Source: Acidobacteriaceae bacterium | GTDB taxonomy: Bacteria > Acidobacteriota > Terriglobia > Terriglobales > Acidobacteriaceae | Assembly (NCBI GenBank): GCA_030037545.1 | Contig: JASHRF010000108.1 | Location: 1-64,000, forward strand | DNA length: 64,000 bases | Reading direction: 5' to 3' | Part shown: one piece after another, positions 1 through 64,000 of the stretch | Numbering within the stretch: the first letter of the stretch is position 1 | Layout of the letters: each line of letters starts with the position of its first letter | The notes under the pieces: generated by a model | Databases searched by the model: none | The model's input: only the letters and a program-made list of their open reading frames with translations | Told to the model about the DNA's origin: nothing | Position numbers and translations under genes: made by a program

Positions 1-2
1 GA

Positions 3-233
3 TCGGACTTCGATGGCGTCCATGGGCAATTACCCGTAGGCATCGATTCGCCCGCTGATTTGCCCAAGATCACCGCGGCGCTGATGGCGCGAGGCTACTC
101 GGCCGAGGACTGCCGCAAGATTCTCGGTGGCAATTTGTTGCGCGTCTTCGGGGAGGTTGAGGCAGTCTCAAAGCAGTTGCAGGCCGAGAACCGGCCCCGG
201 ATCAGCGTGAAGCAGCCGTTTGAAAAGCAGTGA
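3..233 (+). CDS. Membrane dipeptidase (peptidase family M19), C-terminal fragment
   Basis: The reading frame is open from the left edge to a TGA at 231-233 and gives 76 residues. It shows the end of the renal/membrane dipeptidase fold: SDFDG near the start, then RGYS and GGNLLRV, the usual last conserved block of M19 enzymes. These are zinc-dependent dipeptidases with a TIM-barrel-like fold that split dipeptides, often in the periplasm. The N-terminal part, including most metal ligands, lies outside the window. No start can be assigned. The next gene begins 47 bases downstream on the same strand, so the two may be co-transcribed. Confidence 0.8.
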   Translation, partial: SDFDGVHGQLPVGIDSPADLPKITAALMARGYSAEDCRKILGGNLLRVFGEVEAVSKQLQAENRPRISVKQPFEKQ

Positions 234-280
234 ACAGAAGACAGGGGGCAGGGCCCAGGCTTATGTGTCAGGAGAAGATC

Positions 281-769
281 ATGGCCGCTTGCGACGATTG
301 CTTCCAGAACTTCCTCCATCTGCTCGTCCACGAATCGATGGAGAAAAATGCGCAGTTCGAGAAAAACTACGGTTGTCACGATCGGTGGGATTGGGATGAC
401 GATGCATCCACGCTGACTTTTTCCGACGCCGGCGAGCCAAGAGTGCGAATACATGTCTCCGTGGTCGGAACCACCGAGGGAGATTCCTGGCAATGGAGCT
501 GGGCGAACCCTAATATTCCCGATAGCAGCAAGATCGGCATGGACCGGGTGCGCGCGTTCGGCGAGGCAAACGGCTATGAGAGGCTCACGTCCACCTTCCT
601 GGATGCGGATGAATACACTGGGTGGGAAATGACCTCCATTGCGGTCCACATCCTGCAATCCCCTGGTTCCTACCGTTTCCCGACGGAACTGGGGTATTGT
701 TACCTCGTTTATCGCAAGATCGAGAGGACTCTTGCTGACGAGCCCGCGAAACCCGCCGTAGTAAACTGA
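281..769 (+). CDS. DUF6882-like hypothetical protein
   Basis: This is a 162-residue soluble protein with no signal peptide or membrane segment. I place the start at ATG 281 because GGAG lies 6 bases upstream; an earlier in-frame ATG at 263 lacks such a site. It is acidic and rich in Trp and Asp. A central block around residues 75-90 (WQWSWANPNIP) resembles the WxWAWANxSI signature of the DUF6882 family, and the assignment rests on that motif from memory. No function is known for that family and I infer none. It sits between a dipeptidase and a serine carboxypeptidase, both on the same strand. Confidence 0.6.
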   Translation: MAACDDCFQNFLHLLVHESMEKNAQFEKNYGCHDRWDWDDDASTLTFSDAGEPRVRIHVSVVGTTEGDSWQWSWANPNIPDSSKIGMDRVRAFGEANGYERLTSTFLDADEYTGWEMTSIAVHILQSPGSYRFPTELGYCYLVYRKIERTLADEPAKPAVVN

Positions 770-803
770 CTTTTCTCTCAGTTCAGAACCTGGAGGTTTT
801 CCA

Positions 804-2453
804 ATGAGTTCGGCTTCCAAGATCACGGCATCTGCTGTTGCCGTAGCTTTTCTTCTCACGCTTGCGGCCCGCGCGCAGGATGAAAAACCGGGGCAGAGAT
901 CAGCGTCTCAAACCAAATCCGAGTCCGTGCCGGCCGATCCGCCCGATTCCACCACTCAAGGCACGGTTGACGTGGGCGGGCAGCACATTACCTACACCGC
1001 TGTAGCCGGCATCATCACCGTGGGTGCGACCGACGCCGACGACGCGCAGCTCGGTCCGGACGGCAAGCCGATTCCCGGCTCCCAGCTCGCGCTCTCCGCG
1101 CCCAAAGATCCGGCCGACGCGCCGCCGCTGGCGCACATGTTCTACGTGGCATATTTCAAGACCGGCACCAACGCTGAAGACCGGCCGGTCACGTTCTTTT
1201 ATAACGGCGGTCCGGGCAGCTCCACCATGTGGCTGCACCTGGGCTCGCTGGGACCCAGGTACGTGGAGACTGGCGATACGCATCTGCCCGGCGCCCCTTA
1301 CAAGCTTGTGGACAATCCCTATTGTCTGCTCGACACCAGCGACCTGGTCTTCATCGACATGCCTGGTACCGGCTTTGGCCGCATGACCGGCAAAGATGCG
1401 GGCAAGGCTTTCTGGGGCCTGGGTCAGGACGCGGGAGCTTTTGCCCGCTTCATCGCCCGTTTCCTGACCACGTATAACCGCTGGAACTCGCCCAAATTCC
1501 TCTTCGGCGAGAGCTACGGAACCACGCGCTCCGCGGTGCTGGCCAACCTGCTCGAAAACCGCAAGAACATCGACCTGAACGGCGTAATGCTGCTGGGCGA
1601 AATCTTTAATTTCCCCATCGGCATCGGCGTGGGCGGCGGACGGCCGGGCATGGATCTGCCCTTCGAGCTGGCCTTGCCCACCTACGCGGCCACGGCGTGG
1701 TTTCACAAGAAGCTCACTCCGCAGCCGCCCGACCTGGCGGCGTTCCTCCAGCAGGTTGAAGACTTCGCCATGGGCGACTACATGCACGCGCTGGCTGAGG
1801 GAAATGCCATTACGGACACCGAGAAGCAATCGGTGGCGGAGAAGATCCACGCGTACACCGGCCTTCCGGTTGATTACGTGCTCAAGGCCAATCTGCGCGT
1901 GAATGGTGGCGAGTTCGAGAAGACCTTCGAAGACGACCAGGATATGACCACCGGTCGGTACGACACGCGCTTCCTGGGGCCTACCATCGATCCGCTGAGC
2001 GAATCGGCGGAATACGATCCGCAGAGCGCGGCTATCTCATCGGCGTACGTGTCGCTGATCAACCTCTACCTGCGCGACGACCTGAAGTACGGCGCAGGTG
2101 AGACCTACCTGCCCGACGCGCTCTTTGACGGCGTGCACTGGAATTGGACGAGGGAAGGGCGAGGCGGCTATGGCGCGGGCGGCGTCAATGTGAGCTCCGA
2201 CCTGGCCGACGCCATGAAAACCAACCCTCATTTGAAGGTGATGGTCAACGACGGCTACTACGATCTGGCCACGCCGTTTTTCGCTGCGCAATACGAAGAA
2301 CAGCATCTGCCCATTCCGCCGTCGCTAACCAAGAATATTGAATACAACTGGTACGAGTCAGGCCACATGGCGTATGTGCGCGACGAGTGCCGCAAGCAAC
2401 TCCACGACCGCGTGGCGGCGTTTATCCGGAGTGCTGACGGGGACGGTCAGTAG
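804..2453 (+). CDS. Secreted serine carboxypeptidase-like protease (peptidase S10)
   Basis: The protein has 549 residues with a Sec signal peptide (about residues 1-24, ending ARA|Q). Family S10 releases C-terminal amino acids through a Ser-Asp-His triad. The FFYNGGPGSS oxyanion block lies near residue 135, the nucleophile motif GESYG puts the catalytic Ser at S237, the NDGYYDLATP block near 482-491 supplies the Asp (probably D487), and ESGHMAY puts the His at H521. Length and motif order fit bacterial S10 enzymes, which act in the periplasm or outside the cell. GGAGG at 792-796 decides the ATG at 804. With the upstream dipeptidase it suggests a peptide-scavenging neighbourhood, though the 34-base gap leaves co-transcription open. 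Confidence 0.92.
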   Translation: MSSASKITASAVAVAFLLTLAARAQDEKPGQRSASQTKSESVPADPPDSTTQGTVDVGGQHITYTAVAGIITVGATDADDAQLGPDGKPIPGSQLALSAPKDPADAPPLAHMFYVAYFKTGTNAEDRPVTFFYNGGPGSSTMWLHLGSLGPRYVETGDTHLPGAPYKLVDNPYCLLDTSDLVFIDMPGTGFGRMTGKDAGKAFWGLGQDAGAFARFIARFLTTYNRWNSPKFLFGESYGTTRSAVLANLLENRKNIDLNGVMLLGEIFNFPIGIGVGGGRPGMDLPFELALPTYAATAWFHKKLTPQPPDLAAFLQQVEDFAMGDYMHALAEGNAITDTEKQSVAEKIHAYTGLPVDYVLKANLRVNGGEFEKTFEDDQDMTTGRYDTRFLGPTIDPLSESAEYDPQSAAISSAYVSLINLYLRDDLKYGAGETYLPDALFDGVHWNWTREGRGGYGAGGVNVSSDLADAMKTNPHLKVMVNDGYYDLATPFFAAQYEEQHLPIPPSLTKNIEYNWYESGHMAYVRDECRKQLHDRVAAFIRSADGDGQ

Positions 2454-2486
2454 CTGGTCAGCAGCGAGCAGGTTTTCAGCAGGCGT

Positions 2487-2753
2487 TTAAAGTACAGACT
2501 TCACCGGCTTCTTCTGCCGGACATCGACTTCGCCGTTGGCGTGCAGATCCGATTGGCGGTCCATCCACTCGTCGAGGCGCGAGCGCTTGAAGCGCCAGCG
2601 ATTGCCCAGCTTGAATGCGGGCACAAAGCCCTCGGAAGCGTATTTGTAGAGGGTGTCGGGCGAGATGCCAAGGTAGCCGGAGGCCTGTCGAATGTCCATC
2701 ACCTCGCGTACTTCAGGAACCAGCAGGTTGGAGCGAGCCGCAGCATTACGCAT
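2487..2753 (-). CDS. Helix-turn-helix (excisionase/MerR-like) DNA-binding protein
   Basis: This 88-residue protein carries one winged-helix excisionase-type domain at about residues 18-70. The core pattern is DIRQASGYLGISPDTLYKY followed by GNRWRFKRSRLDEWM, the HTH and wing of the family annotated as helix-turn-helix or excisionase. The start is ATG 2753 with GGAGG five bases upstream on the minus strand. A TATATA stretch about 60 bases upstream could be its -10 element. Such proteins are either transcription factors or recombination directionality factors. No integrase or att site is visible nearby, so a regulator role is more likely. The target is unknown. Confidence 0.8.
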   Translation of the reverse strand: MRNAAARSNLLVPEVREVMDIRQASGYLGISPDTLYKYASEGFVPAFKLGNRWRFKRSRLDEWMDRQSDLHANGEVDVRQKKPVKSVL

Positions 2754-3032
2754 TTCTGCCTCCAGGTGGGATGAGAGCGGGTCCGGCGCAATTGCCGGTA
2801 ATCTTGTATATATAGCGCGGGATTGCCCGGCAGTTCAAGGATTTTCAGAGGTTTATCCGAAATTCATCGAGTTTCGGATTTCCGATCCGGCAGCCGGAAT
2901 CCGGCGTGCGTTCGTCATCCCCACAGCTTGCGCCCCGACCATTGCCACACCCCATATTTAGGGCCCTTGTGGCATATGGTGCCGGCGCGGAACTAAAAAA
3001 TCCAGCTGCGGTTGAGCCCGTCTTGCTTTCCA

Positions 3033-3347
3033 TTACATAGCTGTCCGCCACCAGGCGGTTTTTTCGTCTCGAAGGAAGCGGGTTTTTTCTCCACGGGAAA
3101 GATAAAAGTCTAAAAACTCGCCTTTGTGGAAATTCGAGCAGTCTGGCCAGCTCCCGTCTGTGTCCAGGTGTGTCTCGGTCTGGTGAACGTCGACGAGTGT
3201 GATCTCGGTAGGCGAGCACTGTACCACCTGCTGCGCCATCAGCGAAAACGCGATGCCCGGCATGGGCTCGGGGGGCGCCTCGTTGGCCAGCTTGGTCAGG
3301 AACAGAATCAGGACGCAAAGCGCCGCAATGGTGGCGATTTTCTTCAT
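3033..3347 (-). CDS. Small hypothetical protein with N-terminal membrane anchor or signal
   Basis: This is a 104-residue protein. From ATG 3347 it starts MKKIATIAALCVLILFL, a clear N-terminal hydrophobic segment that could be a signal peptide or a single anchor. The remainder (about residues 20-104) is polar and has two Cys residues but no family that I recognise. A GAAGG-like site lies upstream of the ATG. The frame extends further upstream to 3389, but that extension adds an Arg/Gly-rich stretch without a ribosome binding site, so the shorter start is preferred. It lies between two other minus-strand genes with gaps of more than 200 bases, so it is probably monocistronic. Confidence 0.55.
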   Translation of the reverse strand: MKKIATIAALCVLILFLTKLANEAPPEPMPGIAFSLMAQQVVQCSPTEITLVDVHQTETHLDTDGSWPDCSNFHKGEFLDFYLSRGEKTRFLRDEKTAWWRTAM

Positions 3348-3578
3348 GAAAAGCCTTCGGGAAAGGCCCCCGCCCGGTGCTCTCCCCAATTGGGCGCACT
3401 ATCCCCGCACACTTTTTCCACTTCTTACTGTTTTATCGCGCGGCAAAGACCAAGACAAGCCGGAAATGCAGGCGTGCGGGAGAAATCCTGAAGCCGCGGG
3501 CGTCAGGCTCAAGCCAAAGCAGCGACCCCCGCACGAGGCGGGGATCGGAGCGATGTGGAGCGGATGAGCCGGCGCGGA

Positions 3579-5069
3579 TCAGTTCTGGTCGTCGTCGCGA
3601 CGGTGCAGTGTGGGCTGGTCGGTGCCGTTGCTGTTATCGGTGCTGTCGCCGGAGTCGTCGTTGGGATTGTTGCTGGCCCGCCGCAGCGAGGGATGGGTCA
3701 CGCCTTTGGTGTCGGTCAGGCGGCGCTTGTTCTCAATGCGCGCCAGCCGCGCCTTCACATCGTCAAACTCCGACGTTGTGACCAGGTACTCGCTCTTGGG
3801 CGGCAGGATGCGGGCAATCTCCTCCTGGGTGTGGAGGATGCGGTCGGGAGTCTGGGGATGGTCGGAGAATGCCTTGGCCACCAGTCCCGGCTTGCGCTTC
3901 TCCAGCGCCTGAATCTTCTCAAAGAAGGTGATGAACGCCTGCGGGTCGTAGCCGGCGCGGTACATGTATTGCACACCGAGATAGTCGGCCTGGGCCTCGA
4001 ACTCACGCGAGAATTCGAGGAACGTCATGGGGATGGCCAACTGCGCGGCCTCGTAGATGCCATAACCGGTCCAACTGTATCCAGTCATGATGATCAGCGG
4101 AATAGTGCCCAGCTCCGCATAGTTCAAGCGCGTCATTTCGCGGGCTGCGTGGTGCGCGCAGACGTGGGCCGTCTCGTGGGCCATGACCCCAGCCAGCTCC
4201 GCCTCCTCGTCGGCATTCAGGATCAGGCCGGAGTTGACGAAGAAGAAGCCGCCTGGCAGGGCGAAGGCGTTAATCTCATCGGAGTCCAGAACCTTGATGG
4301 TGAACGGCACCTTGCAATCGGAGTTCTTGACGATGTTCTGGCCGATGCGGTTGACATACTCGTCCACGACCGGATCGGTGATAAAACGGGCACTCTTGGC
4401 CACCTCGTCGGCATAGGTCTTGCCCATCTTGATCTCGCTCTCGGTCGAGTACCAGTTGCCCAGGCCGCGGCCGCCGATGTCACGGTTGCCCACCGCGTTC
4501 ACATCCTCGATGCTGCCCGGTTTGACCTTGATCATTTCGCTGCCGGGTTCGATCACCTTGTCGGGATCCACCTTCACGTCGTCATCGTCGTTCTTCTTGT
4601 TCTTGTCGTGCTTGTCCTTGTCCTTCTTGTTTTTGTCGCAGTTCGGGGGCAAGGGCTGGTCGCCGCCCACAGGGGTCGAGCCAGGCGCGGGCTGGGCCGC
4701 TTTTCCCGACTGAGAAGTTGTCCCGGACGGACAAGGAGTCTCCGGCTGGGAAGATGTTTCCGACGGGGACGTGGATGCGGGCGAGGGCTTCTGCGCGGAA
4801 CCTGTCGGCAAGGGCTGGTCGCCGCCCACGGGAGTTGAACCAGGCGCCGGCTGGGCCGTGGTTCCGGGCGCGGAGGTTGTTCCGGACGCCGGCTGCTGGG
4901 TCGCCGGCGTCGATTGGCCGTTGCCGGATCCGGTTGCTTGCGGGGTCGACGGGCTGGCGAGCGTCGTCGACTGCCCGGAAGACTGCGCCCACGCCTCCGC
5001 GGCCAGGGCTAACGCCAGGACTGTCCCGGCCAGCATAATCCGCCGCAAACCTTGTGCATTCGCCCTCAT
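3579..5069 (-). CDS. Secreted M48 family metalloprotease with low-complexity N-terminal region
   Basis: This is a 496-residue protein with a signal peptide (about 1-30, ending AWA|Q). The zinc-protease motif HETAH is at residues 298-302 and the third ligand lies in EFEAQAD about 50-60 residues later, as in Ste24/BepA-type peptidases that act on misfolded envelope proteins. Residues ~30-165 are unusual: Thr/Ser/Pro/Gly-rich, with the unit AQPAPGSTPVGGDQPLP present twice, then a Lys/Asp-rich tract before the folded part. The ATG at 5069 is chosen because GGAGG ends six bases before it; a GTG directly upstream (5072) is too close. It has no tetratricopeptide tail, unlike BepA. The substrate is unknown. 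Confidence 0.85.
   Translation of the reverse strand: MRANAQGLRRIMLAGTVLALALAAEAWAQSSGQSTTLASPSTPQATGSGNGQSTPATQQPASGTTSAPGTTAQPAPGSTPVGGDQPLPTGSAQKPSPASTSPSETSSQPETPCPSGTTSQSGKAAQPAPGSTPVGGDQPLPPNCDKNKKDKDKHDKNKKNDDDDVKVDPDKVIEPGSEMIKVKPGSIEDVNAVGNRDIGGRGLGNWYSTESEIKMGKTYADEVAKSARFITDPVVDEYVNRIGQNIVKNSDCKVPFTIKVLDSDEINAFALPGGFFFVNSGLILNADEEAELAGVMAHETAHVCAHHAAREMTRLNYAELGTIPLIIMTGYSWTGYGIYEAAQLAIPMTFLEFSREFEAQADYLGVQYMYRAGYDPQAFITFFEKIQALEKRKPGLVAKAFSDHPQTPDRILHTQEEIARILPPKSEYLVTTSEFDDVKARLARIENKRRLTDTKGVTHPSLRRASNNPNDDSGDSTDNSNGTDQPTLHRRDDDQN
4651..4861 (-). repeat. Two intragenic repeat units in the M48 protease gene
   Basis: The segments at about 4651-4702 and 4810-4861 are nearly identical in DNA and encode the same unit (AQPAPGSTPVGGDQPLP) in the protease's N-terminal linker. 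The copies are about 159 bases apart, and each is flanked by Thr/Ser/Gly-rich coding sequence. This looks like a recent in-frame duplication in a disordered linker. Confidence 0.75.
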
Positions 5070-5338
5070 CACTCACCTCCAGCCGGACGCATCCTCCGCC
5101 GGCTATGCCGCTTCGCTTAACCGTTTAGACGCAAGTATGCTCCGGAATGAGAGCTTAAGCCAAGAATAATTCAAGTGGAACAGCCCGCTGCAGAAAGCAT
5201 AGCCGGCCACTCTCCCTTTGGAGATTAGAATCCCGGAACAATGGCCGGCGATCAAGTGCAGTCGCCGATAAGGAAAACTTGCGCTTGGAGCCTGCTTCAG
5301 CCTGAATTAGAGTGGGAGCACGGAACCGGGAGGTCGGT

Positions 5339-7588
5339 TTGCGAAAAACGATCCTGCGCGCAGCCCCGATGGCGGCGATCCTGGCCGTTTGCGCGGCCCT
5401 GCTCTCCATGTGCTGGCCGGGTTTGCGAGGCGTGTCGGCGGATGGCGCAACCAGCGCGGTTAGCGGAACTGGCGGCGTTGATAAAACTGGCCCAGCTCAC
5501 GCCGCTCATCACGCGAACGCCGCTCGCCCCGCCAACTCCGCTCCCGGGCCTGTTTTCGACGCTACCACCCTGGGTGGACCCCTCCTGCTCGGTAAAGGCT
5601 GGCGCGTAGGCGTTAGCGCCAATCCCGCCGCCTCTCAACCCGGCTTCGACGACTCGAAATGGGCGGTGCGCGACGCCGGCCAATCCATGAACGACATTCC
5701 CGACGTAGACGATGAAACTGCAAACACCAATCAGAACCACGGCTCCCAGGTTCATACTGGCTACGCCGCTGACAGCCGCCGGCGCTTTGCATGGTTCCGG
5801 CTGCACATCCGCCTGGCGCCCAACCACGGGCCGGTCGCGCTGCTGATCGAAGTGCCCGTCTCGCAGGGCAGTACCCTCGGCTCCGGCTCTACGGAACCCG
5901 CCGAGAACGTATTCGCCAATGGGCAGCGCATCCTGCCCGGAGGGCCGCACCGCACCGACGCCGAGCACTACCAGGACATTGCGCGCATCTACGACCTGAA
6001 CGTTCCACCAGACCAGACCGATCTGACCCTGGCCGTGCGCACCCTCTACGTACCCTTCGGATTCGGCGCCTATACCAGCTTTTTCGCCAGCCGCATGCTG
6101 CGCCTTGGAGATCCTCAAGACCTCCAAGGCTACCTGAGACTCTGGAACAATCGCAATCTTTTCGAGCGCCTGCCACGGCTGGTTTATTCCGCCCTTCTGG
6201 TCGTCTTCGCCTTCTTCCTGCTGGTGCTTTATTTTGCCCAGAAGGGGCACAACGAATATCTGTGGCTGACGCTGCACGAGCTGGCCATGGCCCCCATCGG
6301 ATTCATTGAGCTGGCCGGCAGCTCCGGCCGTCTTGACAGCCTGTGGTATGCGGCGCTGGTGCTGCAGCTCATGCTGGTGGCGTCGTACCTGTTTTTCGAA
6401 TTTCTGATCTCATTCCTCTCGCTGCGCCGCCGCTGGTACATCCAGACCCTCCGCTATACCGCTCCGCTGCTGGGCGGGGTTGCGCCTACCATGTTGCTCC
6501 TGTTTCGCCTGAGCGAAAATACAGCCGTTGCCGTCGTGATGGCCTGCGTCTTCCTGGGCAGCATGTTCTGGATGCTGGGCTGGCTGATCTTCATGTTTGC
6601 GACCCTGATCGCGGCCACCATCCGCCGTAACTTCGAAGCTGGCCTGTTGCTGATTCCCCTGGTGCTGAGCCTGGTGGGCAGCATCGAGCCGGCCGTGACC
6701 GCGGGCATGGGCGACGTGACCGGCCGGCCGTATCATTCGGCGCTGACGGTGCTGGCCGGGCCGATTCCCATTCACCTGGCCAATATCGCCGACTTCACCG
6801 GGGTGCTCGTGATCGTTATTATTATCTTCGGCCGCTTTCTGCGCATCCAGCGCGACCAGGAGCACGCCACCAGCGAGCTGGCCGCGGCGCGTAGCGTCCA
6901 GGAGCTGATGATTCCGCATGAAAAAGTGGCCACGCCCGGATTTGAAATCATCTCCGTGTACGAGCCCGCCAACGAGGTGGGCGGCGACTTCTTCCACGTG
7001 CAGACCATGGGCGATGGCGGCGTGCTGGTGGTGATTGGCGACGTAGCCGGCAAGGGGCTGAAGGCGGCCATGAACGTGTCCATGATCATGGGCGCGCTGC
7101 GGCGCACCGCAGACCATCGTCCAGCCCATCTCCTCGAATCCCTCAACCGCGTGCTCCTGGGCAGCGAAAGCTACACCACCTGCCAGGCTGCCTGGTTCGC
7201 AGCCGACGGCGAGCTGGTGCTGGCCAACGCCGGCCATTTGCCTCCCTACCTCAACAGCCAGGAGATTGCCACTCCCGGCGGGTTGCCGCTGGGCGTGGTC
7301 CCGGACCTCAAATACGAAGAGATCCGCCTCTACGTGCACCCCGGCGACCGCGTGCTGCTACTCTCCGACGGCGTGGTTGAGGCGCGGCGGCCCTCCGGCG
7401 AGCTGTTCGGCTTCGAGCGCGTGCATTCGCTCACCAGCCAATCGGCCGGCTATATCGCCGACGCCGCCAAAGCCTTCGGCCAGGAAGACGACATCACGGT
7501 GCTGACGGTGCGGCGGCTGGCACACGCGGAACGTGCGCAACAGCCGCAGGCCACCGTAGAAAGTTTGAGCACAGCAACAGCCGATTGA
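5339..7588 (+). CDS. Membrane-bound SpoIIE-type protein phosphatase (PP2C fold)
   Basis: The protein has 749 residues. Its layout is an N-terminal signal or anchor, a ~220-residue extracytoplasmic domain, about seven membrane segments (roughly residues 285-510), a short linker (AAARSVQELMIP) and a C-terminal SpoIIE/RsbU phosphatase domain (~530-735). The phosphatase shows NEVGGDFF (metal ligand D550), GDVAGKGLKAAM, ANAGHLPPYL, LLSDGVVEAR and QEDDITVL, so all metal-binding blocks are present. This is the usual plan of partner-switching phosphatases that dephosphorylate anti-sigma-factor antagonists in response to a sensed signal. I choose TTG 5339 because GGGAGG lies five bases upstream; the longer GTG at 5312 has no such site. 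No anti-sigma partner gene is adjacent. Confidence 0.85.
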   Translation: MRKTILRAAPMAAILAVCAALLSMCWPGLRGVSADGATSAVSGTGGVDKTGPAHAAHHANAARPANSAPGPVFDATTLGGPLLLGKGWRVGVSANPAASQPGFDDSKWAVRDAGQSMNDIPDVDDETANTNQNHGSQVHTGYAADSRRRFAWFRLHIRLAPNHGPVALLIEVPVSQGSTLGSGSTEPAENVFANGQRILPGGPHRTDAEHYQDIARIYDLNVPPDQTDLTLAVRTLYVPFGFGAYTSFFASRMLRLGDPQDLQGYLRLWNNRNLFERLPRLVYSALLVVFAFFLLVLYFAQKGHNEYLWLTLHELAMAPIGFIELAGSSGRLDSLWYAALVLQLMLVASYLFFEFLISFLSLRRRWYIQTLRYTAPLLGGVAPTMLLLFRLSENTAVAVVMACVFLGSMFWMLGWLIFMFATLIAATIRRNFEAGLLLIPLVLSLVGSIEPAVTAGMGDVTGRPYHSALTVLAGPIPIHLANIADFTGVLVIVIIIFGRFLRIQRDQEHATSELAAARSVQELMIPHEKVATPGFEIISVYEPANEVGGDFFHVQTMGDGGVLVVIGDVAGKGLKAAMNVSMIMGALRRTADHRPAHLLESLNRVLLGSESYTTCQAAWFAADGELVLANAGHLPPYLNSQEIATPGGLPLGVVPDLKYEEIRLYVHPGDRVLLLSDGVVEARRPSGELFGFERVHSLTSQSAGYIADAAKAFGQEDDITVLTVRRLAHAERAQQPQATVESLSTATAD

Positions 7589-7639
7589 GACTGCCAGGAG
7601 CCCGCTCAGTTGGCATTGGACGGTATCGCGGCCCGCAAA

Positions 7640-8638
7640 TCACGCGGATTCGGAATTTCCTTCGCTCGCCGGGATTTTGAGCAGCCGTTCCGCGTTGCCG
7701 TGCGCGATCTTTTCGAGATCGGCCGGATTCAACGGCAGCGAATCCAGAAATTGCCGTCCCTGCTCCGTGGAGCTGAACGGATAGTCGACGGAAAACAGGA
7801 TGCGATCCGCGCCTACCACCTCCAGCGCGCAGAGCAGTGGCGGCAAAGTGAAATATCCGCTGGTGGTGATGTGAAAATGCCGGTGAAAATACTCTGCGAC
7901 CCGATGCCGCAGCGGCGCATGGCTGCGCGAGAGAACGGAGTCGGCGCGGGCCAGCGAAAACGGCAGGTTTTCGCCCATGTGCCCAATGATGACCTGGAGC
8001 TTCGGGAAGCGGTCGAAGAGCCCGGCTCCGATCAGCCTCAAAGCGTGCATGCCGGTCTCGACATGCCAGCCCCAGCCGGCCATGGAAAGAAAGAAGCCGT
8101 AGTCCTCAGGCAATCCGGTGAAGTACGCCTGGCGCACCGGTTCGGGCGGCGGCGCCGGATGCAGGTATACGGGAACGTCGAGGCTCTCGGCTGCGGCCCA
8201 GAACGGCGCAAAGCGCGCATCGTCCAGAAACAGACCGCCGCTGGTTCCGTTGACCAGCGCGCCCTTGAAGCTCAGTGGATGGACGCAGCGCTCCAGCTCC
8301 CGCGCGGCGTTTCCCGGCTCGCGCAGGTTGAGCGCGGCAAAGGCGGCAAATCGGCCGGGATGCGCGCGCACCGCCGCAGCCATCACGTCGTTGACGTCAC
8401 GAGCCAGCGCGGTCGCGGTTGCGGAGTCGAGCCGCTCCATGTCGCCGCCGGCCAGCGACAGAACCTGCACGTTGATCTTGCCCGCGTCCATGTCTGCGAT
8501 GCGGCCCGCACCCAGATCGAGCAGTTTGGCTTCAATGCGGCGAAAATACTCCGATGAAGTTTCATGCGGCCCCTGGCTCGCGAGCGCTTTCTGGAATGCG
8601 GGCGTCGAAATGTGTTCTTCGAGCGTGATGGTGCGCAT
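7640..8638 (-). CDS. Amidohydrolase-2 family protein, gamma-resorcylate decarboxylase-like
   Basis: This 332-residue TIM-barrel protein belongs to the ACMSD/resorcylate decarboxylase branch. The start TLEEHIST, the block VYLHPAPPP, IIGHMGENLPF and RILFSVDYPF correspond to the metal- and substrate-binding blocks of family PF04909. These enzymes use a divalent metal to decarboxylate or hydrolyse aromatic acids. The frame is open far upstream (to 9211). ATG 8638 gives the canonical family N-terminus; ATG 8695 has GGAGG only three bases upstream and would add a short RRR-preceded hydrophobic stretch. I prefer 8638 but the start is uncertain. It faces the efflux operon divergently. The substrate cannot be inferred. 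Confidence 0.82.
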   Translation of the reverse strand: MRTITLEEHISTPAFQKALASQGPHETSSEYFRRIEAKLLDLGAGRIADMDAGKINVQVLSLAGGDMERLDSATATALARDVNDVMAAAVRAHPGRFAAFAALNLREPGNAARELERCVHPLSFKGALVNGTSGGLFLDDARFAPFWAAAESLDVPVYLHPAPPPEPVRQAYFTGLPEDYGFFLSMAGWGWHVETGMHALRLIGAGLFDRFPKLQVIIGHMGENLPFSLARADSVLSRSHAPLRHRVAEYFHRHFHITTSGYFTLPPLLCALEVVGADRILFSVDYPFSSTEQGRQFLDSLPLNPADLEKIAHGNAERLLKIPASEGNSESA

Positions 8639-9209
8639 GGCGTCATGGTACTGCGATCCTAAAAGGGCGGCAACAGCGGCTGAGCCGGCAAACATGCGCC
8701 TCCGGGCGAGACAGTGATTTTTGTCACAAGTGAGGACGCTACCCGCCTCATCGCCATCACGCCCTACGCGAGACAGGTTTCTGCTTCGAACGAATACAAT
8801 AGGGGCAGAAAGAAACCGTTGCTTGTGGGGTGAGCGACAGGCTGCCCTGGTGCACGCTGCTTCTGCAACTAAATGAATTTCTGGCTCGTCCATCCAACAG
8901 TACCCGCGCCGGACCAGGCGGGAGTGAGAGGGTGTGTCCCTCGCCGTGGGCAACCTCGCACGGAAGGGCTCATTGAGAACGGCCAGGGTTGATAAGAAGC
9001 TGAGCCGGAGGGCAAGAAGAGCCGGCGCACTCACTGACATGATTTTTTGAATCCAAAGTAGCCTGGCAATCCTCATGGCCTTCAGGCGCCCGCACCACGG
9101 CCGGGTTTTGATAACACACGGCTGTTGCTTCTGCGGCCAGGCAGGCTGCGCAGGGTTGCGCGATTGCCGCGCCGCTGCACCGATCACCAGCTCGTAAGAA
9201 GAGAGGAAC
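8639..9209. other. Intergenic region between divergent genes, no gene seen
   Basis: This is a 571-base divergent spacer between the amidohydrolase and the RND operon. The minus-strand frame of the amidohydrolase stays open through it, but the translated sequence is Arg/Cys-rich and unlike a protein. The promoters of both flanking units must lie here, yet I see no convincing -35/-10 pair or operator. Confidence 0.5.
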
Positions 9210-10457
9210 ATGGATCAGGCTCCATCTGTCCCGTCATCCACCCCCAATTCGCCTTTCGAGCCCGAAAAGAAGCGGCGTCATCGCTGGATCTGGGCGATCG
9301 TCCTTCTGCTCTTCGGACTGCTGTTCTACTGGGTATACCGCCAGCATTCGGTAAGCCAGCAGCACCAGGCGGGCGGCGGCCACGGCCATGGACGCTTTGC
9401 CATGGCTGGGCCGGTGCCCATCACTACGGCCACGGCCAAGCTGGGCAACCTGGCTGTCTACCTGAACGCCCTGGGCACCGTCACCCCGGTCTACACCGAT
9501 ACCATGACCGCGGAGGTGACCGGCTACATCACCCAGGTCCATTACCGCGAAGGCCAGTACGTGAAGAAGGGCGATCCGCTGATTGACATCGATCCCCGCA
9601 CTTATGAAGCGCAAGTGGTCGAAGCCCAGGGAGCGCTGGAGCGCGACCAGGGCGTGCTGGCAGAGGCGCAGATGGACTTGAAGCGCTACCAGGATGCATG
9701 GGCCAAAAACGCCATTCCGCGCCAGACCCTCGAAGACCAGGAAAAAGTGGTCCTACAGGACCAGGGTACGGTCAAGAACGATGAAGGCACGCTTCAGTAC
9801 GACCAGGTTCAGGTGGCCTACTGTCATATCACCTCGCCCATTGACGGCCGCGTGGGCCTGCGCCTGGTCGATCCCGGCAACCTGGTTACGGCCAATTCCA
9901 CCAACGGGCTGGTTGTGGTCGCTCAGGTGCAACCCATCACCGTGATTTTCATTTTGTCCGAGGACGACCTGCCCGAGGTGCTCGAGCAGATGCACGGCGG
10001 CAAAACACTTACGGTGCAGGCTTACGACCGTACCCAGCAGACCTTGCTGGACACGGGAAAACTTCTCGCCATTAACAACCAGATCGACACCACCACGGGC
10101 ACCGTTACGCTGCGCGCGCAGTTTCCAAACGCCAAGGGCATGCTCTTTCCCAACCAGTTCGTCAATACCCGCCTGCTGGTGAACACGCTCAAGAATCAGC
10201 TCCTGGTTCCCTCTTCCGCCGTGCAGCATAATGGCGAAACCGCTTTCGTTTATCTGATCCAGAACAACAAAGCCGTCATGCGCACCGTGAATCCGGGCAT
10301 TACGGAGGGTGACAGCACAGTGGTGGCGGGAATCAATCCCGGCGACGTGGTGGCCAACAGCAGTTTCGAGAAGCTGGAGGACGGCTCGCAGGTTTTTGAA
10401 TCGAAAGTCAAGCTGCCCGCCACGAACAGCGAGGGCAATGGGATCGCCGCTCCATGA
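9210..10457 (+). CDS. RND efflux periplasmic adaptor subunit (MdtA-like)
   Basis: The protein has 415 residues with one N-terminal membrane anchor (~26-46) after a short cytoplasmic stretch. The membrane-fusion-protein order is visible: a beta-barrel/lipoyl half-motif ([22 protein letters not shown]), a long coiled coil (~145-200), the second lipoyl half ([20 protein letters not shown]) and the C-terminal beta domain. It bridges the inner-membrane pump to the outer-membrane channel. It starts at ATG 9210 with AGAGAGG upstream and ends with an ATGA overlap to the first permease. Four co-oriented genes with 4-base overlaps or tiny gaps mark one operon, laid out like mdtABC plus its own outer-membrane factor. 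Substrate unknown. Confidence 0.93.
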
Positions 10458-13400
10458 GTCCGTCTCGCCCATTCATTCTGCGGCCGGTCGCGACCTCGTT
10501 GCTGATGGCGGCCATCTTGCTTGCCGGCATTGTGGCCTACACGCAGCTGCCGATCTCCGCGCTGCCCGAGGTTGATTACCCGACCATCCAGGTGCTCACG
10601 TTCTATCCCGGGGCCAGCCCCGACGTGATGGCCACCACCGTCACCGCGCCGCTGGAGCGCCAGTTCGGCGAGATGCAGGGCCTGAGCCAGATGACCTCCA
10701 CCAGCGCCAACGGCGTTTCGGTCATCGTGCTCCAGTTCAACCTCGCATTGGGCCTGGATGTGGCCGAAGAAGAAGTGCAGTCGGCCATCAACGGCGGACA
10801 AACCTACCTGCCCTCCGATTTGCCCGTCCCGCCGGTCTACAACAAGACCAATCCCGCCGACGCGCCCATTCTCACCCTGGCCATCACCTCCGATACCATC
10901 CCTCTTTCCGAGGTCGAGGACGACGTGGACACGCGCCTGGCACCGCGCCTTTCGCAATTGAACGGTGTGGGCCTGGTCAGCATCAGCGGCGGACAGAAGC
11001 CTGCGGTGCGCATCGAGGTCAATCCGGTTCAGCTCTCTTCCTATGGGCTGAACATGGAAGATGTGCGCAGCGCCCTGGTGGAAGCCAGCGTCAACTCCGC
11101 CAAAGGCAATTTCGACGGCCCGCGTCTCGACTACCAGATCGACGCCAACGATCAGATCACTTCGGCCAGTCAGTATAAAAACCTGGTCATCGCCTACCGC
11201 GACGGTGCGCCGGTCTTGGTGCACGATGTGGCCAACGTCGTCAACGGCGTGGAGAACAACAAGCTGGCCGCCTGGATGAACGAGACGCCGGCCGTCATTC
11301 TCAACATCCAGCGCCAGCCGGGCGCCAACACCATCACCGTCGTCAACGCCATTGAGAAGGTTCTGCCGCAACTGGAAGCGAACTTGCCGCCGTCCATCCG
11401 CGTCACCACCCTGACCGACATGACCGTCAGCATTCAGTCCTCGGTCAACGACGTGGAATTCGAGCTGATGCTGACCATCGGCCTGGTGGTGCTGGTCATC
11501 TTTCTCTTCCTGCGCAGCCTGCGCGCCACCATCATCCCTGCCGTCGCCGTGCCGCTCTCCCTGGTGGGCACCTTCGCGGTCATGTATCTGCTTGGCTACT
11601 CGCTCGACAACTTATCGCTGATGGCGCTTACCATCTCCACCGGCTTCGTGGTGGACGACGCCATCGTCATGATCGAAAACATCAGCCGCTTCCTCGAAGA
11701 AGGTATGCCGCCGCTGGAAGCCGCACTGACCGGAGCCGGCCAGATCGGCTTCACCATCGTGTCGCTAACCGTCTCCCTGGTGGCCGTGCTCATCCCCCTG
11801 CTGTTCATGGGCGACGTGGTCGGCCGGCTGTTCCGCGAATTCGCCGTGACCCTGGCCGTAACTATCGTGATTTCGGCCGTGGTTTCGCTCACCCTTACGC
11901 CCATGATGTGCTCACGCATCCTGCGCCATGACCCGGCGGAGCAGCAGACCCGCTTCTATCGCTGGTCGGAGAATATGTTCGAGCGCATGATTGCTTTTTA
12001 CGGCCGCACCTTGCGCGTGGTGCTGCGTTACCAGACCATCACCCTGCTGGTGGCTCTGGGCACGCTGGTGCTTACCGTATTCCTCTACATCGTAATTCCC
12101 AAGGGCTTTTTCCCGGTGCAGGACACGGGCGTGATTCAAGGTATCTCCCAGGCATCGCAATCCATCTCCTTTGCGGGCATGGAACAAAAACAGAAAGAGA
12201 TGGCGGATATCATTCTCCAGGATCCATCGGTGGAGAGCCTATCCTCGTTCATCGGCGCCGACGGCATCAATACCACGCTCAATAGCGGCCGCATCGACAT
12301 TAACCTCAAGTCGCTCGATCAACGCGTGCCCAGCCACATCAGCGCCTCCGACGTGATCCGCCGCCTGCAGACCAAGCTGGCCAAGGTGCAGGGCGTGCAT
12401 CTCTACATGCAGCCGGTGCAGGACATCACCGTGGACGACCGCGTGAGCCGCACCCAGTACCAGTTCACGCTCGAAGACCCCAACACCAGCGAACTCAATG
12501 AATGGACCAGCAAGTTCGTGGCCCAGATCAAGAAGCTGCCGGAGCTTGAAGATGTGGCCACCGACCAGCAGATGGGCGCGCGCGCCATTCAGCTGGAGAT
12601 CGACCGCGTCACCGCGTCGCGGCTGGGCATCGCGCCCACCACCATCGACAACACCCTCTACGACGCCTACGGCCAGCGCGAGATCAATACCCTCTACACC
12701 CAGTTGAACCAGTACCACGTCATTCTCGAAACCGATCCGCGCTGGCAGCAGAATCCGGCCGACCTCGCCGACATGTACATCCAGAGCAATGCATCGTCGA
12801 GCGCCGCGGGGGCGAGCGCATCCACCTCGTATTCCTCCTCGGCTTCGGCAGCGGCGGGCTCCAACGCGCTCACGGCGACACCGCAGTACACGCCCTCATC
12901 CGGCGTGCTCACAGCGCCCAGCAGTGTTCTAGCCGGCACTACGGCACAGGGCACCCCCAATACGCAAACCTCGGCTGCGTCTGCCAACGCCGTGCCCCTG
13001 GGCACGTTTGCCACTGCTTCGCCCATTACGGAAGCGCTCTCAATCAATCACCAGGGGCAGTTCCCCAGCGTCACGGTCTCTTTTAATCTGGCAACCAATG
13101 CCTCACTGGGCACCGCCATCAGCGACATCAACAAAGTGGTCAAGAATCTCAACTTCCCGGCCTCCATTCAGACCGGATTCCAGGGAACGGCAGCGGCATT
13201 CGAGAATTCTCTCTCCAACGAGGCGCTGCTCATTATCGCTGCCCTGGTCGTGGTGTATATCGTCCTGGGCGTCTTGTACGAGAGCTTCATTCATCCCGTC
13301 ACCATTCTCTCCACGCTGCCCTCGGCCGGCGTGGGCGCGCTGCTGGCGCTCATGATTTTCCGTCAGGACCTGAGCGTAGTGGCCATCATCGGCATCATTC

Positions 13401-13774
13401 TGCTTATCGGCATTGTGAAGAAGAACGGCATCTTGATCGTAGATTTTGCTCTGGAGGCGGAGCGCCAGCACGGCAAAACCTCGGAGGAAGCGATCTACGA
13501 AGCCAGCCTGCTGCGTTTCCGTCCCATCATGATGACCACCATGGCCGCGCTGTTGGGCGGTCTGCCCCTGGCACTGGGAACCGGGCTGGGCTCGGAACTG
13601 CGCCGTCCACTAGGCATTTGCATGGTCGGCGGCCTGCTGCTCAGCCAGGTTCTTACGCTTTACACCACCCCGGTGATTTACATCTTCTTTGACCGGCTGG
13701 GACAAAAGATCACCGGCCGCCGCCCCTCGCAGGCGCCCACTACCGGAGAGCGCACGGTCACGGAGGGCGCATGA
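10454..13774 (+). CDS. RND efflux permease, first of a pair (MdtB-like)
   Basis: This is a 1106-residue inner-membrane proton antiporter with 12 membrane segments and two large periplasmic loops. The proton-relay Asp pair in [10 protein letters not shown] falls at D401/D402, and the TM10 Lys is in [14 protein letters not shown]. The family is HAE1/MdtB-type, usually ~1040 residues. The excess comes from a Ser/Ala/Thr-rich insert at about residues 776-850 in the second periplasmic loop. It overlaps the adaptor by 4 bases (ATGA) and the next permease by 4 bases, implying translational coupling. Two different permeases in one operon suggest a hetero-oligomeric pump as described for MdtBC. Confidence 0.93.
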
Positions 13775-16700
13775 GCCTTTCGTCTCCGTTCATTGAGCGG
13801 CCGGTAGGGACAACGTTGCTGACCATCGGCGTAGCCATCGCCGGCGTCGTCGGCTACACGGTGCTGCCGGTGGCGCCCTTGCCGCAAGTGGATTTTCCCA
13901 CCATCAGCGTGAGCGCCAGCCTGCCCGGCGCCAGCGCGCAGATCATGGCTGCCTCGGTGGCTACGCCTCTGGAAAGGCAGTTAACGCAGATTGCCGGCAT
14001 CACGGAGATGACCTCTTCGAGTTCGCTGGGCGGCACCAGCATCACCCTGCAGTTCGATCTCAGCCGCAACATCAACGGCGCGGCGCGCGACGTGGAAGCC
14101 GCCATCAATGCCGCGCGCACCTATCTGCCCACCAACCTTCCCCAGAATCCATCCTACCGGATATACAATCCCGCCGACTCGCCGATCATGATCGTCGGCA
14201 TGACTTCAGACAAATACGACGTCACCAAGCTCTACGACCTGGCTTCAACCATCCTGGAGCAGAGGCTGTCACAGATCAATGGCGTCGGTCAGGTGTTTGT
14301 GGGCGGCGGGGCAACGCCCTCGGTGCGCGTGGAAGTGAACCCCACACAGCTGGAGAGCTACGGACTTACGCTGGGCAACGTGCAATCCGTTCTCAGCCTG
14401 CAAAACTCGGACGCACCGCGCGGTCAGCTCGCCAACGGCAACATCAGCGAAGACATTATCACCAACGACCAGATCTCCACGGCCGATCAATACCGGCCGC
14501 TGATCATCGGCTACCACAATGGCCAGGCGGTACGGCTCTCGGATGTGGCCAACGTCGTTAATTCCACCCAGAACATCCGCACCGCCGGCTTTATGGACGG
14601 CCATACGGGGGTCATCCTCATCATTTTCCGCCAGCCCGGCGTCAACATTATCCAAACCGTCGACCGCATCCACGCCGCCCTTCCCTTCCTCGCAGCGGTG
14701 CTCCCGAAAGGCATCAACACCACCATCGTTCTCGACCGCACCACCACCATTCGCGCCTCCGTCAACAGCGTGGAGAGGACCCTCGTCGGCTCCGTCTGCC
14801 TGGTGGTGCTGGTGGTGTTCTTCTTCCTGCGCAGCCCCCGCGCCACGCTCATTCCCAGCGTCGCCGTCCCGGTATCGCTCATCGGTACCTTCGCCGTGAT
14901 GTACCTGTTCGGCTACTCGCTCGACAACCTGTCGCTCATGGCGCTCACCATCGCCACCGGATTTGTGGTCGACGACGCCATTGTGGTGATGGAGAACATC
15001 ACCCGCCATCTCGAGGCGGGCATGCAACCTGTTGCCGCCGCGCTCAAGGGCGCCCAGGAAATCGGCTTTACGGTCTTTTCCATCAGCATGTCGCTGATCG
15101 CGGTGTTCATCCCCATCCTCATGATGGGCGGCATCGTAGGGCGCCTGTTTCGCGAATTCGCGGTTACCCTGTCCATCGCCATCGTGCTTTCGATGGTCAT
15201 TTCTCTCACCACCACGCCTTGCATGTGCGCCCATCTGCTCAAGTCGCACACCGAAGGCCGGAAACACAATGCCTTTTACCGGTTCAGCGAACGGTTCTTC
15301 AACGTCCTCATCTACGTCTACCGGCATTCGCTGGAGTGGGCCCTCGATAATTCCCTTCTGATGCTGATCGTGCTGGCCCTCACCATCGCGCTCAACTTTA
15401 TCGTGATCTACAAAATCCCCAAAGGCTTTTTCCCGCAGCAGGACACCGGAGTCATCGTCGGAGGCGTGCAGGGGCCCCAGGACGCATCCTTTCCCTTCAT
15501 GCGGTTTTCCATCCTCTCGCTGGTCGATGTCATTAAAAAAGACCCGGCCGTGGCCCACGTGAACGCCTACACCGGCGGCAACGGCGCAAGTAACGGCGGC
15601 TTTATCTTTATTGCGCTCAAGGCGCTCGGCCACGGGTGCAAAGAGGGCAAGCCCCATTGCGATGTGCGCCAGACCAACGCCATGAACGTGATTAACCGCC
15701 TGCGTCCCGAGCTCAACCGGCTGCCGGTGGCCAGCACCTTCCTGCAGCCTGCACAGGATCTGCGCATCGGCGGCCACTCGACCAATGCGCTTTATCAGTA
15801 CACCATCCAGTCCAGCAGCTTTCCCGACCTGGCGCACTGGGGACCCACCCTGCTCGAGCACATGCAGAAGCTACCCGGCCTGGAGGACGTAAATTCCGAC
15901 CAGCAGAACGGCGGCCTGGAGGAGCTGCTCACCTACAACCGCACCACGGCGGCGCAATTGGGCCAGACATCGCAATCCCTCGACCAATCGCTCTACAGCG
16001 CCTTCGGCCAGTCGGAAGTCTCCGTCATTTACACTCCGCTCAACCAGTACTACGTGGTCATGGAAGTGGCTCCGCAGTATTGGCAGGATCCCTCGGGGCT
16101 GAACAATATTTATGTCAGCACCGCTTCTTCCACCAGCTCCAGCTCGTCCAGCTCCTCAACCCCTCCCACCGCCGGACTCAACACGGTGTCGCCGCTGATG
16201 AACATGGCCACGCCCCAGGTCAGCACCACGCCCTTGCAGGTAAATCATACCGGCCTGTTTCCATCCGTAACCGTGTCCTTTAATCTGGCCAACGGCGTTT
16301 CTCTCAGCGACGCCACCCGCGAAGTGAGCCAGATGGAGCAGAGCCTGGGAATGCCGGAAACCATCCGCGGATTCTTCGCTGGAACCGCCCAGGCCTATCA
16401 GCAATCGCTCTCCACCGAGCCTATCCTCATCCTCACCGCGCTGTTCTCGGTCTTCATCGTGCTCGGCATCCTCTATGAGAGCCTGGTGCATCCGCTGACC
16501 ATCATCTCCACGCTGCCGTCGGCCAGCGTCGGCGCCATGATGGCGCTGATGCTCTTCCATATCGATCTCAACGTCATTTCCATCATCGGCATCATTTTGC
16601 TCATCGGCATTGTGAAGAAGAACGCCATCATGATGATCGATTTTGCGCTGCAGGCCGAGCGCCTGGAAGGCAAGAACTCGCGCGACGCCATCTTCGAAGC

Positions 16701-16959
16701 CTGCATGCTGCGCTTCCGCCCCATTCTCATGACCACCATGTCGGCTATCTTCGGCGCCCTGCCGCTGGCCTTTGGAACCGGGACCGGCAGCGAGCTGCGC
16801 AAGCCGCTGGGCATCACCATCGTGGGCGGACTGCTCCTGAGCCAGTTGCTCACCCTTTACACCACGCCGGTGATTTACCTGGCTATGGATCGCCTGCGCC
16901 TTAAAGCGCTGGGAAAGTCTCACGACGTGCTGCCTGAGCAAGCCCAGGCAACATCGTAA
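13771..16959 (+). CDS. RND efflux permease, second of a pair (MdtC-like)
   Basis: This is a 1062-residue RND permease related to the preceding one along its full length. [13 protein letters not shown] places the proton-relay Asp pair at D401/D402, and [14 protein letters not shown] supplies the Lys. It carries a Ser-only run near residues 785-800 at the same position as the longer insert in its partner. Translation is coupled to the upstream permease through ATGA. The outer-membrane channel gene follows after 10 bases. The pair probably assembles into one heterotrimer, but separate homotrimers sharing one adaptor cannot be excluded. Confidence 0.93.
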
Positions 16960-16969
16960 GAGAGGTAGT

Positions 16970-18574
16970 ATGAACCTGTTCGAGCCCAAAAAACGAATCA
17001 CCACGCCGCTGGGCGACCCCTCCTCTGCGGCCGCCCCATCCTTTGCCCGTTTTTCGCGCATGGGATGGGAAATCAAATCTGCTCAAGTCGCCCTGGCACT
17101 CGGACTGCTCTCCGTGCTCATCGGCTGCACTGTAGGCCCGAAATATCATCCGCCCGCGCCCCCGGCCATTACCGCGCCCAATTACAAGGAATCGACCGTC
17201 AACTTCCACGACACTGAAGGCTGGAAGGTGGCCAGCCCCCAGGAAGCCATGATTCGCGGCAACTGGTGGGAGGTGTTCCAAGAGCCGGAATTGAACGCGC
17301 TTGAAGAGCAGCTCAACATCAACAACCAGAACATCAAGGTGTCGTTTCAAAACTACATGGCAGCCCGGGCTGAGATCGCCGAAGCGCGCTCCCAGTACTG
17401 GCCCACCATCACCGCCAATCCGTCGCTCACCGGGTCTCACACCTCTGCCAATCAAACGGTTTCTTCCACGAAATCCACCGGCGCAACTTATGGCCTGTGG
17501 GAGTTTCCGATCGAGGCCTCGTGGACGCCGGATTTCTGGGGCAAGATCCGCAACGAAGTGCGCGAAGCACAATACACGGCGCAGGCCAGCGCCGCCGATC
17601 TGGAAGTGGAAAAGCTCACCGAGCAGGCCAGCCTGGCCGAGTATTATTTCGAGATTCGCGGCCAGGACATGCTGCAGAAGATTCTGAACGACACAGTCGC
17701 AGCGGACCAGAAGGCTCTGGACGCAACTCAGGGTGCGTACGATGCCGGAACCGGGGATCAGATTGACGTTGTCGAGGCCAAGGCCACCCTGCAGGCGGCG
17801 CAGGCCTCCGCCGTCTCCGTGGGGCTGCTACGCGCGCAATACGAGCACGCCATCGCTATGCTGACGGGCAAGATTGCCACCGACTTCTCGATTCCCGTCA
17901 AACCGATGATTTACACGCCGCCGCCGATCCCCGCCGGCGTGCCGTCGCAGTTGCTGGAGCGCCGTCCTGACATTGCGGCCGACGAGCGTACCCTGGCGGC
18001 CGCCAACGCCACCATCGGCATCGGCTACGGCGCGTTCTTTCCCCAGGTCACGATTTCGGGAACAGTTGGCGTTGAGGCTGCCACCTTCAAGGATCTCTTC
18101 GGATTGCCCAGCCGCATCTGGTCCATTGGACCTTCGGCTTCGCAAATCCTCTTCGACGGCGGGCTGTACCGCGCCGAGCTGCACCAGTACGAGGCCCAGT
18201 ACAACGCGGACCTGGCTACCTACCGGCAAACGGTGCTGACCGCGTTTCAGCAGGTTGAGGACGAGCTGGTGGCCACACGCAATTACTCACAGCAAATTCT
18301 GCGCGACCAGGAAGCGGTCAACTCCGCGCAACAGTACCTGGACATGGAAATGCAGCGCTACAACACCGGCGTAGATCCATACGTGGACGTAGTTCTGGCG
18401 CAGACCACCCTGCTCAACGACCAGGCAACGCTGAACTCCGCGCAGGTTTCGGAGATGATCTCGGCTGTCGAGCTGGTGCAGGATTTGGGAGGAGGATGGA
18501 ATATCTCCGACCTTCCCACACCGAAACAGGCCGGCGCCAAAGTTGCCAACGCGGATTACCAAATGCAGCACTAA
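16970..18574 (+). CDS. RND efflux outer-membrane lipoprotein channel (OprM/NodT family)
   Basis: The protein has 534 residues. A lipobox is visible at LLSVLIGC about 48 residues in, followed by TVGPKYHPP, the standard mature start of NodT/OprM channels (V-G-P-x-Y). The body has the family's duplicated helical-barrel repeat, with ERRPDIAADERTLAAANATIGIGYG in the middle. The ATG at 16970 follows AGAGAGG, but it gives an unusually long 47-residue prelipo segment; a later ATG (residue 31) would give a normal-length signal. It is the last gene of the efflux operon and completes the tripartite conduit. Confidence 0.9.
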   Translation: MNLFEPKKRITTPLGDPSSAAAPSFARFSRMGWEIKSAQVALALGLLSVLIGCTVGPKYHPPAPPAITAPNYKESTVNFHDTEGWKVASPQEAMIRGNWWEVFQEPELNALEEQLNINNQNIKVSFQNYMAARAEIAEARSQYWPTITANPSLTGSHTSANQTVSSTKSTGATYGLWEFPIEASWTPDFWGKIRNEVREAQYTAQASAADLEVEKLTEQASLAEYYFEIRGQDMLQKILNDTVAADQKALDATQGAYDAGTGDQIDVVEAKATLQAAQASAVSVGLLRAQYEHAIAMLTGKIATDFSIPVKPMIYTPPPIPAGVPSQLLERRPDIAADERTLAAANATIGIGYGAFFPQVTISGTVGVEAATFKDLFGLPSRIWSIGPSASQILFDGGLYRAELHQYEAQYNADLATYRQTVLTAFQQVEDELVATRNYSQQILRDQEAVNSAQQYLDMEMQRYNTGVDPYVDVVLAQTTLLNDQATLNSAQVSEMISAVELVQDLGGGWNISDLPTPKQAGAKVANADYQMQH

Positions 18575-18780
18575 CGTGGCGAATTGTGATTTTCTGATCG
18601 CGCCCATGACCCTCGGTGCCCCAGCTCCGGGGCCCCGCGGACCGTGCTCGAAGAGCCGGTGTCCGTCGGGTGGAGATCTCGATTTTGAGACCTGGCAGGC
18701 CACCCATCTTCATGAACGCGTAGTATGGCGCCATTTTTCCCCGCACATCCAGCCGAACCGCTGCATCCTATGAAAGAGCC

Positions 18781-20187
18781 ATGGTAAACGCCGGCAGCAC
18801 ATCCCCAGGAGCCGAAGACGCGCCCGGGCGCGAAACAGCCGGTCCCAGCCTGCTGGGCGGCGCATCGCACGCCTGGCGCGCGCTTCGCCATCGCAACTTC
18901 CGTCTCTTCTTCGGCGGACAGAGCATCTCGCTGATCGGCACCTGGATGACGCGCATCGCCACGGCGTGGCTCGTCTACCGGCTCACTCATTCGGCGCTGC
19001 TGCTGGGCACGGTAAGCTTCTGCGGCCAGATTCCCACCTTCCTGGTCGCGCCCTTCGCCGGGGTGTGGGTCGATCGCCTCAACCGCCGCCAGCTTCTGGT
19101 GTGGACGCAGACGCTCTCCATGGTGCAGTCGTTCATGCTTGCGGGCCTTACGCTGACCGGAGTCATCACCATTCCCTGGATTCTGGGCCTCAGTGTGATG
19201 CAGGGTCTCATCAACGCCTTCGACATGCCCGGCCGCCAGTCGTTCATGGTGCAGATGATCGAGGATCGCGAAGACCTGGGCAATGCCATCGCCATCAACT
19301 CGTCCATGGTCAACATGGCGCGCCTCGTCGGCCCCTCGCTGGCCGGAATCCTGATTGCCGCCACCAACGAAGGCTGGTGCTTCTTCACCGACGGTGTCAG
19401 CTACATCGCCGTGATCGCCTCGCTGCTGATGATGCGCCTGCACCCGGTAGCCACGCGCCGCAGGGCGACTTCAACTTTCGTGGAGCTGAAGGAAGGCTGG
19501 ACTTACGTCTCCCAGTTTCTGCCCATCCGCACCATCCTCTCCTTGTTTGCCGTGGTCAGCCTCATGGGCATGCCCTTCGTGGTGCTGATGCCCGTCTTTG
19601 CGGCCAAAGTGCTGCACGGTGGACCGCACACGCTGGGCTTCCTGATGGGTGCCATGGGCGTGGGCGCGCTCGTCTCGGCTCTTTCACTGGCAGCGCGCAA
19701 GAGCGTGCGCGGCCTCATCCGCATCATTCCCATCGCCGCCGCGGTCTTCGGCCTCGGCCTCATCGGCTTCGGCCTCTCGCATGCCTACTGGCTCTCCATG
19801 CTGATGGTTTTCATCGCCGGCATGGGCATGATGCAGGGCATGGCCGCCAGCAACACCATCATCCAGACGCTGGTGAGCGAAGACAAACGCGGTCGCGTAA
19901 TGAGCTACTACACCATGGCCTTTGTCGGCATGGCGCCCTTCGGCAGCCTGCTGGCCGGCACCATGGCGCATGCGCTGCCCACCACTACGGCGCTGGTTCA
20001 TGGCGTTGCGCTCGTGCTCACCGGCTCGCAGTGGACGGTCATCATCAATGGCAGCTTCGTGGTGCTGGGGGCGCTGTGGTTCTTCAGCCGCTTGCCCGCG
20101 CTGCGCCACGTGGTTCGTCCCATTTATCAGGAGATGGGCATTCTGCCCGCCGCTGAAGAGATGGCCGCCGAGCAGGTGCAATCCTGA
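18781..20187 (+). CDS. MFS exporter (MFS_3/EntS-like)
   Basis: The protein has 468 residues with about 12 membrane segments and a cytoplasmic N-terminal tail. The beginning of the fold reads ALRHRNFRLFFGGQSISLIGTWMTRIA, and the loop WVDRLNRRQLLV is the MFS motif-A equivalent of the MFS_3 group, which includes EntS and many permeases of unknown substrate. It follows the RND operon after 206 bases on the same strand and so probably has its own promoter. The context suggests an efflux role, but the substrate is not inferable. AAGAG upstream of ATG 18781 is a weak ribosome binding site. Confidence 0.85.
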   Translation: MVNAGSTSPGAEDAPGRETAGPSLLGGASHAWRALRHRNFRLFFGGQSISLIGTWMTRIATAWLVYRLTHSALLLGTVSFCGQIPTFLVAPFAGVWVDRLNRRQLLVWTQTLSMVQSFMLAGLTLTGVITIPWILGLSVMQGLINAFDMPGRQSFMVQMIEDREDLGNAIAINSSMVNMARLVGPSLAGILIAATNEGWCFFTDGVSYIAVIASLLMMRLHPVATRRRATSTFVELKEGWTYVSQFLPIRTILSLFAVVSLMGMPFVVLMPVFAAKVLHGGPHTLGFLMGAMGVGALVSALSLAARKSVRGLIRIIPIAAAVFGLGLIGFGLSHAYWLSMLMVFIAGMGMMQGMAASNTIIQTLVSEDKRGRVMSYYTMAFVGMAPFGSLLAGTMAHALPTTTALVHGVALVLTGSQWTVIINGSFVVLGALWFFSRLPALRHVVRPIYQEMGILPAAEEMAAEQVQS

Positions 20188-20251
20188 GGCAGCCGGCCGA
20201 AACGTGACGCCAAAGAAGGCTTTGAAATCCCAATCCTGTCCCCCGAGGAAT

Positions 20252-20283
20252 TGTCATCCTTAAGGCGCAACCGACGGATCTGC
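20252..20283 (+). repeat. Diverged copy of a dispersed TCATCCT-type intergenic repeat
   Basis: TGTCATCCTTAAGG followed by a GGATCTGC end resembles the dispersed element (TGTCATCCTGA...GATCTGC) seen more clearly at 42169-42198. The middle is degenerate. Its role is unknown. Confidence 0.4.
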
Positions 20284-20424
20284 GACTGCCTTTCGGGCGC
20301 TCCAGGTCATTTCTTCTGCAGCCGTCAATAGTCCCGAGGAAGTCCGTTCTCGAACTCCCCCATTACCCCGACGGCAGATCTCACATTGCCGCATTTACCA
20401 TGGGAATAAAGCGTCGATTGTTGT

Positions 20425-21336
20425 ATGCCCAAGAACAATAGTCAGCTTCGCATCGCTGCGCGGGCCTCGAAATCCTCGCCGGCGAGGAATCCGCCCACCG
20501 TTTCTCCGCGCTGGCTGCTCAGCGCCATCGGTCTCACCGTGCTGGCCGCTATATTTTGCGCCTGGGCCACGCTGTGCCTGCTCTTCTGGCAGGGAAGCTG
20601 GCAACTGCTATACCACCCCAATTCTAAAGTTGTGCGCACTCCCGCCAGCGCAGGCCTGCCTTTCGAATCCATCGGCTTTGCAGCCACCGAAACCGGGCAC
20701 CTGCGCCTCGAGGGCTGGTGGATTCCCGCCGCGCCCGGCGCGCGTTTCAGCCGCTACACGGTTCTTTATCTCCACAGTCAGAACGGCAACCTGGGCGACA
20801 CCGTCGATGCGCTTGCGCAGATGCACGGCGCCGGCGTGAACGTCTTTGCATTCGATTACCGCGGCTACGGCCGGAGCCAGTTCGCGCATCCCAGCAAAAC
20901 CCGTTGGCAGCAGGACGCAAACTGGGCGCTCAATTACCTCACGGCCACGCGAGATATCAATGCGCACACCATCGTGCTCGACGGCGATCAACTGGGCGCG
21001 AACCTCGCACTCGAGATTGCCGCCGCGCATCCTCAGCTCACCGGCGTGGTGCTCGAGTCGCCGCTGCTCGATCCCATGAGCTCGGTCTTCGACGATCCGC
21101 ACGCACACTTGGTTCCGGCGCAGGAGTTGGACCGCGATCGCTACGATCTCGAATCCGCCGCGCGCGCGCTGCGCATTCCGTCGCTCTGGTTTCTGCCCGC
21201 TACCGGCGCGCACACGCCTGCGGCGTACTTGAGCGTTTCGGCCACCAAGATGCTGGTATGGACGAATCCGGGTGAATACGGCGAAAAGACCTTCGCGGAC
21301 GCGCTTTCGCGCTGGCTGGATGGATTGGGCAGCTAA
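20425..21336 (+). CDS. Membrane-anchored alpha/beta-hydrolase-fold protein lacking the nucleophile
   Basis: The protein has 303 residues with one membrane segment (~30-56), then an extracytoplasmic alpha/beta-hydrolase fold of the BEM46/ABHD13 type. LLYHPNSK, LEGWWIPA, LYLHSQNGN (oxyanion strand) and FAFDYRGYGRS are conserved family blocks. The nucleophile elbow, expected as G-x-S-x-G, reads GDQLG, with Gln at residue 189 instead of Ser. The usual Asp and His loops near the C-terminus are also unclear. The protein is therefore probably not a hydrolase. The frame is intact and the fold conserved, so it may be a binding or scaffold protein. No strong ribosome binding site precedes ATG 20425. 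Confidence 0.75.
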   Translation: MPKNNSQLRIAARASKSSPARNPPTVSPRWLLSAIGLTVLAAIFCAWATLCLLFWQGSWQLLYHPNSKVVRTPASAGLPFESIGFAATETGHLRLEGWWIPAAPGARFSRYTVLYLHSQNGNLGDTVDALAQMHGAGVNVFAFDYRGYGRSQFAHPSKTRWQQDANWALNYLTATRDINAHTIVLDGDQLGANLALEIAAAHPQLTGVVLESPLLDPMSSVFDDPHAHLVPAQELDRDRYDLESAARALRIPSLWFLPATGAHTPAAYLSVSATKMLVWTNPGEYGEKTFADALSRWLDGLGS

Positions 21337-21439
21337 GTTCGGCGCGGCGACAGCTTCGGATGGGAGAACAACCGCAAATCCTATTCAAGTTGAAACTTGG
21401 CCGACGGGAATTCGCGCGCCCAACTCCGCTAACTCCGTT

Positions 21440-22378
21440 TTACCGCGGCATGTCCCGGTGCAGCGCCTTCGCATCGTAACCCGCGGCCTTGATTCTTCTG
21501 GCAATCTCTTCCACCATCATCACGCTGCGATGCTGACCTCCCGTGCAGCCGAAGCCGATGGTGAGATAGCTCTTCCCTTCCTCCACATAGTGCGGCAGCA
21601 GGTACAGCATCAGGTCGGTGACGCGATCGAGAAATTCTCCGGTCTGCGGAAATCCGCGCACATAGTTGGCGACTGCGGGATCCAGCCCCGTCTTGTTGCG
21701 GAATTCAGGCACAAAATGGGGATTGGGCAGGAAACGCACATCGAAGATCATATCGGCGTCCAGCGGCACGCCGTTCTTGAAACCGAAGCTGAGGCAGGAG
21801 ACCAGCAGGCGCTGGGAGCCGTCCTCCTGACCGAAGCGCGCCTGGATCAGGGCCCGCAATTCATGCACGTTGAAGCTCGAGGTATCGATCAGCGTGTCGG
21901 CAACATTGCGAATGGGGTCGAGAAGCTGCCGTTCTTCCACAATGGAACGCGAAACCGTTTCGGTGCGGCCCAGGGGATGGGGGCGCCGCGTTTCAGAGTA
22001 GCGCCGCACCAGCACCGCATCCTGCGCGTCAAGAAACACCACGCGCGTGTGCAGCAATTCCCTTACCCGCTTCAGCATCTCCGGCAGCCGGTCGAGCGTG
22101 GAGCCCTCGCGCACGTCCACTACGATGGCCGCGCGGCTCATATCCGCAGACTGGCTCACCAGCGCAGCGAAATCGGGCATGAGTTCCAGGGGCAGATTGT
22201 CAACGCAGTGAAATCCCAGGTCCTCAAAGGCCTTGAGCGCCGAGGCCTTGCCGGCCCCCGAAATTCCTGTAACCAGAACCAGTTCCTTGCCCGGCTTGCT
22301 CTCGCTTCTGCCAGGAGACTTGGCCGCACCCGGCGCCACGGCTTCGGGCGCCTGATCGAATGGCGTCATGGGCACCAT
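21440..22378 (-). CDS. rapZ: RapZ/YvcJ-family RNase adapter and nucleotide-binding protein
   Basis: This is a 312-residue protein matching RapZ (YhbJ/YvcJ). It has a P-loop (TGISGAGKAS, residues 37-46) with FEDLGFHCVDNLPLELMPDF after it, and the C-terminal signature GCTGGQHRSVMMVEEIA. RapZ binds the small RNA GlmZ and controls glucosamine-6-phosphate synthase in enterobacteria; in Gram-positives YvcJ is a GTPase-like protein. The residue after the P-loop Lys is Ala45 where Ser/Thr is usual, with Ser46 next. The first ~30 residues are an extra tail. It lies downstream of a GGDEF-EAL gene (42-base gap) and hpf on the same strand. hprK and PTS genes, frequent partners elsewhere, are absent here. 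Confidence 0.93.
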   Translation of the reverse strand: MVPMTPFDQAPEAVAPGAAKSPGRSESKPGKELVLVTGISGAGKASALKAFEDLGFHCVDNLPLELMPDFAALVSQSADMSRAAIVVDVREGSTLDRLPEMLKRVRELLHTRVVFLDAQDAVLVRRYSETRRPHPLGRTETVSRSIVEERQLLDPIRNVADTLIDTSSFNVHELRALIQARFGQEDGSQRLLVSCLSFGFKNGVPLDADMIFDVRFLPNPHFVPEFRNKTGLDPAVANYVRGFPQTGEFLDRVTDLMLYLLPHYVEEGKSYLTIGFGCTGGQHRSVMMVEEIARRIKAAGYDAKALHRDMPR

Positions 22379-22420
22379 CGTACACCGCAGAGAGAAGTTT
22401 GTCCCCTTGGATGCGGCGAG

Positions 22421-24598
22421 TTAAATGCGCGGCGCCGCGGCGGCGCCACGCAATTCCGCCAGAGCCTGCGCCTGCGCGGCATTCAGCGGCGGTGAAAGCA
22501 TGGGGCCCTGGCCGGCTGCGCAGCCGATGCGCATCAGTGCCCGGACCTGGTCCGGTGTTTCAATCCCTTGCGCCACCACGCGAACGCCCAGCGTCTCCGC
22601 CAGTTGCACAAGCCACTCCAGAACCGCCTGCTGCCGGCCCACGCTGAGGACCGCGGGGGTGAGCTTAGCGTCGAGCTTCACCATGTCGAGCGGCAACCGC
22701 ACCAGATGATTGAGGGGCGCCAGGCTGCTGCCGAAATCATCCATTGCCACCCGCACATTGCAGTCCACGATGCGCTGCAGTGCGGCGATGGAGGCGTCAG
22801 GAGCTTCATTGAGGGCGCACTCCGGAATCTCCAGCACCAGCCGTGCGGGGTCGGCGCCGCTGGCGGCAAGCACCTGCGTCAATTCCGCCACCAGGCTGGC
22901 ATGGGTAAACTGGCGCGGCGTCAGGTTTACCGTCAGGTACAAATCGCTCCGCGGCAGGGCTTGGCTCCAGGCACGCAGCTGCCGGCAAGCAGCCAAAAGC
23001 ACATCGCGGCCCAGTGGGATGGAGAGCCCCGATTCTTCAGCCAGCGTCATCAGCTCTTCCAGGTTTTCAAGGGAGCCGTCGGCGCGGCGCCAACTGAGCG
23101 CAGTTTCGAAGCCTTCCAGCCGGCCCGTCGCCAAGTGGTACACGGGCAAAAACTGGAATTCCCACAAACGCTGCTCCAGCAGCGTGCGCAGCTCGCGCTC
23201 CCGCTCCTGCCGGCTGCTGACGCAGATCTCCAGATGCCGGTCGAAGATTTCAAAACGCCCGCCCCCGGCCTGCTTGGCGCGGTACATGGCAAAATCCGCG
23301 TCGCGAATCAGCAAAGCGGGCGCGCTATGTTCCGAACCCGCCAGAGCGCCGCCGAGGCTGGCTCCGGTTTGGATCATGTGGCCGAAGATTTCGAAGGGCC
23401 GCGCCATCTCGTGCAACACACGGTTGGCCACGATCTCCAGGTCGCCCGCGGAGAGAATGTTTTCTACCAGCATGGCGAATTCATCTCCGCCCAGGCGCGC
23501 CGCCGAGTCCTGCGGGCGAAGCGTGGAGCGCAGCCGCTCCGCAATGCCCTTGAGCAGCACGTCGCCGGCAGCGTGCCCCAGGCCGTCGTTGATCTCCTTA
23601 AAGCGATCCAGGTCCATGTATAAAACGCCGCAGGTGTGATCCGGCCTGCGTGCGCGGCGGCTCAGCGCCAGCGTCACCCGATCGAGAAAGAGGGCGCGAT
23701 TGGCAAGCCCGGTAAGCACGTCGTGCATGGCATCGTGCTGCAGTTTGGCCTCCGTCTGCTTGTGTTCCCCGATGTCGCGAAAGCTGAATACGTATCCCAC
23801 CGCCGCGCCATTCACCAGTAAAGGTGCAATCTGCAGGCTGACATCGATCAGCTCGCCCGACTTGGTGGAGCGCACCGTTTCCACCAGCGCTCCGCCCTGC
23901 TCGTCCACGCCCTTGAGCAGCATGGCGTGTTCGTTGAGCCGGGTCTCGGGCACGATCAGCTCGCGCAGGCTCCCGCCGCTCGCCTCTTCGGCCGTATAGC
24001 CGAACATGCGCGTGAAGGCGGGATTGGTGTACAGAACGTGATCGCCATGGTCGATGGCCACGGCTTCGGGAATGCTGGAGAGCACGTCTTCCATGAGCCG
24101 CGTCTTGGGCACTTTTTCGCGGCCACCGGGATGGGCCACAATCACCGCTTCGCGCAGCGTGGCGTCCACCAGGCTGTACGTGCCTTCCACCGGCGACAAC
24201 CGGCCTCCCTTGGTGGGCATGGTGGCGTGGAAAGGGCTGCCGCGGCGCGTGCCGGTGAGCAGCGTCTGCGGCTCCGCGGTGCCGGGAAACAGCCCCCACA
24301 GCACCTCTTCGATGGGGCGCGGCGACCATTCCCCTTCCGTCAACCCCATCATCTGCCGCGCTTCGGCGTTGGCAAACACGATGCGGCCCGCGCGTTCCAG
24401 AAACACCAGCACGGGAAGCGCATCCAGAATCTGGCGCTGTTGTAGAGAGTTCGCGTTGGCGGGAAGATCGTAGATCGCTGCCTCCTCAGGGCCGGTTTTC
24501 CGCAGCCCTTGCGCAGCGTTACACTCCGGCTCCAGAGTCTTGCTCCCATGGGGTGCGGCCATAGGAAAATCGTAGGTTGCGGTAGCCCCGGCATCCAT
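22421..24598 (-). CDS. PAS-PAS-GGDEF-EAL cyclic-di-GMP signalling protein
   Basis: This is a ~725-residue cytosolic multidomain protein with no membrane segments. Two PAS-like sensors occupy about residues 30-290, followed by a diguanylate cyclase domain with intact RLGGDEFAMLVE near residue 370. The EAL domain (~470-720) is altered: the signature reads GFETALSW instead of xEALLRW, and the loop AEGVE reads AQGIE. DDFG, QG and the KLD block remain. I infer an active cyclase and a weak or inactive phosphodiesterase. The start is uncertain: the frame reaches TTG 24691, and ATG 24598 has only a G-run upstream. It sits between hpf and rapZ on the same strand. Confidence 0.85.
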   Translation of the reverse strand: MDAGATATYDFPMAAPHGSKTLEPECNAAQGLRKTGPEEAAIYDLPANANSLQQRQILDALPVLVFLERAGRIVFANAEARQMMGLTEGEWSPRPIEEVLWGLFPGTAEPQTLLTGTRRGSPFHATMPTKGGRLSPVEGTYSLVDATLREAVIVAHPGGREKVPKTRLMEDVLSSIPEAVAIDHGDHVLYTNPAFTRMFGYTAEEASGGSLRELIVPETRLNEHAMLLKGVDEQGGALVETVRSTKSGELIDVSLQIAPLLVNGAAVGYVFSFRDIGEHKQTEAKLQHDAMHDVLTGLANRALFLDRVTLALSRRARRPDHTCGVLYMDLDRFKEINDGLGHAAGDVLLKGIAERLRSTLRPQDSAARLGGDEFAMLVENILSAGDLEIVANRVLHEMARPFEIFGHMIQTGASLGGALAGSEHSAPALLIRDADFAMYRAKQAGGGRFEIFDRHLEICVSSRQERERELRTLLEQRLWEFQFLPVYHLATGRLEGFETALSWRRADGSLENLEELMTLAEESGLSIPLGRDVLLAACRQLRAWSQALPRSDLYLTVNLTPRQFTHASLVAELTQVLAASGADPARLVLEIPECALNEAPDASIAALQRIVDCNVRVAMDDFGSSLAPLNHLVRLPLDMVKLDAKLTPAVLSVGRQQAVLEWLVQLAETLGVRVVAQGIETPDQVRALMRIGCAAGQGPMLSPPLNAAQAQALAELRGAAAAPRI

Positions 24599-24749
24599 CC
24601 CCAAAACCGGGTATCGGCTGGTAACCAAAGTCAACGAGTTGCGAATTCCCTCACCGGTCGCCGCAACGCATCCTCTAACACAGACGAGCAAGAAGCCGCC
24701 AGGCGAGCGCCCGCCCCGATTGGCAGGCGGATTCAGAAGTACCGCGCCG

Positions 24750-25379
24750 CTAGGGAATTTCCACTAGCTCCATCTGCCCGTCGCGCCGGCGATGGAGCAC
24801 AAACAGCTCGCCCGCCAGAGTGCGAAAGATGAGCAGATCGCGATCGCGAAATTCGGCGTCCTTGACCGCTTCTTCGATGGTCATGGGCCGCAGCGCAATG
24901 GCCTCGCCGTTCTTCAGCACATGCGGCTCGACGACCGCAGCCTTGGCGGGGAAGGAGTGTACCGCAATCTTGGCGCGCGCCTTTGCCGCCTCTCCGGCTG
25001 CGTTCCCATTCTCGCTATCCGGCTGCGCGGCGCGGGCCTTGGGCCGAGCCACCGGCGGCGCCGTCAGCACCTTTTCTTCCTTGGGTAATCGCTTGGTCAC
25101 AATCTTGCGGTCCCGGTAGCGGCGCGCCTGGTTCTCCGCGTGCGCAATCGCCTGGCGCAGCGCCGCATCCAGAGCGTCCGCCTTGCCGGTCGCGGCAATA
25201 GTCTGCATCCGCGCCTGCACAGTCAACTCCACGATCTGCAAATGCCGCTGGGCGCTGAACGTGATGCTGGCGTGCGCGCTCCGGCCCAGAATCCGGCCGA
25301 TCCGATCCATCCCTTCCTGCGCCATATCGCGCAGAGCTTTTGGAATTTTCACTTGCCTGGCGGTGAACTCCACATCCAT
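24750..25379 (-). CDS. hpf: Long-form ribosome hibernation promoting factor
   Basis: The protein has 209 residues. The N-terminal S30AE domain (1-100; starts MDVEFTARQVKIPKALRDMA) binds the 30S decoding region. After a charged, Ala-rich linker the C-terminal domain (~155-209) shows the RPMTIEEAVKDAEFRDRDLLIF...RRRDG pattern of long HPF, which dimerises ribosomes into 100S particles. ATG 25379 is chosen because GGAGG lies six bases upstream; the frame continues to 25433 without a site. The linker is longer than usual. The gene is upstream of the c-di-GMP gene and rapZ on the same strand. Confidence 0.92.
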   Translation of the reverse strand: MDVEFTARQVKIPKALRDMAQEGMDRIGRILGRSAHASITFSAQRHLQIVELTVQARMQTIAATGKADALDAALRQAIAHAENQARRYRDRKIVTKRLPKEEKVLTAPPVARPKARAAQPDSENGNAAGEAAKARAKIAVHSFPAKAAVVEPHVLKNGEAIALRPMTIEEAVKDAEFRDRDLLIFRTLAGELFVLHRRRDGQMELVEIP

Positions 25380-25433
25380 GGTCAGCCTCCGCTCCTGCTG
25401 GTGGAGCACAGTATATGACGAATGCGCTGCCAA

Positions 25434-25495
25434 CTTCTAGCTGTCGCTGCCAGCTCTCAGCTTTCAGCTTTTTGCTGCCAGCTTCTGTAGCTTTA
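25434..25495. repeat. AGCT-rich intergenic repeat tract
   Basis: This is a run of imperfect units containing CAGCTTTCAGCT, CTGCCAGCTT and TAGCTGTCGCTG between hpf and fabH. The same type of sequence flanks 36373-36505. It can fold on itself but has no T-tract typical of an intrinsic terminator. Confidence 0.5.
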
Positions 25496-25602
25496 CCCGG
25501 CTCTGCCGTCCGGAAAGGCCGGTGCGTCACGGAGTTCTGGGAATTCCGCCGTCCATGATGGAGCCCCGACCAAGCTGAAGGTTGACAGTTGAAAGCGGCT
25601 TT

Positions 25603-26619
25603 TCAGATCTCCCACCGCAGCAGCACGGTTCCCACGGTGAACCCCGCGCCCACCGCAGCCAGAAGCACCAAATCGCCTTTTTTTAACTTGCCTTCCTCTA
25701 CGGCCGTTTCCATGGCCAGCGGTATGGTCCCTGACGAGGTATTGCCATACTTTTCGATATTGACAATCACGCGGCACGGGTCCATGCCCAGCCGTTCCGC
25801 AGTAGACGTAATAATTCGCTTGTTGGCCTGATGGGGAATAAAGCAACCCAAATCCGCGCCGCTTACGCCGTTGCGTTCCAGGAGCTTCAACGTCAGCTCG
25901 GCCATCTTGCGCACCGCGAATTTATACACCGCGGGGCCGTCCTGGTGAATGAAGTGCATCTTTTGGTCGACGGTTTCATGAGTCGAGGGATTCAAGCTTC
26001 CGCCGCCGGGCATGTACAGGCTCACGCCGCCCGAGCCGTCGATCTCGTTCAAGGCATCGATGATGCCGATCTCGCCCTCTTCAGCCGGCTCCAGCAAGAC
26101 TGCTCCGCCGCCGTCGCCAAAGAGCACGCAGGTCGCCCGGTCCGTATAGTCGGTCATGCGCGTATTGGCGTCGGCGCCGCAGACCAGAACCGTGTGATAG
26201 GCGCCGCTTTCGATCATCTTCACGCCCGCTTGCAGCGCATAGGTGAATCCCGTGCAGCCGGCTGAAACGTCAAAGCCCCACACATGCGGCGCGCCGATCT
26301 TGTTTTGCACCAGGCACGCCGTGGAGGGATACAACATGTCCGGCGTCACCGTGCCCACGAGGATGACTTCCAGATCCTCCGGCCCCATGCCGCGCGCGGC
26401 CAGGCACTGCTTTGCCGCCTCGGCGCAGATATCGCTCACACCCTGGCCCTTGGCCAGCACATGCCGCTCGCGGATTCCCGTGCGCTCCATGATCCACTGG
26501 TCGCTCGTCTCCACCATCTTTTCAAGATCTTGATTGGTCAGCACATCGGGGGGAACGTAGGTGCCGAACGCCGTGATCTTGGCGCGCCGGCCCACAACCG
26601 GTCGAACGGTCAGGCTCAA
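25603..26619 (-). CDS. fabH: 3-oxoacyl-ACP synthase III (KAS III)
   Basis: The protein has 338 residues, the standard FabH length. FabH condenses acetyl-CoA or branched acyl-CoA with malonyl-ACP to start fatty acid synthesis in the cytosol. The catalytic Cys is C122 in SAGCTGF, the His is in IPHQANKRI (~264) and the Asn is in [14 protein letters not shown] (~294), giving a full triad. Translation most likely starts at TTG 26619: AAGGAG lies seven bases upstream and the product begins in register with the family. No other fatty-acid genes are adjacent. Confidence 0.95.
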
Positions 26620-26701
26620 TTCGTCTCTCCTTGCGCAGGGATCGGTAGCCGATTACTTCGTCCACCCACGATGGCCAAAAAGCAGAAGCGCCCACGGCGC
26701 C

Positions 26702-26707
26702 AAAAAA
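26702..26707 (-). terminator. U-tract terminator of the SRP RNA
   Basis: Six A residues on the plus strand give a U6 tract on the minus-strand transcript directly after the closing helix of the SRP RNA. Helix plus U-tract makes an intrinsic terminator. Confidence 0.65.
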
Positions 26708-26708
26708 G

Positions 26709-26804
26709 TACCGGGTGACCTACTGCGCCCGTACTAGCCCGTTACCGTTGCTTCCTTCCGGACCTGGCGGGGTTGGCGGGATTACGTCGCGTAGGACCCG
26801 GCAC
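26709..26804 (-). ncRNA. ffs: Signal recognition particle RNA (4.5S, small bacterial type)
   Basis: On the minus strand the conserved apical hairpin CAGGTCCGGAAGGAAGCA is present, carrying the GGAA tetraloop and the symmetric loop that bind Ffh. The flanking sequences pair: GCCGGGTCCTACGCG at the 5' end with CGCAGTAGGTCACCCGGT at the 3' end, giving the long rod of the ~95-base RNA. It lacks an Alu domain. It is transcribed away from the S41 protease and ends in a U6 tract. Confidence 0.93.
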
Positions 26805-26810
26805 TGATCG

Positions 26811-26816
26811 ATTTTA
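26811..26816 (-). promoter_or_regulatory. Candidate -10 element for the SRP RNA
   Basis: TAAAAT on the minus strand lies about seven bases before the expected RNA 5' end. The -35 region is weak at a 17-base spacing, so only the -10 is proposed. Confidence 0.45.
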
Positions 26817-27026
26817 CCACCCGGCGTTGAACTTCCCCATCTGCAGAATTGTCCGTCTGCCCGGATTACAACTGCTTCACGCCTCAAATCGCACCATTGC
26901 TTTGTCACCGGCTCGAGCCGTTGCGCCCCGTCTCAAATTTTCGTGGTTCAGCGCGTCAACTCCGTGCTAAAGTGGGTTCGATTCTTCCCTCATGCTTCTT
27001 CATTCTTTCCTCGATGAGGAGGAGAA

Positions 27027-28391
27027 ATGGGCCTCTGCCCGGAGCGTGTCCGCAATCCGGAAAGGCGAGTGCCGGCCCGAATGCGGATTTGGATGATTCG
27101 TTGCGCCGCCGCGGGCCTGCTGTTCTTTTCTACGGCCAAACCCTGCCGCCCGCAGGCGATCTCCGCACTTCAAAGGGAGCAAGTGGACATCATGCTCGAG
27201 AACGTTGCCCATGACGTAGAGAAGCATTACTACGATCCCACCTCACTGGGCAGCGATTGGAACGCCAGAGTTCGCGAAGCCAGGCAAAAGATCGACAAGT
27301 CGGATTCCGTCAACCGGGCCATTTCTCACATCGCCGCCCTGCTCGACGGTCTTCACGACTCGCACACCTTTTTCCTTCCTCCGGCGCGGCCCTACCGGAA
27401 CGAATACGGCTTTCAAATGCAAATGGTCGGTGACCGTTGTTATATCACCCGTGTGCATCCGCGCAGCGACGCGGACGCCAAAGGCCTCAAACCCGGCGAC
27501 CAGATCGTTTCCATCGACGGCTATGCGCCCACCCGCGGCGATCTGTGGAGAATGAAATACCTGTTTTGGGTTCTGCAGCCGCAGCCGGACCTGCGCCTGG
27601 GCCTTCGCACTCCGGACGGCAAGGAGCGCCAGGTTGACGTGATGGCAAAGTTTCTTGAGCTTCCCGCCATCAATGACCTCGCCGGCAGCGCAATGTTCGA
27701 CTCCATACGCGCGGAGGAAGACCAACAGAACTCCGAACGGCCACGTTACACAGAACGCGGCCACGCCTTGCTGATCGTGAAGCTTCCCACGTTCGCGCTT
27801 TCTGCCGCTCAAATCAATGCTGTGATGAACAAAACGCGGGGCCGCGACGCCGTAATACTCGACCTGCGCGGCAATCCCGGAGGCGACGAAGAAGCGCTCA
27901 AGAACCTGTTGGGAGGCATGTTCGAGAAAAAAGTGAAGATCGGCGATCCCTTAGGCAGGCACTCAGAACCGTCGCTCGAGACCGAGCCTTATCGCCACGC
28001 GTTCACGGGCAGACTGGTGGTGCTGCTCGATAGCGAGTCGGGATCCGCGTCAGAGCTGTTTGCGCGCGTGATTCAACTCGAGAAACGGGGCCTGGTCCTG
28101 GGTGATGAGAGCGCCGGCAGAGTCATGACAGCGCAGCGCTACATGCACCAGACCGGACTGGATACAGTTCTAGTCTACGGAGTGTCGGTGAGCGACGGTG
28201 AAATTCGAATGGCCGATGGTCAGAGCTTGGAACATCGCGGCGTGATCCCCGACAAACGAATGCTTCCCAATGCAAGCGACCTGGCCAGCGGCCGCGATCC
28301 CGTGCTGGCCGCAGCCGCTGAAATGTTGAATGTGAACATGAGCCCGGAAGAGGCAGGAGCGCTCTTTCGCTGTCAATGGCCGGATGAATGA
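27027..28391 (+). CDS. Secreted S41 family peptidase with PDZ domain
   Basis: The protein has 454 residues. An N-terminal hydrophobic segment lies at ~23-38, a PDZ-like domain at ~125-205 (RVHPRSDADAKGLKPGDQIVSIDG), and the S41 catalytic core is C-terminal. ILDLRGNPGG and DSESGSASELFAR are the core strand and nucleophile blocks of C-terminal processing proteases, with Ser in GSASE near residue 345. The position of the general-base Lys (GxxTxGKG) reads GDESAGRV, so Lys is replaced by Arg. Many S41 subfamilies outside CtpA lack this Lys, so activity is not excluded. AGGAGG upstream of ATG 27027 decides the start. Substrate unknown. Confidence 0.85.
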   Translation: MGLCPERVRNPERRVPARMRIWMIRCAAAGLLFFSTAKPCRPQAISALQREQVDIMLENVAHDVEKHYYDPTSLGSDWNARVREARQKIDKSDSVNRAISHIAALLDGLHDSHTFFLPPARPYRNEYGFQMQMVGDRCYITRVHPRSDADAKGLKPGDQIVSIDGYAPTRGDLWRMKYLFWVLQPQPDLRLGLRTPDGKERQVDVMAKFLELPAINDLAGSAMFDSIRAEEDQQNSERPRYTERGHALLIVKLPTFALSAAQINAVMNKTRGRDAVILDLRGNPGGDEEALKNLLGGMFEKKVKIGDPLGRHSEPSLETEPYRHAFTGRLVVLLDSESGSASELFARVIQLEKRGLVLGDESAGRVMTAQRYMHQTGLDTVLVYGVSVSDGEIRMADGQSLEHRGVIPDKRMLPNASDLASGRDPVLAAAAEMLNVNMSPEEAGALFRCQWPDE

Positions 28392-28402
28392 TCGCCAAGC
28401 GG

Positions 28403-30040
<1,638 letters not shown>

Positions 30041-30042
30041 TT

Positions 30043-30261
30043 ATGGCATTATTTCCTGTAAAAACCTGTGTCATTTGCGGTGAGGAATTTGAGTTGAAGC
30101 CCGACAAGCCAGGCTTCGCCAACCGGTGCCCGAGTTGCAGCGACCCCGAAGAAGCAGAGCTGGCAGCCGCGCGGCATAAGGACGTCTTCGTGCACAAGGG
30201 CGAGGCCAATGCCGAACGCCGCCGCGTGATCCGCGACATGCTCTACCGCAAAGACAGCTAG
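30043..30261 (+). CDS. Small zinc-ribbon protein
   Basis: This 72-residue protein has one four-cysteine zinc ribbon, C9-x2-C12 and C29-x2-C32, followed by a charged helical tail (residues 36-72) rich in Glu and Arg. I recognise the type but not a named family. The coding sequence is clean and starts at ATG 30043. No ribosome binding site is visible, and the AT-rich TAAGATATTTTC just before the ATG could be a -10, which would make the mRNA nearly leaderless. It is divergent from the GH1 gene, 80 bases away. Nucleic-acid or protein binding is likely; the partner is unknown. Confidence 0.65.
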   Translation: MALFPVKTCVICGEEFELKPDKPGFANRCPSCSDPEEAELAAARHKDVFVHKGEANAERRRVIRDMLYRKDS

Positions 30262-30385
30262 CTCCGGCGTAAGCTTCAAACTGCTGATTTTGTGCCCACC
30301 CTGAGTGCCTCGGTGGAAGTCCTCGGGGGAGCGCGTCTTTATCCTTGCGCCTAACTTGGGATTTCACAAATCCGAACCTACGGAA

Positions 30386-30568
30386 TCATGCGCCCACCAC
30401 TCCGGGAACAGTGCACGCCTTTGATCGCCAGGAACCCGGCCTCCGCGCCCGCGTCCCGCCGCAATAGCCTTCCGTGGTGCCCAATCCCGGCAGAACCTTT
30501 TGCTTGAGGAAATCTTCGTAAACCACTGTGTCTTCAGTCCTTGTTTTATCCGTGCCCATGGCATGCAA
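30386..30568 (-). pseudogene. Decayed antibiotic biosynthesis monooxygenase (ABM) domain
   Basis: Three minus-strand frames carry successive pieces of one small ABM-type protein. These are WARIKQG in one frame, then EDTVVYEDFLKQKVLPGL and TEGYCGG in a second, then GAEAGFLAIK in the third. This matches the family order (ARIWxG, YxxFL, GxxGxxxLRR, EFLxIT). At least two frameshifts and early stops are needed to explain it. The assignment is by eye; no intact frame exists. Confidence 0.45.
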
Positions 30569-30650
30569 TCATGTGTCCTCCCCCGTCTCCCACGTTTCGT
30601 GGGATTATGCTTCGTGCAGGTTCACGAATCAAGAATAGCTTCCGCAATAT

Positions 30651-30671
30651 CGCTATGCGCTATTTCGCTAT
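30651..30671 (+). repeat. Triple CGCTAT direct repeat upstream of the methyltransferase
   Basis: CGCTAT occurs three times in 21 bases with start-to-start spacing of 7 and 8 bases, about 50-70 bases before the TTG start. It could be an operator or part of a promoter, but no regulator is known. Confidence 0.4.
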
Positions 30672-30722
30672 GATTGTTCACATCACGATTGAGGAGCAAA
30701 ATCAAACGCAGGAGGAGCGAAG

Positions 30723-31394
30723 TTGCCGCAACGGTCAGGAATCCTCGCTGACGATCCGCTTAGCGGCCGGTGCCCGACCAGTCATGAACGGATGGCGGGA
30801 CAGCTCTGGGATGCGTCGTACCACGACGGACCTGCGCCTTGGGATATTGGGCGACCGCAACCGGCAATCGTGCGCCTGGCCTCGGCAGGCGGATTCGCCG
30901 GAGCGATGCTCGATGCGGGCTGTGGGACCGGTGAGAACGCTCTCCATATCGCCGCGCTGGGATTGCCGGGGCTGGGTCCGGTTTTGGGCGTTGACGTGGC
31001 AGAAACGGCGCTGGCGATGGCCCGAAAGAAGGCCAGCGACCGTGGCATCGAGATTGAGTTCGCGGCGGCTGACGCCTTCCAACTGGCGCGTCTCGGGCGC
31101 AAGTTCAGTACGGTGCTGGACTGCGGGCTGTTTCACACCTGCGACGGCGACGAGCGGCACGCGTACGTAGCGAGTCTGGCATCGGTGACTGAGCGCGATG
31201 GAACCGTGCACGTGCTGTGCTTCAGTGACGAGGGCCCCGATATCGGCCCGCATCCCGTCAGCCGGGAAGAGCTGAACGCGGCGTTCAACTCCAGCAGCGG
31301 ATGGAAAATCGCCGTCATAAAACCGGAGCGGATCGAGACGAGAATTCACGATAACGGTGTATCGGCCTGGTTGGCGACCATCAAACGGATTTAA
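30723..31394 (+). CDS. Class I SAM-dependent methyltransferase
   Basis: The protein has 223 residues and is soluble. Motif I reads MLDAGCGTGENALHIAALG (SAM-binding loop, ~residues 62-80), followed by VLGVDVAETALAMARKKA (acidic loop) and FSTVLDCGLFH (motif IV region). The N-terminus has WDASYHDGPAPWDIGRPQPA, a block seen in thiopurine/TehB-like methyltransferases. The substrate is unknown. TTG 30723 is chosen because AGGAGG lies seven bases upstream and no ATG or GTG in frame is better placed. The gene lies alone between the zinc-ribbon gene and rimO, all on the plus strand. Confidence 0.85.
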   Translation: MPQRSGILADDPLSGRCPTSHERMAGQLWDASYHDGPAPWDIGRPQPAIVRLASAGGFAGAMLDAGCGTGENALHIAALGLPGLGPVLGVDVAETALAMARKKASDRGIEIEFAAADAFQLARLGRKFSTVLDCGLFHTCDGDERHAYVASLASVTERDGTVHVLCFSDEGPDIGPHPVSREELNAAFNSSSGWKIAVIKPERIETRIHDNGVSAWLATIKRI

Positions 31395-31468
31395 GCTGCC
31401 GAATTGGTCAGCCCAGTGAACGGTCCTCGCCGTCACTCATGCTCATGCTTCCCGGGACAGATCGTCCA

Positions 31469-31497
31469 CTGTCAACGGTCCAACGTGCCGGTACAAT
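31469..31497 (+). promoter_or_regulatory. Candidate sigma-70 promoter for rimO, giving a leaderless mRNA
   Basis: CTGTCA at 31469-31474 and TACAAT at 31492-31497 are separated by 17 bases (4/6 and 5/6 consensus matches). The GTG start of rimO begins six bases after the -10, so transcription would start at or next to the start codon. No Shine-Dalgarno sequence is present. Confidence 0.55.
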
Positions 31498-31503
31498 GGA
31501 TAA

Positions 31504-33018
31504 GTGAGCACAACCACGCACAAACCTTCCCCCGTGGTGGGATTTGTTTCGCTCGGCTGCCCCAAAAACCTGGTCGATTCCGAGGTCATGATGGGGCTCC
31601 TGGACCGCGCCGGCGCACGCCTGACAGCACGGCCTGAAGAGGCCGAAATCCTGGTCGTCAACACCTGCAGCTTCATCGACACCGCCAAGCAGGAGTCGGT
31701 CGACACCATCCTGGAAATGGCGCGGCATAAAACCACCGGCTCGGCCAAAAAGCTCATCGTCGCTGGTTGCCTGGTAGAGCGCTACCGCAACGAAATCCGC
31801 AAAAACATCCCCGAAGTGGACGCTGTCGTCGGCACCGGCGAGCTGGAGTCGATTCTTGAAGCCGCCGGCGTAGCTTCCGGCGCAGCGCCCTCGCCTTTCA
31901 CTATCCTAACCAGCGTAAACGCCGAGACCCGGTCCGGGCACGAATCCCAGGCAGGCACGCACAAGACTGCTTCGCGTCAAGAAGGTGATGCCCGCGAGCG
32001 CCACGGCCGCTTCCGCCGCGACGCATGGCAGGGCGCCGCTCACTTATTGCCCACATATCTTTATGACGATAAGACCCCACGGGTCTTATCGACCCCGCGC
32101 GCATCGGCCTACATCAAAATCGCCGAGGGTTGCGACCATCCTTGCAGCTTCTGCATCATCCCCAACCTGCGCGGCAAGTTCCGCTCCCGCCGCTTCGAGT
32201 CGGTAGTCGCCGAGGCACAGCAGCTCGTGGCCCGCGGCGCAAAGGAAATTACGCTCATCGGCCAGGACACCACCTGCTATGGCGAAGATTTCGGCCTGAA
32301 AGATGGGTTGGCGGCGCTGCTCGATGCAATCGCCCGCATCGAGGGCCTGCGATGGCTGCGCTTCCTCTACGCTTATCCCAACCGTATCACCGGCCGCCTG
32401 CTCGAGACCATCTCCCGGCACGACAACATCTGCAAGTATCTCGACGTGCCGCTGCAGCATGCCTCACCCGGCGTGCTCAAGCGCATGAAGCGCGGTGCCA
32501 GCGCCGATATTTTTTTGAAGACCTTGGAAAAAGTCCGGACAGCAGTGCCTGGAATCGCCCTCCGCACTAGTTTGATTGTCGGCTTCCCCGGCGAGTCGCT
32601 CCGCGATTTTGAGCTTTTGGAGGAGTTTATTGCCGAAGCCAGGTTTGACTGGCTGGGCGTCTTCAGCTACTCCGACGAAGAAGGCTCAGACGCACATGGC
32701 CTCGATAGCAAAGTCCCCAAGCGCACTATCGAAGCCCGCAAGCGCCGGCTGATGAAGCTCCAGCAGTCCATCTCCCGCCAAGCCAAGCAGAAGTGGGTGG
32801 GCCGCGAGGTCACGCTACTGGCCGAAGGAGAGAGCGACGAGACTCCTCTGCTCTGGGAGGGCCGCACCCAGTTCCACGCTCCCGAAATCGACGGCAAAGT
32901 CTACATGAACGATTTCGGCGTACTGGAAACCCTGGAACCGGGCCGCTTCTACCGCGCCCAGATCACCGAGGCCCATGACTACGATGTGGTGGCGCGGGTG
33001 GTCTCGAAGGAGAGCTAG
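31504..33018 (+). CDS. rimO: Ribosomal protein S12 methylthiotransferase
   Basis: The protein has 504 residues. RimO is a radical-SAM enzyme that methylthiolates an Asp of ribosomal protein S12 using two Fe-S clusters. The N-terminal UPF0004 domain starts GFVSLGCPKNLVDSEVMMG, with its three Cys ligands in the first ~85 residues. The radical-SAM triad is in CDHPCSFCIIP (~210), and a TRAM domain ends the protein. It is longer than the usual ~440 because ~55 residues rich in charged and Thr/Ser residues are inserted at about 125-180, just before the PTYLYDDKTPR block. It starts at GTG 31504 without a ribosome binding site. Confidence 0.94.
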   Translation: MSTTTHKPSPVVGFVSLGCPKNLVDSEVMMGLLDRAGARLTARPEEAEILVVNTCSFIDTAKQESVDTILEMARHKTTGSAKKLIVAGCLVERYRNEIRKNIPEVDAVVGTGELESILEAAGVASGAAPSPFTILTSVNAETRSGHESQAGTHKTASRQEGDARERHGRFRRDAWQGAAHLLPTYLYDDKTPRVLSTPRASAYIKIAEGCDHPCSFCIIPNLRGKFRSRRFESVVAEAQQLVARGAKEITLIGQDTTCYGEDFGLKDGLAALLDAIARIEGLRWLRFLYAYPNRITGRLLETISRHDNICKYLDVPLQHASPGVLKRMKRGASADIFLKTLEKVRTAVPGIALRTSLIVGFPGESLRDFELLEEFIAEARFDWLGVFSYSDEEGSDAHGLDSKVPKRTIEARKRRLMKLQQSISRQAKQKWVGREVTLLAEGESDETPLLWEGRTQFHAPEIDGKVYMNDFGVLETLEPGRFYRAQITEAHDYDVVARVVSKES

Positions 33019-33134
33019 CGCCGCTGTATGTGCGGGTTCGGAGACGCGCGCCACAGCCGGTCTGGACAGCCTGCGGAAAAGCTCCCAACGAAGAGTGGTG
33101 CCAGGCGCCGCTTTATTCTGCTAAACTCTCGGGC

Positions 33135-33962
33135 ATGAATAAGCGGCTTTCCCGCCACCTGATCGCCGTGGGCGCTGGGCTGCTGGCCCTGTGTGCCGCG
33201 CTTTCTCTGCGTCCATCCGCCTCCGCGCAGGACTGGGCCAAACAAATCCTCGATAAATCGCCGCGTCACCAGGAGTGGGTGAAAATCCACGAGGGGCAAC
33301 GCACTTTGCAGGCCTTCATCGTCTACCCCCAGCTCAAAAACAAGGCGTCGGTGATCCTGATGGTTCATGAGATCTTCGGCCTCACTGACTGGGTGCGCAG
33401 CATGGCCGACGATCTGGCCGCTCAGGGTTACGTCGTCATCGTTCCCGACCTGCTCTCCGGAACCGGACCCAACCGCGGCGGCAGCGAATCGTATCCCGAC
33501 CAGGATGCACGCGTGCGCGCGGTTTCCATGCTCGATCCCGACCACGTAAACGTCGACCTGAACGCCGCGGCCGACTATGCGCTGAAGCTGCCCGCCGCCA
33601 ACGGAAAGCTCGCCGTGATCGGCTTCTGCTGGGGCGGAGGAAAGTCGTTTGAGTTTGCCACCGTGCGCCACGATCTAAGCGCGTCCTTCGTCTTCTATGG
33701 CCCTCCGCCAGAAGATCTCGCCGCCATCACCGCACCGGTCTATGCCTTCTACGCCGGGAACGACGCCCGCATTACGGCCACCGTCCCAGCCACCGAGGCG
33801 GCCATGCAGAAGCTGGGCAAGACGTACGAGCCCGTGGTCTACGCAGGCGCCGGCCACGGCTTCATGCGCCTGGGCGAAGATCCCGGCAATACCAATCCTG
33901 CCAATGTCAGCGCGCGAAAAGAAGCCATGCAGCGCCTGCTGTCGCTGCTCAAACACATCTGA
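33135..33962 (+). CDS. Secreted dienelactone hydrolase family protein
   Basis: This 275-residue alpha/beta hydrolase follows a signal peptide (~1-31, ending ASA|Q). The nucleophile is Cys in GFCWGGG (~158), the Asp is in YAGNDARI and the His is in GAGHGFMR, i.e. the Cys-His-Asp triad of the DLH family. Classical enzymes hydrolyse dienelactone in chlorocatechol breakdown; exported homologues have unknown substrates. ATG 33135 gives a proper signal peptide. The frame is open further upstream to 33030, but that region encodes no signal. No clear ribosome binding site is present. Confidence 0.88.
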   Translation: MNKRLSRHLIAVGAGLLALCAALSLRPSASAQDWAKQILDKSPRHQEWVKIHEGQRTLQAFIVYPQLKNKASVILMVHEIFGLTDWVRSMADDLAAQGYVVIVPDLLSGTGPNRGGSESYPDQDARVRAVSMLDPDHVNVDLNAAADYALKLPAANGKLAVIGFCWGGGKSFEFATVRHDLSASFVFYGPPPEDLAAITAPVYAFYAGNDARITATVPATEAAMQKLGKTYEPVVYAGAGHGFMRLGEDPGNTNPANVSARKEAMQRLLSLLKHI

Positions 33963-34575
33963 TTCGTCGCGCAAGCGCGAGTGGGTCAGATTTCCCCTAA
34001 CGGCCTGCAAGCCTTACCATGCTCGGAACCACTATGCACATCTCGCCTGGCGCCGGCTTCCAGGCACCACCGTGTGCGAAGGTGAGGGAATCGATTTCGA
34101 GCCAGCCAGCGGACGCCAGGCCCGCTACGACGAATTCAGAAGAAGCCTCGCTTTCGCCGGCTGGAGTGAAATCCACATGCAAATGCTGCGTGATCGGGGC
34201 ATCGCCGGGAGAGACCAACTCCGCCCGAGGCTTGCTGTCGTAACCGTGCACTGTCACTTCAGCCGATTTGATGCTGGGCGCGAAGATTTTGGTGAGCGGC
34301 GCGCGCGACAAGACTAGATGCAGCCGCGGGAGCAAGGCGGAGCCGTTCGCTTAGATACGCCAATGGCTGCCAGGCGAGCAGAAAAAGTGCCTCTTCCGCT
34401 GGAAGAACGCAGCTTCCGCCACAGATTTTTGCTAACGGATCTGAACGTATTCAGCGGCTGGGACCCTGGCGCACTCCCTCTGTGCACAGGCGGGTGATGA
34501 GGTGCGGACGCTCCGACGCGCAACGCGTTACTATAAATCTTGATCGCGGCCGCAAAGGCGCGCGCTCCAATAAGG
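33963..34575. other. Intergenic region with a truncated coding remnant
   Basis: This 613-base stretch lies between the dienelactone hydrolase and yacG. A small perfect hairpin (TCGCGC-AA-GCGCGA, 33967-33980) follows the hydrolase gene. A minus-strand fragment occupies 33997-34335 and nothing else convincing is seen. TATAAA about 45 bases before the yacG ATG may be a -10. Confidence 0.45.
33997..34335 (-). pseudogene. C-terminal remnant of a hypothetical extracytoplasmic protein
   Basis: The frame encodes about 112 residues with protein-like composition: a beta-rich stretch (SAEVTVHGYDSKPRAEL, then WLEIDSLTFAHGGAWKP). It resembles the C-terminal part of conserved hypothetical secreted proteins seen in Acidobacteria, recalled only in general form. 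There is no signal peptide, no ribosome binding site, and an in-frame stop lies just upstream of the TTG at 34335, so the 5' end appears lost. It could alternatively be a short intact gene. Confidence 0.35.
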
Positions 34576-34806
34576 ATGAGCGCTCGAAAAAAATCCGCCA
34601 AGCTTCTGCGCTGCCCCACCTGCGGCACTCTGCTGCGGCCGCAGGATGAGGATTTTCCTTTCTGCAGCGACCGCTGCCGCAAAATCGACCTCGGCAAATG
34701 GGCCACGGGCGTTTACAAGATCAGCTCACCGGTTCTCGATCCGGAAGTCCTGGAAGACCTCGGCGGCAGGGGCGGCAGCAGGGGCGAGGGCTCGCATGAC
34801 GACTGA
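34576..34806 (+). CDS. yacG: DNA gyrase inhibitor YacG-like zinc protein
   Basis: The protein has 76 residues. CPTCG and FCSDRCRKIDLGKWATGVYKI form the zinc-binding and core motifs of YacG, which in E. coli binds GyrB and inhibits gyrase. The four Cys ligands are all present. The C-terminal tail is Gly/Arg-rich and overlaps the next gene by 11 bases. ATG 34576 has AAGG immediately upstream; a TTG at 34540 is the only alternative and sits almost on a possible -10 element. It forms a two-gene unit with pgpA. Confidence 0.88.
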   Translation: MSARKKSAKLLRCPTCGTLLRPQDEDFPFCSDRCRKIDLGKWATGVYKISSPVLDPEVLEDLGGRGGSRGEGSHDD

Positions 34807-35311
34807 TCGATCGGCCGCTGCTCCCACTCAGATTCCGACCCGCAAAACGCATTGGGCGTTCCTCACAGCCACATTTCTTGGCATCGGTTACCTCAGGCCA
34901 GGTCCCGGCACGTGGGCTTCGACAGCCGCGGTGCTGCTGTGGGCTGGGGCGGCCTGGGGGCTGCATTTGTCCTCGCTGGGTCTCAATCTGCTGCTGGCCG
35001 CGGGCATTCTGCTGGCTATAGCTCTGGGGGTGCCTGCCGCCACCATCGCGGAGCGCAAGAGTGGGCGCCACGACCCTGGTTTCGTGGTCATCGACGAGGT
35101 CGCGGGGCAGTGGGTCGCGCTGCTCGGATGTCCGCGCGACTGGCCCCACGCCCTCATTGCGCTGGTTTTCTTCAGGCTGCTCGACATCACGAAACCGTTC
35201 CCAGCCCGGCAACTGGAGAGCCTGCCCGAGGGCTGGGGCATCGTTTGCGACGACGTGGCCGCGGGACTGTATGCTTTGGGTATTGTGGCTCTTGTGCGCA
35301 TCTGGTACTGA
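34796..35311 (+). CDS. pgpA: Phosphatidylglycerophosphatase A
   Basis: This 171-residue inner-membrane protein has about four hydrophobic segments. It dephosphorylates phosphatidylglycerol phosphate in phospholipid synthesis. Signature blocks are FLGIGYLRPGPGTWAS near residue 22 and VIDEVAGQWVALL near 100, the latter with the acidic catalytic residues, followed by FFRLLDITKPFP. ATG 34796 has GAGGG upstream and overlaps the 3' end of yacG by 11 bases, so translation is probably coupled. Confidence 0.92.
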   Translation: MTTDRSAAAPTQIPTRKTHWAFLTATFLGIGYLRPGPGTWASTAAVLLWAGAAWGLHLSSLGLNLLLAAGILLAIALGVPAATIAERKSGRHDPGFVVIDEVAGQWVALLGCPRDWPHALIALVFFRLLDITKPFPARQLESLPEGWGIVCDDVAAGLYALGIVALVRIWY

Positions 35312-35323
35312 AATGCGGTAAGC

Positions 35324-36373
35324 ATGGCTCGCAGTTCGTCCCAATCCGTTCCCGAATCGGCGCCCGTGCCGCGCATCGCCGACGTTACCCCGGCGGCCGC
35401 CCTGCCTCTGGGCGAAGTGGAGCTGACGGGCGCCAACCTGGGCCCGCACAAATTCGGGCCGCCCGCGGTTCTGGTAGATGGCGAACCGGCCCAGGTGCTC
35501 ATGAGCCGTCCCGCGCGCCTGGCGTTTCGCGTGCCGGAAAACGCCTCCACCGGCCTCGTCGAAGTCCGCAGCCCCGCCGGCATGAGCAATACCGTGCCTC
35601 TGCGCGTGGCTCGTCAGTTGACCGACGGCCTGCACCCCGTCACCAGCCCGGCCGTCAGCCGCTCGGGCATGATCTACGCCACCATCTCTGGCCCTCGCGG
35701 AAAACAAACCCCGGTTTCGGTGGTACGCATCAGCCCTGACGGCCGTGGCACACCCTTTGTTACCGGCATCCTGAACGCCACCGGCCTGGCCTTCAACGTC
35801 GAGGGCGATCTCTTTGTCACCTCGCGCGCCGAGGGCAATGTTTACCGCATCGACGCGGCCGGCGAATCCACCGTCTACGCCGAAGGCATGGGCGTAGCCA
35901 CCGGCTGCGTCTTCGACAGCCAAGGCAATCTCTTTGTCGGAGACCGCAGCGGCACCATCTTCAAAATCAATCCGCAGCGCCAGATCTTTGTGCACGCCAC
36001 GCTCGAGCCCAGCGTGGCCGCCTATCACATGGCTGTGAATGCCGAAGGCTGCCTGTTTGTCTCCGCGCCCTCGCTCTCCTCGAACGAGGCCATCTGGACG
36101 GTCGAGCCCAACGGCGACACCCGCGCCTGGTTTCGCGGCCTGGGACGCCCGCAGGGACTGGCGCTTTCGCGCGAGGGCGATGTGTACGTTGCGGCATGCT
36201 TGCACGGGCGTCGTGGGCTGGTGCGCGTGACGCGGGAGGGAGAGGCGTCGTTAGCCCTCGCCGGCATGAATCTGGTCGGCGTGGCCTTTTCGCCCCTCGG
36301 CTCCGCCATCCTCGCCACCCACGACGCCGTTTATGATGTGGATTTGGGTGTGGAGGGGCTGGATTTGTTCTAG
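35324..36373 (+). CDS. NHL/SMP-30-like beta-propeller protein with IPT/TIG domain
   Basis: The protein has 349 residues. Residues ~15-95 form an IPT/TIG immunoglobulin-like fold (ADVTPAAALPLGEVELTGANLG). The rest is a six-bladed propeller of the SMP-30/NHL type with repeated units such as GLAFNVEGDLFVTSR, GCVFDSQGNLFVGDR and GLALSREGDVYVAA. There is no signal peptide. SMP-30 proteins are lactonases or binding proteins; the metal site cannot be confirmed by eye. It starts 12 bases after pgpA, so co-transcription is possible. Confidence 0.8.
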   Translation: MARSSSQSVPESAPVPRIADVTPAAALPLGEVELTGANLGPHKFGPPAVLVDGEPAQVLMSRPARLAFRVPENASTGLVEVRSPAGMSNTVPLRVARQLTDGLHPVTSPAVSRSGMIYATISGPRGKQTPVSVVRISPDGRGTPFVTGILNATGLAFNVEGDLFVTSRAEGNVYRIDAAGESTVYAEGMGVATGCVFDSQGNLFVGDRSGTIFKINPQRQIFVHATLEPSVAAYHMAVNAEGCLFVSAPSLSSNEAIWTVEPNGDTRAWFRGLGRPQGLALSREGDVYVAACLHGRRGLVRVTREGEASLALAGMNLVGVAFSPLGSAILATHDAVYDVDLGVEGLDLF

Positions 36374-36507
36374 CTGCGAGCTTTCAGCTATCAGCCTTTC
36401 CGGTGATTCAATCTGCAGCCGTGAGGACGCCGGGATCGGAGCAGAGGCCGTTTTGTCCGGCAACACGCGAGCTAAGAGCTGAAAGCTGAAGGCTGGAAGC
36501 TGTTCTT
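36374..36507. repeat. Intergenic block with inverted AGCTTTCAGCT-type ends
   Basis: The left end (GAGCTTTCAGCTATCAGCC) and right end (GAGCTGAAAGCTGAAGGCT) are inverted, imperfect copies around ~90 bases of unrelated sequence. The same motif family occurs at 25434-25495. It resembles a dispersed palindromic intergenic element. Confidence 0.5.
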
Positions 36508-37752
36508 ATGAGATCCGAGATCATCGCCGTCGGTTCTGAGATGTTGACCCCGCACCGCCAGGATACGAACTCTCTTTATCTGACCCAAAAGCTCAATGAG
36601 ATCGGCGTGAGCGTCGCCTTCAAGTCCATCGTCGGCGATCGCCGCCGCGATCTGCTCAATGCCATCCGCATCGCCCTGGGCCGCGTGGACATCGTGATCC
36701 TCATGGGCGGCTTGGGCCCCACCGAAGACGACCTGACGCGCGAAGCGGCGGCCGAGGCCCTCGAACTCTCTCTGCGCCGCGATGCCCAGCAGGTGGCCGC
36801 GCTGCATGCCCGCGCCGCCAGCTGGCGCATTTCCATGCCGCCCAATAATCTGAAGCAGGCCGACGTGCTCGAAGGCGCAACCCTGCTGCCCAATCCCAAC
36901 GGCAGTGCGCCCGGCCAGTGGCTCGACACCGTCTTCAATGGCTATCGCAAGCTGGTCTTGCTTCTCCCCGGCCCTCCCCACGAGTGCCGTCCGCTCTTCG
37001 ACTCCGAGTGCCTGCCCCGCCTCGAGGAGGTGGTGCCGCCGCGCGCCATCGCCACGCGCACTCTCAAGGCGGCCATGATTGCCGAGTCGCAGGCCGACAA
37101 AATCCTGGCGCCCATCTACACCGCCTACGCCGACGTGGAAACCACCATCCTGGCCCACGCCGGCGACCTGCAGCTTACGCTCATCTGCACCAAGCCCGCG
37201 ATTGAAGAAGCGCAGGCGCGCGTCGACGAGCTCGCCGGCCGCATCGAGGAGGCACTCGAAGACTGGCTCTACTCTTCGCAGGGTGATTCGCTGGAGCAGA
37301 TCGTTCTCTACTATCTTGGCTTGCGCCAGGCCACGCTGGCCGTGGCCGAAAGCTGTACCGGCGGCATGATTGCCCAGCGCATCACTTCGGTGCCCGGAAG
37401 CTCACGCTCCTTTCTGGGCGGGGCCATCGTCTACTCCGATGCTCTCAAGTCGGCCTTCGCGGGTGTACCCGCCGATCTGCTCGCACAGCACGGCGCAGTC
37501 TCGGCTGAGGTGGCCAAAGCGCTGGCCCACGGCATCCGGCTGCGCACCGGCGCTACCATCGGTCTCGGTGTCACCGGCATCGCCGGCCCCGTCGGCGGCA
37601 CTGAAGCCAAGCCGGTCGGCCTGGTCCACATCGCCGTCTCCGATGCGCAGAAAACCGAGTCCATGGAGCGCACCTTCCGCGGCGATCGCCGCCGCATCCG
37701 CGAGTGGGCCTCGCAGCAGGCGCTCGATATGGTGCGCCACCGGCTGATGTAG
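36508..37752 (+). CDS. cinA: CinA-family protein (nicotinamide-nucleotide amidohydrolase)
   Basis: This 414-residue protein has two domains. The N-terminal MoCF-like domain (1-~170; EIIAVGSEMLTPHRQDTNS, GGLGPTEDDLTREA) is the COG1058 part, which can act as an ADP-ribose pyrophosphatase. The C-terminal CinA domain (~255-410) shows VAESCTGGMIAQRITSVPGSS, with the active-site Ser in S-C-T-G-G, and GVTGIAGPVGG. Together they recycle NAD breakdown products; the name comes from a competence-inducible gene. Length and motifs are normal. Confidence 0.94.
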   Translation: MRSEIIAVGSEMLTPHRQDTNSLYLTQKLNEIGVSVAFKSIVGDRRRDLLNAIRIALGRVDIVILMGGLGPTEDDLTREAAAEALELSLRRDAQQVAALHARAASWRISMPPNNLKQADVLEGATLLPNPNGSAPGQWLDTVFNGYRKLVLLLPGPPHECRPLFDSECLPRLEEVVPPRAIATRTLKAAMIAESQADKILAPIYTAYADVETTILAHAGDLQLTLICTKPAIEEAQARVDELAGRIEEALEDWLYSSQGDSLEQIVLYYLGLRQATLAVAESCTGGMIAQRITSVPGSSRSFLGGAIVYSDALKSAFAGVPADLLAQHGAVSAEVAKALAHGIRLRTGATIGLGVTGIAGPVGGTEAKPVGLVHIAVSDAQKTESMERTFRGDRRRIREWASQQALDMVRHRLM

Positions 37753-37790
37753 CGCGCTTCGCGGCCGAGCTTAGCGCTCGCGCTCCGCTC

Positions 37791-38120
37791 CTACTTCGAC
37801 CCCACCGGCTTGTACGTTGAAGCTCCAGCCTTTTTCAGCACCGGCACCACGTCTTCCGCGCTCAAAAGCGGCGTGGTCTTCACCGTGCGGCATGATCCGC
37901 CCGCCGCCACGGCCAGCGCAAAGCTGGCCGCGCTGATGTTGTCAGGGAGCTCAAAAATGGCGATGGTATCGTATTCGCCAAAGGAGAGCCACACTCCGAT
38001 CACTTTTCCGCCCAGTTTCTCGATCGCTTTGCTGACAATCTCGCCGCGATTCTCCGGCTTGGCGATCAGCCTCTTCAGCGACTCGGGCGCGTACGAAACC
38101 TGAAACAGGTAAGCTGGCAT
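37791..38120 (-). CDS. GYD domain-containing protein
   Basis: The protein has 109 residues. It matches the GYD family: MPAYLFQVSYAPESLKRLI at the start and a central WLSFGEYDTIAIFELPD carrying the family name motif (G-E/Y-D). These are small ferredoxin-like-fold (dimeric alpha/beta barrel) proteins of unknown function. ATG 38120 has GAGAGG upstream; the frame is open further upstream to 38579 but the added sequence is unlike protein. It is convergent with cinA. Confidence 0.85.
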   Translation of the reverse strand: MPAYLFQVSYAPESLKRLIAKPENRGEIVSKAIEKLGGKVIGVWLSFGEYDTIAIFELPDNISAASFALAVAAGGSCRTVKTTPLLSAEDVVPVLKKAGASTYKPVGSK

Positions 38121-38539
38121 AGCACACCTCTCAAGGGATTTTCTGGCGGGGGAGCTGAGACACCCAAGTTTACATCGGAAACCATGCCGCGCAAAATATT
38201 TCCCAGGGCGCGCAGAAGCTTGCCATCTCCTTTGCGGCTCTCGGAGATTCCCAGGGGATTGAGTGAATTTCCGCCTTCCGCAGGGAAAAACCAACCCCCA
38301 CAAAAATGCATCTAAGCTCTTTCTGAACGCGGGTTTCGCTCGATTGACGACAGATTCAACTGGTGTTAAACATAACCTCAAGGGAGTGGCTGTACCGCAC
38401 GCGCAAGATTTCGCGCGCGGCGCACGTGGTAATGGATCGTCTTCCGGTTCATGCCCGCAGTCATCACCCCGGCGGGTCTCCGGAATTTGCAAGCGGGCCA
38501 GTGTAAGGCAGGCAAGCAATCGATAAGGAGATTCAAAAA
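38121..38539. other. Intergenic region upstream of the TonB receptor gene
   Basis: This is a 419-base divergent spacer between the GYD gene and the receptor gene. Apart from a candidate promoter at 38344-38372 I see no gene, RNA or operator. The leader from that promoter to the ATG would be about 160 bases. Confidence 0.5.
38344..38372 (+). promoter_or_regulatory. Candidate promoter for the TonB-dependent receptor gene
   Basis: TTGACG (5/6) at 38344-38349 is followed 17 bases later by TAAACA, a weak -10. Confidence 0.35.
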
Positions 38540-41500
38540 ATGACCTTCTCCCCCAAGGTCCTTGGGACCCTCCATGCAAATTTTCCTTTCAAGTCCGGGT
38601 TGCGAGCCGTTCTGGCGTTCGTCGCCGTGGGCTTGTTGTGCGCGCCGGTGCTGCAAGCGCAGTTCCGCGCGTCGATTCAGGGCGTAGTGACGGACCCCAG
38701 CGGCGCGGTAATTCCCGGCGCCACGCTCACCCTTACTAACAACGCTACCAACGAGAAGCAAACCACCACCACCGGCGGCGACGGCGTGTATACCTTCAGC
38801 GCTCTGCCGCCCGGTACCTTCACCATCACGGCGGAGCGCCAAGGCTTCACCACTAAAACCTTCAACGATGTGCACATCATCCCCGAGCAGGCCAACTCTT
38901 TCAACATCCAGCTCGCCATCAGCACCAAGCAGACCACGGTGACGGTGAATGCCGCTCAGTTGCCGCTCATCGACACTGAGAACGCCACCATCAGTGCCAC
39001 CATCAGCAGCAATGAAGTGCAGCACATGCCTACCTTCGGGCGCGACGTGTTTCAGCTAAGTCAGCTTGCGCCGGGAACCATCAGCGATATGTCCCAGGCG
39101 GCCGCCGGCGGCACCTACTCGCTTCCTGGCGTGCAATCGGGGGCAGTCGGCCCCTCGGCGAACGGCGGCATCTTCTCCACCGAAAACGGCCCGCAGATGT
39201 TTGCCAACGGCAATCAGTTCGAGAACAACGGCATCCAGGTGGACGGCATCAGCACGGAGAGCGCGGTATGGGGCGGCGCCACAGTGATCACGCCCAGCGA
39301 GCAGTCGGTGGACGACGTCCACATCATGACCAACGAATACGACGCTGAATACGGCCGCTTTTCCGGCTCCCAGATTCAGGTGACCACCAAGAGCGGCACC
39401 AATCATATCCATGGCGACGTGTTCTTCCAGCGCTGGAGCGCAGGCATGAATGCCTACCAGCGCTATAACGGCCCGGAGTTTTATACCGGTTGCGTCGGCA
39501 TCACCGGGCCATGCACGCCTGCGATGCGACTCTTGCAGCGCGACCAGCAGCAGTTCAATCAGGACGGCGCCAGCCTGGGCGGACCGCTCTGGAAGAATCA
39601 TCTCTTCGCCTTCTTCAGCTATGAGGGCGAGCGCAGCGGCGTGATCGAGAACACCTCCACCGGCTGGTACGACACGCCCGCCTTTGACAAGCTGGCCCCC
39701 TCCGGTAGCATCGCGTCCACCTATCTCACCTTCCCTGGCGAGGCTCCTAGCGGCACGTTGGTATCGGTAACCTGCGCGAATGCCGGCCTGGTGCAAAATA
39801 CGAACTGTATGGAGATTACCGGGCAGGGCCTGAACATCGGCTCGCCCTTGACCACTCCGCTGGGCACCCAGGACCCCACCTGGATAAACTCCACCAATCC
39901 TGGCGTGGGTAGCGGCTTGAACGCGACCACTGCCGACATCTCCGAATACACCAGCCTCAATCCGACCACCATCACCGACGATCAGTACAACGGCCGCGTC
40001 GATGCGGATATCACCGGCAAGGATCGCCTTACCGGCACCATCTACTGGGTCCCGGTATCGGAAACTTATTACAATGGCCCGGTGCGGCCCATGGACCTGT
40101 GGCATCACGATGCTATCAACGATGCTTTCACCGGCCTCTGGAACCACATCTTCAGTTCCACGCTGCTGAACGAGGCGCGGGCCAACGCAGCCGGATGGCG
40201 TTGGAACGAGGTGAGCACCAACCCGCAAGCGCCCTTCGGTCTGCCGACCGACCAGGTGGACCAGATGGGCACCGTCACGAGTTTTCAACCCTTCGGCGCG
40301 CCCGGCCCGAGCATCCTGAATCAGTGGACGTTCGGTTACCGCGACATCGTCACCAAGACAAAGGGCCGGCACGACATGAAATTCGGCGGCGAGCTGACGC
40401 GTCTCTACTACCTGAACGACAATCCGCAATCCGCGCGGCCCTCCTATGGGTTCTTCAACGTGTGGGATTTCCTCAATGACGCTCCTTCGTCGGAAAGCGG
40501 AACCTTCAGTCCAACCACCGGCACGCCCATCGATGCCCGCCAGGACGACCGCGAAAACCTGTGGGGCGCGTTTGCGCAAGACAACGTCAAGGTTTCAACG
40601 CGGCTGACAGTGAACCTCGGCATCCGCTACAGCTACTTCGGCTCGCTCTATGCCAAGCAGAACGATATGTTTTCGGTCCGGTTCGGCAGCGGCGCAGCGC
40701 AGCTCACCGGCCTTTATCTCCAGCACGGGAGTAATTTGTGGGTGCCGCAGAAGTGGAACTTCGGGCCGGAGTTCGGATTTGCCTTCAGCCCGCAGGACCG
40801 CATTGTCTTCCGCGGCGGCTTCGGCTTGAACTATAACCAGGAAGAAATCGCCATCTCGGCGAACGTTTTCGCCAACCCCGGCCTCACGGTTTCGCCCAAC
40901 TTCGTGATGAGCACGCCCTCCTCGCCAAATCCCGGCATCGTGTACGGCATCGCCAGCAACATCCACTCCCTCTATGGTTACCCGCCCAATCCCAACGTCA
41001 TTGCCGTGGGGGCCACGGCTTTCGGGCCCAACGGCTTGCCCACCACCGGACAGACTTCGCTGCAGGCCTTCCCCACCGATCTGCCCACCGAGTACGTGAT
41101 GCACTTCTCGCTGGGCATGGAGTACGACCTGGGATGGAGAAATGTGTTCACCCTGGGGTACACAGGCAGCCAGTCGCGCCACACCTTCTTCAACGAGAAC
41201 TTTAATGCAGTCGCTGCAGTTGATGGAATTGCACTGAACCCCTCTGTAAACAACATCGATCTTTACAACAACAACGGGCATGGCAACTACAACTCTATGG
41301 TCGCCACGCTTCGTCACCAGATGTCGCACCAGTTCCAGGTGGAGGCGGATTACAACTGGGCCAAGAGCATGGACACCAGCTCCGCGCCCTACGAGCAGCA
41401 GTATTATCCCTACGACCCGCAGCTCTCCTACGGGCCTTCGGACTACAACGTGGGCAACAGCTTCAAGGCCTTCGGCATGTGGCAGCCCGACTTCTTCCGC

Positions 41501-42106
41501 GGCCATTCCTGGGCGGAGAAGATTGCGGCCAACTGGAACCTGAGCGGGATCTTCAACTGGCACACAGGCTTCCCGTGGCAGCCGGAGTACCCGATCGTGA
41601 GCTCGCCCACCAGCAGTTCGCTCTATTGCAGCAACTGCGGCTACTCCACGCTGCTGCCCGGCGCGTACCTGGGTGGAGCGGGCCGGAACACCAGCAATGC
41701 GGCGTTTAAATCCGGGCCTGGCGTGGGCAACGGCATCAATCTCAACTTCCCCAGCGCTTCTTCCGCTGGAAACGCCTACGCCTACTTCACGCCACCGGCC
41801 TATACGCTTGGACCGGTTTTCCCAGCCCCCGGCGGCCTTCCGCCGCAGAACCCCGGTATCGGCCGAAACTCAATGCCCGGGCCCCGCTACAGGGACTTTG
41901 ACGCGACCGCCTCGAAGACCTTCGGCATGCCCCGATTACGCGAAGGCTCCGGCCTCACGGTGCGCGCCGACGCGTTCAACGTCTTCAACAACCTGAACTT
42001 CAATCCCACCAGCGTTACAAACAACATATCTGCGCCCAATTTCGGCCAGGCTCAGTCCGCGCTCGGCGGTCGCACTCTTACCTTGCAAGCCAACTTCAAC
42101 TTCTGA
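38540..42106 (+). CDS. TonB-dependent outer-membrane receptor with carboxypeptidase-regulatory-like domain (Oar-like)
   Basis: The protein has 1188 residues. A signal peptide (~1-41, ending LQA|Q) is followed by a CarboxypepD_reg-like beta-sandwich (~45-130; GVVTDPSGAVIPGATLTL), a plug domain (~130-270; VDGISTESAVWGG) and a long beta barrel. It ends in LQANFNF with the C-terminal Phe typical of outer-membrane insertion. This is the Oar-like group greatly expanded in Acidobacteriota, thought to import oligosaccharides or peptides. AAGGAG lies nine bases before ATG 38540. The GH39 gene downstream on the same strand suggests glycan uptake, but no SusD-like partner is present. Confidence 0.92.
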   Translation: MTFSPKVLGTLHANFPFKSGLRAVLAFVAVGLLCAPVLQAQFRASIQGVVTDPSGAVIPGATLTLTNNATNEKQTTTTGGDGVYTFSALPPGTFTITAERQGFTTKTFNDVHIIPEQANSFNIQLAISTKQTTVTVNAAQLPLIDTENATISATISSNEVQHMPTFGRDVFQLSQLAPGTISDMSQAAAGGTYSLPGVQSGAVGPSANGGIFSTENGPQMFANGNQFENNGIQVDGISTESAVWGGATVITPSEQSVDDVHIMTNEYDAEYGRFSGSQIQVTTKSGTNHIHGDVFFQRWSAGMNAYQRYNGPEFYTGCVGITGPCTPAMRLLQRDQQQFNQDGASLGGPLWKNHLFAFFSYEGERSGVIENTSTGWYDTPAFDKLAPSGSIASTYLTFPGEAPSGTLVSVTCANAGLVQNTNCMEITGQGLNIGSPLTTPLGTQDPTWINSTNPGVGSGLNATTADISEYTSLNPTTITDDQYNGRVDADITGKDRLTGTIYWVPVSETYYNGPVRPMDLWHHDAINDAFTGLWNHIFSSTLLNEARANAAGWRWNEVSTNPQAPFGLPTDQVDQMGTVTSFQPFGAPGPSILNQWTFGYRDIVTKTKGRHDMKFGGELTRLYYLNDNPQSARPSYGFFNVWDFLNDAPSSESGTFSPTTGTPIDARQDDRENLWGAFAQDNVKVSTRLTVNLGIRYSYFGSLYAKQNDMFSVRFGSGAAQLTGLYLQHGSNLWVPQKWNFGPEFGFAFSPQDRIVFRGGFGLNYNQEEIAISANVFANPGLTVSPNFVMSTPSSPNPGIVYGIASNIHSLYGYPPNPNVIAVGATAFGPNGLPTTGQTSLQAFPTDLPTEYVMHFSLGMEYDLGWRNVFTLGYTGSQSRHTFFNENFNAVAAVDGIALNPSVNNIDLYNNNGHGNYNSMVATLRHQMSHQFQVEADYNWAKSMDTSSAPYEQQYYPYDPQLSYGPSDYNVGNSFKAFGMWQPDFFRGHSWAEKIAANWNLSGIFNWHTGFPWQPEYPIVSSPTSSSLYCSNCGYSTLLPGAYLGGAGRNTSNAAFKSGPGVGNGINLNFPSASSAGNAYAYFTPPAYTLGPVFPAPGGLPPQNPGIGRNSMPGPRYRDFDATASKTFGMPRLREGSGLTVRADAFNVFNNLNFNPTSVTNNISAPNFGQAQSALGGRTLTLQANFNF

Positions 42107-42121
42107 GCGATTTTCCGATCT

Positions 42122-42151
42122 GCGCGGCGAATGTCGCCTCGTTCGCCGCGC
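42122..42151 (+). terminator. Hairpin downstream of the TonB receptor gene
   Basis: GCGCGGCGAA and TTCGCCGCGC form a perfect 10-base-pair stem with a 10-base loop, starting 16 bases after the stop codon. Only a weak T-rich tail (GTTCTTGC) follows, so it is a terminator-like structure and not a canonical intrinsic terminator. Confidence 0.5.
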
Positions 42152-42168
42152 GTTCTTGCAAGTCCCTC

Positions 42169-42198
42169 TGTCATCCTGAACGAAGTGAAGTATCTGCG
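42169..42198 (+). repeat. Copy of a dispersed TCATCCTGA-type intergenic repeat
   Basis: TGTCATCCTGAACGAAGTG followed by AAGTATCTGC matches a short repeat that I recall from many Acidobacteria genomes (TCATCCTGAGCGAAGCGAAG). A diverged copy is at 20252-20283. Confidence 0.5.
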
Positions 42199-42282
42199 TT
42201 GCTCTTTACGCTCTCTGGCAGGAACACCATTCCATGCCCGGCTGCCTGGACCATGAGACCGAGATAAGGAAGGAGGCCCTCC

Positions 42283-43782
42283 ATGCATCGCGGATCTTTC
42301 GTGCCGGCACTTCTACTCGCCGCGCTGGTCATCGTCGCCCCCGCCCCCGCGCACGCGCAGCAGCAGATCGTTATTGACGCTACGGCGCCCACCACGCCCT
42401 TTCCGCATTTCTGGGAAGAGATGTTCGGTTCCGGGCACGCCAATCTGGCCATGCGCGAGAGCTATCGCGACGACCTGCGCGCCGTGAAAAAAGTTGCGGA
42501 CTTCGAGTACGTGCGCTTCCACGGCATTCTCGACGATGAGAACGCCGTCTACAACCTCGACGATCGCTGCAACCCGGTCTACAACTTTGCCTATGTCGAT
42601 CAGATCTACGACGGGCTGTTGAAAAATGGCGTGCGCCCCTTCGTCGAAATCAGCTTCATGCCCAAGAAGCTGGCCTTTAATCCCCTCGACCTGCATGTGT
42701 TCTGGTACCATCCCAACGTCTCGCCGCCCAGGAGCTACACGCAATGGGACGAGCTGATGAAGCACTTCGCCCAGCACCTCGTCGATCGTTACGGAATCGA
42801 CGAAGTAGCCCAATGGTACTTCGAAGTTTGGAACGAGCCCAACATCGACTTCTGGGGCGGAATTCCGCGCCAGCAATCCTACTTCGAGCTCTACGCGCAC
42901 ACCGCCCGCGATTTGAAAAGCGTGAGCCCGCGCCTGCGCGTGGGCGGGCCGGCTACGGCAGCCGCCTCCTGGGTGCCCGAATTTCTCACTTACGTCGCCA
43001 CCAATCATGTCCCCGCCGACTTTGTATCCACGCATGCCTACGCCGACGACACGGTCGAGAATCTTTTCGGCAACCATCAGCCGGTTCCCATGGACGACCG
43101 CGTCTGCCGCGCGCTGGCCAAGGTTCGCGGTCAGATCAAAGCTTCGCCGCTGCCTGATCTGCCGCTTTACCTGACGGAATGGAACGTGCAGGGCGAGGAC
43201 CAGTCGCGCGATACCATCTTTGTGGGGCCGGCGCTTGCCAACACCGTTCGCCAGTGCGACGGGCTGGTAAACATGATGTCGTTCTGGACATTTTCCGATG
43301 TGTTTGAAGAGGGCGGACCGATTCCTCGCCCGTTCGTCGGCATGTTTGGATTGCGCGCCAAGGGCGGAATCGACAAGCCTGCCTACTACGCTTACGGCCT
43401 GCTGCACCGGCTCGGCCATCGACGAATCGCCAATGCCGCCGATGACGCAATCGTAACCAAAACCGCGCCGGGCGGTCTCGCCATCGCGGTGTGGAATCTT
43501 GTCGATCCTGGCAAAGAGGGCGCAAACCAGAGCGTCGCGCTGCGCTTCCGGCATGTTTCTCCGCAGGCGCAAATTACGCTTGAGCGCGTCGACGCCAACC
43601 ATGGCAATGTCCTGCCCAAATACGCAGCCATGGGAAGTCCCATTGACCCCACGCCCGATCAGGTCGAGCAACTGAATCGCGAAACCGCCTTGCCGCTCCC
43701 GCAACCCGCGCATTTGACCGATGGTGCGCTGACGCTCACCCTCACGCCCAATGCTCTGGTACTCGTGGAAGTGCGGCCATAA
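42283..43782 (+). CDS. Secreted GH39 family glycosidase (beta-xylosidase-like)
   Basis: The protein has 499 residues with a signal peptide (~1-25, ending AHA|Q). The GH39 barrel shows the acid/base in VWNEPNIDFWGG at E185 and the nucleophile in LYLTEWNVQ at E299, both Glu present. The C-terminal ~110 residues form the accessory beta-sandwich. GH39 enzymes remove xylose or related sugars with retention of configuration. GGAGG six bases before ATG 42283 decides the start. It probably processes oligosaccharides near the upstream TonB receptor, a link inferred from adjacency only. Confidence 0.88.
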   Translation: MHRGSFVPALLLAALVIVAPAPAHAQQQIVIDATAPTTPFPHFWEEMFGSGHANLAMRESYRDDLRAVKKVADFEYVRFHGILDDENAVYNLDDRCNPVYNFAYVDQIYDGLLKNGVRPFVEISFMPKKLAFNPLDLHVFWYHPNVSPPRSYTQWDELMKHFAQHLVDRYGIDEVAQWYFEVWNEPNIDFWGGIPRQQSYFELYAHTARDLKSVSPRLRVGGPATAAASWVPEFLTYVATNHVPADFVSTHAYADDTVENLFGNHQPVPMDDRVCRALAKVRGQIKASPLPDLPLYLTEWNVQGEDQSRDTIFVGPALANTVRQCDGLVNMMSFWTFSDVFEEGGPIPRPFVGMFGLRAKGGIDKPAYYAYGLLHRLGHRRIANAADDAIVTKTAPGGLAIAVWNLVDPGKEGANQSVALRFRHVSPQAQITLERVDANHGNVLPKYAAMGSPIDPTPDQVEQLNRETALPLPQPAHLTDGALTLTLTPNALVLVEVRP

Positions 43783-43916
43783 CAGCCCATGGCGAAGGTC
43801 CAAATTTGAAAGGGCACGACTTCAGTCGAGCCGATAAGGCCGGCAAAAACGGCGAGGGCTTTAGCCCTTGAGGGATGGTCCCATCGCGGGTCCGATTGGT
43901 GCGACGGGTTCAAGCC

Positions 43917-46900
43917 TCACGTCGCCCGCAGCGGCGCAAACTCCTCCAGCCGCGCCTTCAGCACTGCGCGGCTGATGGGTGTTTCGTGCAATAGCAGTTC
44001 CGCCGCCTGCACCAGCGGATTTCCATGGAACCACTTTTGCACCACGTTATCGCGCAGCAGGTTGGTAATGGCCAGCAGCGACATGCCCTGGTGATGCGCC
44101 ATCCACTCCCGCACCAACTCCGGCTTGCGCAGCGAGCCCATGTAATCCGCCGCTTCGTAAAATCCGTATGCGCCCACCCAGCCCAGATTGGCCATGCGGC
44201 GCAGATTCGCAAGCGCCCGCGCGGTATTCGCGCCCAGCGCCAGAAAGGTCGAATAGGGCGAGATCACCGGTCCGGCATTGGCCTCGAACCACAACGCGAT
44301 GCGCGGCACGCCGTAGGCGAAATAGTGGTAATGACCCTCGGCATTGCGCTGCGCGGCGCCTGACTCCGAGATCCCCCAGGGAATCCCGAGACCGGCCGCG
44401 AACGCCTGCTGCACGTGCACTACCGCGTCCTGCGTGCGCGCCATCATGGTCCCCGGGTAGCTGCGCATCCACAGCGCCGGCATCAGGTATTCAAACATGG
44501 TGCCCGTCCACGAGAGCAGCAGAAAGCGCCCGTACGCGTAAGTATGATCGCGCGCCAGCTTGTACCAGCTCTGGTGCGGCAGGTCGCCGCGCGCAATGGC
44601 CAGGAAGGTGGCAATCCGCGCCTCCGATGCAATCATGTCGTAACTGGCGCTATGAATCTGCGCCGCCCCGCGCTCATACCCGATGGAAAGCATCTGCCGG
44701 TCCCGGTTGACCAGGAATGCGAAATCGGTGTCTTCGGCAATGCGCGCCGCATCCTGTTCCACCGCGCCCAGATTGGCGAACAGCGTGCGCAGGTTCTGCA
44801 TCGCCGCAGGCAGCAGGATGCGCAGCCGGTCGGCGAGAATCGCCAGGCTCCGATCTTCGTTCAGCACATTCTGCGCGCGCAGCAGGCGGGCGCCCAGCGC
44901 CTCGGCAAACGGCAGCGCGTCCTTGATCGGCAACGCATAGCTCTTGTCGTCCAGGGCCAACAGCGCAATCGAGCGCAGCGGCGCGAACTCCGGCAGCGCC
45001 CAGGGCAGAAAATCGTGGATCAGCTTGACGATCGCATCCACGCGCCGCCTGGTTTCCACCAGCCACCATGCGTCGTGCTCGGGGCCGGAGGCAGGAGTGC
45101 CGGCTTGCCCCATGGCCTCCTGCGCGCCAGGCAGCCAATGAATCCACTCCTCCAGGGTTGCGGATTCCGACGGCAACGAGAATCCCGGAATCGACCCCCA
45201 AATTTTCTTTTCCTTACGCAACACGCGAACGTAAGCACGCAATCCCGAGAACAATTGCGGCCTCAGCAGCGGTTTGCGTGCCACGTCCATCGCGCCAATG
45301 TGCAGCGTGTACAACGAAGCCACCAGATTCCCGCTGTCGACCGCCGAAACAAAGGGCGGGTTGCCCAGAACCTGCAGCGTTTTGGTGTCATACCAGTTGT
45401 AAAGATGGCCGTGAAATTTTTCCAGACGCAGAATGGTTTCGAGACTCGAGCGGCTAAGCGCGGTAAACTCCGGCGCGGTCAGATAGCCCAGCTCGCAGGC
45501 TGCCTGCCGCGCATTCAACAACAGGCCAACGTTGGTGGGCGAAACGCGCGCCGCTTCCGCCAATCCGTCTTCTTGTACGTTGTCGGGAATTAGAAAATTG
45601 TGCCGCTCCGCGCCATACTCGTGAAAGTAACGCCAGATGCGCAGCGCATGTTCGCACAGCAGCTCGCGGTCGCCGGACGAAAGCGGCTGCCGTTCCCGCG
45701 GCGGCCGGTTGAGCCAGATGGTAACGGGGTTGGAGAGTGCCCATAGAACCAGAATCGGCAATGCGCAGAGGATCGCGTCGCGCCGCGCCGACCCGGCCCA
45801 GATGAGCACGCCCAATGCCGCAACGAATACCGGCATCAACCCCAGGTAGCGATCGATGGGCGTGCGTCTTGCCCGCTGCAGCTCCGACTGATACGCCGTT
45901 TCCCACTCCAGCAGCCGCTCGCCGGTGATGAACCGCCGCACCAGCGACCTGACAATGGCGTCCAGCGCCATCAGCGCTTCATGGGGCAGGAAGACCAGGT
46001 GCAGGAGCGCAACCAACAGCGCGTGCCCGAATCCTGAGACCGCTTCCTCCACTCTTCCCTTCTGTCCACTCGCCCAGGCGCGCCCGAGTCCAAATCCAAA
46101 TTGCGCCACGGTGGGGAAAAACAGCAGGAACAGCGGAGCCAGCGTCCAGTAAAGCGGGCCTCCGGGCAACACCAGCCAGCCCACCACAAAGAGCAGAAAC
46201 AAAAACGGGTCCACCAGCGAACGGCGCAGGTTGTCCAGAATCTTCCAGCGCGAAATGTCGGAGATGGGGTTGGGAACCGAGCGCCCGGCCTCGTCGCGCA
46301 CCCGAGAAATCATCCACGGCAAAATCTGCCAATCGCCGCGCACCCAGCGATGCTTGCGGCGAATGTAGGCGCTATAGTGCGATGGATAATCGTCCACTAC
46401 TTCGATATCGGTGGCCAGGCCCACGCGCGCATACGCGCCTTCAATCAGGTCGTGGCTGAGCAGAGCATTGCGCGGAAAACGCCGGTCGAGCACGGCATGA
46501 AGCGTAGCCGCTTCGTAAATTCCTTTTCCCGTAAAAATGCCTTCGCGAAACAGATCCTGGTAGGCGTCGGAAATGGCGCGTGTGTAAATATCGAAACCAT
46601 TCTGGCCGGAATAAATCGCCGCCAGACGCGATTGCGCGGACGACCGCACTGCGACACTTACGCGCGGCTGCAGGATTCCGTAACCGTCGGTGACGATGCG
46701 CCGCTGGGGGTCGATCACCGCTTGATTGAGCGGGTGCGCAATGGCCCCGGCCAGCCCCGCTGCGGTTCCGTGCGGCAGTTGGGTGTCGGAATCCAGCGTG
46801 AGAATGTAGCGCACCGCCCGCAGCACATCCACACGGCCGGCCTTGATGGGAAAGGCGTCGAAGCTTCCGGCCAGCAGCTTGTTCAGGTCCAGCAGCTTGC

Positions 46901-48419
46901 CGCGCTTGCGCTCCCAGCCCATCCACACACCCTGGCGCGTATTGAATATGCGATGCCGGTGCAAGAACAGAAACCTGCCGTTACGCGGCGAGCTGTAACG
47001 CGCATTCAGGTCGTTAATCAGTCGCACCGCCAGTTCCACCAGCGGATGCGAGTCGTTCTCCCGCGGCTTGCTCACCGAGTCGGGCAAATCGGTCAGCAGC
47101 GCGAAGTGCAGGTTCGGCTCACGATTGGCCAGAAAGCGCACTTCCAGATCGTTGACCAGCTCGTGCACCTGTTTCTCGTTCAGCAACAGCGACGGCACAG
47201 CCACCAGCGTCGTGCAATCGGCCGGAATTCCCCGGCTGAAGTCCAGCTTCGGCAATCGTTCCGGATCGATAAACGACGTGATGGCGTTGTTGATCAGGTC
47301 AACCGCGTCCTGCGTGGCGGGAATCACCAACAGCACAATCGTGATAATGAATCCGGCCGCGCGCGCCATCACCGGCACGATCGGAAACAGCACTGCGGCC
47401 ATGAACAATAGGGTGAAGATCTGGATTCCGCCCAGGAAGAACTCTTCTCCGTGCTGGCGTACAAACAGGCGGATGCGGAACGCCACCGTGGGGTGAAAGC
47501 CGGTGCGCCGCGCCAGCAATGGAAACCCCTTATCGACCAGGTAATAGCCCACGTGAATGCGGCGACGCTGCACGCGCGCATCCGCAACCTGCTGCCCTGT
47601 GCCCTGCCGCGCCAGGTCCAGCACCGCCTTCGCCACCTGCGTCTCCGTGCAGTCGGAGCGCCGCGCCACCAGCGCAATGCGCCGCCGGTACAGCTCGCGG
47701 CTCTCGAAGTCCATCTGCGCGTAAGCTCCGGCAGGGTCCTGACGCAGTAGCGCATCGAGAACAATGAGCGGTTCGATCAGATATTCCCAATCGGTGTTGG
47801 TGATGGCGCGCAAGCTCTTGATGTGCTCCATCAGCGCGGATGCGGAAGCCCGCTCCCGCGTGCGCAACAACGCCCGCGACTCCGCCAGCAGCCATTCCAG
47901 GAGTACAAAGCGCAGGAACGAACTGAGATTCCATAGCTCGTCCACGTTCAGCGGCTCGTGCTCCTGAATCGCGCGCACGAATCCACTGAATGCCGGCCCC
48001 GAAAACACGCCTTCCACTGCGGCCAGATACGTGCCGGCCACGGTGGCCGCGCGCGGCTCTTCCTGCTTGCTCGCCACCATCACCCGGGGCAGGCACGCAA
48101 TGGCTCGCGGCCGGTCCGCGACCGAGCCCAGCGCCGAGCGCAGCAGCCGGTGACTGGCGCCCAGTTCCAGCAGCGCCCCGCGATACGCCGTTTGCGCCGC
48201 ATCGTCCGTCACCTCGGGAACCGGGTGCCGCGCCAGCTCGCGCTCCAGCTCCACAAGGCTGCGACGCGCAGCGCGCACCCGGGCCATGAAGCTGAAGCGC
48301 ATGCTGGGCCGCGGGATGACCTCCCAGGCCGCAGCCGCCATGGCCGCCTCCTTGAGCCGCATCCCTGCCTCCGGCTCGTAAGCTTCACGCGACTCGAGAT
48401 TCAATGCAGTTTGACTCAT
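43917..48419 (-). CDS. Short cyclic beta-1,2-glucan synthase-like protein (GT84 plus GH189-like domains, no GH94)
   Basis: The protein has 1500 residues. An N-terminal region of ~320 residues is followed by two membrane segments (~330-390), a GT84-type glycosyltransferase with LTLDSDTQLP near 540, about five more membrane segments (740-930), and a C-terminal glucoamylase-like domain (~960-1480; VSPTNVGLLLNARQAACELGYL, SWTGTMFEYLMP). Cyclic beta-1,2-glucan synthases (NdvB/Cgs) are ~2800 residues and continue with a GH94 phosphorylase half that sets chain length. Here the protein stops right at that boundary. I infer a beta-1,2-glucan polymerase that may still cyclise via the GH189-like domain. 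It starts 6 bases after the ABC exporter gene. Confidence 0.88.
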   Translation of the reverse strand: MSQTALNLESREAYEPEAGMRLKEAAMAAAAWEVIPRPSMRFSFMARVRAARRSLVELERELARHPVPEVTDDAAQTAYRGALLELGASHRLLRSALGSVADRPRAIACLPRVMVASKQEEPRAATVAGTYLAAVEGVFSGPAFSGFVRAIQEHEPLNVDELWNLSSFLRFVLLEWLLAESRALLRTRERASASALMEHIKSLRAITNTDWEYLIEPLIVLDALLRQDPAGAYAQMDFESRELYRRRIALVARRSDCTETQVAKAVLDLARQGTGQQVADARVQRRRIHVGYYLVDKGFPLLARRTGFHPTVAFRIRLFVRQHGEEFFLGGIQIFTLLFMAAVLFPIVPVMARAAGFIITIVLLVIPATQDAVDLINNAITSFIDPERLPKLDFSRGIPADCTTLVAVPSLLLNEKQVHELVNDLEVRFLANREPNLHFALLTDLPDSVSKPRENDSHPLVELAVRLINDLNARYSSPRNGRFLFLHRHRIFNTRQGVWMGWERKRGKLLDLNKLLAGSFDAFPIKAGRVDVLRAVRYILTLDSDTQLPHGTAAGLAGAIAHPLNQAVIDPQRRIVTDGYGILQPRVSVAVRSSAQSRLAAIYSGQNGFDIYTRAISDAYQDLFREGIFTGKGIYEAATLHAVLDRRFPRNALLSHDLIEGAYARVGLATDIEVVDDYPSHYSAYIRRKHRWVRGDWQILPWMISRVRDEAGRSVPNPISDISRWKILDNLRRSLVDPFLFLLFVVGWLVLPGGPLYWTLAPLFLLFFPTVAQFGFGLGRAWASGQKGRVEEAVSGFGHALLVALLHLVFLPHEALMALDAIVRSLVRRFITGERLLEWETAYQSELQRARRTPIDRYLGLMPVFVAALGVLIWAGSARRDAILCALPILVLWALSNPVTIWLNRPPRERQPLSSGDRELLCEHALRIWRYFHEYGAERHNFLIPDNVQEDGLAEAARVSPTNVGLLLNARQAACELGYLTAPEFTALSRSSLETILRLEKFHGHLYNWYDTKTLQVLGNPPFVSAVDSGNLVASLYTLHIGAMDVARKPLLRPQLFSGLRAYVRVLRKEKKIWGSIPGFSLPSESATLEEWIHWLPGAQEAMGQAGTPASGPEHDAWWLVETRRRVDAIVKLIHDFLPWALPEFAPLRSIALLALDDKSYALPIKDALPFAEALGARLLRAQNVLNEDRSLAILADRLRILLPAAMQNLRTLFANLGAVEQDAARIAEDTDFAFLVNRDRQMLSIGYERGAAQIHSASYDMIASEARIATFLAIARGDLPHQSWYKLARDHTYAYGRFLLLSWTGTMFEYLMPALWMRSYPGTMMARTQDAVVHVQQAFAAGLGIPWGISESGAAQRNAEGHYHYFAYGVPRIALWFEANAGPVISPYSTFLALGANTARALANLRRMANLGWVGAYGFYEAADYMGSLRKPELVREWMAHHQGMSLLAITNLLRDNVVQKWFHGNPLVQAAELLLHETPISRAVLKARLEEFAPLRAT

Positions 48420-48425
48420 CGTCCC

Positions 48426-50303
48426 TCATCGATAACTGGCGGCCTGCATTTCAAACATGGCCGCGTAGCGGGCGCCCAGCGCCATCAACTGGCCGTGATT
48501 GCCTTCCTCAACCAATTTGCCCCCTTCAAGAACTACGATGCGGTCTGCCATGCGCACAGTCGAAAACCGGTGTGAAATGAGCAGCGCCATCTTGCCGTAG
48601 GTAAGCTCCGCGAATCGCTCGAACACCTCCATCTCACTGCGCGCATCGAGCGCAGCGGTGGGCTCGTCAAGAATCAGCAACTGCGCGTCGCGCAGGTAAG
48701 CGCGGGCCAGGGCGATCCGCTGCCACTCGCCGCCGGAAAGATCCACGCCGGAAACAAAGCGCCGGCCGAGCATCTGGTCGTATCCGCCGGCGAGCTTGTT
48801 AACTACTTCGGCGGCAAGACTCTTGGTCGCTGCTGTGGCAATATCTTCCTCGCTGTGCGGAACCTCGACCTGACCCACCCCGATGTTCTCCCGCACCGTC
48901 ATTTCGTAGCGCATAAAATCCTGGAAGATCACACCCATCTCGCGGTGCAGGTCTTCGAGCATGTAATCGCGCAGGTCAACGCCGTCGAGCAGAATCTCGC
49001 CCTCGGTTGGATCGTAGAGCCGCGTAATGAGCTTGACGACCGTGGTCTTGCCCTGACCGTTCTCGCCAATGAGGGCAATGCGCTCGCCCGGCTGGATACT
49101 GAAGTTGAAGTTTTTCAGAACCTTTCGCTCCGTGCCCGGATAGGCAAAAGAGACGTTGCGGAATTCGAAGCCGCGGCGGATGGGGCGGGGCACGGGAAGC
49201 GCATCCGGCTTGTTCTGTACTGTCGGCTTCATGTCGAAGAAAGCGATTAAATCCGTGAGGAATAAGGCCTGATCGGCAATGCCGGAAGCGGTTGAAAATG
49301 CCTGCTGGAAGTTCGAGCTGGACTGCTGAATGGCCTGCGTGACCAGGACAAAGGCGGCAATGTTCGGATATTGGCCGGTGACGGCCTGGTAGATGGCGTA
49401 GATGTAGGCACCGTAGTAGCCAAGAGTGCTAATGAGCGAAAGCAGCCCTCCCCATAGCATTTTGCGGTTCGCAAGGGCGATGTTCTCCTCGTAAATGCCC
49501 TGGGAGAGATCGCGAAAACGATTCGTAAAATAATCGCTGAGGTTGAAGAGCTTCAGCTCTTTGGCGGACTCCTTGCTGCCCCCAACCTGGCGGAGGTAGT
49601 CCATGATGCGCTTACGCGGCGTCTGGCGGAAGTTCTTCTCGTAACCCAGGAAAGCGAAGTGGGTTTCGCCGATAAAGGACGGCAGTACACCGGCCGCGAG
49701 AGGGAGAATCATCAGCGGCGAGCGGTAAATGAGGACCCCGCTCCAGATCAGCGTCATGATGATTTGCTGAAAAAGCCGTCCCATCTGCTGGATCATGGCC
49801 AGGCGGTCGGTGGCCTGCACCCGGGCGCGCTCCAGGCGGTCGTAAAAGTCCGGATTCTCGTAAGTGGTCAGATCGAGCCGTGCGGCCTGCTCCATCACCT
49901 TCACGCTGACATGGTTCGTGTACCGGTCGGCGAGAATCTGATCGGTGTAGTCCATGGAGCGCGTGAAGATGCCGCTCAGGAGCGCGAGCACCACTTCGCC
50001 GCCCACCCACCACCAGAAGTAGGGCAGGGGCGGCTTATGCTCTATAGCTTTGGTAACCCCGTAGACGATCTCTGCGGCAACAATGCCGATGCCCAGCGAG
50101 ATGACCGGCTGAATGACCCGAAGGACCAGCCCCCAAATGACAATGGAGCGGCCGGCCTGCCACAGAATCTTGAGCACTAGCGGCACGTTGCGCAGCGCGC
50201 GCACGCGGTCGGCCCAGGCGCTGCCCCCGCCTTGTGCTGCTCCCTCCGGCGGCTCAGAGGATGGCCCGTGCTTCACTTTCTCACGATCCGCATATGAGGA
50301 CAT
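48426..50303 (-). CDS. ABC exporter, fused membrane and ATPase domains
   Basis: The protein has 625 residues. An N-terminal tail is followed by a six-segment type I exporter membrane domain (~55-345), then an ABC ATPase with Walker A GENGQGKTT (~418), signature LSGGEWQRIALARA (~520), and Walker B LLILDEPTAALDA. It works as a dimer. Its stop is 6 bases before the glucan synthase start, so the two are co-translated or at least co-transcribed. By analogy with NdvA, which exports cyclic beta-1,2-glucan, glucan export is the likely role. Sequence alone cannot separate this from other half-transporters. Confidence 0.85.
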   Translation of the reverse strand: MSSYADREKVKHGPSSEPPEGAAQGGGSAWADRVRALRNVPLVLKILWQAGRSIVIWGLVLRVIQPVISLGIGIVAAEIVYGVTKAIEHKPPLPYFWWWVGGEVVLALLSGIFTRSMDYTDQILADRYTNHVSVKVMEQAARLDLTTYENPDFYDRLERARVQATDRLAMIQQMGRLFQQIIMTLIWSGVLIYRSPLMILPLAAGVLPSFIGETHFAFLGYEKNFRQTPRKRIMDYLRQVGGSKESAKELKLFNLSDYFTNRFRDLSQGIYEENIALANRKMLWGGLLSLISTLGYYGAYIYAIYQAVTGQYPNIAAFVLVTQAIQQSSSNFQQAFSTASGIADQALFLTDLIAFFDMKPTVQNKPDALPVPRPIRRGFEFRNVSFAYPGTERKVLKNFNFSIQPGERIALIGENGQGKTTVVKLITRLYDPTEGEILLDGVDLRDYMLEDLHREMGVIFQDFMRYEMTVRENIGVGQVEVPHSEEDIATAATKSLAAEVVNKLAGGYDQMLGRRFVSGVDLSGGEWQRIALARAYLRDAQLLILDEPTAALDARSEMEVFERFAELTYGKMALLISHRFSTVRMADRIVVLEGGKLVEEGNHGQLMALGARYAAMFEMQAASYR

Positions 50304-50889
50304 AACTCCCTTTGGGAATCTCCGTTGCTGTCCAGAGAGTCGACAAAGGCGCTTGACGCGCTGGGTTCTTGAACCAAGGAGTTACGGCAAAACCAGGGAA
50401 GCCGATTTTCGACCAGCTTTGGCTGAGGCATCCACGCACGAAAAGCGGCATGGAAGGAAGAAGTCAGGCTGACTGCTCTACTATGGAGCGCCGGCTTATC
50501 TGGTTTGAACCTATCGAAGCTTTCTCCATGACGTCAACAAAAAAATCCACCGTCTCCTTCAAAATGCTTCCGGGCTCTGCAACAACATCCCCTCTCTCGT
50601 GTCTGGACTCCGTGTCCATGACGCTCTATCATTCTTTGTTATGCGATGCGCTGCGCATCCGGTGCGTTGTTCTGTTTTGATTTCAGGAAGCTTACGGCGG
50701 TGCTCCAATTCATAGGAAGTGAGGGGCATGCGCTGTGGCGCTTACCTCCACCCCAGCAACGAAGGCCAGTCGCTCCCGTCTTCGCCACGCGGTGACGAAA
50801 ACGCCGCTTAAGGGTCGAGACTTCGCGCGAAACCGATGGGGGAACCGCAATAGCAAAAGCGCGGACTGAGAAGAGCGCTCGAGCACCGG
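50304..50889. other. Intergenic region, no gene seen
   Basis: This is a 586-base spacer between the 3' end of the GH144-like gene and the start of the ABC exporter gene, both on the minus strand. Short plus-strand frames exist but lack ribosome binding sites and protein-like sequence. The promoter of the exporter-synthase pair must lie here, but I cannot locate it. Confidence 0.45.
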
Positions 50890-52320
50890 CTATTTCGGCC
50901 GCGCCGCTGCCGCCGCCTTGGGCGCAGCCGCCGGCGCCGCATCCGGCTGGAATCCGGCCTTCGCCATGCCGCGCTGTGCTTCGGGGTTTTTCATGAAAGT
51001 CTCCCACACAAAGCCGCTGCGCGCATTCTCCGCCATCAGCATGGTGATGCCCGTATCGATGCCAATCACATCGCTGTCATACCAGTTGGTGAGCGGGTTA
51101 AAGGCATCCACAAACCCGTAGCGGCACCAGGCATTCGGATAGCGATCGTGAATGGTGTGCAGAACGCGCATGGTCTCTGCGGGCAAGAACGGCAGCGAGC
51201 CTCCCGCCGCGCACGGAACTATGGTTCCGTCGATCGGTCCCGTGGCCGGCGGTCCGCCCCACACCACGTAACCCTTGTCGGAATCCGACGCCGTAATCCC
51301 CCACAGCGCATTGCTGTAATCGGGGAACTTTTCATTTAGCGAGAGACAGAACAGCCGGTGCGCATCGGTAGCGATTACCGAGTTTTGAAAATAGTTCGCG
51401 TAGCGGTCGTGCTTATTCCGGAAATCGAACCAGGCCTGCGAGTACTGATTCACAAACAGCGGCGCGAAGGAGCCGATGTAGCGCAGCCCGTCGTACTCGA
51501 AGATGGTGCGCTTCCAGGCCGGCCATGCGTCGCCGCTCAATGGGTGCGACGACGACCCCATGCCCAGCAGGTAGATCATCATCAGTTCGCTGTAGTCAGC
51601 CCAGCGCGAGGGAAGGAACCCGTACTCCGGCGTCCACCCCATGGATAGGATCGTCGTATCCTCCGCCAGCCACGTCCAGTCCACGCGGTCGAAGATGGCG
51701 TGGGCCAGTTCCGAAATGTCCCGGTCCTCGGCGAAATGCTGCTTGCAGGTCAGCACTCCGCACAGCAGAAGCGCCGTATCTACCGACGACACCTCCGAAT
51801 CCCACACCCGTTCGCCGCTGTCGATATTGGCAAAATGAAAGAAAAAACCGCGATGCGTGGGCAGTTTGTGCCACAGAAACGACAACGCTTTCACCACCCG
51901 CAGGCGCGCGTCGGCGTAGGAGACAAACCCGCGCATGTGCGCAATGCAGATGGCGGTCAGCCCAAACCCGGTGGACGCGATACTGGCCACAATGCTGGTG
52001 TCGCGGGTGCGGGTGTCGCAGCGGTCCTTGATCAAGCCTGTCAGCGGATTGCCCTGCTCCCAGAAATAGAGAAAGCTGGCCTGCTCCAGGTCGTTCAGGA
52101 AAGCATCGTCCTGGGGAGTGAGCGAGCCCGGCTGCGGCGGCGGCGCGGGGCCGGCTGGAGGGCCGGTATCATCCTGTCCCCAGGCCATAAGCGGCAGCCG
52201 CGCTGCCTGCGCCAACGGAAGTGCCAAACCCATGCCCGCCATCCGGCGCAGTAATTCTCGGCGCGATCCTCGATAGGCGCGCAGGCTGGCCTTCTTTTGC
52301 TCGAATGGCGATCCCTTCAT
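50890..52320 (-). CDS. Tat-exported glucoamylase-like protein (GH144-type, beta-1,2-glucanase candidate)
   Basis: The protein has 476 residues. A twin-arginine signal (SRRELLRRMAGMGLALPLA, ~19-37) is followed by an alpha/alpha barrel of the Glycoamylase family (PF10091). FLYFWEQGNPLTGLIKDR, ASTGFGLTAICIAHMRG, and the C-terminal NPLTNWYDSDVIGIDTGITMLMAENARSG are characteristic. Characterised members (GH144) are endo-beta-1,2-glucanases, and the same fold is the C-terminal domain of the adjacent synthase. A role in cutting or trimming the glucan made and exported by its neighbours fits. No ribosome binding site is obvious before ATG 52320. The tail is Ala/Lys/Pro-rich. Confidence 0.85.
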   Translation of the reverse strand: MKGSPFEQKKASLRAYRGSRRELLRRMAGMGLALPLAQAARLPLMAWGQDDTGPPAGPAPPPQPGSLTPQDDAFLNDLEQASFLYFWEQGNPLTGLIKDRCDTRTRDTSIVASIASTGFGLTAICIAHMRGFVSYADARLRVVKALSFLWHKLPTHRGFFFHFANIDSGERVWDSEVSSVDTALLLCGVLTCKQHFAEDRDISELAHAIFDRVDWTWLAEDTTILSMGWTPEYGFLPSRWADYSELMMIYLLGMGSSSHPLSGDAWPAWKRTIFEYDGLRYIGSFAPLFVNQYSQAWFDFRNKHDRYANYFQNSVIATDAHRLFCLSLNEKFPDYSNALWGITASDSDKGYVVWGGPPATGPIDGTIVPCAAGGSLPFLPAETMRVLHTIHDRYPNAWCRYGFVDAFNPLTNWYDSDVIGIDTGITMLMAENARSGFVWETFMKNPEAQRGMAKAGFQPDAAPAAAPKAAAAARPK

Positions 52321-52494
52321 CGCTTGGGCTCGATCCGGCTCCCCGGAAGCTGGCCAACCGTTGGCCGTTGGCGCCGAATTGCGGGTCTCGACAGTCGTGT
52401 GCTTAGATGCTTACTAACCGGTAAACGTGCCGCTGCCAAACAGCATATCGGCTGGCTGCGGCGTCAAAGAACATTGTAAGCGCGAAGAAACCAA

Positions 52495-53493
52495 TTGAGC
52501 GCCAAACGCATTTTCATCTGGATCGCCATCGCCATTGCCGTTGCCGGCGCAATCGCAGCCGTCGTGCTCCGCTTCCATACCTGGAAACCGCGCCTCACCA
52601 CCATTCAGGGCGCCGTCATCCGCAGCGACACGGACACCTACAAGCAGCAGCCCATCCCGGACGCTATGGTCACCGCGACGCGTGGGCTGGTTTCCGCCTC
52701 TACCCGCTCCGACGCTTCAGGGTATTTCCGCATCAAGTTCCCGCAGGTCATCTGGCCCGGCCAGACCGTGACCCTCGACTTTCAGCACCCCGAGTTCCAC
52801 GCCCTGAGCATCGATCTGAAGATGAACTTCCGCTCCACGGCGCGACGCCTCATCGTGGCCGAAATGCGCCCTCTTACGCCGCCCGCCGTCGCGCCCACAG
52901 GCAAACCCCAATCGGTGGTTTCCAACATTCTCATCCGCTACACCGTGAATGCGCCCACCGAGGAAAACATCGGCAGCGCGGCGCGCACTTTCCAGGTGAT
53001 CAACGTGGGTAACGTTCCTTGCCGCCACCAGGGCCCCTGCTCGCCCGACGGAAACTGGAAGGCCGCCATCCAAACTATCACCCTCGACGCCGGCCTGGGC
53101 AATGAATATCGCGACGTGCGCGCCTCCTGTATCGCCGGCCCCTGCCCCTTCACGCGCGTCCAGATCCGGGCCCAGAGCCGCACCATTGTAGCCACCGCTA
53201 CAGACTGGTCCGATACCGCAACCTTCCTGCTCGAGGCTGAGGTCTCTCGTACCAGCATCGATTCCAGCGTGCGCGAGTCCTACCCGGTCATCTTCGACCG
53301 CAACCTCAGCTTCACGCTCCCCGCCACTCAGGAAGGCGTCACCATCGAAGCTGAAGTCAATGGCGCGCCCATCGTCTTTCCCATCGGCCCCGATATTTAC
53401 CTGAACTGGGCCGCGTGCACTGTGAGGACCAATCCCGGTCCGGAAAAATCCACCGTGTACCAATGCCAGCTCAAGCCCGGATACCGGTTCTAG
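52495..53493 (+). CDS. Membrane-anchored protein with carboxypeptidase-regulatory-like domain
   Basis: The protein has 332 residues. One N-terminal membrane segment (~4-24, IFIWIAIAIAVAGAIAAVVL) is followed by a CarboxypepD_reg-like beta-sandwich (~38-120; IPDAMVTATRG, SDASGYFRIKFP) and a Cys-containing beta-rich C-terminal domain that I do not recognise. The start is a TTG at 52495, supported mainly by the anchor it gives; the ribosome binding site is poor. An IS630 copy inserted exactly in its stop codon: the TA of TAG is the duplicated target, and the G is the first base of the element. The pre-insertion stop would also have been TAG, so the protein is unchanged. Confidence 0.7.
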   Translation: MSAKRIFIWIAIAIAVAGAIAAVVLRFHTWKPRLTTIQGAVIRSDTDTYKQQPIPDAMVTATRGLVSASTRSDASGYFRIKFPQVIWPGQTVTLDFQHPEFHALSIDLKMNFRSTARRLIVAEMRPLTPPAVAPTGKPQSVVSNILIRYTVNAPTEENIGSAARTFQVINVGNVPCRHQGPCSPDGNWKAAIQTITLDAGLGNEYRDVRASCIAGPCPFTRVQIRAQSRTIVATATDWSDTATFLLEAEVSRTSIDSSVRESYPVIFDRNLSFTLPATQEGVTIEAEVNGAPIVFPIGPDIYLNWAACTVRTNPGPEKSTVYQCQLKPGYRF

Positions 53494-53505
53494 TGTAGTG
53501 CGTCA
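53493..53505 (+). repeat. IS630 left terminal inverted repeat
   Basis: GTGTAGTGCGTCA directly follows the TA target. It pairs with the right end with one mismatch at position 6. Confidence 0.85.
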
Positions 53506-54588
53506 CACAGATAGGCGATTATTTAACGCCATCTGAGCGCGGGTGACTTTTTCCAGGATATCGTTGGCCTTGGCGGTCCAGATGAAGGGCTTGGGGTTGG
53601 CGTTGTGTTGGTCGACGTAATCGCCGATGGCCGTGATCAACTGCTCCAGGTCGCGGAAGACGCCGCGCCGGATTCTGTTGTCGGTCAGATCGCGGAAAAA
53701 CCGTTCGATCATGTTCAGCCACGACGCCGAAGTCGGCGTGAAGTGCACATGGAAGCGTTTGCGCTTTGCGATCCAGCGCTGTACGCGCGGATGTTTGTGT
53801 GTGGCGTAGTTGTCGCAGACGATATGAATCTGCTTGCCGGCGTCGACGCTTTTATCGATCAGGCGCAGAAACTTCAGCCACTCCTGATGGCGATGGCGCT
53901 GCTGGCAGAGGCCGTAGACTTCGCCGGTCGCGGTATTGAGCGCGGCAAACAACGTCGTGGTTCCGTTGCGTTTGTAGTCGTGCGTCATGGTCTGCCCGCG
54001 GCCTTTCTTCATCGGCAGTCCGGGCTGCGTGCGGTCCAGCGCCTGAATCTGGCTCTTCTCATCGACCGACAACACCAGCGCATGTTGGGGCGGATTCAAG
54101 TAAAGCCCGACGATGTCCTCCAGCTTCTCGGCAAAATGCGGATCGTTGCTGATTTTGAAGCTCTCCACGCGGTGCGGCTTGAGCCCGTGCGCGCGCCAGA
54201 TGCGCCGCACGCTGGCCTCCGAAATACCCGCTTCGCGCGCCATGCTGCGCGTCGACCAGTGTGTGGCGTGGAGCGGAGTGGTCTGCGTAGTCTTGCGGAT
54301 CACTTGCTCGACCGTGGAGGCGGGTATCGAGGGTGTGCGCCCGGGCCGGGGCGTATCGTTCAGCAGGCCCTGGACGCCGAGCGCGAGAAACCGCTCGCGC
54401 CACAAAGCCACCATGCGCACGCTGACCTTCAGTTCGGCGGCAATCTGGAGATTCTGCAGACCTTCGGCAGCCAGCAGAACAATCCGGCTGCGCAGAGCCA
54501 CACGCACCGCAACCGAACGCCCGCAGGCCAGCCGCTGCAGTTGCTTCCGGGTCATTTCGTCGAGCACGACAGGACGGGCAACACGCAT
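53503..54588 (-). CDS. IS630 family transposase
   Basis: This is a 361-residue DDE transposase in a single frame. An N-terminal helix-turn-helix region (~25-120) carries VSVRMVALWRERFLALG and the Pro-rich linker RPGRTPSIP. The catalytic core has LSVDEKSQ (D176), IHIVCDNYATHKH (D259) and SWLNMIERFFRD (E295), spaced as DD(35)E. The ATG at 54588 has GAGGAG eight bases upstream, and that site is embedded in a hairpin. It occupies nearly the whole element and stops 10 bases from the left end. All catalytic residues are present. Confidence 0.95.
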   Translation of the reverse strand: MRVARPVVLDEMTRKQLQRLACGRSVAVRVALRSRIVLLAAEGLQNLQIAAELKVSVRMVALWRERFLALGVQGLLNDTPRPGRTPSIPASTVEQVIRKTTQTTPLHATHWSTRSMAREAGISEASVRRIWRAHGLKPHRVESFKISNDPHFAEKLEDIVGLYLNPPQHALVLSVDEKSQIQALDRTQPGLPMKKGRGQTMTHDYKRNGTTTLFAALNTATGEVYGLCQQRHRHQEWLKFLRLIDKSVDAGKQIHIVCDNYATHKHPRVQRWIAKRKRFHVHFTPTSASWLNMIERFFRDLTDNRIRRGVFRDLEQLITAIGDYVDQHNANPKPFIWTAKANDILEKVTRAQMALNNRLSV

Positions 54589-54589
54589 G

Positions 54590-54622
54590 GACGGGTCTCC
54601 TCATCATAAGATGAGACCCGTC
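54590..54622 (-). promoter_or_regulatory. Hairpin over the transposase ribosome binding site
   Basis: GACGGGTCTC and GAGACCCGTC are perfect 10-base arms around a 13-base middle. An alternative inner stem CTCATC/GATGAG shares part of the right arm. The GAGGAG Shine-Dalgarno on the minus-strand transcript lies within the stem and bulge, so folding would hide it. Confidence 0.65.
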
Positions 54623-54640
54623 TATAAATGATTCTATTTA

Positions 54641-54653
54641 TGACGCATTACAC
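54641..54653 (-). repeat. IS630 right terminal inverted repeat
   Basis: Read on the minus strand it is GTGTAATGCGTCA, matching the left end at 12 of 13 positions, followed by TA at 54654-54655. Confidence 0.85.
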
Positions 54654-54742
54654 TAGATTCAGCGATCGGCTCTCGGCAAACAGCGGGCCTATTTACAGTA
54701 CCGGGTCCCTGACCGCATGAATCCATGCCGATACCGGGTGTC

Positions 54743-54766
54743 CCAGGTCCCGATTTTGGGACCTGG
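54743..54766. terminator. Perfect hairpin between IS630 and dnaE
   Basis: CCAGGTCCC and GGGACCTGG form a 9-base-pair stem with a 6-base loop (GATTTT). It lies downstream of dnaE (minus strand). No T-tract follows on either strand, so it may be a Rho-assisted or processing hairpin and not a standard terminator. Confidence 0.45.
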
Positions 54767-54878
54767 AACTGCACAAACCGAAACTGCCTCTTTGCGCGGC
54801 CAGAAGCCCGGGAGTTGCAGACGGCACACCCCGAACCCCTGATAGCTGAAACCGGAAGGCCGAGAGGGGATGGCTCCT

Positions 54879-57800
54879 TTACCCCACCGCCTGCACCGAC
54901 CCCTTGCCCACCAATTCTTCCACGCGCTCCATCCAGCCACGATCCGCCGCCACGTTCATTCCTTCCGGCTCCAGGATCACAGCATACTCATCCTTTTTTT
55001 CGAGCTGCAGCATTACCTTCGCCGGTCCCGGCGCCGCTTCCGCCGCGCTCTTCAACCCGGCGAGCATCTCTTCCGTCGCACGGTCGAGATTGATGCGGAT
55101 GCGCACTCCCGCCGGCAGCTTCACCTGCACGTCCTCGAGCGCCTGAATCGCGCTCACCGCGATCTTGGGCGCGGATTCTTCATCTCCCGAAAGCACGCCT
55201 CGAATGAGAACCGGCGCCTCCATCCTCAATTGCCCGGCCAATCGCTCGTAGTCCCGCGGAAAAGCAATCAGGTCGATCTTGCCGGTAGCATCTTCAAGCG
55301 CAGCCTGCGCGTAGAGTTTCTGGTCGCGCTTGGTCTTCTGCACGCGCAGCCCGTGCATGATTCCCGCCACCTGGATCTCCTCGGCTGCATCGCCCGTGGC
55401 CCCCCAGCGCCGCTCTGGCGGCTTGCGGTCCAGCGCTTCGGCTACCGTGATCACGCCCGGCAAACTGCGCAGCTTCTTCGCATATTTGTCGAGCGGGTGC
55501 CCGGACACAAAAAATCCCAGCACCTCTTTCTCGTTGGCCAGCCGCTCGCTCTCTTCCCAATCCGCCGCGCGCGACAGATCGTCCGCATGGCGAACCGGCG
55601 CGGGCGCTTCGTCAAACAGTCCGAACAAACCGCTCTGCCCCTGCGCCGCATCCTTCTGCGCCTTCTGCGCGCGCTCCATAGCCTTGTCGACCGCGGCAAA
55701 CAACTGCCCGCGCTTGCCCAATGAGTCCAGCGCGCCAGCCTTGATCAGCGACTCGATCACGCGCTTGTTCATCACCCGCAGATCGACCTTCTCGCAGAAC
55801 TCCCAAAAGCTCTGAAATCGCCCGCCCGCCTCCGCGCGGGCTTTCAGAATGGACTCAATCGCATTGGCGCCAACGTTCTTCACGGCCGCCAGCCCAAACC
55901 TGATTCGCTCGCCGTGGGGGGTGAACTGCGCCCCCGAAACCTGCACGTCCGGAGGTTCCACCGCCATGCCCATCTCCCGGCATTCGCCAATGTATTTCAC
56001 CACGCTGTCCGGCTTCGATGTTTCCGACGTCAGCAGCGCGGCCATGAATTCCACTGGGTAATGCGTCTTCAAATACGCCGTCTGGTAGGCCACCAGCGCA
56101 TACGCCGCCGAGTGCGACTTGTTGAACCCGTAGCCTGAGAACTTCGCCATCTGCTCGAAGATTTCACCCACCGCCCCTTTGGGATGTCCCAGCGCCGCCG
56201 CGCCGTTCATAAAGCGGTCGCGCTGCTTCGCCATGGCCTCGGGGTCCTTCTTGCCCATGGCCCGGCGCAACAGATCGGCCTCGCCCAGCGAGTAGCCGGA
56301 GAGCACGTTGGCGATGCGCATCACCTGCTCCTGGTACACGATCACGCCCAGCGAATCCTTGAGGATTCCCTCCAGCTCCGGCAACAGAAATTCAACTTTC
56401 CGCCGGCCCCACTTGCGCTCGATGAAGTCGTCGATCATGTCCATGGGCCCGGGCCGGTAGAGCGCATTTAACGCCGTCAGCTCCTCAACTGTGTCCGGCT
56501 TGTAGCGGCGCAGAATATCGCGCATGCCGCTCGATTCAAATTGAAAGACTCCCGAGGTAAGTGCGGTGTGAAAAACTTTTTTGAAGGTCTCCGGATCGTC
56601 CAGCGGAAGCATTTCAATGTCCAGCTTCTCGCCGCGCGTCTGCTCGATGAGCTTCACGCAATCGTCAATCACGGTCAGCGTGGCCAGGCCCAGAAAGTCC
56701 ATCTTCAGCAGGCCCATCTTTTCCACGGCCTTCATGTCGTAGGCGGTGACGATTTCGTCGTTCTTGGTCTTGGCCACCGGAACCAGCTCGGTGAGCGGGC
56801 GCGGCGCAATCACCACCGCAGACGCATGAACTCCCGAGCCGCGCACCAGGCCCTCCAGCTTCTTCGCCGTGTCGATCAGCTCACGCACCTGCTTGTCCCC
56901 GTCATACGCCTTACGCAGATCCGCCGATTCTTCCAGCGCCCGCTCCAGCGTCATGCCGATGGTCGGTGGAACCAGCTTGGCAATCCGGTCCACGTCGCCA
57001 TACGGCATATCGAGCGCGCGCCCGCAATCCTTGATCGAAGCTTTGGCCGCCATGGTATTGAAGGTGATAATCTGCGCCACCTGATCGCGCCCATACTTGC
57101 GTGTCACGTAGTCGATCACCTCGCCGCGCCGGTTCATGCAGAAATCCACGTCGATATCCGGCATCGACACGCGCTCCGGATTCAAAAAGCGCTCGAAGAG
57201 CAGCACATTCTGCAGCGGGTCGATGTTCGTGATTTCCATGGCATAGGCCACAAGCGAGCCGGTAGCCGATCCGCGCCCGGGCCCCACCGGGATGCCGTGA
57301 TCGCGCGCGTACTTGATGAAATCCCACACGATCAGAAAATACCCGGAGTACTTCATCTGCTTGATGATGCCGATCTCGAAATCCAGCCGCGACTGATACT
57401 CGTCGAGCGGAGCTCGAAGAACCCCGCGCAATTCCAGTTGCCGCACCGCCGTCTTCAGCCGCTTTTTGTAGCCCTCCCGGCATACCTCCTCGAAGTAGCT
57501 GTCGATGGTATGACCCGGCGGAACGGCGAATTCCGGAAATGGATTATCTACCTTGCTCAGCTTCAGGTTGCAGCGCTCGGCAATCTCCTGGGTTCGCGTA
57601 ACCACGGCCGGCGAGTCCGGAAACAGCGCCGCCATTTCGCCCCCGCTCTTCACAAAAAACTGATCGCTGTCGAAACGGAACCGGTCCGCATCGTGAATCT
57701 TGGCCCCCGTCTGCACGCACAGCATCACATCGTGCGCGTGCGAATCCTCGCCGCACAGGTAGTGCGAATCGTTGGTCGCCACCAGCGGAATGCCCAGCTC

Positions 57801-58382
57801 GCGTTCCAGCCGCAATAGGTCGGCACGAATCCTGCGCTCCGGCTCCAGCCCCTGGTCCTGGATTTCGAGGTAGAAATTTCCTTTGCCGAAGATGTCCTGG
57901 TACTGCTGCGCCACCGCCGCGCCGCGCTCGTACTGGCCCTTTTCGAGCGCTTCGCACAGTTCCCCGCTCAAGCAGCCCGAAAGCCCGATCAGCCCTTTCG
58001 AGTTTTCGGCTAGAAATTTCTTACTCACTCGCGGGCGCCGGTAGAACCCGTGCAGCGAAGCCTCAGAAGTCAGCCGGATCAGGTTCCGGTATCCCTCCTC
58101 GTTCTCGGCCAGCACCAGCAGGTGGTTGTACTGATCGTTGGGTGTTTCGGCGCGATGGTCCTCGGCCTTGCACACGTACAGCTCGCAGCCCAGAATCGGC
58201 TTGATGCCTTTGGCCTTGGCCGCATCGAAAAAGTGCACCGCACCATAAATGTTCCCGTGGTCCGTCATGGCCACAGACTTCTGGCCTACCTTGGCCACGC
58301 GATCTACGAGCTTGTAAACGTCGCAAGCGCCGTCGAGCAGCGAGTATTCCGTGTGCAGGTGGAGGTGAGTGAATTCGGGCAT
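54879..58382 (-). CDS. dnaE: DNA polymerase III alpha subunit
   Basis: This ~1167-residue protein is the replicative polymerase catalytic subunit. It has an N-terminal PHP domain (HLHLHTEYSLLDG at residues 5-17; intact His cluster), palm motifs GPGRGSATGSLVAYAM and MPDIDVDF (catalytic Asps near 405-410), RPGPMDMIDDFIERKWG, the fingers and beta-clamp region, a helix-hairpin-helix and an OB-fold domain from ~1000. Length fits DnaE1 type. I choose ATG 58382, giving MPEFTHLHLH as in the family; ATG 58391 and TTG 58394 are alternatives. No strong ribosome binding site precedes any of them. Confidence 0.95.
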   Translation of the reverse strand: MPEFTHLHLHTEYSLLDGACDVYKLVDRVAKVGQKSVAMTDHGNIYGAVHFFDAAKAKGIKPILGCELYVCKAEDHRAETPNDQYNHLLVLAENEEGYRNLIRLTSEASLHGFYRRPRVSKKFLAENSKGLIGLSGCLSGELCEALEKGQYERGAAVAQQYQDIFGKGNFYLEIQDQGLEPERRIRADLLRLERELGIPLVATNDSHYLCGEDSHAHDVMLCVQTGAKIHDADRFRFDSDQFFVKSGGEMAALFPDSPAVVTRTQEIAERCNLKLSKVDNPFPEFAVPPGHTIDSYFEEVCREGYKKRLKTAVRQLELRGVLRAPLDEYQSRLDFEIGIIKQMKYSGYFLIVWDFIKYARDHGIPVGPGRGSATGSLVAYAMEITNIDPLQNVLLFERFLNPERVSMPDIDVDFCMNRRGEVIDYVTRKYGRDQVAQIITFNTMAAKASIKDCGRALDMPYGDVDRIAKLVPPTIGMTLERALEESADLRKAYDGDKQVRELIDTAKKLEGLVRGSGVHASAVVIAPRPLTELVPVAKTKNDEIVTAYDMKAVEKMGLLKMDFLGLATLTVIDDCVKLIEQTRGEKLDIEMLPLDDPETFKKVFHTALTSGVFQFESSGMRDILRRYKPDTVEELTALNALYRPGPMDMIDDFIERKWGRRKVEFLLPELEGILKDSLGVIVYQEQVMRIANVLSGYSLGEADLLRRAMGKKDPEAMAKQRDRFMNGAAALGHPKGAVGEIFEQMAKFSGYGFNKSHSAAYALVAYQTAYLKTHYPVEFMAALLTSETSKPDSVVKYIGECREMGMAVEPPDVQVSGAQFTPHGERIRFGLAAVKNVGANAIESILKARAEAGGRFQSFWEFCEKVDLRVMNKRVIESLIKAGALDSLGKRGQLFAAVDKAMERAQKAQKDAAQGQSGLFGLFDEAPAPVRHADDLSRAADWEESERLANEKEVLGFFVSGHPLDKYAKKLRSLPGVITVAEALDRKPPERRWGATGDAAEEIQVAGIMHGLRVQKTKRDQKLYAQAALEDATGKIDLIAFPRDYERLAGQLRMEAPVLIRGVLSGDEESAPKIAVSAIQALEDVQVKLPAGVRIRINLDRATEEMLAGLKSAAEAAPGPAKVMLQLEKKDEYAVILEPEGMNVAADRGWMERVEELVGKGSVQAVG

Positions 58383-58394
58383 GGCTACCATCAA

Positions 58395-58879
58395 TTTTAC
58401 TGGCGAAGCATAGGACCAGAAGCGACCTCGATAGGGTTGAAATCCGGCTATTCTGAGGAAAAACCCGCCATTGCCAGACCGAGAGTATATTGGCTCATAT
58501 CGGAGATTCCGGATGCAAGATGGCAGGAACGCCGCGCCGTGCCCGGCCGATTCTCCCAGCTACTCCGGTGATCGATTGGAGGCGAATACTTCCGATGGCA
58601 GAACGAAGCTATTGGCTTGATCTCTTTACACCGCAAACTTGGGACGAGTTCCTCGGGGCGGGCGCTTGCGTGTAACCACCATCCGCCTCGTCCTCGCGCA
58701 ACTCAAAGATAATCTCGCTCATCGGATGGAGTCCTTGTCTAAGATGTACGTCAGCGCCATGCATTCTTTTAATTGGCCATGCTTCGCCTCAGTCAGGTCA
58801 AGAAAAAGGAAAGGCAGTTTCCCGCCCTTCCCCATATTTCCAGAGGCCATGTTTGTTTCCGGCACTGGGCGCCTGCCTG
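58395..58879. other. Intergenic region with an EVE-like gene fragment
   Basis: This 485-base stretch separates dnaE from the borosin-like gene upstream of it on the same strand. It contains a plus-strand remnant at 58597-58675 and otherwise no coding sequence that I trust. The promoter of dnaE should lie here; I see no clear one. Confidence 0.45.
58597..58675 (+). pseudogene. N-terminal fragment of an EVE/PUA-like domain protein
   Basis: ATG 58597 opens a 25-residue frame reading SYWLDLFTPQTWDEFLGAG before a TAA. That matches the first strand-helix unit of EVE-domain proteins (YWLDLFTPxTWxxFxxxGA), where the next residues should be VSGFR. Nothing downstream continues the family in any frame, so it is a truncated remnant. 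GGAGG lies about 16 bases upstream. Confidence 0.45.
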
Positions 58880-60109
58880 CTACTTTCGCGCCGTCGCCTG
58901 CGCCAGCGCGCGAATGTTCTCCTCGTTGCGCTGCGGCTGGCCGCGCGGCGGTACATACAGCGTCGAAATCGAGATGAACTCGGCCCTGGGCAGATCGCAT
59001 AGCGCTACCCGCTCCACCAGCGAACGGCTGGTGGGATACTCCGGGGCGTGGTAGAGAAACACCTCGTGCTTCGGGCCGTAGAACTTCTCGAGATAGGCTG
59101 CCAGCACCTCCAGCCGCGGGCGCACGCCGGTGTGCGGAGGATTCCACTCGTTCTCGCCGAGTACGCTCACCTGCCACAGCAGCAGGCCCGCGCAGGGATC
59201 GAAATTGTAGCTGTAATAGAGAAAGCGCGTGGCCTCGAAGCTCTGCAGGCCGGCGCGGCCAATGTCGATGCCCAGATCGGCAAACAGGCTGTCCTCGGTT
59301 GAAATCGCGGGTAGCATGCGCGCGCGCTTGCCCGTGGCCCGGGCGCGGCGAATCGACTCCCACGCCGGGTAGGTGAGCACGCCGGGATGCCCATAGAACG
59401 CGACGCACAAATCGCCGTGCGTTTCCAACTCGCCCAGGATGCGGGCAATGATGGTTTCGTAGATCTCGATGCGCGGTTTGCCAATTTTGTAGAGGTGCCC
59501 CAGCGGCTGCGCCGCCGAATTCAGCTTGCGGATGCACGCTTCCGAAACCGGATCGGACACCAGGTACAGCACCCGCGCCGATTTCTCGATAGCCAGCCGC
59601 GTCTCCGCCGTCATGTGCAGGCCGGCGCGCATGCCCATACCGACAACAGTGAGTCCCTTACCGGACCACACACCGCTGGGATCTTCGTCCGAGATCCATC
59701 CGGCGTTCTTCCCCGCCAGCACGGCATCCTGTGCCAGGTCCAGGTCGATATCGAGCGGCTCAACCTGGTGCGTTTCCGCCTCGTGGGCAGCGATCTCCTC
59801 CGGCTCCTCCGGCGGGTCCGGCTGCGGAAACTCTTCCAACATCGCGGGCGACGGAAACGCCACGGCCGCGCCCGACTCTTCAGGCTCTTCCGGCGGGTCG
59901 GGCTGCGGAAACTCTTCCAGCATTACCGCCGGGGGACACGCCGCAGCCGCAACCGCCATGCGCAGCGCAATGGGGTCGCCGGACAACAGCAGTATCTGGT
60001 CTTGTTCGCGAAGGCCGCGCGTCCGCAAAACCTCGCCGGGCGCATTCCGGAATGCAGACATAAGTTCGGTGTCGGTGGCCAGATCGGCCAAGAAATGTAG
60101 CAGCTTCAT
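58880..60109 (-). CDS. Probable fused borosin: N-terminal borosin-binding-like domain, core/repeat linker, alpha-N-methyltransferase
   Basis: The protein has 409 residues. Residues 1-55 (FLADLATDTELMSAF, LRTRGLREQDQILLLSGD) resemble the helical binding domain of borosin precursors (SonA) and of the OphMA tail. Residues 60-78 and 88-105 are near-identical acidic repeats built on AMLEEFPQPDPPEEPEE. Residues 150-390 are a tetrapyrrole-methylase fold: GLTVVGMGM, VAFYGHPGV (Y239), RMLPAISTEDSLFADLGID and STLYVPP. R213 and Y217 in GKPRIEIY correspond to OphMA Arg72 and Tyr76, and Y239 to Tyr98. OphMA methylates backbone amides of its own C-terminal core. Here the precursor part precedes the enzyme. 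GGAGG seven bases before ATG 60109 and a near-consensus promoter support expression. The core location is inferred. Confidence 0.8.
   Translation of the reverse strand: MKLLHFLADLATDTELMSAFRNAPGEVLRTRGLREQDQILLLSGDPIALRMAVAAAACPPAVMLEEFPQPDPPEEPEESGAAVAFPSPAMLEEFPQPDPPEEPEEIAAHEAETHQVEPLDIDLDLAQDAVLAGKNAGWISDEDPSGVWSGKGLTVVGMGMRAGLHMTAETRLAIEKSARVLYLVSDPVSEACIRKLNSAAQPLGHLYKIGKPRIEIYETIIARILGELETHGDLCVAFYGHPGVLTYPAWESIRRARATGKRARMLPAISTEDSLFADLGIDIGRAGLQSFEATRFLYYSYNFDPCAGLLLWQVSVLGENEWNPPHTGVRPRLEVLAAYLEKFYGPKHEVFLYHAPEYPTSRSLVERVALCDLPRAEFISISTLYVPPRGQPQRNEENIRALAQATARK
59795..59932 (-). repeat. Tandem repeat in the borosin-like gene
   Basis: Two units at 59876-59932 and 59795-59848 encode PAVMLEEFPQPDPPEEPEE and PAMLEEFPQPDPPEEPEE. 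The period is 81 bases (27 residues). DNA identity is high with a few synonymous changes. The unit boundary carries SGAAVAFPS, the only strongly hydrophobic stretch of the linker. Confidence 0.8.
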
Positions 60110-60132
60110 GGGGTTACCTCCGGGGTAGCTGG

Positions 60133-60162
60133 ATTATGATGCGCAGCCGCCACTGCTGTCAA
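60133..60162 (-). promoter_or_regulatory. Near-consensus sigma-70 promoter of the borosin-like gene
   Basis: On the minus strand TTGACA (60162-60157, 6/6) and CATAAT (60138-60133, 5/6) are separated by 18 bases. Transcription would begin near 60126, about 17 bases before the ATG, with GGAGG in the leader. It is the best-matching promoter I found in the window. Confidence 0.7.
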
Positions 60163-60392
60163 CAGGCTGTTTGTACACCTGACTGACGGAACGGAGGCCC
60201 GCGCGGCCCAGCATTGGCACGCAGTCCATTGCGTACGACGCCAGTACAGCCGAGCGCAGCTCAACTCAGTTGCGCACGGCGCAAATTTCCTGCGCGCGAT
60301 TCGACCTGGCATCCAATCCCGTTGAGCACCGCTTCGTGCGCTGTTGCTGCCGCAAGGCGACGCTCCGCCGCCCATGCCGCATCCCACAGCAC

Positions 60393-60542
60393 ATGATCCG
60401 CAAACTAAAATCCGGGCAGTTCCGCATTTATTCGCGCAAAAAAGATGCCAAAAGCGGCAAGCGCCGCAACCTGGGCACCTTTTCTACGCGCGGACAAGCG
60501 CAGCAGCGCGAGCGCGAAGTCCAGTATTTCAAACATCACTAG
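60393..60542 (+). CDS. Small basic conserved protein
   Basis: The protein has 49 residues: MIRKLKSGQFRIYSRKKD, then KSGKRRNLGTF and a helical Gln/Arg/Glu-rich tail. The pattern RKLKSGxxRxYSRK...GKRRNLGTF is one I recall in small hypothetical proteins of soil bacteria; no function is established. ATG 60393 is chosen because it gives exactly this family start; the upstream open frame is Cys/Arg-rich and not protein-like. It is the first of three plus-strand small basic genes. Confidence 0.65.
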   Translation: MIRKLKSGQFRIYSRKKDAKSGKRRNLGTFSTRGQAQQREREVQYFKHH

Positions 60543-60552
60543 CGCAGAGGAG

Positions 60553-60852
60553 GTGGAGATCGCTCATACAGCGAGAAAATGGTCGGGCAAAGTAAACACT
60601 GATTCCACGCACCCTCCCGAAGGGCTATTCAACAAAGATCCCGAGACCATCGCGCGCGCTTTGGCCTCGAAGAGGGTCTCGCCCAAGGGTCCTGGCTCAG
60701 GGATGCGCATGTTGACGTTTTACATCAACCGCGCCGGGCACAATCTGAGCGCCACACGCCGGGCAAAACTCGACAAAGCCAAAGAGCTGTTATCGGCCCG
60801 CGTCCGCCGCGCCCACGCGCGCGCAAAAAAGGCAGAAAAACGCGGCGAGTGA
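60553..60852 (+). CDS. DUF3175-like small basic protein
   Basis: This ~100-residue protein matches DUF3175: ARKWSGKVNTDS, FNKDPETIARAL, MRMLTFYINRAGHNLS and a C-terminal RAKLDKAKELL. The family is short, basic and of unknown function. GTG 60553 is the only start that keeps the conserved KWS block with a short leader, but GAGGAG abuts it, so the true start is uncertain. It begins 10 bases after the previous small gene. Confidence 0.65.
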   Translation: MEIAHTARKWSGKVNTDSTHPPEGLFNKDPETIARALASKRVSPKGPGSGMRMLTFYINRAGHNLSATRRAKLDKAKELLSARVRRAHARAKKAEKRGE

Positions 60853-60933
60853 AGGATTCGCCCGTTGAGGGCATCCCTCCCGCCGCGCCATTGCATCGCA
60901 CCGCCAAAGACCAATCTACAACGGAGGAAACCT

Positions 60934-61344
60934 ATGCCGGAAAAACAGATCGTTGAGAAAGCCCAACAGGATTTAAGAGAAGGCAAGTCGCCGTCAACCG
61001 CGGCAGGCGAATTTGTGCGCGAAGAGATTCACCACGTGCGTGAGGGAAAGCATGGCGCGCGTTCTCCGCAGCAGGCCATCGCCATCGGCCTTAGCGAGGC
61101 GCGCCGCGCCGGTGTCCCCCTCAAGCCGCCGCGCGAGGGCAAGACCAGCGCAGTTTCGCGCAAGAGCGCGGAGCGGGATTACGAGAAAGGGCAGCGCCAC
61201 CCGCAGCGCCACAAAGAAGGTAGCTCGCCGCGCAGCCGCGCGCGCACCCGGGCCCTCAAACGTGAGGGGAAGGACAGCGCCAGCCAGGCTGCCTTGTCGC
61301 GTCACGCCAAAACCGCTGCGCGGAGCCGACGCAGGACTGCGTAG
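60934..61344 (+). CDS. DUF6496-like small basic protein
   Basis: The protein has 136 residues and is strongly basic. REGKSPSTAAGEFVREEIHH and GARSPQQAIAIGLSEARRAG are its conserved blocks, resembling DUF6496 (AGEFVREE, KQAIAIGLSKARRAG). The second half is rich in Arg, Ser and Lys and probably disordered. GGAGG six bases before ATG 60934 decides the start. Nucleic-acid binding is plausible from charge alone; no function is known. Confidence 0.65.
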   Translation: MPEKQIVEKAQQDLREGKSPSTAAGEFVREEIHHVREGKHGARSPQQAIAIGLSEARRAGVPLKPPREGKTSAVSRKSAERDYEKGQRHPQRHKEGSSPRSRARTRALKREGKDSASQAALSRHAKTAARSRRRTA

Positions 61345-61462
61345 CTATTTATTGTGGCTATTCATTGATCGGCATTACGGGAAGAGCGGCCGGGCGATTA
61401 CGATCTTCAACGGGGGTCTTGATCGACGCCGGCCGTACTTCCAGCGCAACGCTTGAGGCCCG

Positions 61463-61690
61463 TCAAGACTCCACCCGTGACTCGCTCCCTAGAGAAAGTC
61501 TTCGCAGCAGCGTAAACCGCTGTGAATCGTTAGCCGCCGCCTGAGTCCGCAATTCATCCACGCGCTGCCCTTGCATACGCAGCAGGCATTCCTCCGCATC
61601 CTGCACTTTGTGCCGAATCGCGCTGTCTGTTTCAACGCCAATTGACCGTTCGATTTCAATAAGTTTCTGCAACAAGACGTTGGTATTCAC
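61463..61690 (-). CDS. Small helical hypothetical protein
   Basis: The protein has 75 residues, almost entirely predicted helix (LLQKLIEIERSIGVETDSAIR, then VQDAEECLLRMQGQRVDELR). It starts at GTG 61690 with GAGGG upstream. The heptad-like hydrophobic spacing suggests a coiled coil. It shares the pattern hydrophobic helix, I-G-x-x-T/E, charged helix with the next minus-strand gene, which may be a distant paralogue. Function unknown. Confidence 0.5.
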   Translation of the reverse strand: MNTNVLLQKLIEIERSIGVETDSAIRHKVQDAEECLLRMQGQRVDELRTQAAANDSQRFTLLRRLSLGSESRVES

Positions 61691-61780
61691 GGGGGCCCTC
61701 AGTGTCCCTATTTTTCCCGTTGATTTTCGTGGCTGGCTGTGATGAAAATCACGTCACCTGCGCAGTCCGGGCTGCATTGC

Positions 61781-62023
61781 CTAAAGCTCCGGCAAAAATG
61801 CCCGCTGGCAGCCGTGATCGGCCGCGTGCTCCCGCAGCGCCCCAATTACGCGTTCCTTGTGCCCAATCGCCAGCTCCAGTTCCCGGTCCAGGCGCGTGAA
61901 CTCCGCCGCATTATCATCCTCAATGGTTTTGCGCTGCGCCCCCGTGATCTCTCCAATCTTTCGCAGCACCGCTTGCGCCTCGGCTTCTAACCGCGCATAT
62001 TCACGACAGCTGTCTCTAGGCAT
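61781..62023 (-). CDS. Small helical hypothetical protein
   Basis: The protein has 80 residues: RDSCREYARLEAEAQAVLRK followed by IGEITGAQRKTI and a second charged helix ending HAADHGCQRAF. Composition and periodicity suggest a two-helix coiled coil. ATG 62023 has GAGG about eight bases upstream. It lies on the same strand as the 75-residue gene, 90 bases apart. No family recognised. Confidence 0.5.
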   Translation of the reverse strand: MPRDSCREYARLEAEAQAVLRKIGEITGAQRKTIEDDNAAEFTRLDRELELAIGHKERVIGALREHAADHGCQRAFLPEL

Positions 62024-62585
62024 CGGACAAACCTCGCAAGTGGGATCGGGCCCGTTTTCCGATGAGATGCAGACCGTGGCGAATGACGTGGCTAAAGCGT
62101 CTTTTAATTGTGGGTTTTGCGATCCAAGCCGCTTTCACACCGTCGATGTTAAAACGCCAGGTCATGGCAACCCTGCGGCATTGCGCTTCTCGGAACTCCA
62201 CCCGCGCCTGGAAGGCGATCATACGCGTCGAATTGCCTCCGCCCAGCCCCACGCCCAACGACCCGTGAGCGGCGAAGTGGTGGTTTCTATCGGTTCCAAA
62301 CTTGGCCGGAATCGCGCCCTCCGGCACGCCTGCCCTCGCCCAGGTCGTAGTCGCTCACATCTACGCGCCGCGGGTTCACCGAACCGACCGCGCGTCTCAC
62401 GGAATTGAGCTGGAAGAAGAGAAAACGGCCGCCGCGGTTCGTCTGTGCCGTCCCTCCGCTTTGGTTTCGGCTTCCACTGCGGAAACTTCGGCTTCCTGGA
62501 TCGCCACGCTTCCGGAGTCAGTGACCGCCCCGGAGATGGCGCTGGACGTGCTGCTTGAAAACCTCTGAGGGAATGAGCGAAATAA
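62024..62585. other. Intergenic region, possibly with a decayed minus-strand gene
   Basis: This is 562 bases without an intact gene. On the minus strand three frames contain pieces that could belong to one former protein: GRRQFDAYDRL, FQARVEFREAQ and RNAAGLP, followed by MTWRFNID, loosely like the end of an outer-membrane beta-barrel protein. The evidence is weak. Confidence 0.3.
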
Positions 62586-63917
62586 TCAGCGGCCCAGCGC
62601 CGTCTCCACCAGCAGCCACACATTCAGCCCGGCAATCAGCACTGCCGTGAACCACGCCAACCCTTGCAGCCAGCGCGCGTTTACAAATTCGCCCATGCGC
62701 TTGCGGTCGCCCGTAAACAGCACCAGCGGCACCACCGCAAAGCTCAACTGGAACGAAAGAATCACCTGGCTCAGAATGAGCAGCTTTTCGGTTCCGTGTT
62801 CGCCGGCCACCGCCACCACGATGATGGTGGGAATGATGGCCAGCGAGCGTGTCACCAGCCGGCGCAGCCATGGCGATAGGCGGATGTGAATGAACCCCTC
62901 CATCACCACCTGCCCGGCCAGCGTTCCGGTAATCGACGAGTTCTGGCCGCTGGCCAGCAGCGCAATGGCAAATAGCGTGCTTGCGCTGGCCGCACCCACC
63001 AGCGGGCTCAGCAGTCTGAATGCGTCCTGAATCGCCGCAACGTCAAAAAGACCGCGGCGATTGAAAACCGCTGCCGCCACAATCAGGATGGCCGCGTTCA
63101 CAAACAGCGCGATCATCAGCGCCAGCGCAGAATCCACATTCGCCAGGTGCACCGCTTCGCGCTTGCCCTCGGGTGTGCGCTGGTATGTGCGGCTCTGCAC
63201 AATCGACGAGTGCAGGTAGAGATTGTGCGGCATGACTGTCGCGCCCAGAATGCCGATGGCGATGTAAAGCATGGCGCCATTGGTCACGATCGCCGGCGAC
63301 GGCACAAACAGGTCGTGCAACGCCGGCCAGTAATCGGGATGGGAGAAGAACATCTGAATGGCGAACAGCGCAATCATGGTGCCGATTAGCGTGATCACCA
63401 GCGCTTCCACGTTGCGGAATCCCCAGCGCTGGAGCAGCAGGATCAACAACACGTCTGTGCCCGTAATCAGCACGCCATAGAAGAGCGGAACGTGAAAGAG
63501 CAGTTCGAGCGCAATGGCCGAGCCGATCACCTCGGCCAGGTCGCAAGCCGCAATCGCGATCTCGGCCAGCACCCAAAGTCCGAAGCTCACCTTGGGCCCA
63601 TACGATTCATGACATAGCTGCGCCAAATCGCGTTCCGTGGCTACGCCCAGTTTCAGGCTCAGGCTCTGGAGCAGGATGGCCATCAGATTTGAGGCCATGA
63701 TGACGAACAGGAGGGTATAGCCGAAGCGCGATCCGCCCGCAATGTCGGTGGCCCAGTTTCCAGGGTCCATGTAGCCCACGGAGATCAGGAATCCCGGCCC
63801 GAGAAAGCCAAGCAGCCTGCGCCAATAGAACGGGGAGCGCGAGACCCGAACGCTGGAATGCACTTCCGGCAGGGAGGGCTCAGCGACGATGATGCGGGAG
63901 GTTGCCTCTGTGGACAT
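62586..63917 (-). CDS. mntH: Nramp-family divalent metal transporter
   Basis: This ~443-residue inner-membrane protein has about 11 membrane segments. The Nramp metal-site motif DPGN is in GYMDPGNWATDIAGGS (TM1), and the TM6 motif MPHN is in GATVMPHNLYLHSS; both are intact. These proteins import Mn2+ or Fe2+ with protons. ATG 63917 (MSTEATSR) gives the likely start, with AGGAGG unusually far upstream; TTG 63950 is the alternative. The AT-rich upstream region with repeated GGTTA motifs may be an operator. Confidence 0.92.
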   Translation of the reverse strand: MSTEATSRIIVAEPSLPEVHSSVRVSRSPFYWRRLLGFLGPGFLISVGYMDPGNWATDIAGGSRFGYTLLFVIMASNLMAILLQSLSLKLGVATERDLAQLCHESYGPKVSFGLWVLAEIAIAACDLAEVIGSAIALELLFHVPLFYGVLITGTDVLLILLLQRWGFRNVEALVITLIGTMIALFAIQMFFSHPDYWPALHDLFVPSPAIVTNGAMLYIAIGILGATVMPHNLYLHSSIVQSRTYQRTPEGKREAVHLANVDSALALMIALFVNAAILIVAAAVFNRRGLFDVAAIQDAFRLLSPLVGAASASTLFAIALLASGQNSSITGTLAGQVVMEGFIHIRLSPWLRRLVTRSLAIIPTIIVVAVAGEHGTEKLLILSQVILSFQLSFAVVPLVLFTGDRKRMGEFVNARWLQGLAWFTAVLIAGLNVWLLVETALGR

Positions 63918-63966
63918 CGGGTTGCGCGGCAGGTGACGAGCCCTCCTCAACCTCAGTATGCCACAG

Positions 63967-63988
63967 GTTATTAATTATGGTTAATATT
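63967..63988. promoter_or_regulatory. AT-rich direct repeat upstream of mntH
   Basis: GGTTATTAAT and GGTTAATATT lie 12 bases apart in an AT-rich block just upstream of the metal transporter. The position fits a promoter or a metalloregulator site, but no known operator consensus is matched. Confidence 0.35.
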
Positions 63989-64000
63989 TTTTATTATGAT

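Follow-up and report, generated by a model that had tools for sequence, protein, structure and literature searches.

On the minus strand of the window (the whole 64,000-nucleotide stretch of DNA analysed here), an uninterrupted open reading frame of 409 residues runs from an ATG start at 60109 to 58880, with a Shine-Dalgarno-like GGAGGT (60116..60121, minus strand) six bases 5' of the ATG. The ORF, sequence matches and a predicted model indicate that this soil-bacterium gene (58880..60109, minus strand) encodes a binding domain, a linker with a repeated candidate core and a methyltransferase, in that order; the initial annotation had proposed the same order within one polypeptide, and sequence matches, profile and AF2 model all bear it out. 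Downstream lies dnaE (54879-58394, minus strand), while a divergent DUF3175 gene (60445-60852, plus strand) is the upstream neighbour. An intact-looking transposase gene of the IS630 family is found at 53503-54588 (minus strand), ~4.3 kb from the borosin gene. No match was obtained to anti-phage families. A pseudogene was ruled out by a dN/dS of ~0.23 (methyltransferase domain against that of a paralogue), by the intact ORF and by the Shine-Dalgarno-like site.

The C-terminal half of the protein is, by sequence and predicted fold, a borosin alpha-N-methyltransferase (residues 151-409; 58883..59659, minus strand). In a phmmer search against all PDB sequences, SonM was the top match (E 3e-41), followed by OphMA and dbOphMA (E ~1e-34), over residues 152-403. 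The match thus ends at residue ~403 of 409, leaving no place for the fungal type I-III layout, in which the methyltransferase comes first and the core is C-terminal. An AF2 model of the whole protein, built as a single chain from a 55-sequence alignment, gave pLDDT >90 in the methyltransferase part, and its fold matches, at Z 26.7-28.6, were OphMA, SonM and MroMA. Next, at Z 16-17 and thus about 10 Z units below these borosin enzymes, came the siroheme and uroporphyrinogen methylases. The tetrapyrrole-methylase fold announced by the initial annotation, with YGHPGV, RMLPAISTEDSLFADL and STLYVPP, was found in full, and residues 151-409, which correspond to the residues 150-390 that it had set against cobalamin and siroheme methylases, turned out to be far closer to borosin enzymes (Z 27-29 vs 16-17).

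The residues mutated in SonM are Y58, R67, Y71 and Y93 (PMC8429565), and all four have counterparts here. Y207 (59489..59491, minus strand) corresponds to SonM Y58 and OphMA Y66 according to the alignment and the residues of the SonM paper. R213 (59471..59473, minus strand), equivalent to SonM R67 and OphMA R72, is conserved in at least 90% of the 55 sequences. Y217 (59459..59461, minus strand; SonM Y71, OphMA Y76) and Y239 (59393..59395, minus strand; SonM Y93, OphMA Y98) are invariant among them. The alignment of R213, Y217 and Y239 with OphMA R72, Y76 and Y98 had been made by eye in the initial annotation and is correct, although the fourth match, Y207, had been overlooked.

The N-terminal domain (residues 1-57; 59939..60109, minus strand) is, as modelled, a borosin-binding domain, that is, a five-helix bundle, with helices at residues 3-12, 14-22, 24-30, 35-43 and 46-57; profile, AF2 and fold matches agree on this. 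Searched alone against PDB sequences, residues 1-57 gave a weak but specific match to SonA (E 0.3), which became E 3.3e-9 with a six-sequence profile of the fused proteins; gallate dioxygenase, with a LigA-type domain, was a distant second in that profile search (E 0.02). Folded alone, the same residues were predicted as five helices with a pLDDT of 92.6, and each of the twelve best fold matches among solved structures was SonA (Z 6.3-8.7), with LigA next at Z 5.8. In SonA itself, residues 1-53 form five helices (PMC8429565). The resemblance of the N-terminal ~55 residues to a borosin-binding domain, as well as their expected modelling as a helix bundle, both put forward before these searches, are therefore well matched by the SonA profile and the five-helix model.

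Residues ~63-121 are predicted to be disordered (pLDDT below about 55) and contain, as had been noticed earlier, a repeat, which proved to be a two-copy one with an 81-bp period and 81% matches. A 16-residue block, MLEEFPQPDPPEEPEE, forms candidate core copy 1 (residues 63-78; 59876..59923, minus strand) and candidate core copy 2 (residues 90-105; 59795..59842, minus strand), identified through the repeat and a comparison of codons. The amino acids are the same in both copies, with five synonymous codon differences and no amino-acid change, and for this reason the protein sequence of MLEEFPQPDPPEEPEE seems to be kept by purifying selection. Just outside the copies, 11 of the 14 changed codons alter the residue (Fisher p 0.005 vs the copies, in a test based on five substitutions). 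Moreover, the repeat looks old, since dS between the copies is ~1.0 (a tiny sample), at least as high as the value for the two paralogues (0.64-0.76). In the binding-domain alignment, the methylated L63 and I65 of SonA fall at residues ~62-64, where copy 1 begins. Proline cannot be N-methylated, and the fact that the MLEEFPQPDPPEEPEE repeats hold few of the hydrophobic residues usually modified counts against a core in the repeats. A second candidate core, or else a recognition element, is the acidic-alternating stretch EPLDIDLDLAQDAVL (residues 117-131; 59717..59761, minus strand), which adjoins the methyltransferase, is conserved in the paralogue as EPLDLELDLAQDAVL and falls just outside residues 50-110, the interval in which the initial annotation had expected the methylations. 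We infer that the linker serves as the methylated core, with the Pro-rich repeats as the leading candidate within it: it is rather probable that they are the part modified, and a good deal less so that residues 117-131 are.

The same genome holds one other such gene (contig C94, 7789-9210), whose product is 74% identical to that of the window gene in the methyltransferase and about 61% in the binding domain. Its linker contains a different Pro-rich unit of 36 residues, beginning with AHVPEFPDTHPTNSPPPKPRPKPKADAWT, in 1.9 copies with a 96% DNA match; with one synonymous and one amino-acid change in 28 codons, this duplication is too recent for a selection test. Both paralogues thus carry a tandem-duplicated unit, and the units are unrelated, that of the paralogue having been duplicated on its own. 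An S53-type gene ~1.7 kb upstream of the paralogue and an M3 peptidase gene ~6 kb upstream were given no weight as a dedicated protease, as this locus shares nothing with the other three of the group described below. A prolyl-oligopeptidase-like gene is present elsewhere in the genome (contig C26).

When 84,980 species genomes were scanned, the nearest relatives that share the fused order and have Pro-rich linkers came from a Methylocystis MAG (L015, 56%) and a Terriglobia MAG (L016, 53%). The genome of L016 is of the same class as that of the window, which presumably belongs to Terriglobia (Acidobacteriota). The window gene, its paralogue, L015 and L016 form one clade (SH-aLRT 98). A gene of a Rhizobium MAG (L017) has an in-frame stop and is without a binding domain. 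The same fused order, with acidic and nearly Pro-free linkers, is present in Pseudomonas laurentiana (L058) and in Segetibacter koreensis (L071), the latter being, to judge from its name, presumably the published SkoAM. No close relative emerged when the window protein was used by itself in an initial genome scan, nor from viral contigs or plasmid records, and among partly overlapping samples of 99 relatives, 396 genomes of the phylum and 399 of the class, the genome of L016 was the only further carrier of the clade. The neighbourhoods of the four Pro-rich fused genes have nothing in common and, unlike usual RiPP clusters, none of the four genes has an adjoining protease, transporter or other tailoring gene. 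The earlier remark that no protease gene is adjacent thus holds at the window locus.

A free quick tree sets the Pro-rich clade apart from L058 and L071, which needs two changes, but in an AU test a tree uniting them in a single clade was placed higher and was not rejected (p 0.75), and a fusion independent of the published type 0 proteins is accordingly unsupported. The layout probably arose by in-frame fusion of a split precursor-methyltransferase pair with the precursor upstream, and such a fusion would immediately yield a binding domain followed by core and methyltransferase. Of 89 methyltransferase genes surveyed, 43 are preceded on the same strand by a binding-domain ORF whose end lies no more than 150 bp upstream; this is a count of genes rather than of independent events, in a set picked by similarity to the window gene. 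Furthermore, Pro-rich tails follow the binding domain in split precursors from cyanobacteria (DPGPDPLPDPDPFP), Hyphomicrobiaceae (L023) and Corallococcus (L024).

Several other arrangements were observed. A bacterial protein from the genus of the window (L009; G040:C580, ORF 1231-2748, minus strand) resembles fungal OphMA (dbOphMA E 1e-69) much more closely than it does SonM and shows a DDDN-repeat N-terminus, a methyltransferase and a C-terminal binding domain with no core after it. Myxobacterial split precursors (L018:5009-5989 and L040:5009-5989) carry many VVYAAG/MVYGAG repeats after the binding domain, overlap the methyltransferase gene and are apparently multi-core. The genes for cyanobacterial borosin precursors with conserved DPGPDPLPDPDPFP cores (L039, L041-L043, L046, L047, L051, L052, L056, L081 and others) lie downstream of the methyltransferase gene, at a distance of about 1-3 kb. 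In three acidobacterial genes (L092:3176-4180, L094:4994-5998 and L097:400-1398), which sit beside further borosin methyltransferase genes, the binding domain is joined to the methyltransferase with almost no linker. The conjugative plasmid p155_2 of Bradyrhizobium sp. 155 (L012) bears a split borosin cluster that encodes two methyltransferases together with a dioxygenase of the TauD family and a prolyl oligopeptidase, and split borosin-type gene pairs occur in MAGs of Thermoplasmata archaea (L022, L025, L027, L029, L048, L062).

Taken together, the window protein is predicted, with a probability of roughly 0.8, to be a type 0 borosin, that is, a RiPP precursor and a backbone alpha-N-methyltransferase in one molecule whose core is methylated. 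Its order is that of type 0: a single chain in which the binding domain and the linker, the presumed core, precede the methyltransferase. By analogy with SonM-SonA and OphMA, two protomers would pair, and the N-terminal five-helix domain would dock on a methyltransferase domain as SonA does. The disordered segment that follows the binding domain could then be pulled through the SAM-bound active site, where the non-proline residues of MLEEFPQPDPPEEPEE would be N-methylated stepwise, twice per chain. Release of the peptide, if it takes place, would fall to a housekeeping protease or to one encoded elsewhere.

Within the type 0 assignment, the substrate may be placed elsewhere, with the Pro-rich repeats serving as a stiff spacer and EPLDIDLDLAQDAVL as the methylated core. 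This possibility, which we regard as tentative, draws on the conservation of EPLDIDLDLAQDAVL between paralogues with unrelated repeats, on similar interdomain sequences in L071 (ADVDVDLAP), L058 (VDLDVED) and L015 (a DLDLTIT stretch), and on the alternating acidic cores of type III borosins, D, A, V and L being methylated in KchMA (PMC11395268). However, the conservation also fits a recognition element, EPLDIDLDLAQDAVL lies ~60 residues past the binding domain vs ~10 in SonA, a similar stretch is absent from L016, and it would not account for the complete lack of amino-acid changes between the repeats. A methyltransferase acting in trans on a separate precursor, with the fused linker inert, is very improbable: split systems are the common bacterial form, but the genome contains no binding domain beyond those of the window gene and its paralogue, and a search of its surroundings revealed no small ORF recognisable as a precursor.

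It is also unlikely, though less so, that the linker is self-methylated and nothing is released, the product being the whole protein with a protease-resistant linker rich in tertiary amides. An internal core makes release dependent on two cuts, and the four unrelated neighbourhoods share neither a protease nor an exporter; on the other hand, many borosin systems have no known dedicated protease, the absence of the specific peptidase being given as the reason why few mature compounds have been identified (PMC11395268), and the genome does contain the prolyl-oligopeptidase-like gene on C26. Similarly doubtful is a fuller picture of a self-methylating multi-core borosin in which proline alternates with N-methylated residues, so that mostly tertiary amides form a peptoid-like rod, with a core cassette exchanged between paralogues, no release machinery and the modified protein itself maybe the product. 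An ordinary tetrapyrrole methylase of siroheme or cobalamin type with an accessory LigA-like domain hardly deserves credence; Pfam returns only TP_methylase, and the family closest to the N-terminus of the relatives is LigA, but borosin enzymes lead both in sequence (SonM and OphMA best) and in fold (Z 27-29 vs 16-17), all residues of the borosin-specific Y/R/Y/Y set are retained, and SonA ranks above LigA.

As a predicted type 0 borosin, the window gene offers a small, single-gene system for testing backbone N-methylation, and its probable origin, in which a precursor gene was joined to the methyltransferase gene downstream of it, suggests how the domain order came about. The two paralogues, which combine shared machinery with duplicated cores of unrelated sequence, amount to a natural swap experiment on the permissiveness of a type 0 enzyme. 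Should the Pro-rich repeats be what is methylated, the products, combining proline with N-methyl residues, would form a chemically unusual class. The type 0 architecture has reportedly been validated biochemically by Lee and co-workers.

Fungal type I OphMA also unites methyltransferase, binding domain and core in one polypeptide, but in that order and with a C-terminal core, so that the order in the window protein differs. The split type IV pair SonM/SonA shares the enzyme fold, the active site and a five-helix binding domain followed by the core, and differs in being encoded by two genes, the core forming the C-terminal end of a precursor of 71 residues (PMC8429565); the separate precursor gene that characterises type IV is missing here, where a single ORF is found. 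In type XI XulAM the methyltransferase is likewise C-terminal, whereas the N-terminal domain is without known function (PMC11395268) and that of the window protein is a recognisable binding domain. The type 0 borosins of Lee et al. (2024, ACS Chem Biol 19:1116), as described in PMC11395268, are likewise single polypeptides with cores N-terminal and methyltransferases C-terminal. The inverted order pointed out in the initial annotation, which had only fungal and split forms for comparison, is therefore real and not new: it is an unusual but known architecture. No description was found of a duplicated Pro-rich core or of its swap between paralogues, although the dataset of Lee et al. (2024) may hold such cores. 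L071 has the same succession of binding domain, linker and methyltransferase as the window protein, with 37% identity in the methyltransferase; its linker and that of L058 are acidic, contain 1% Pro and show no such duplication, in contrast to the 17-22% Pro of the window clade.
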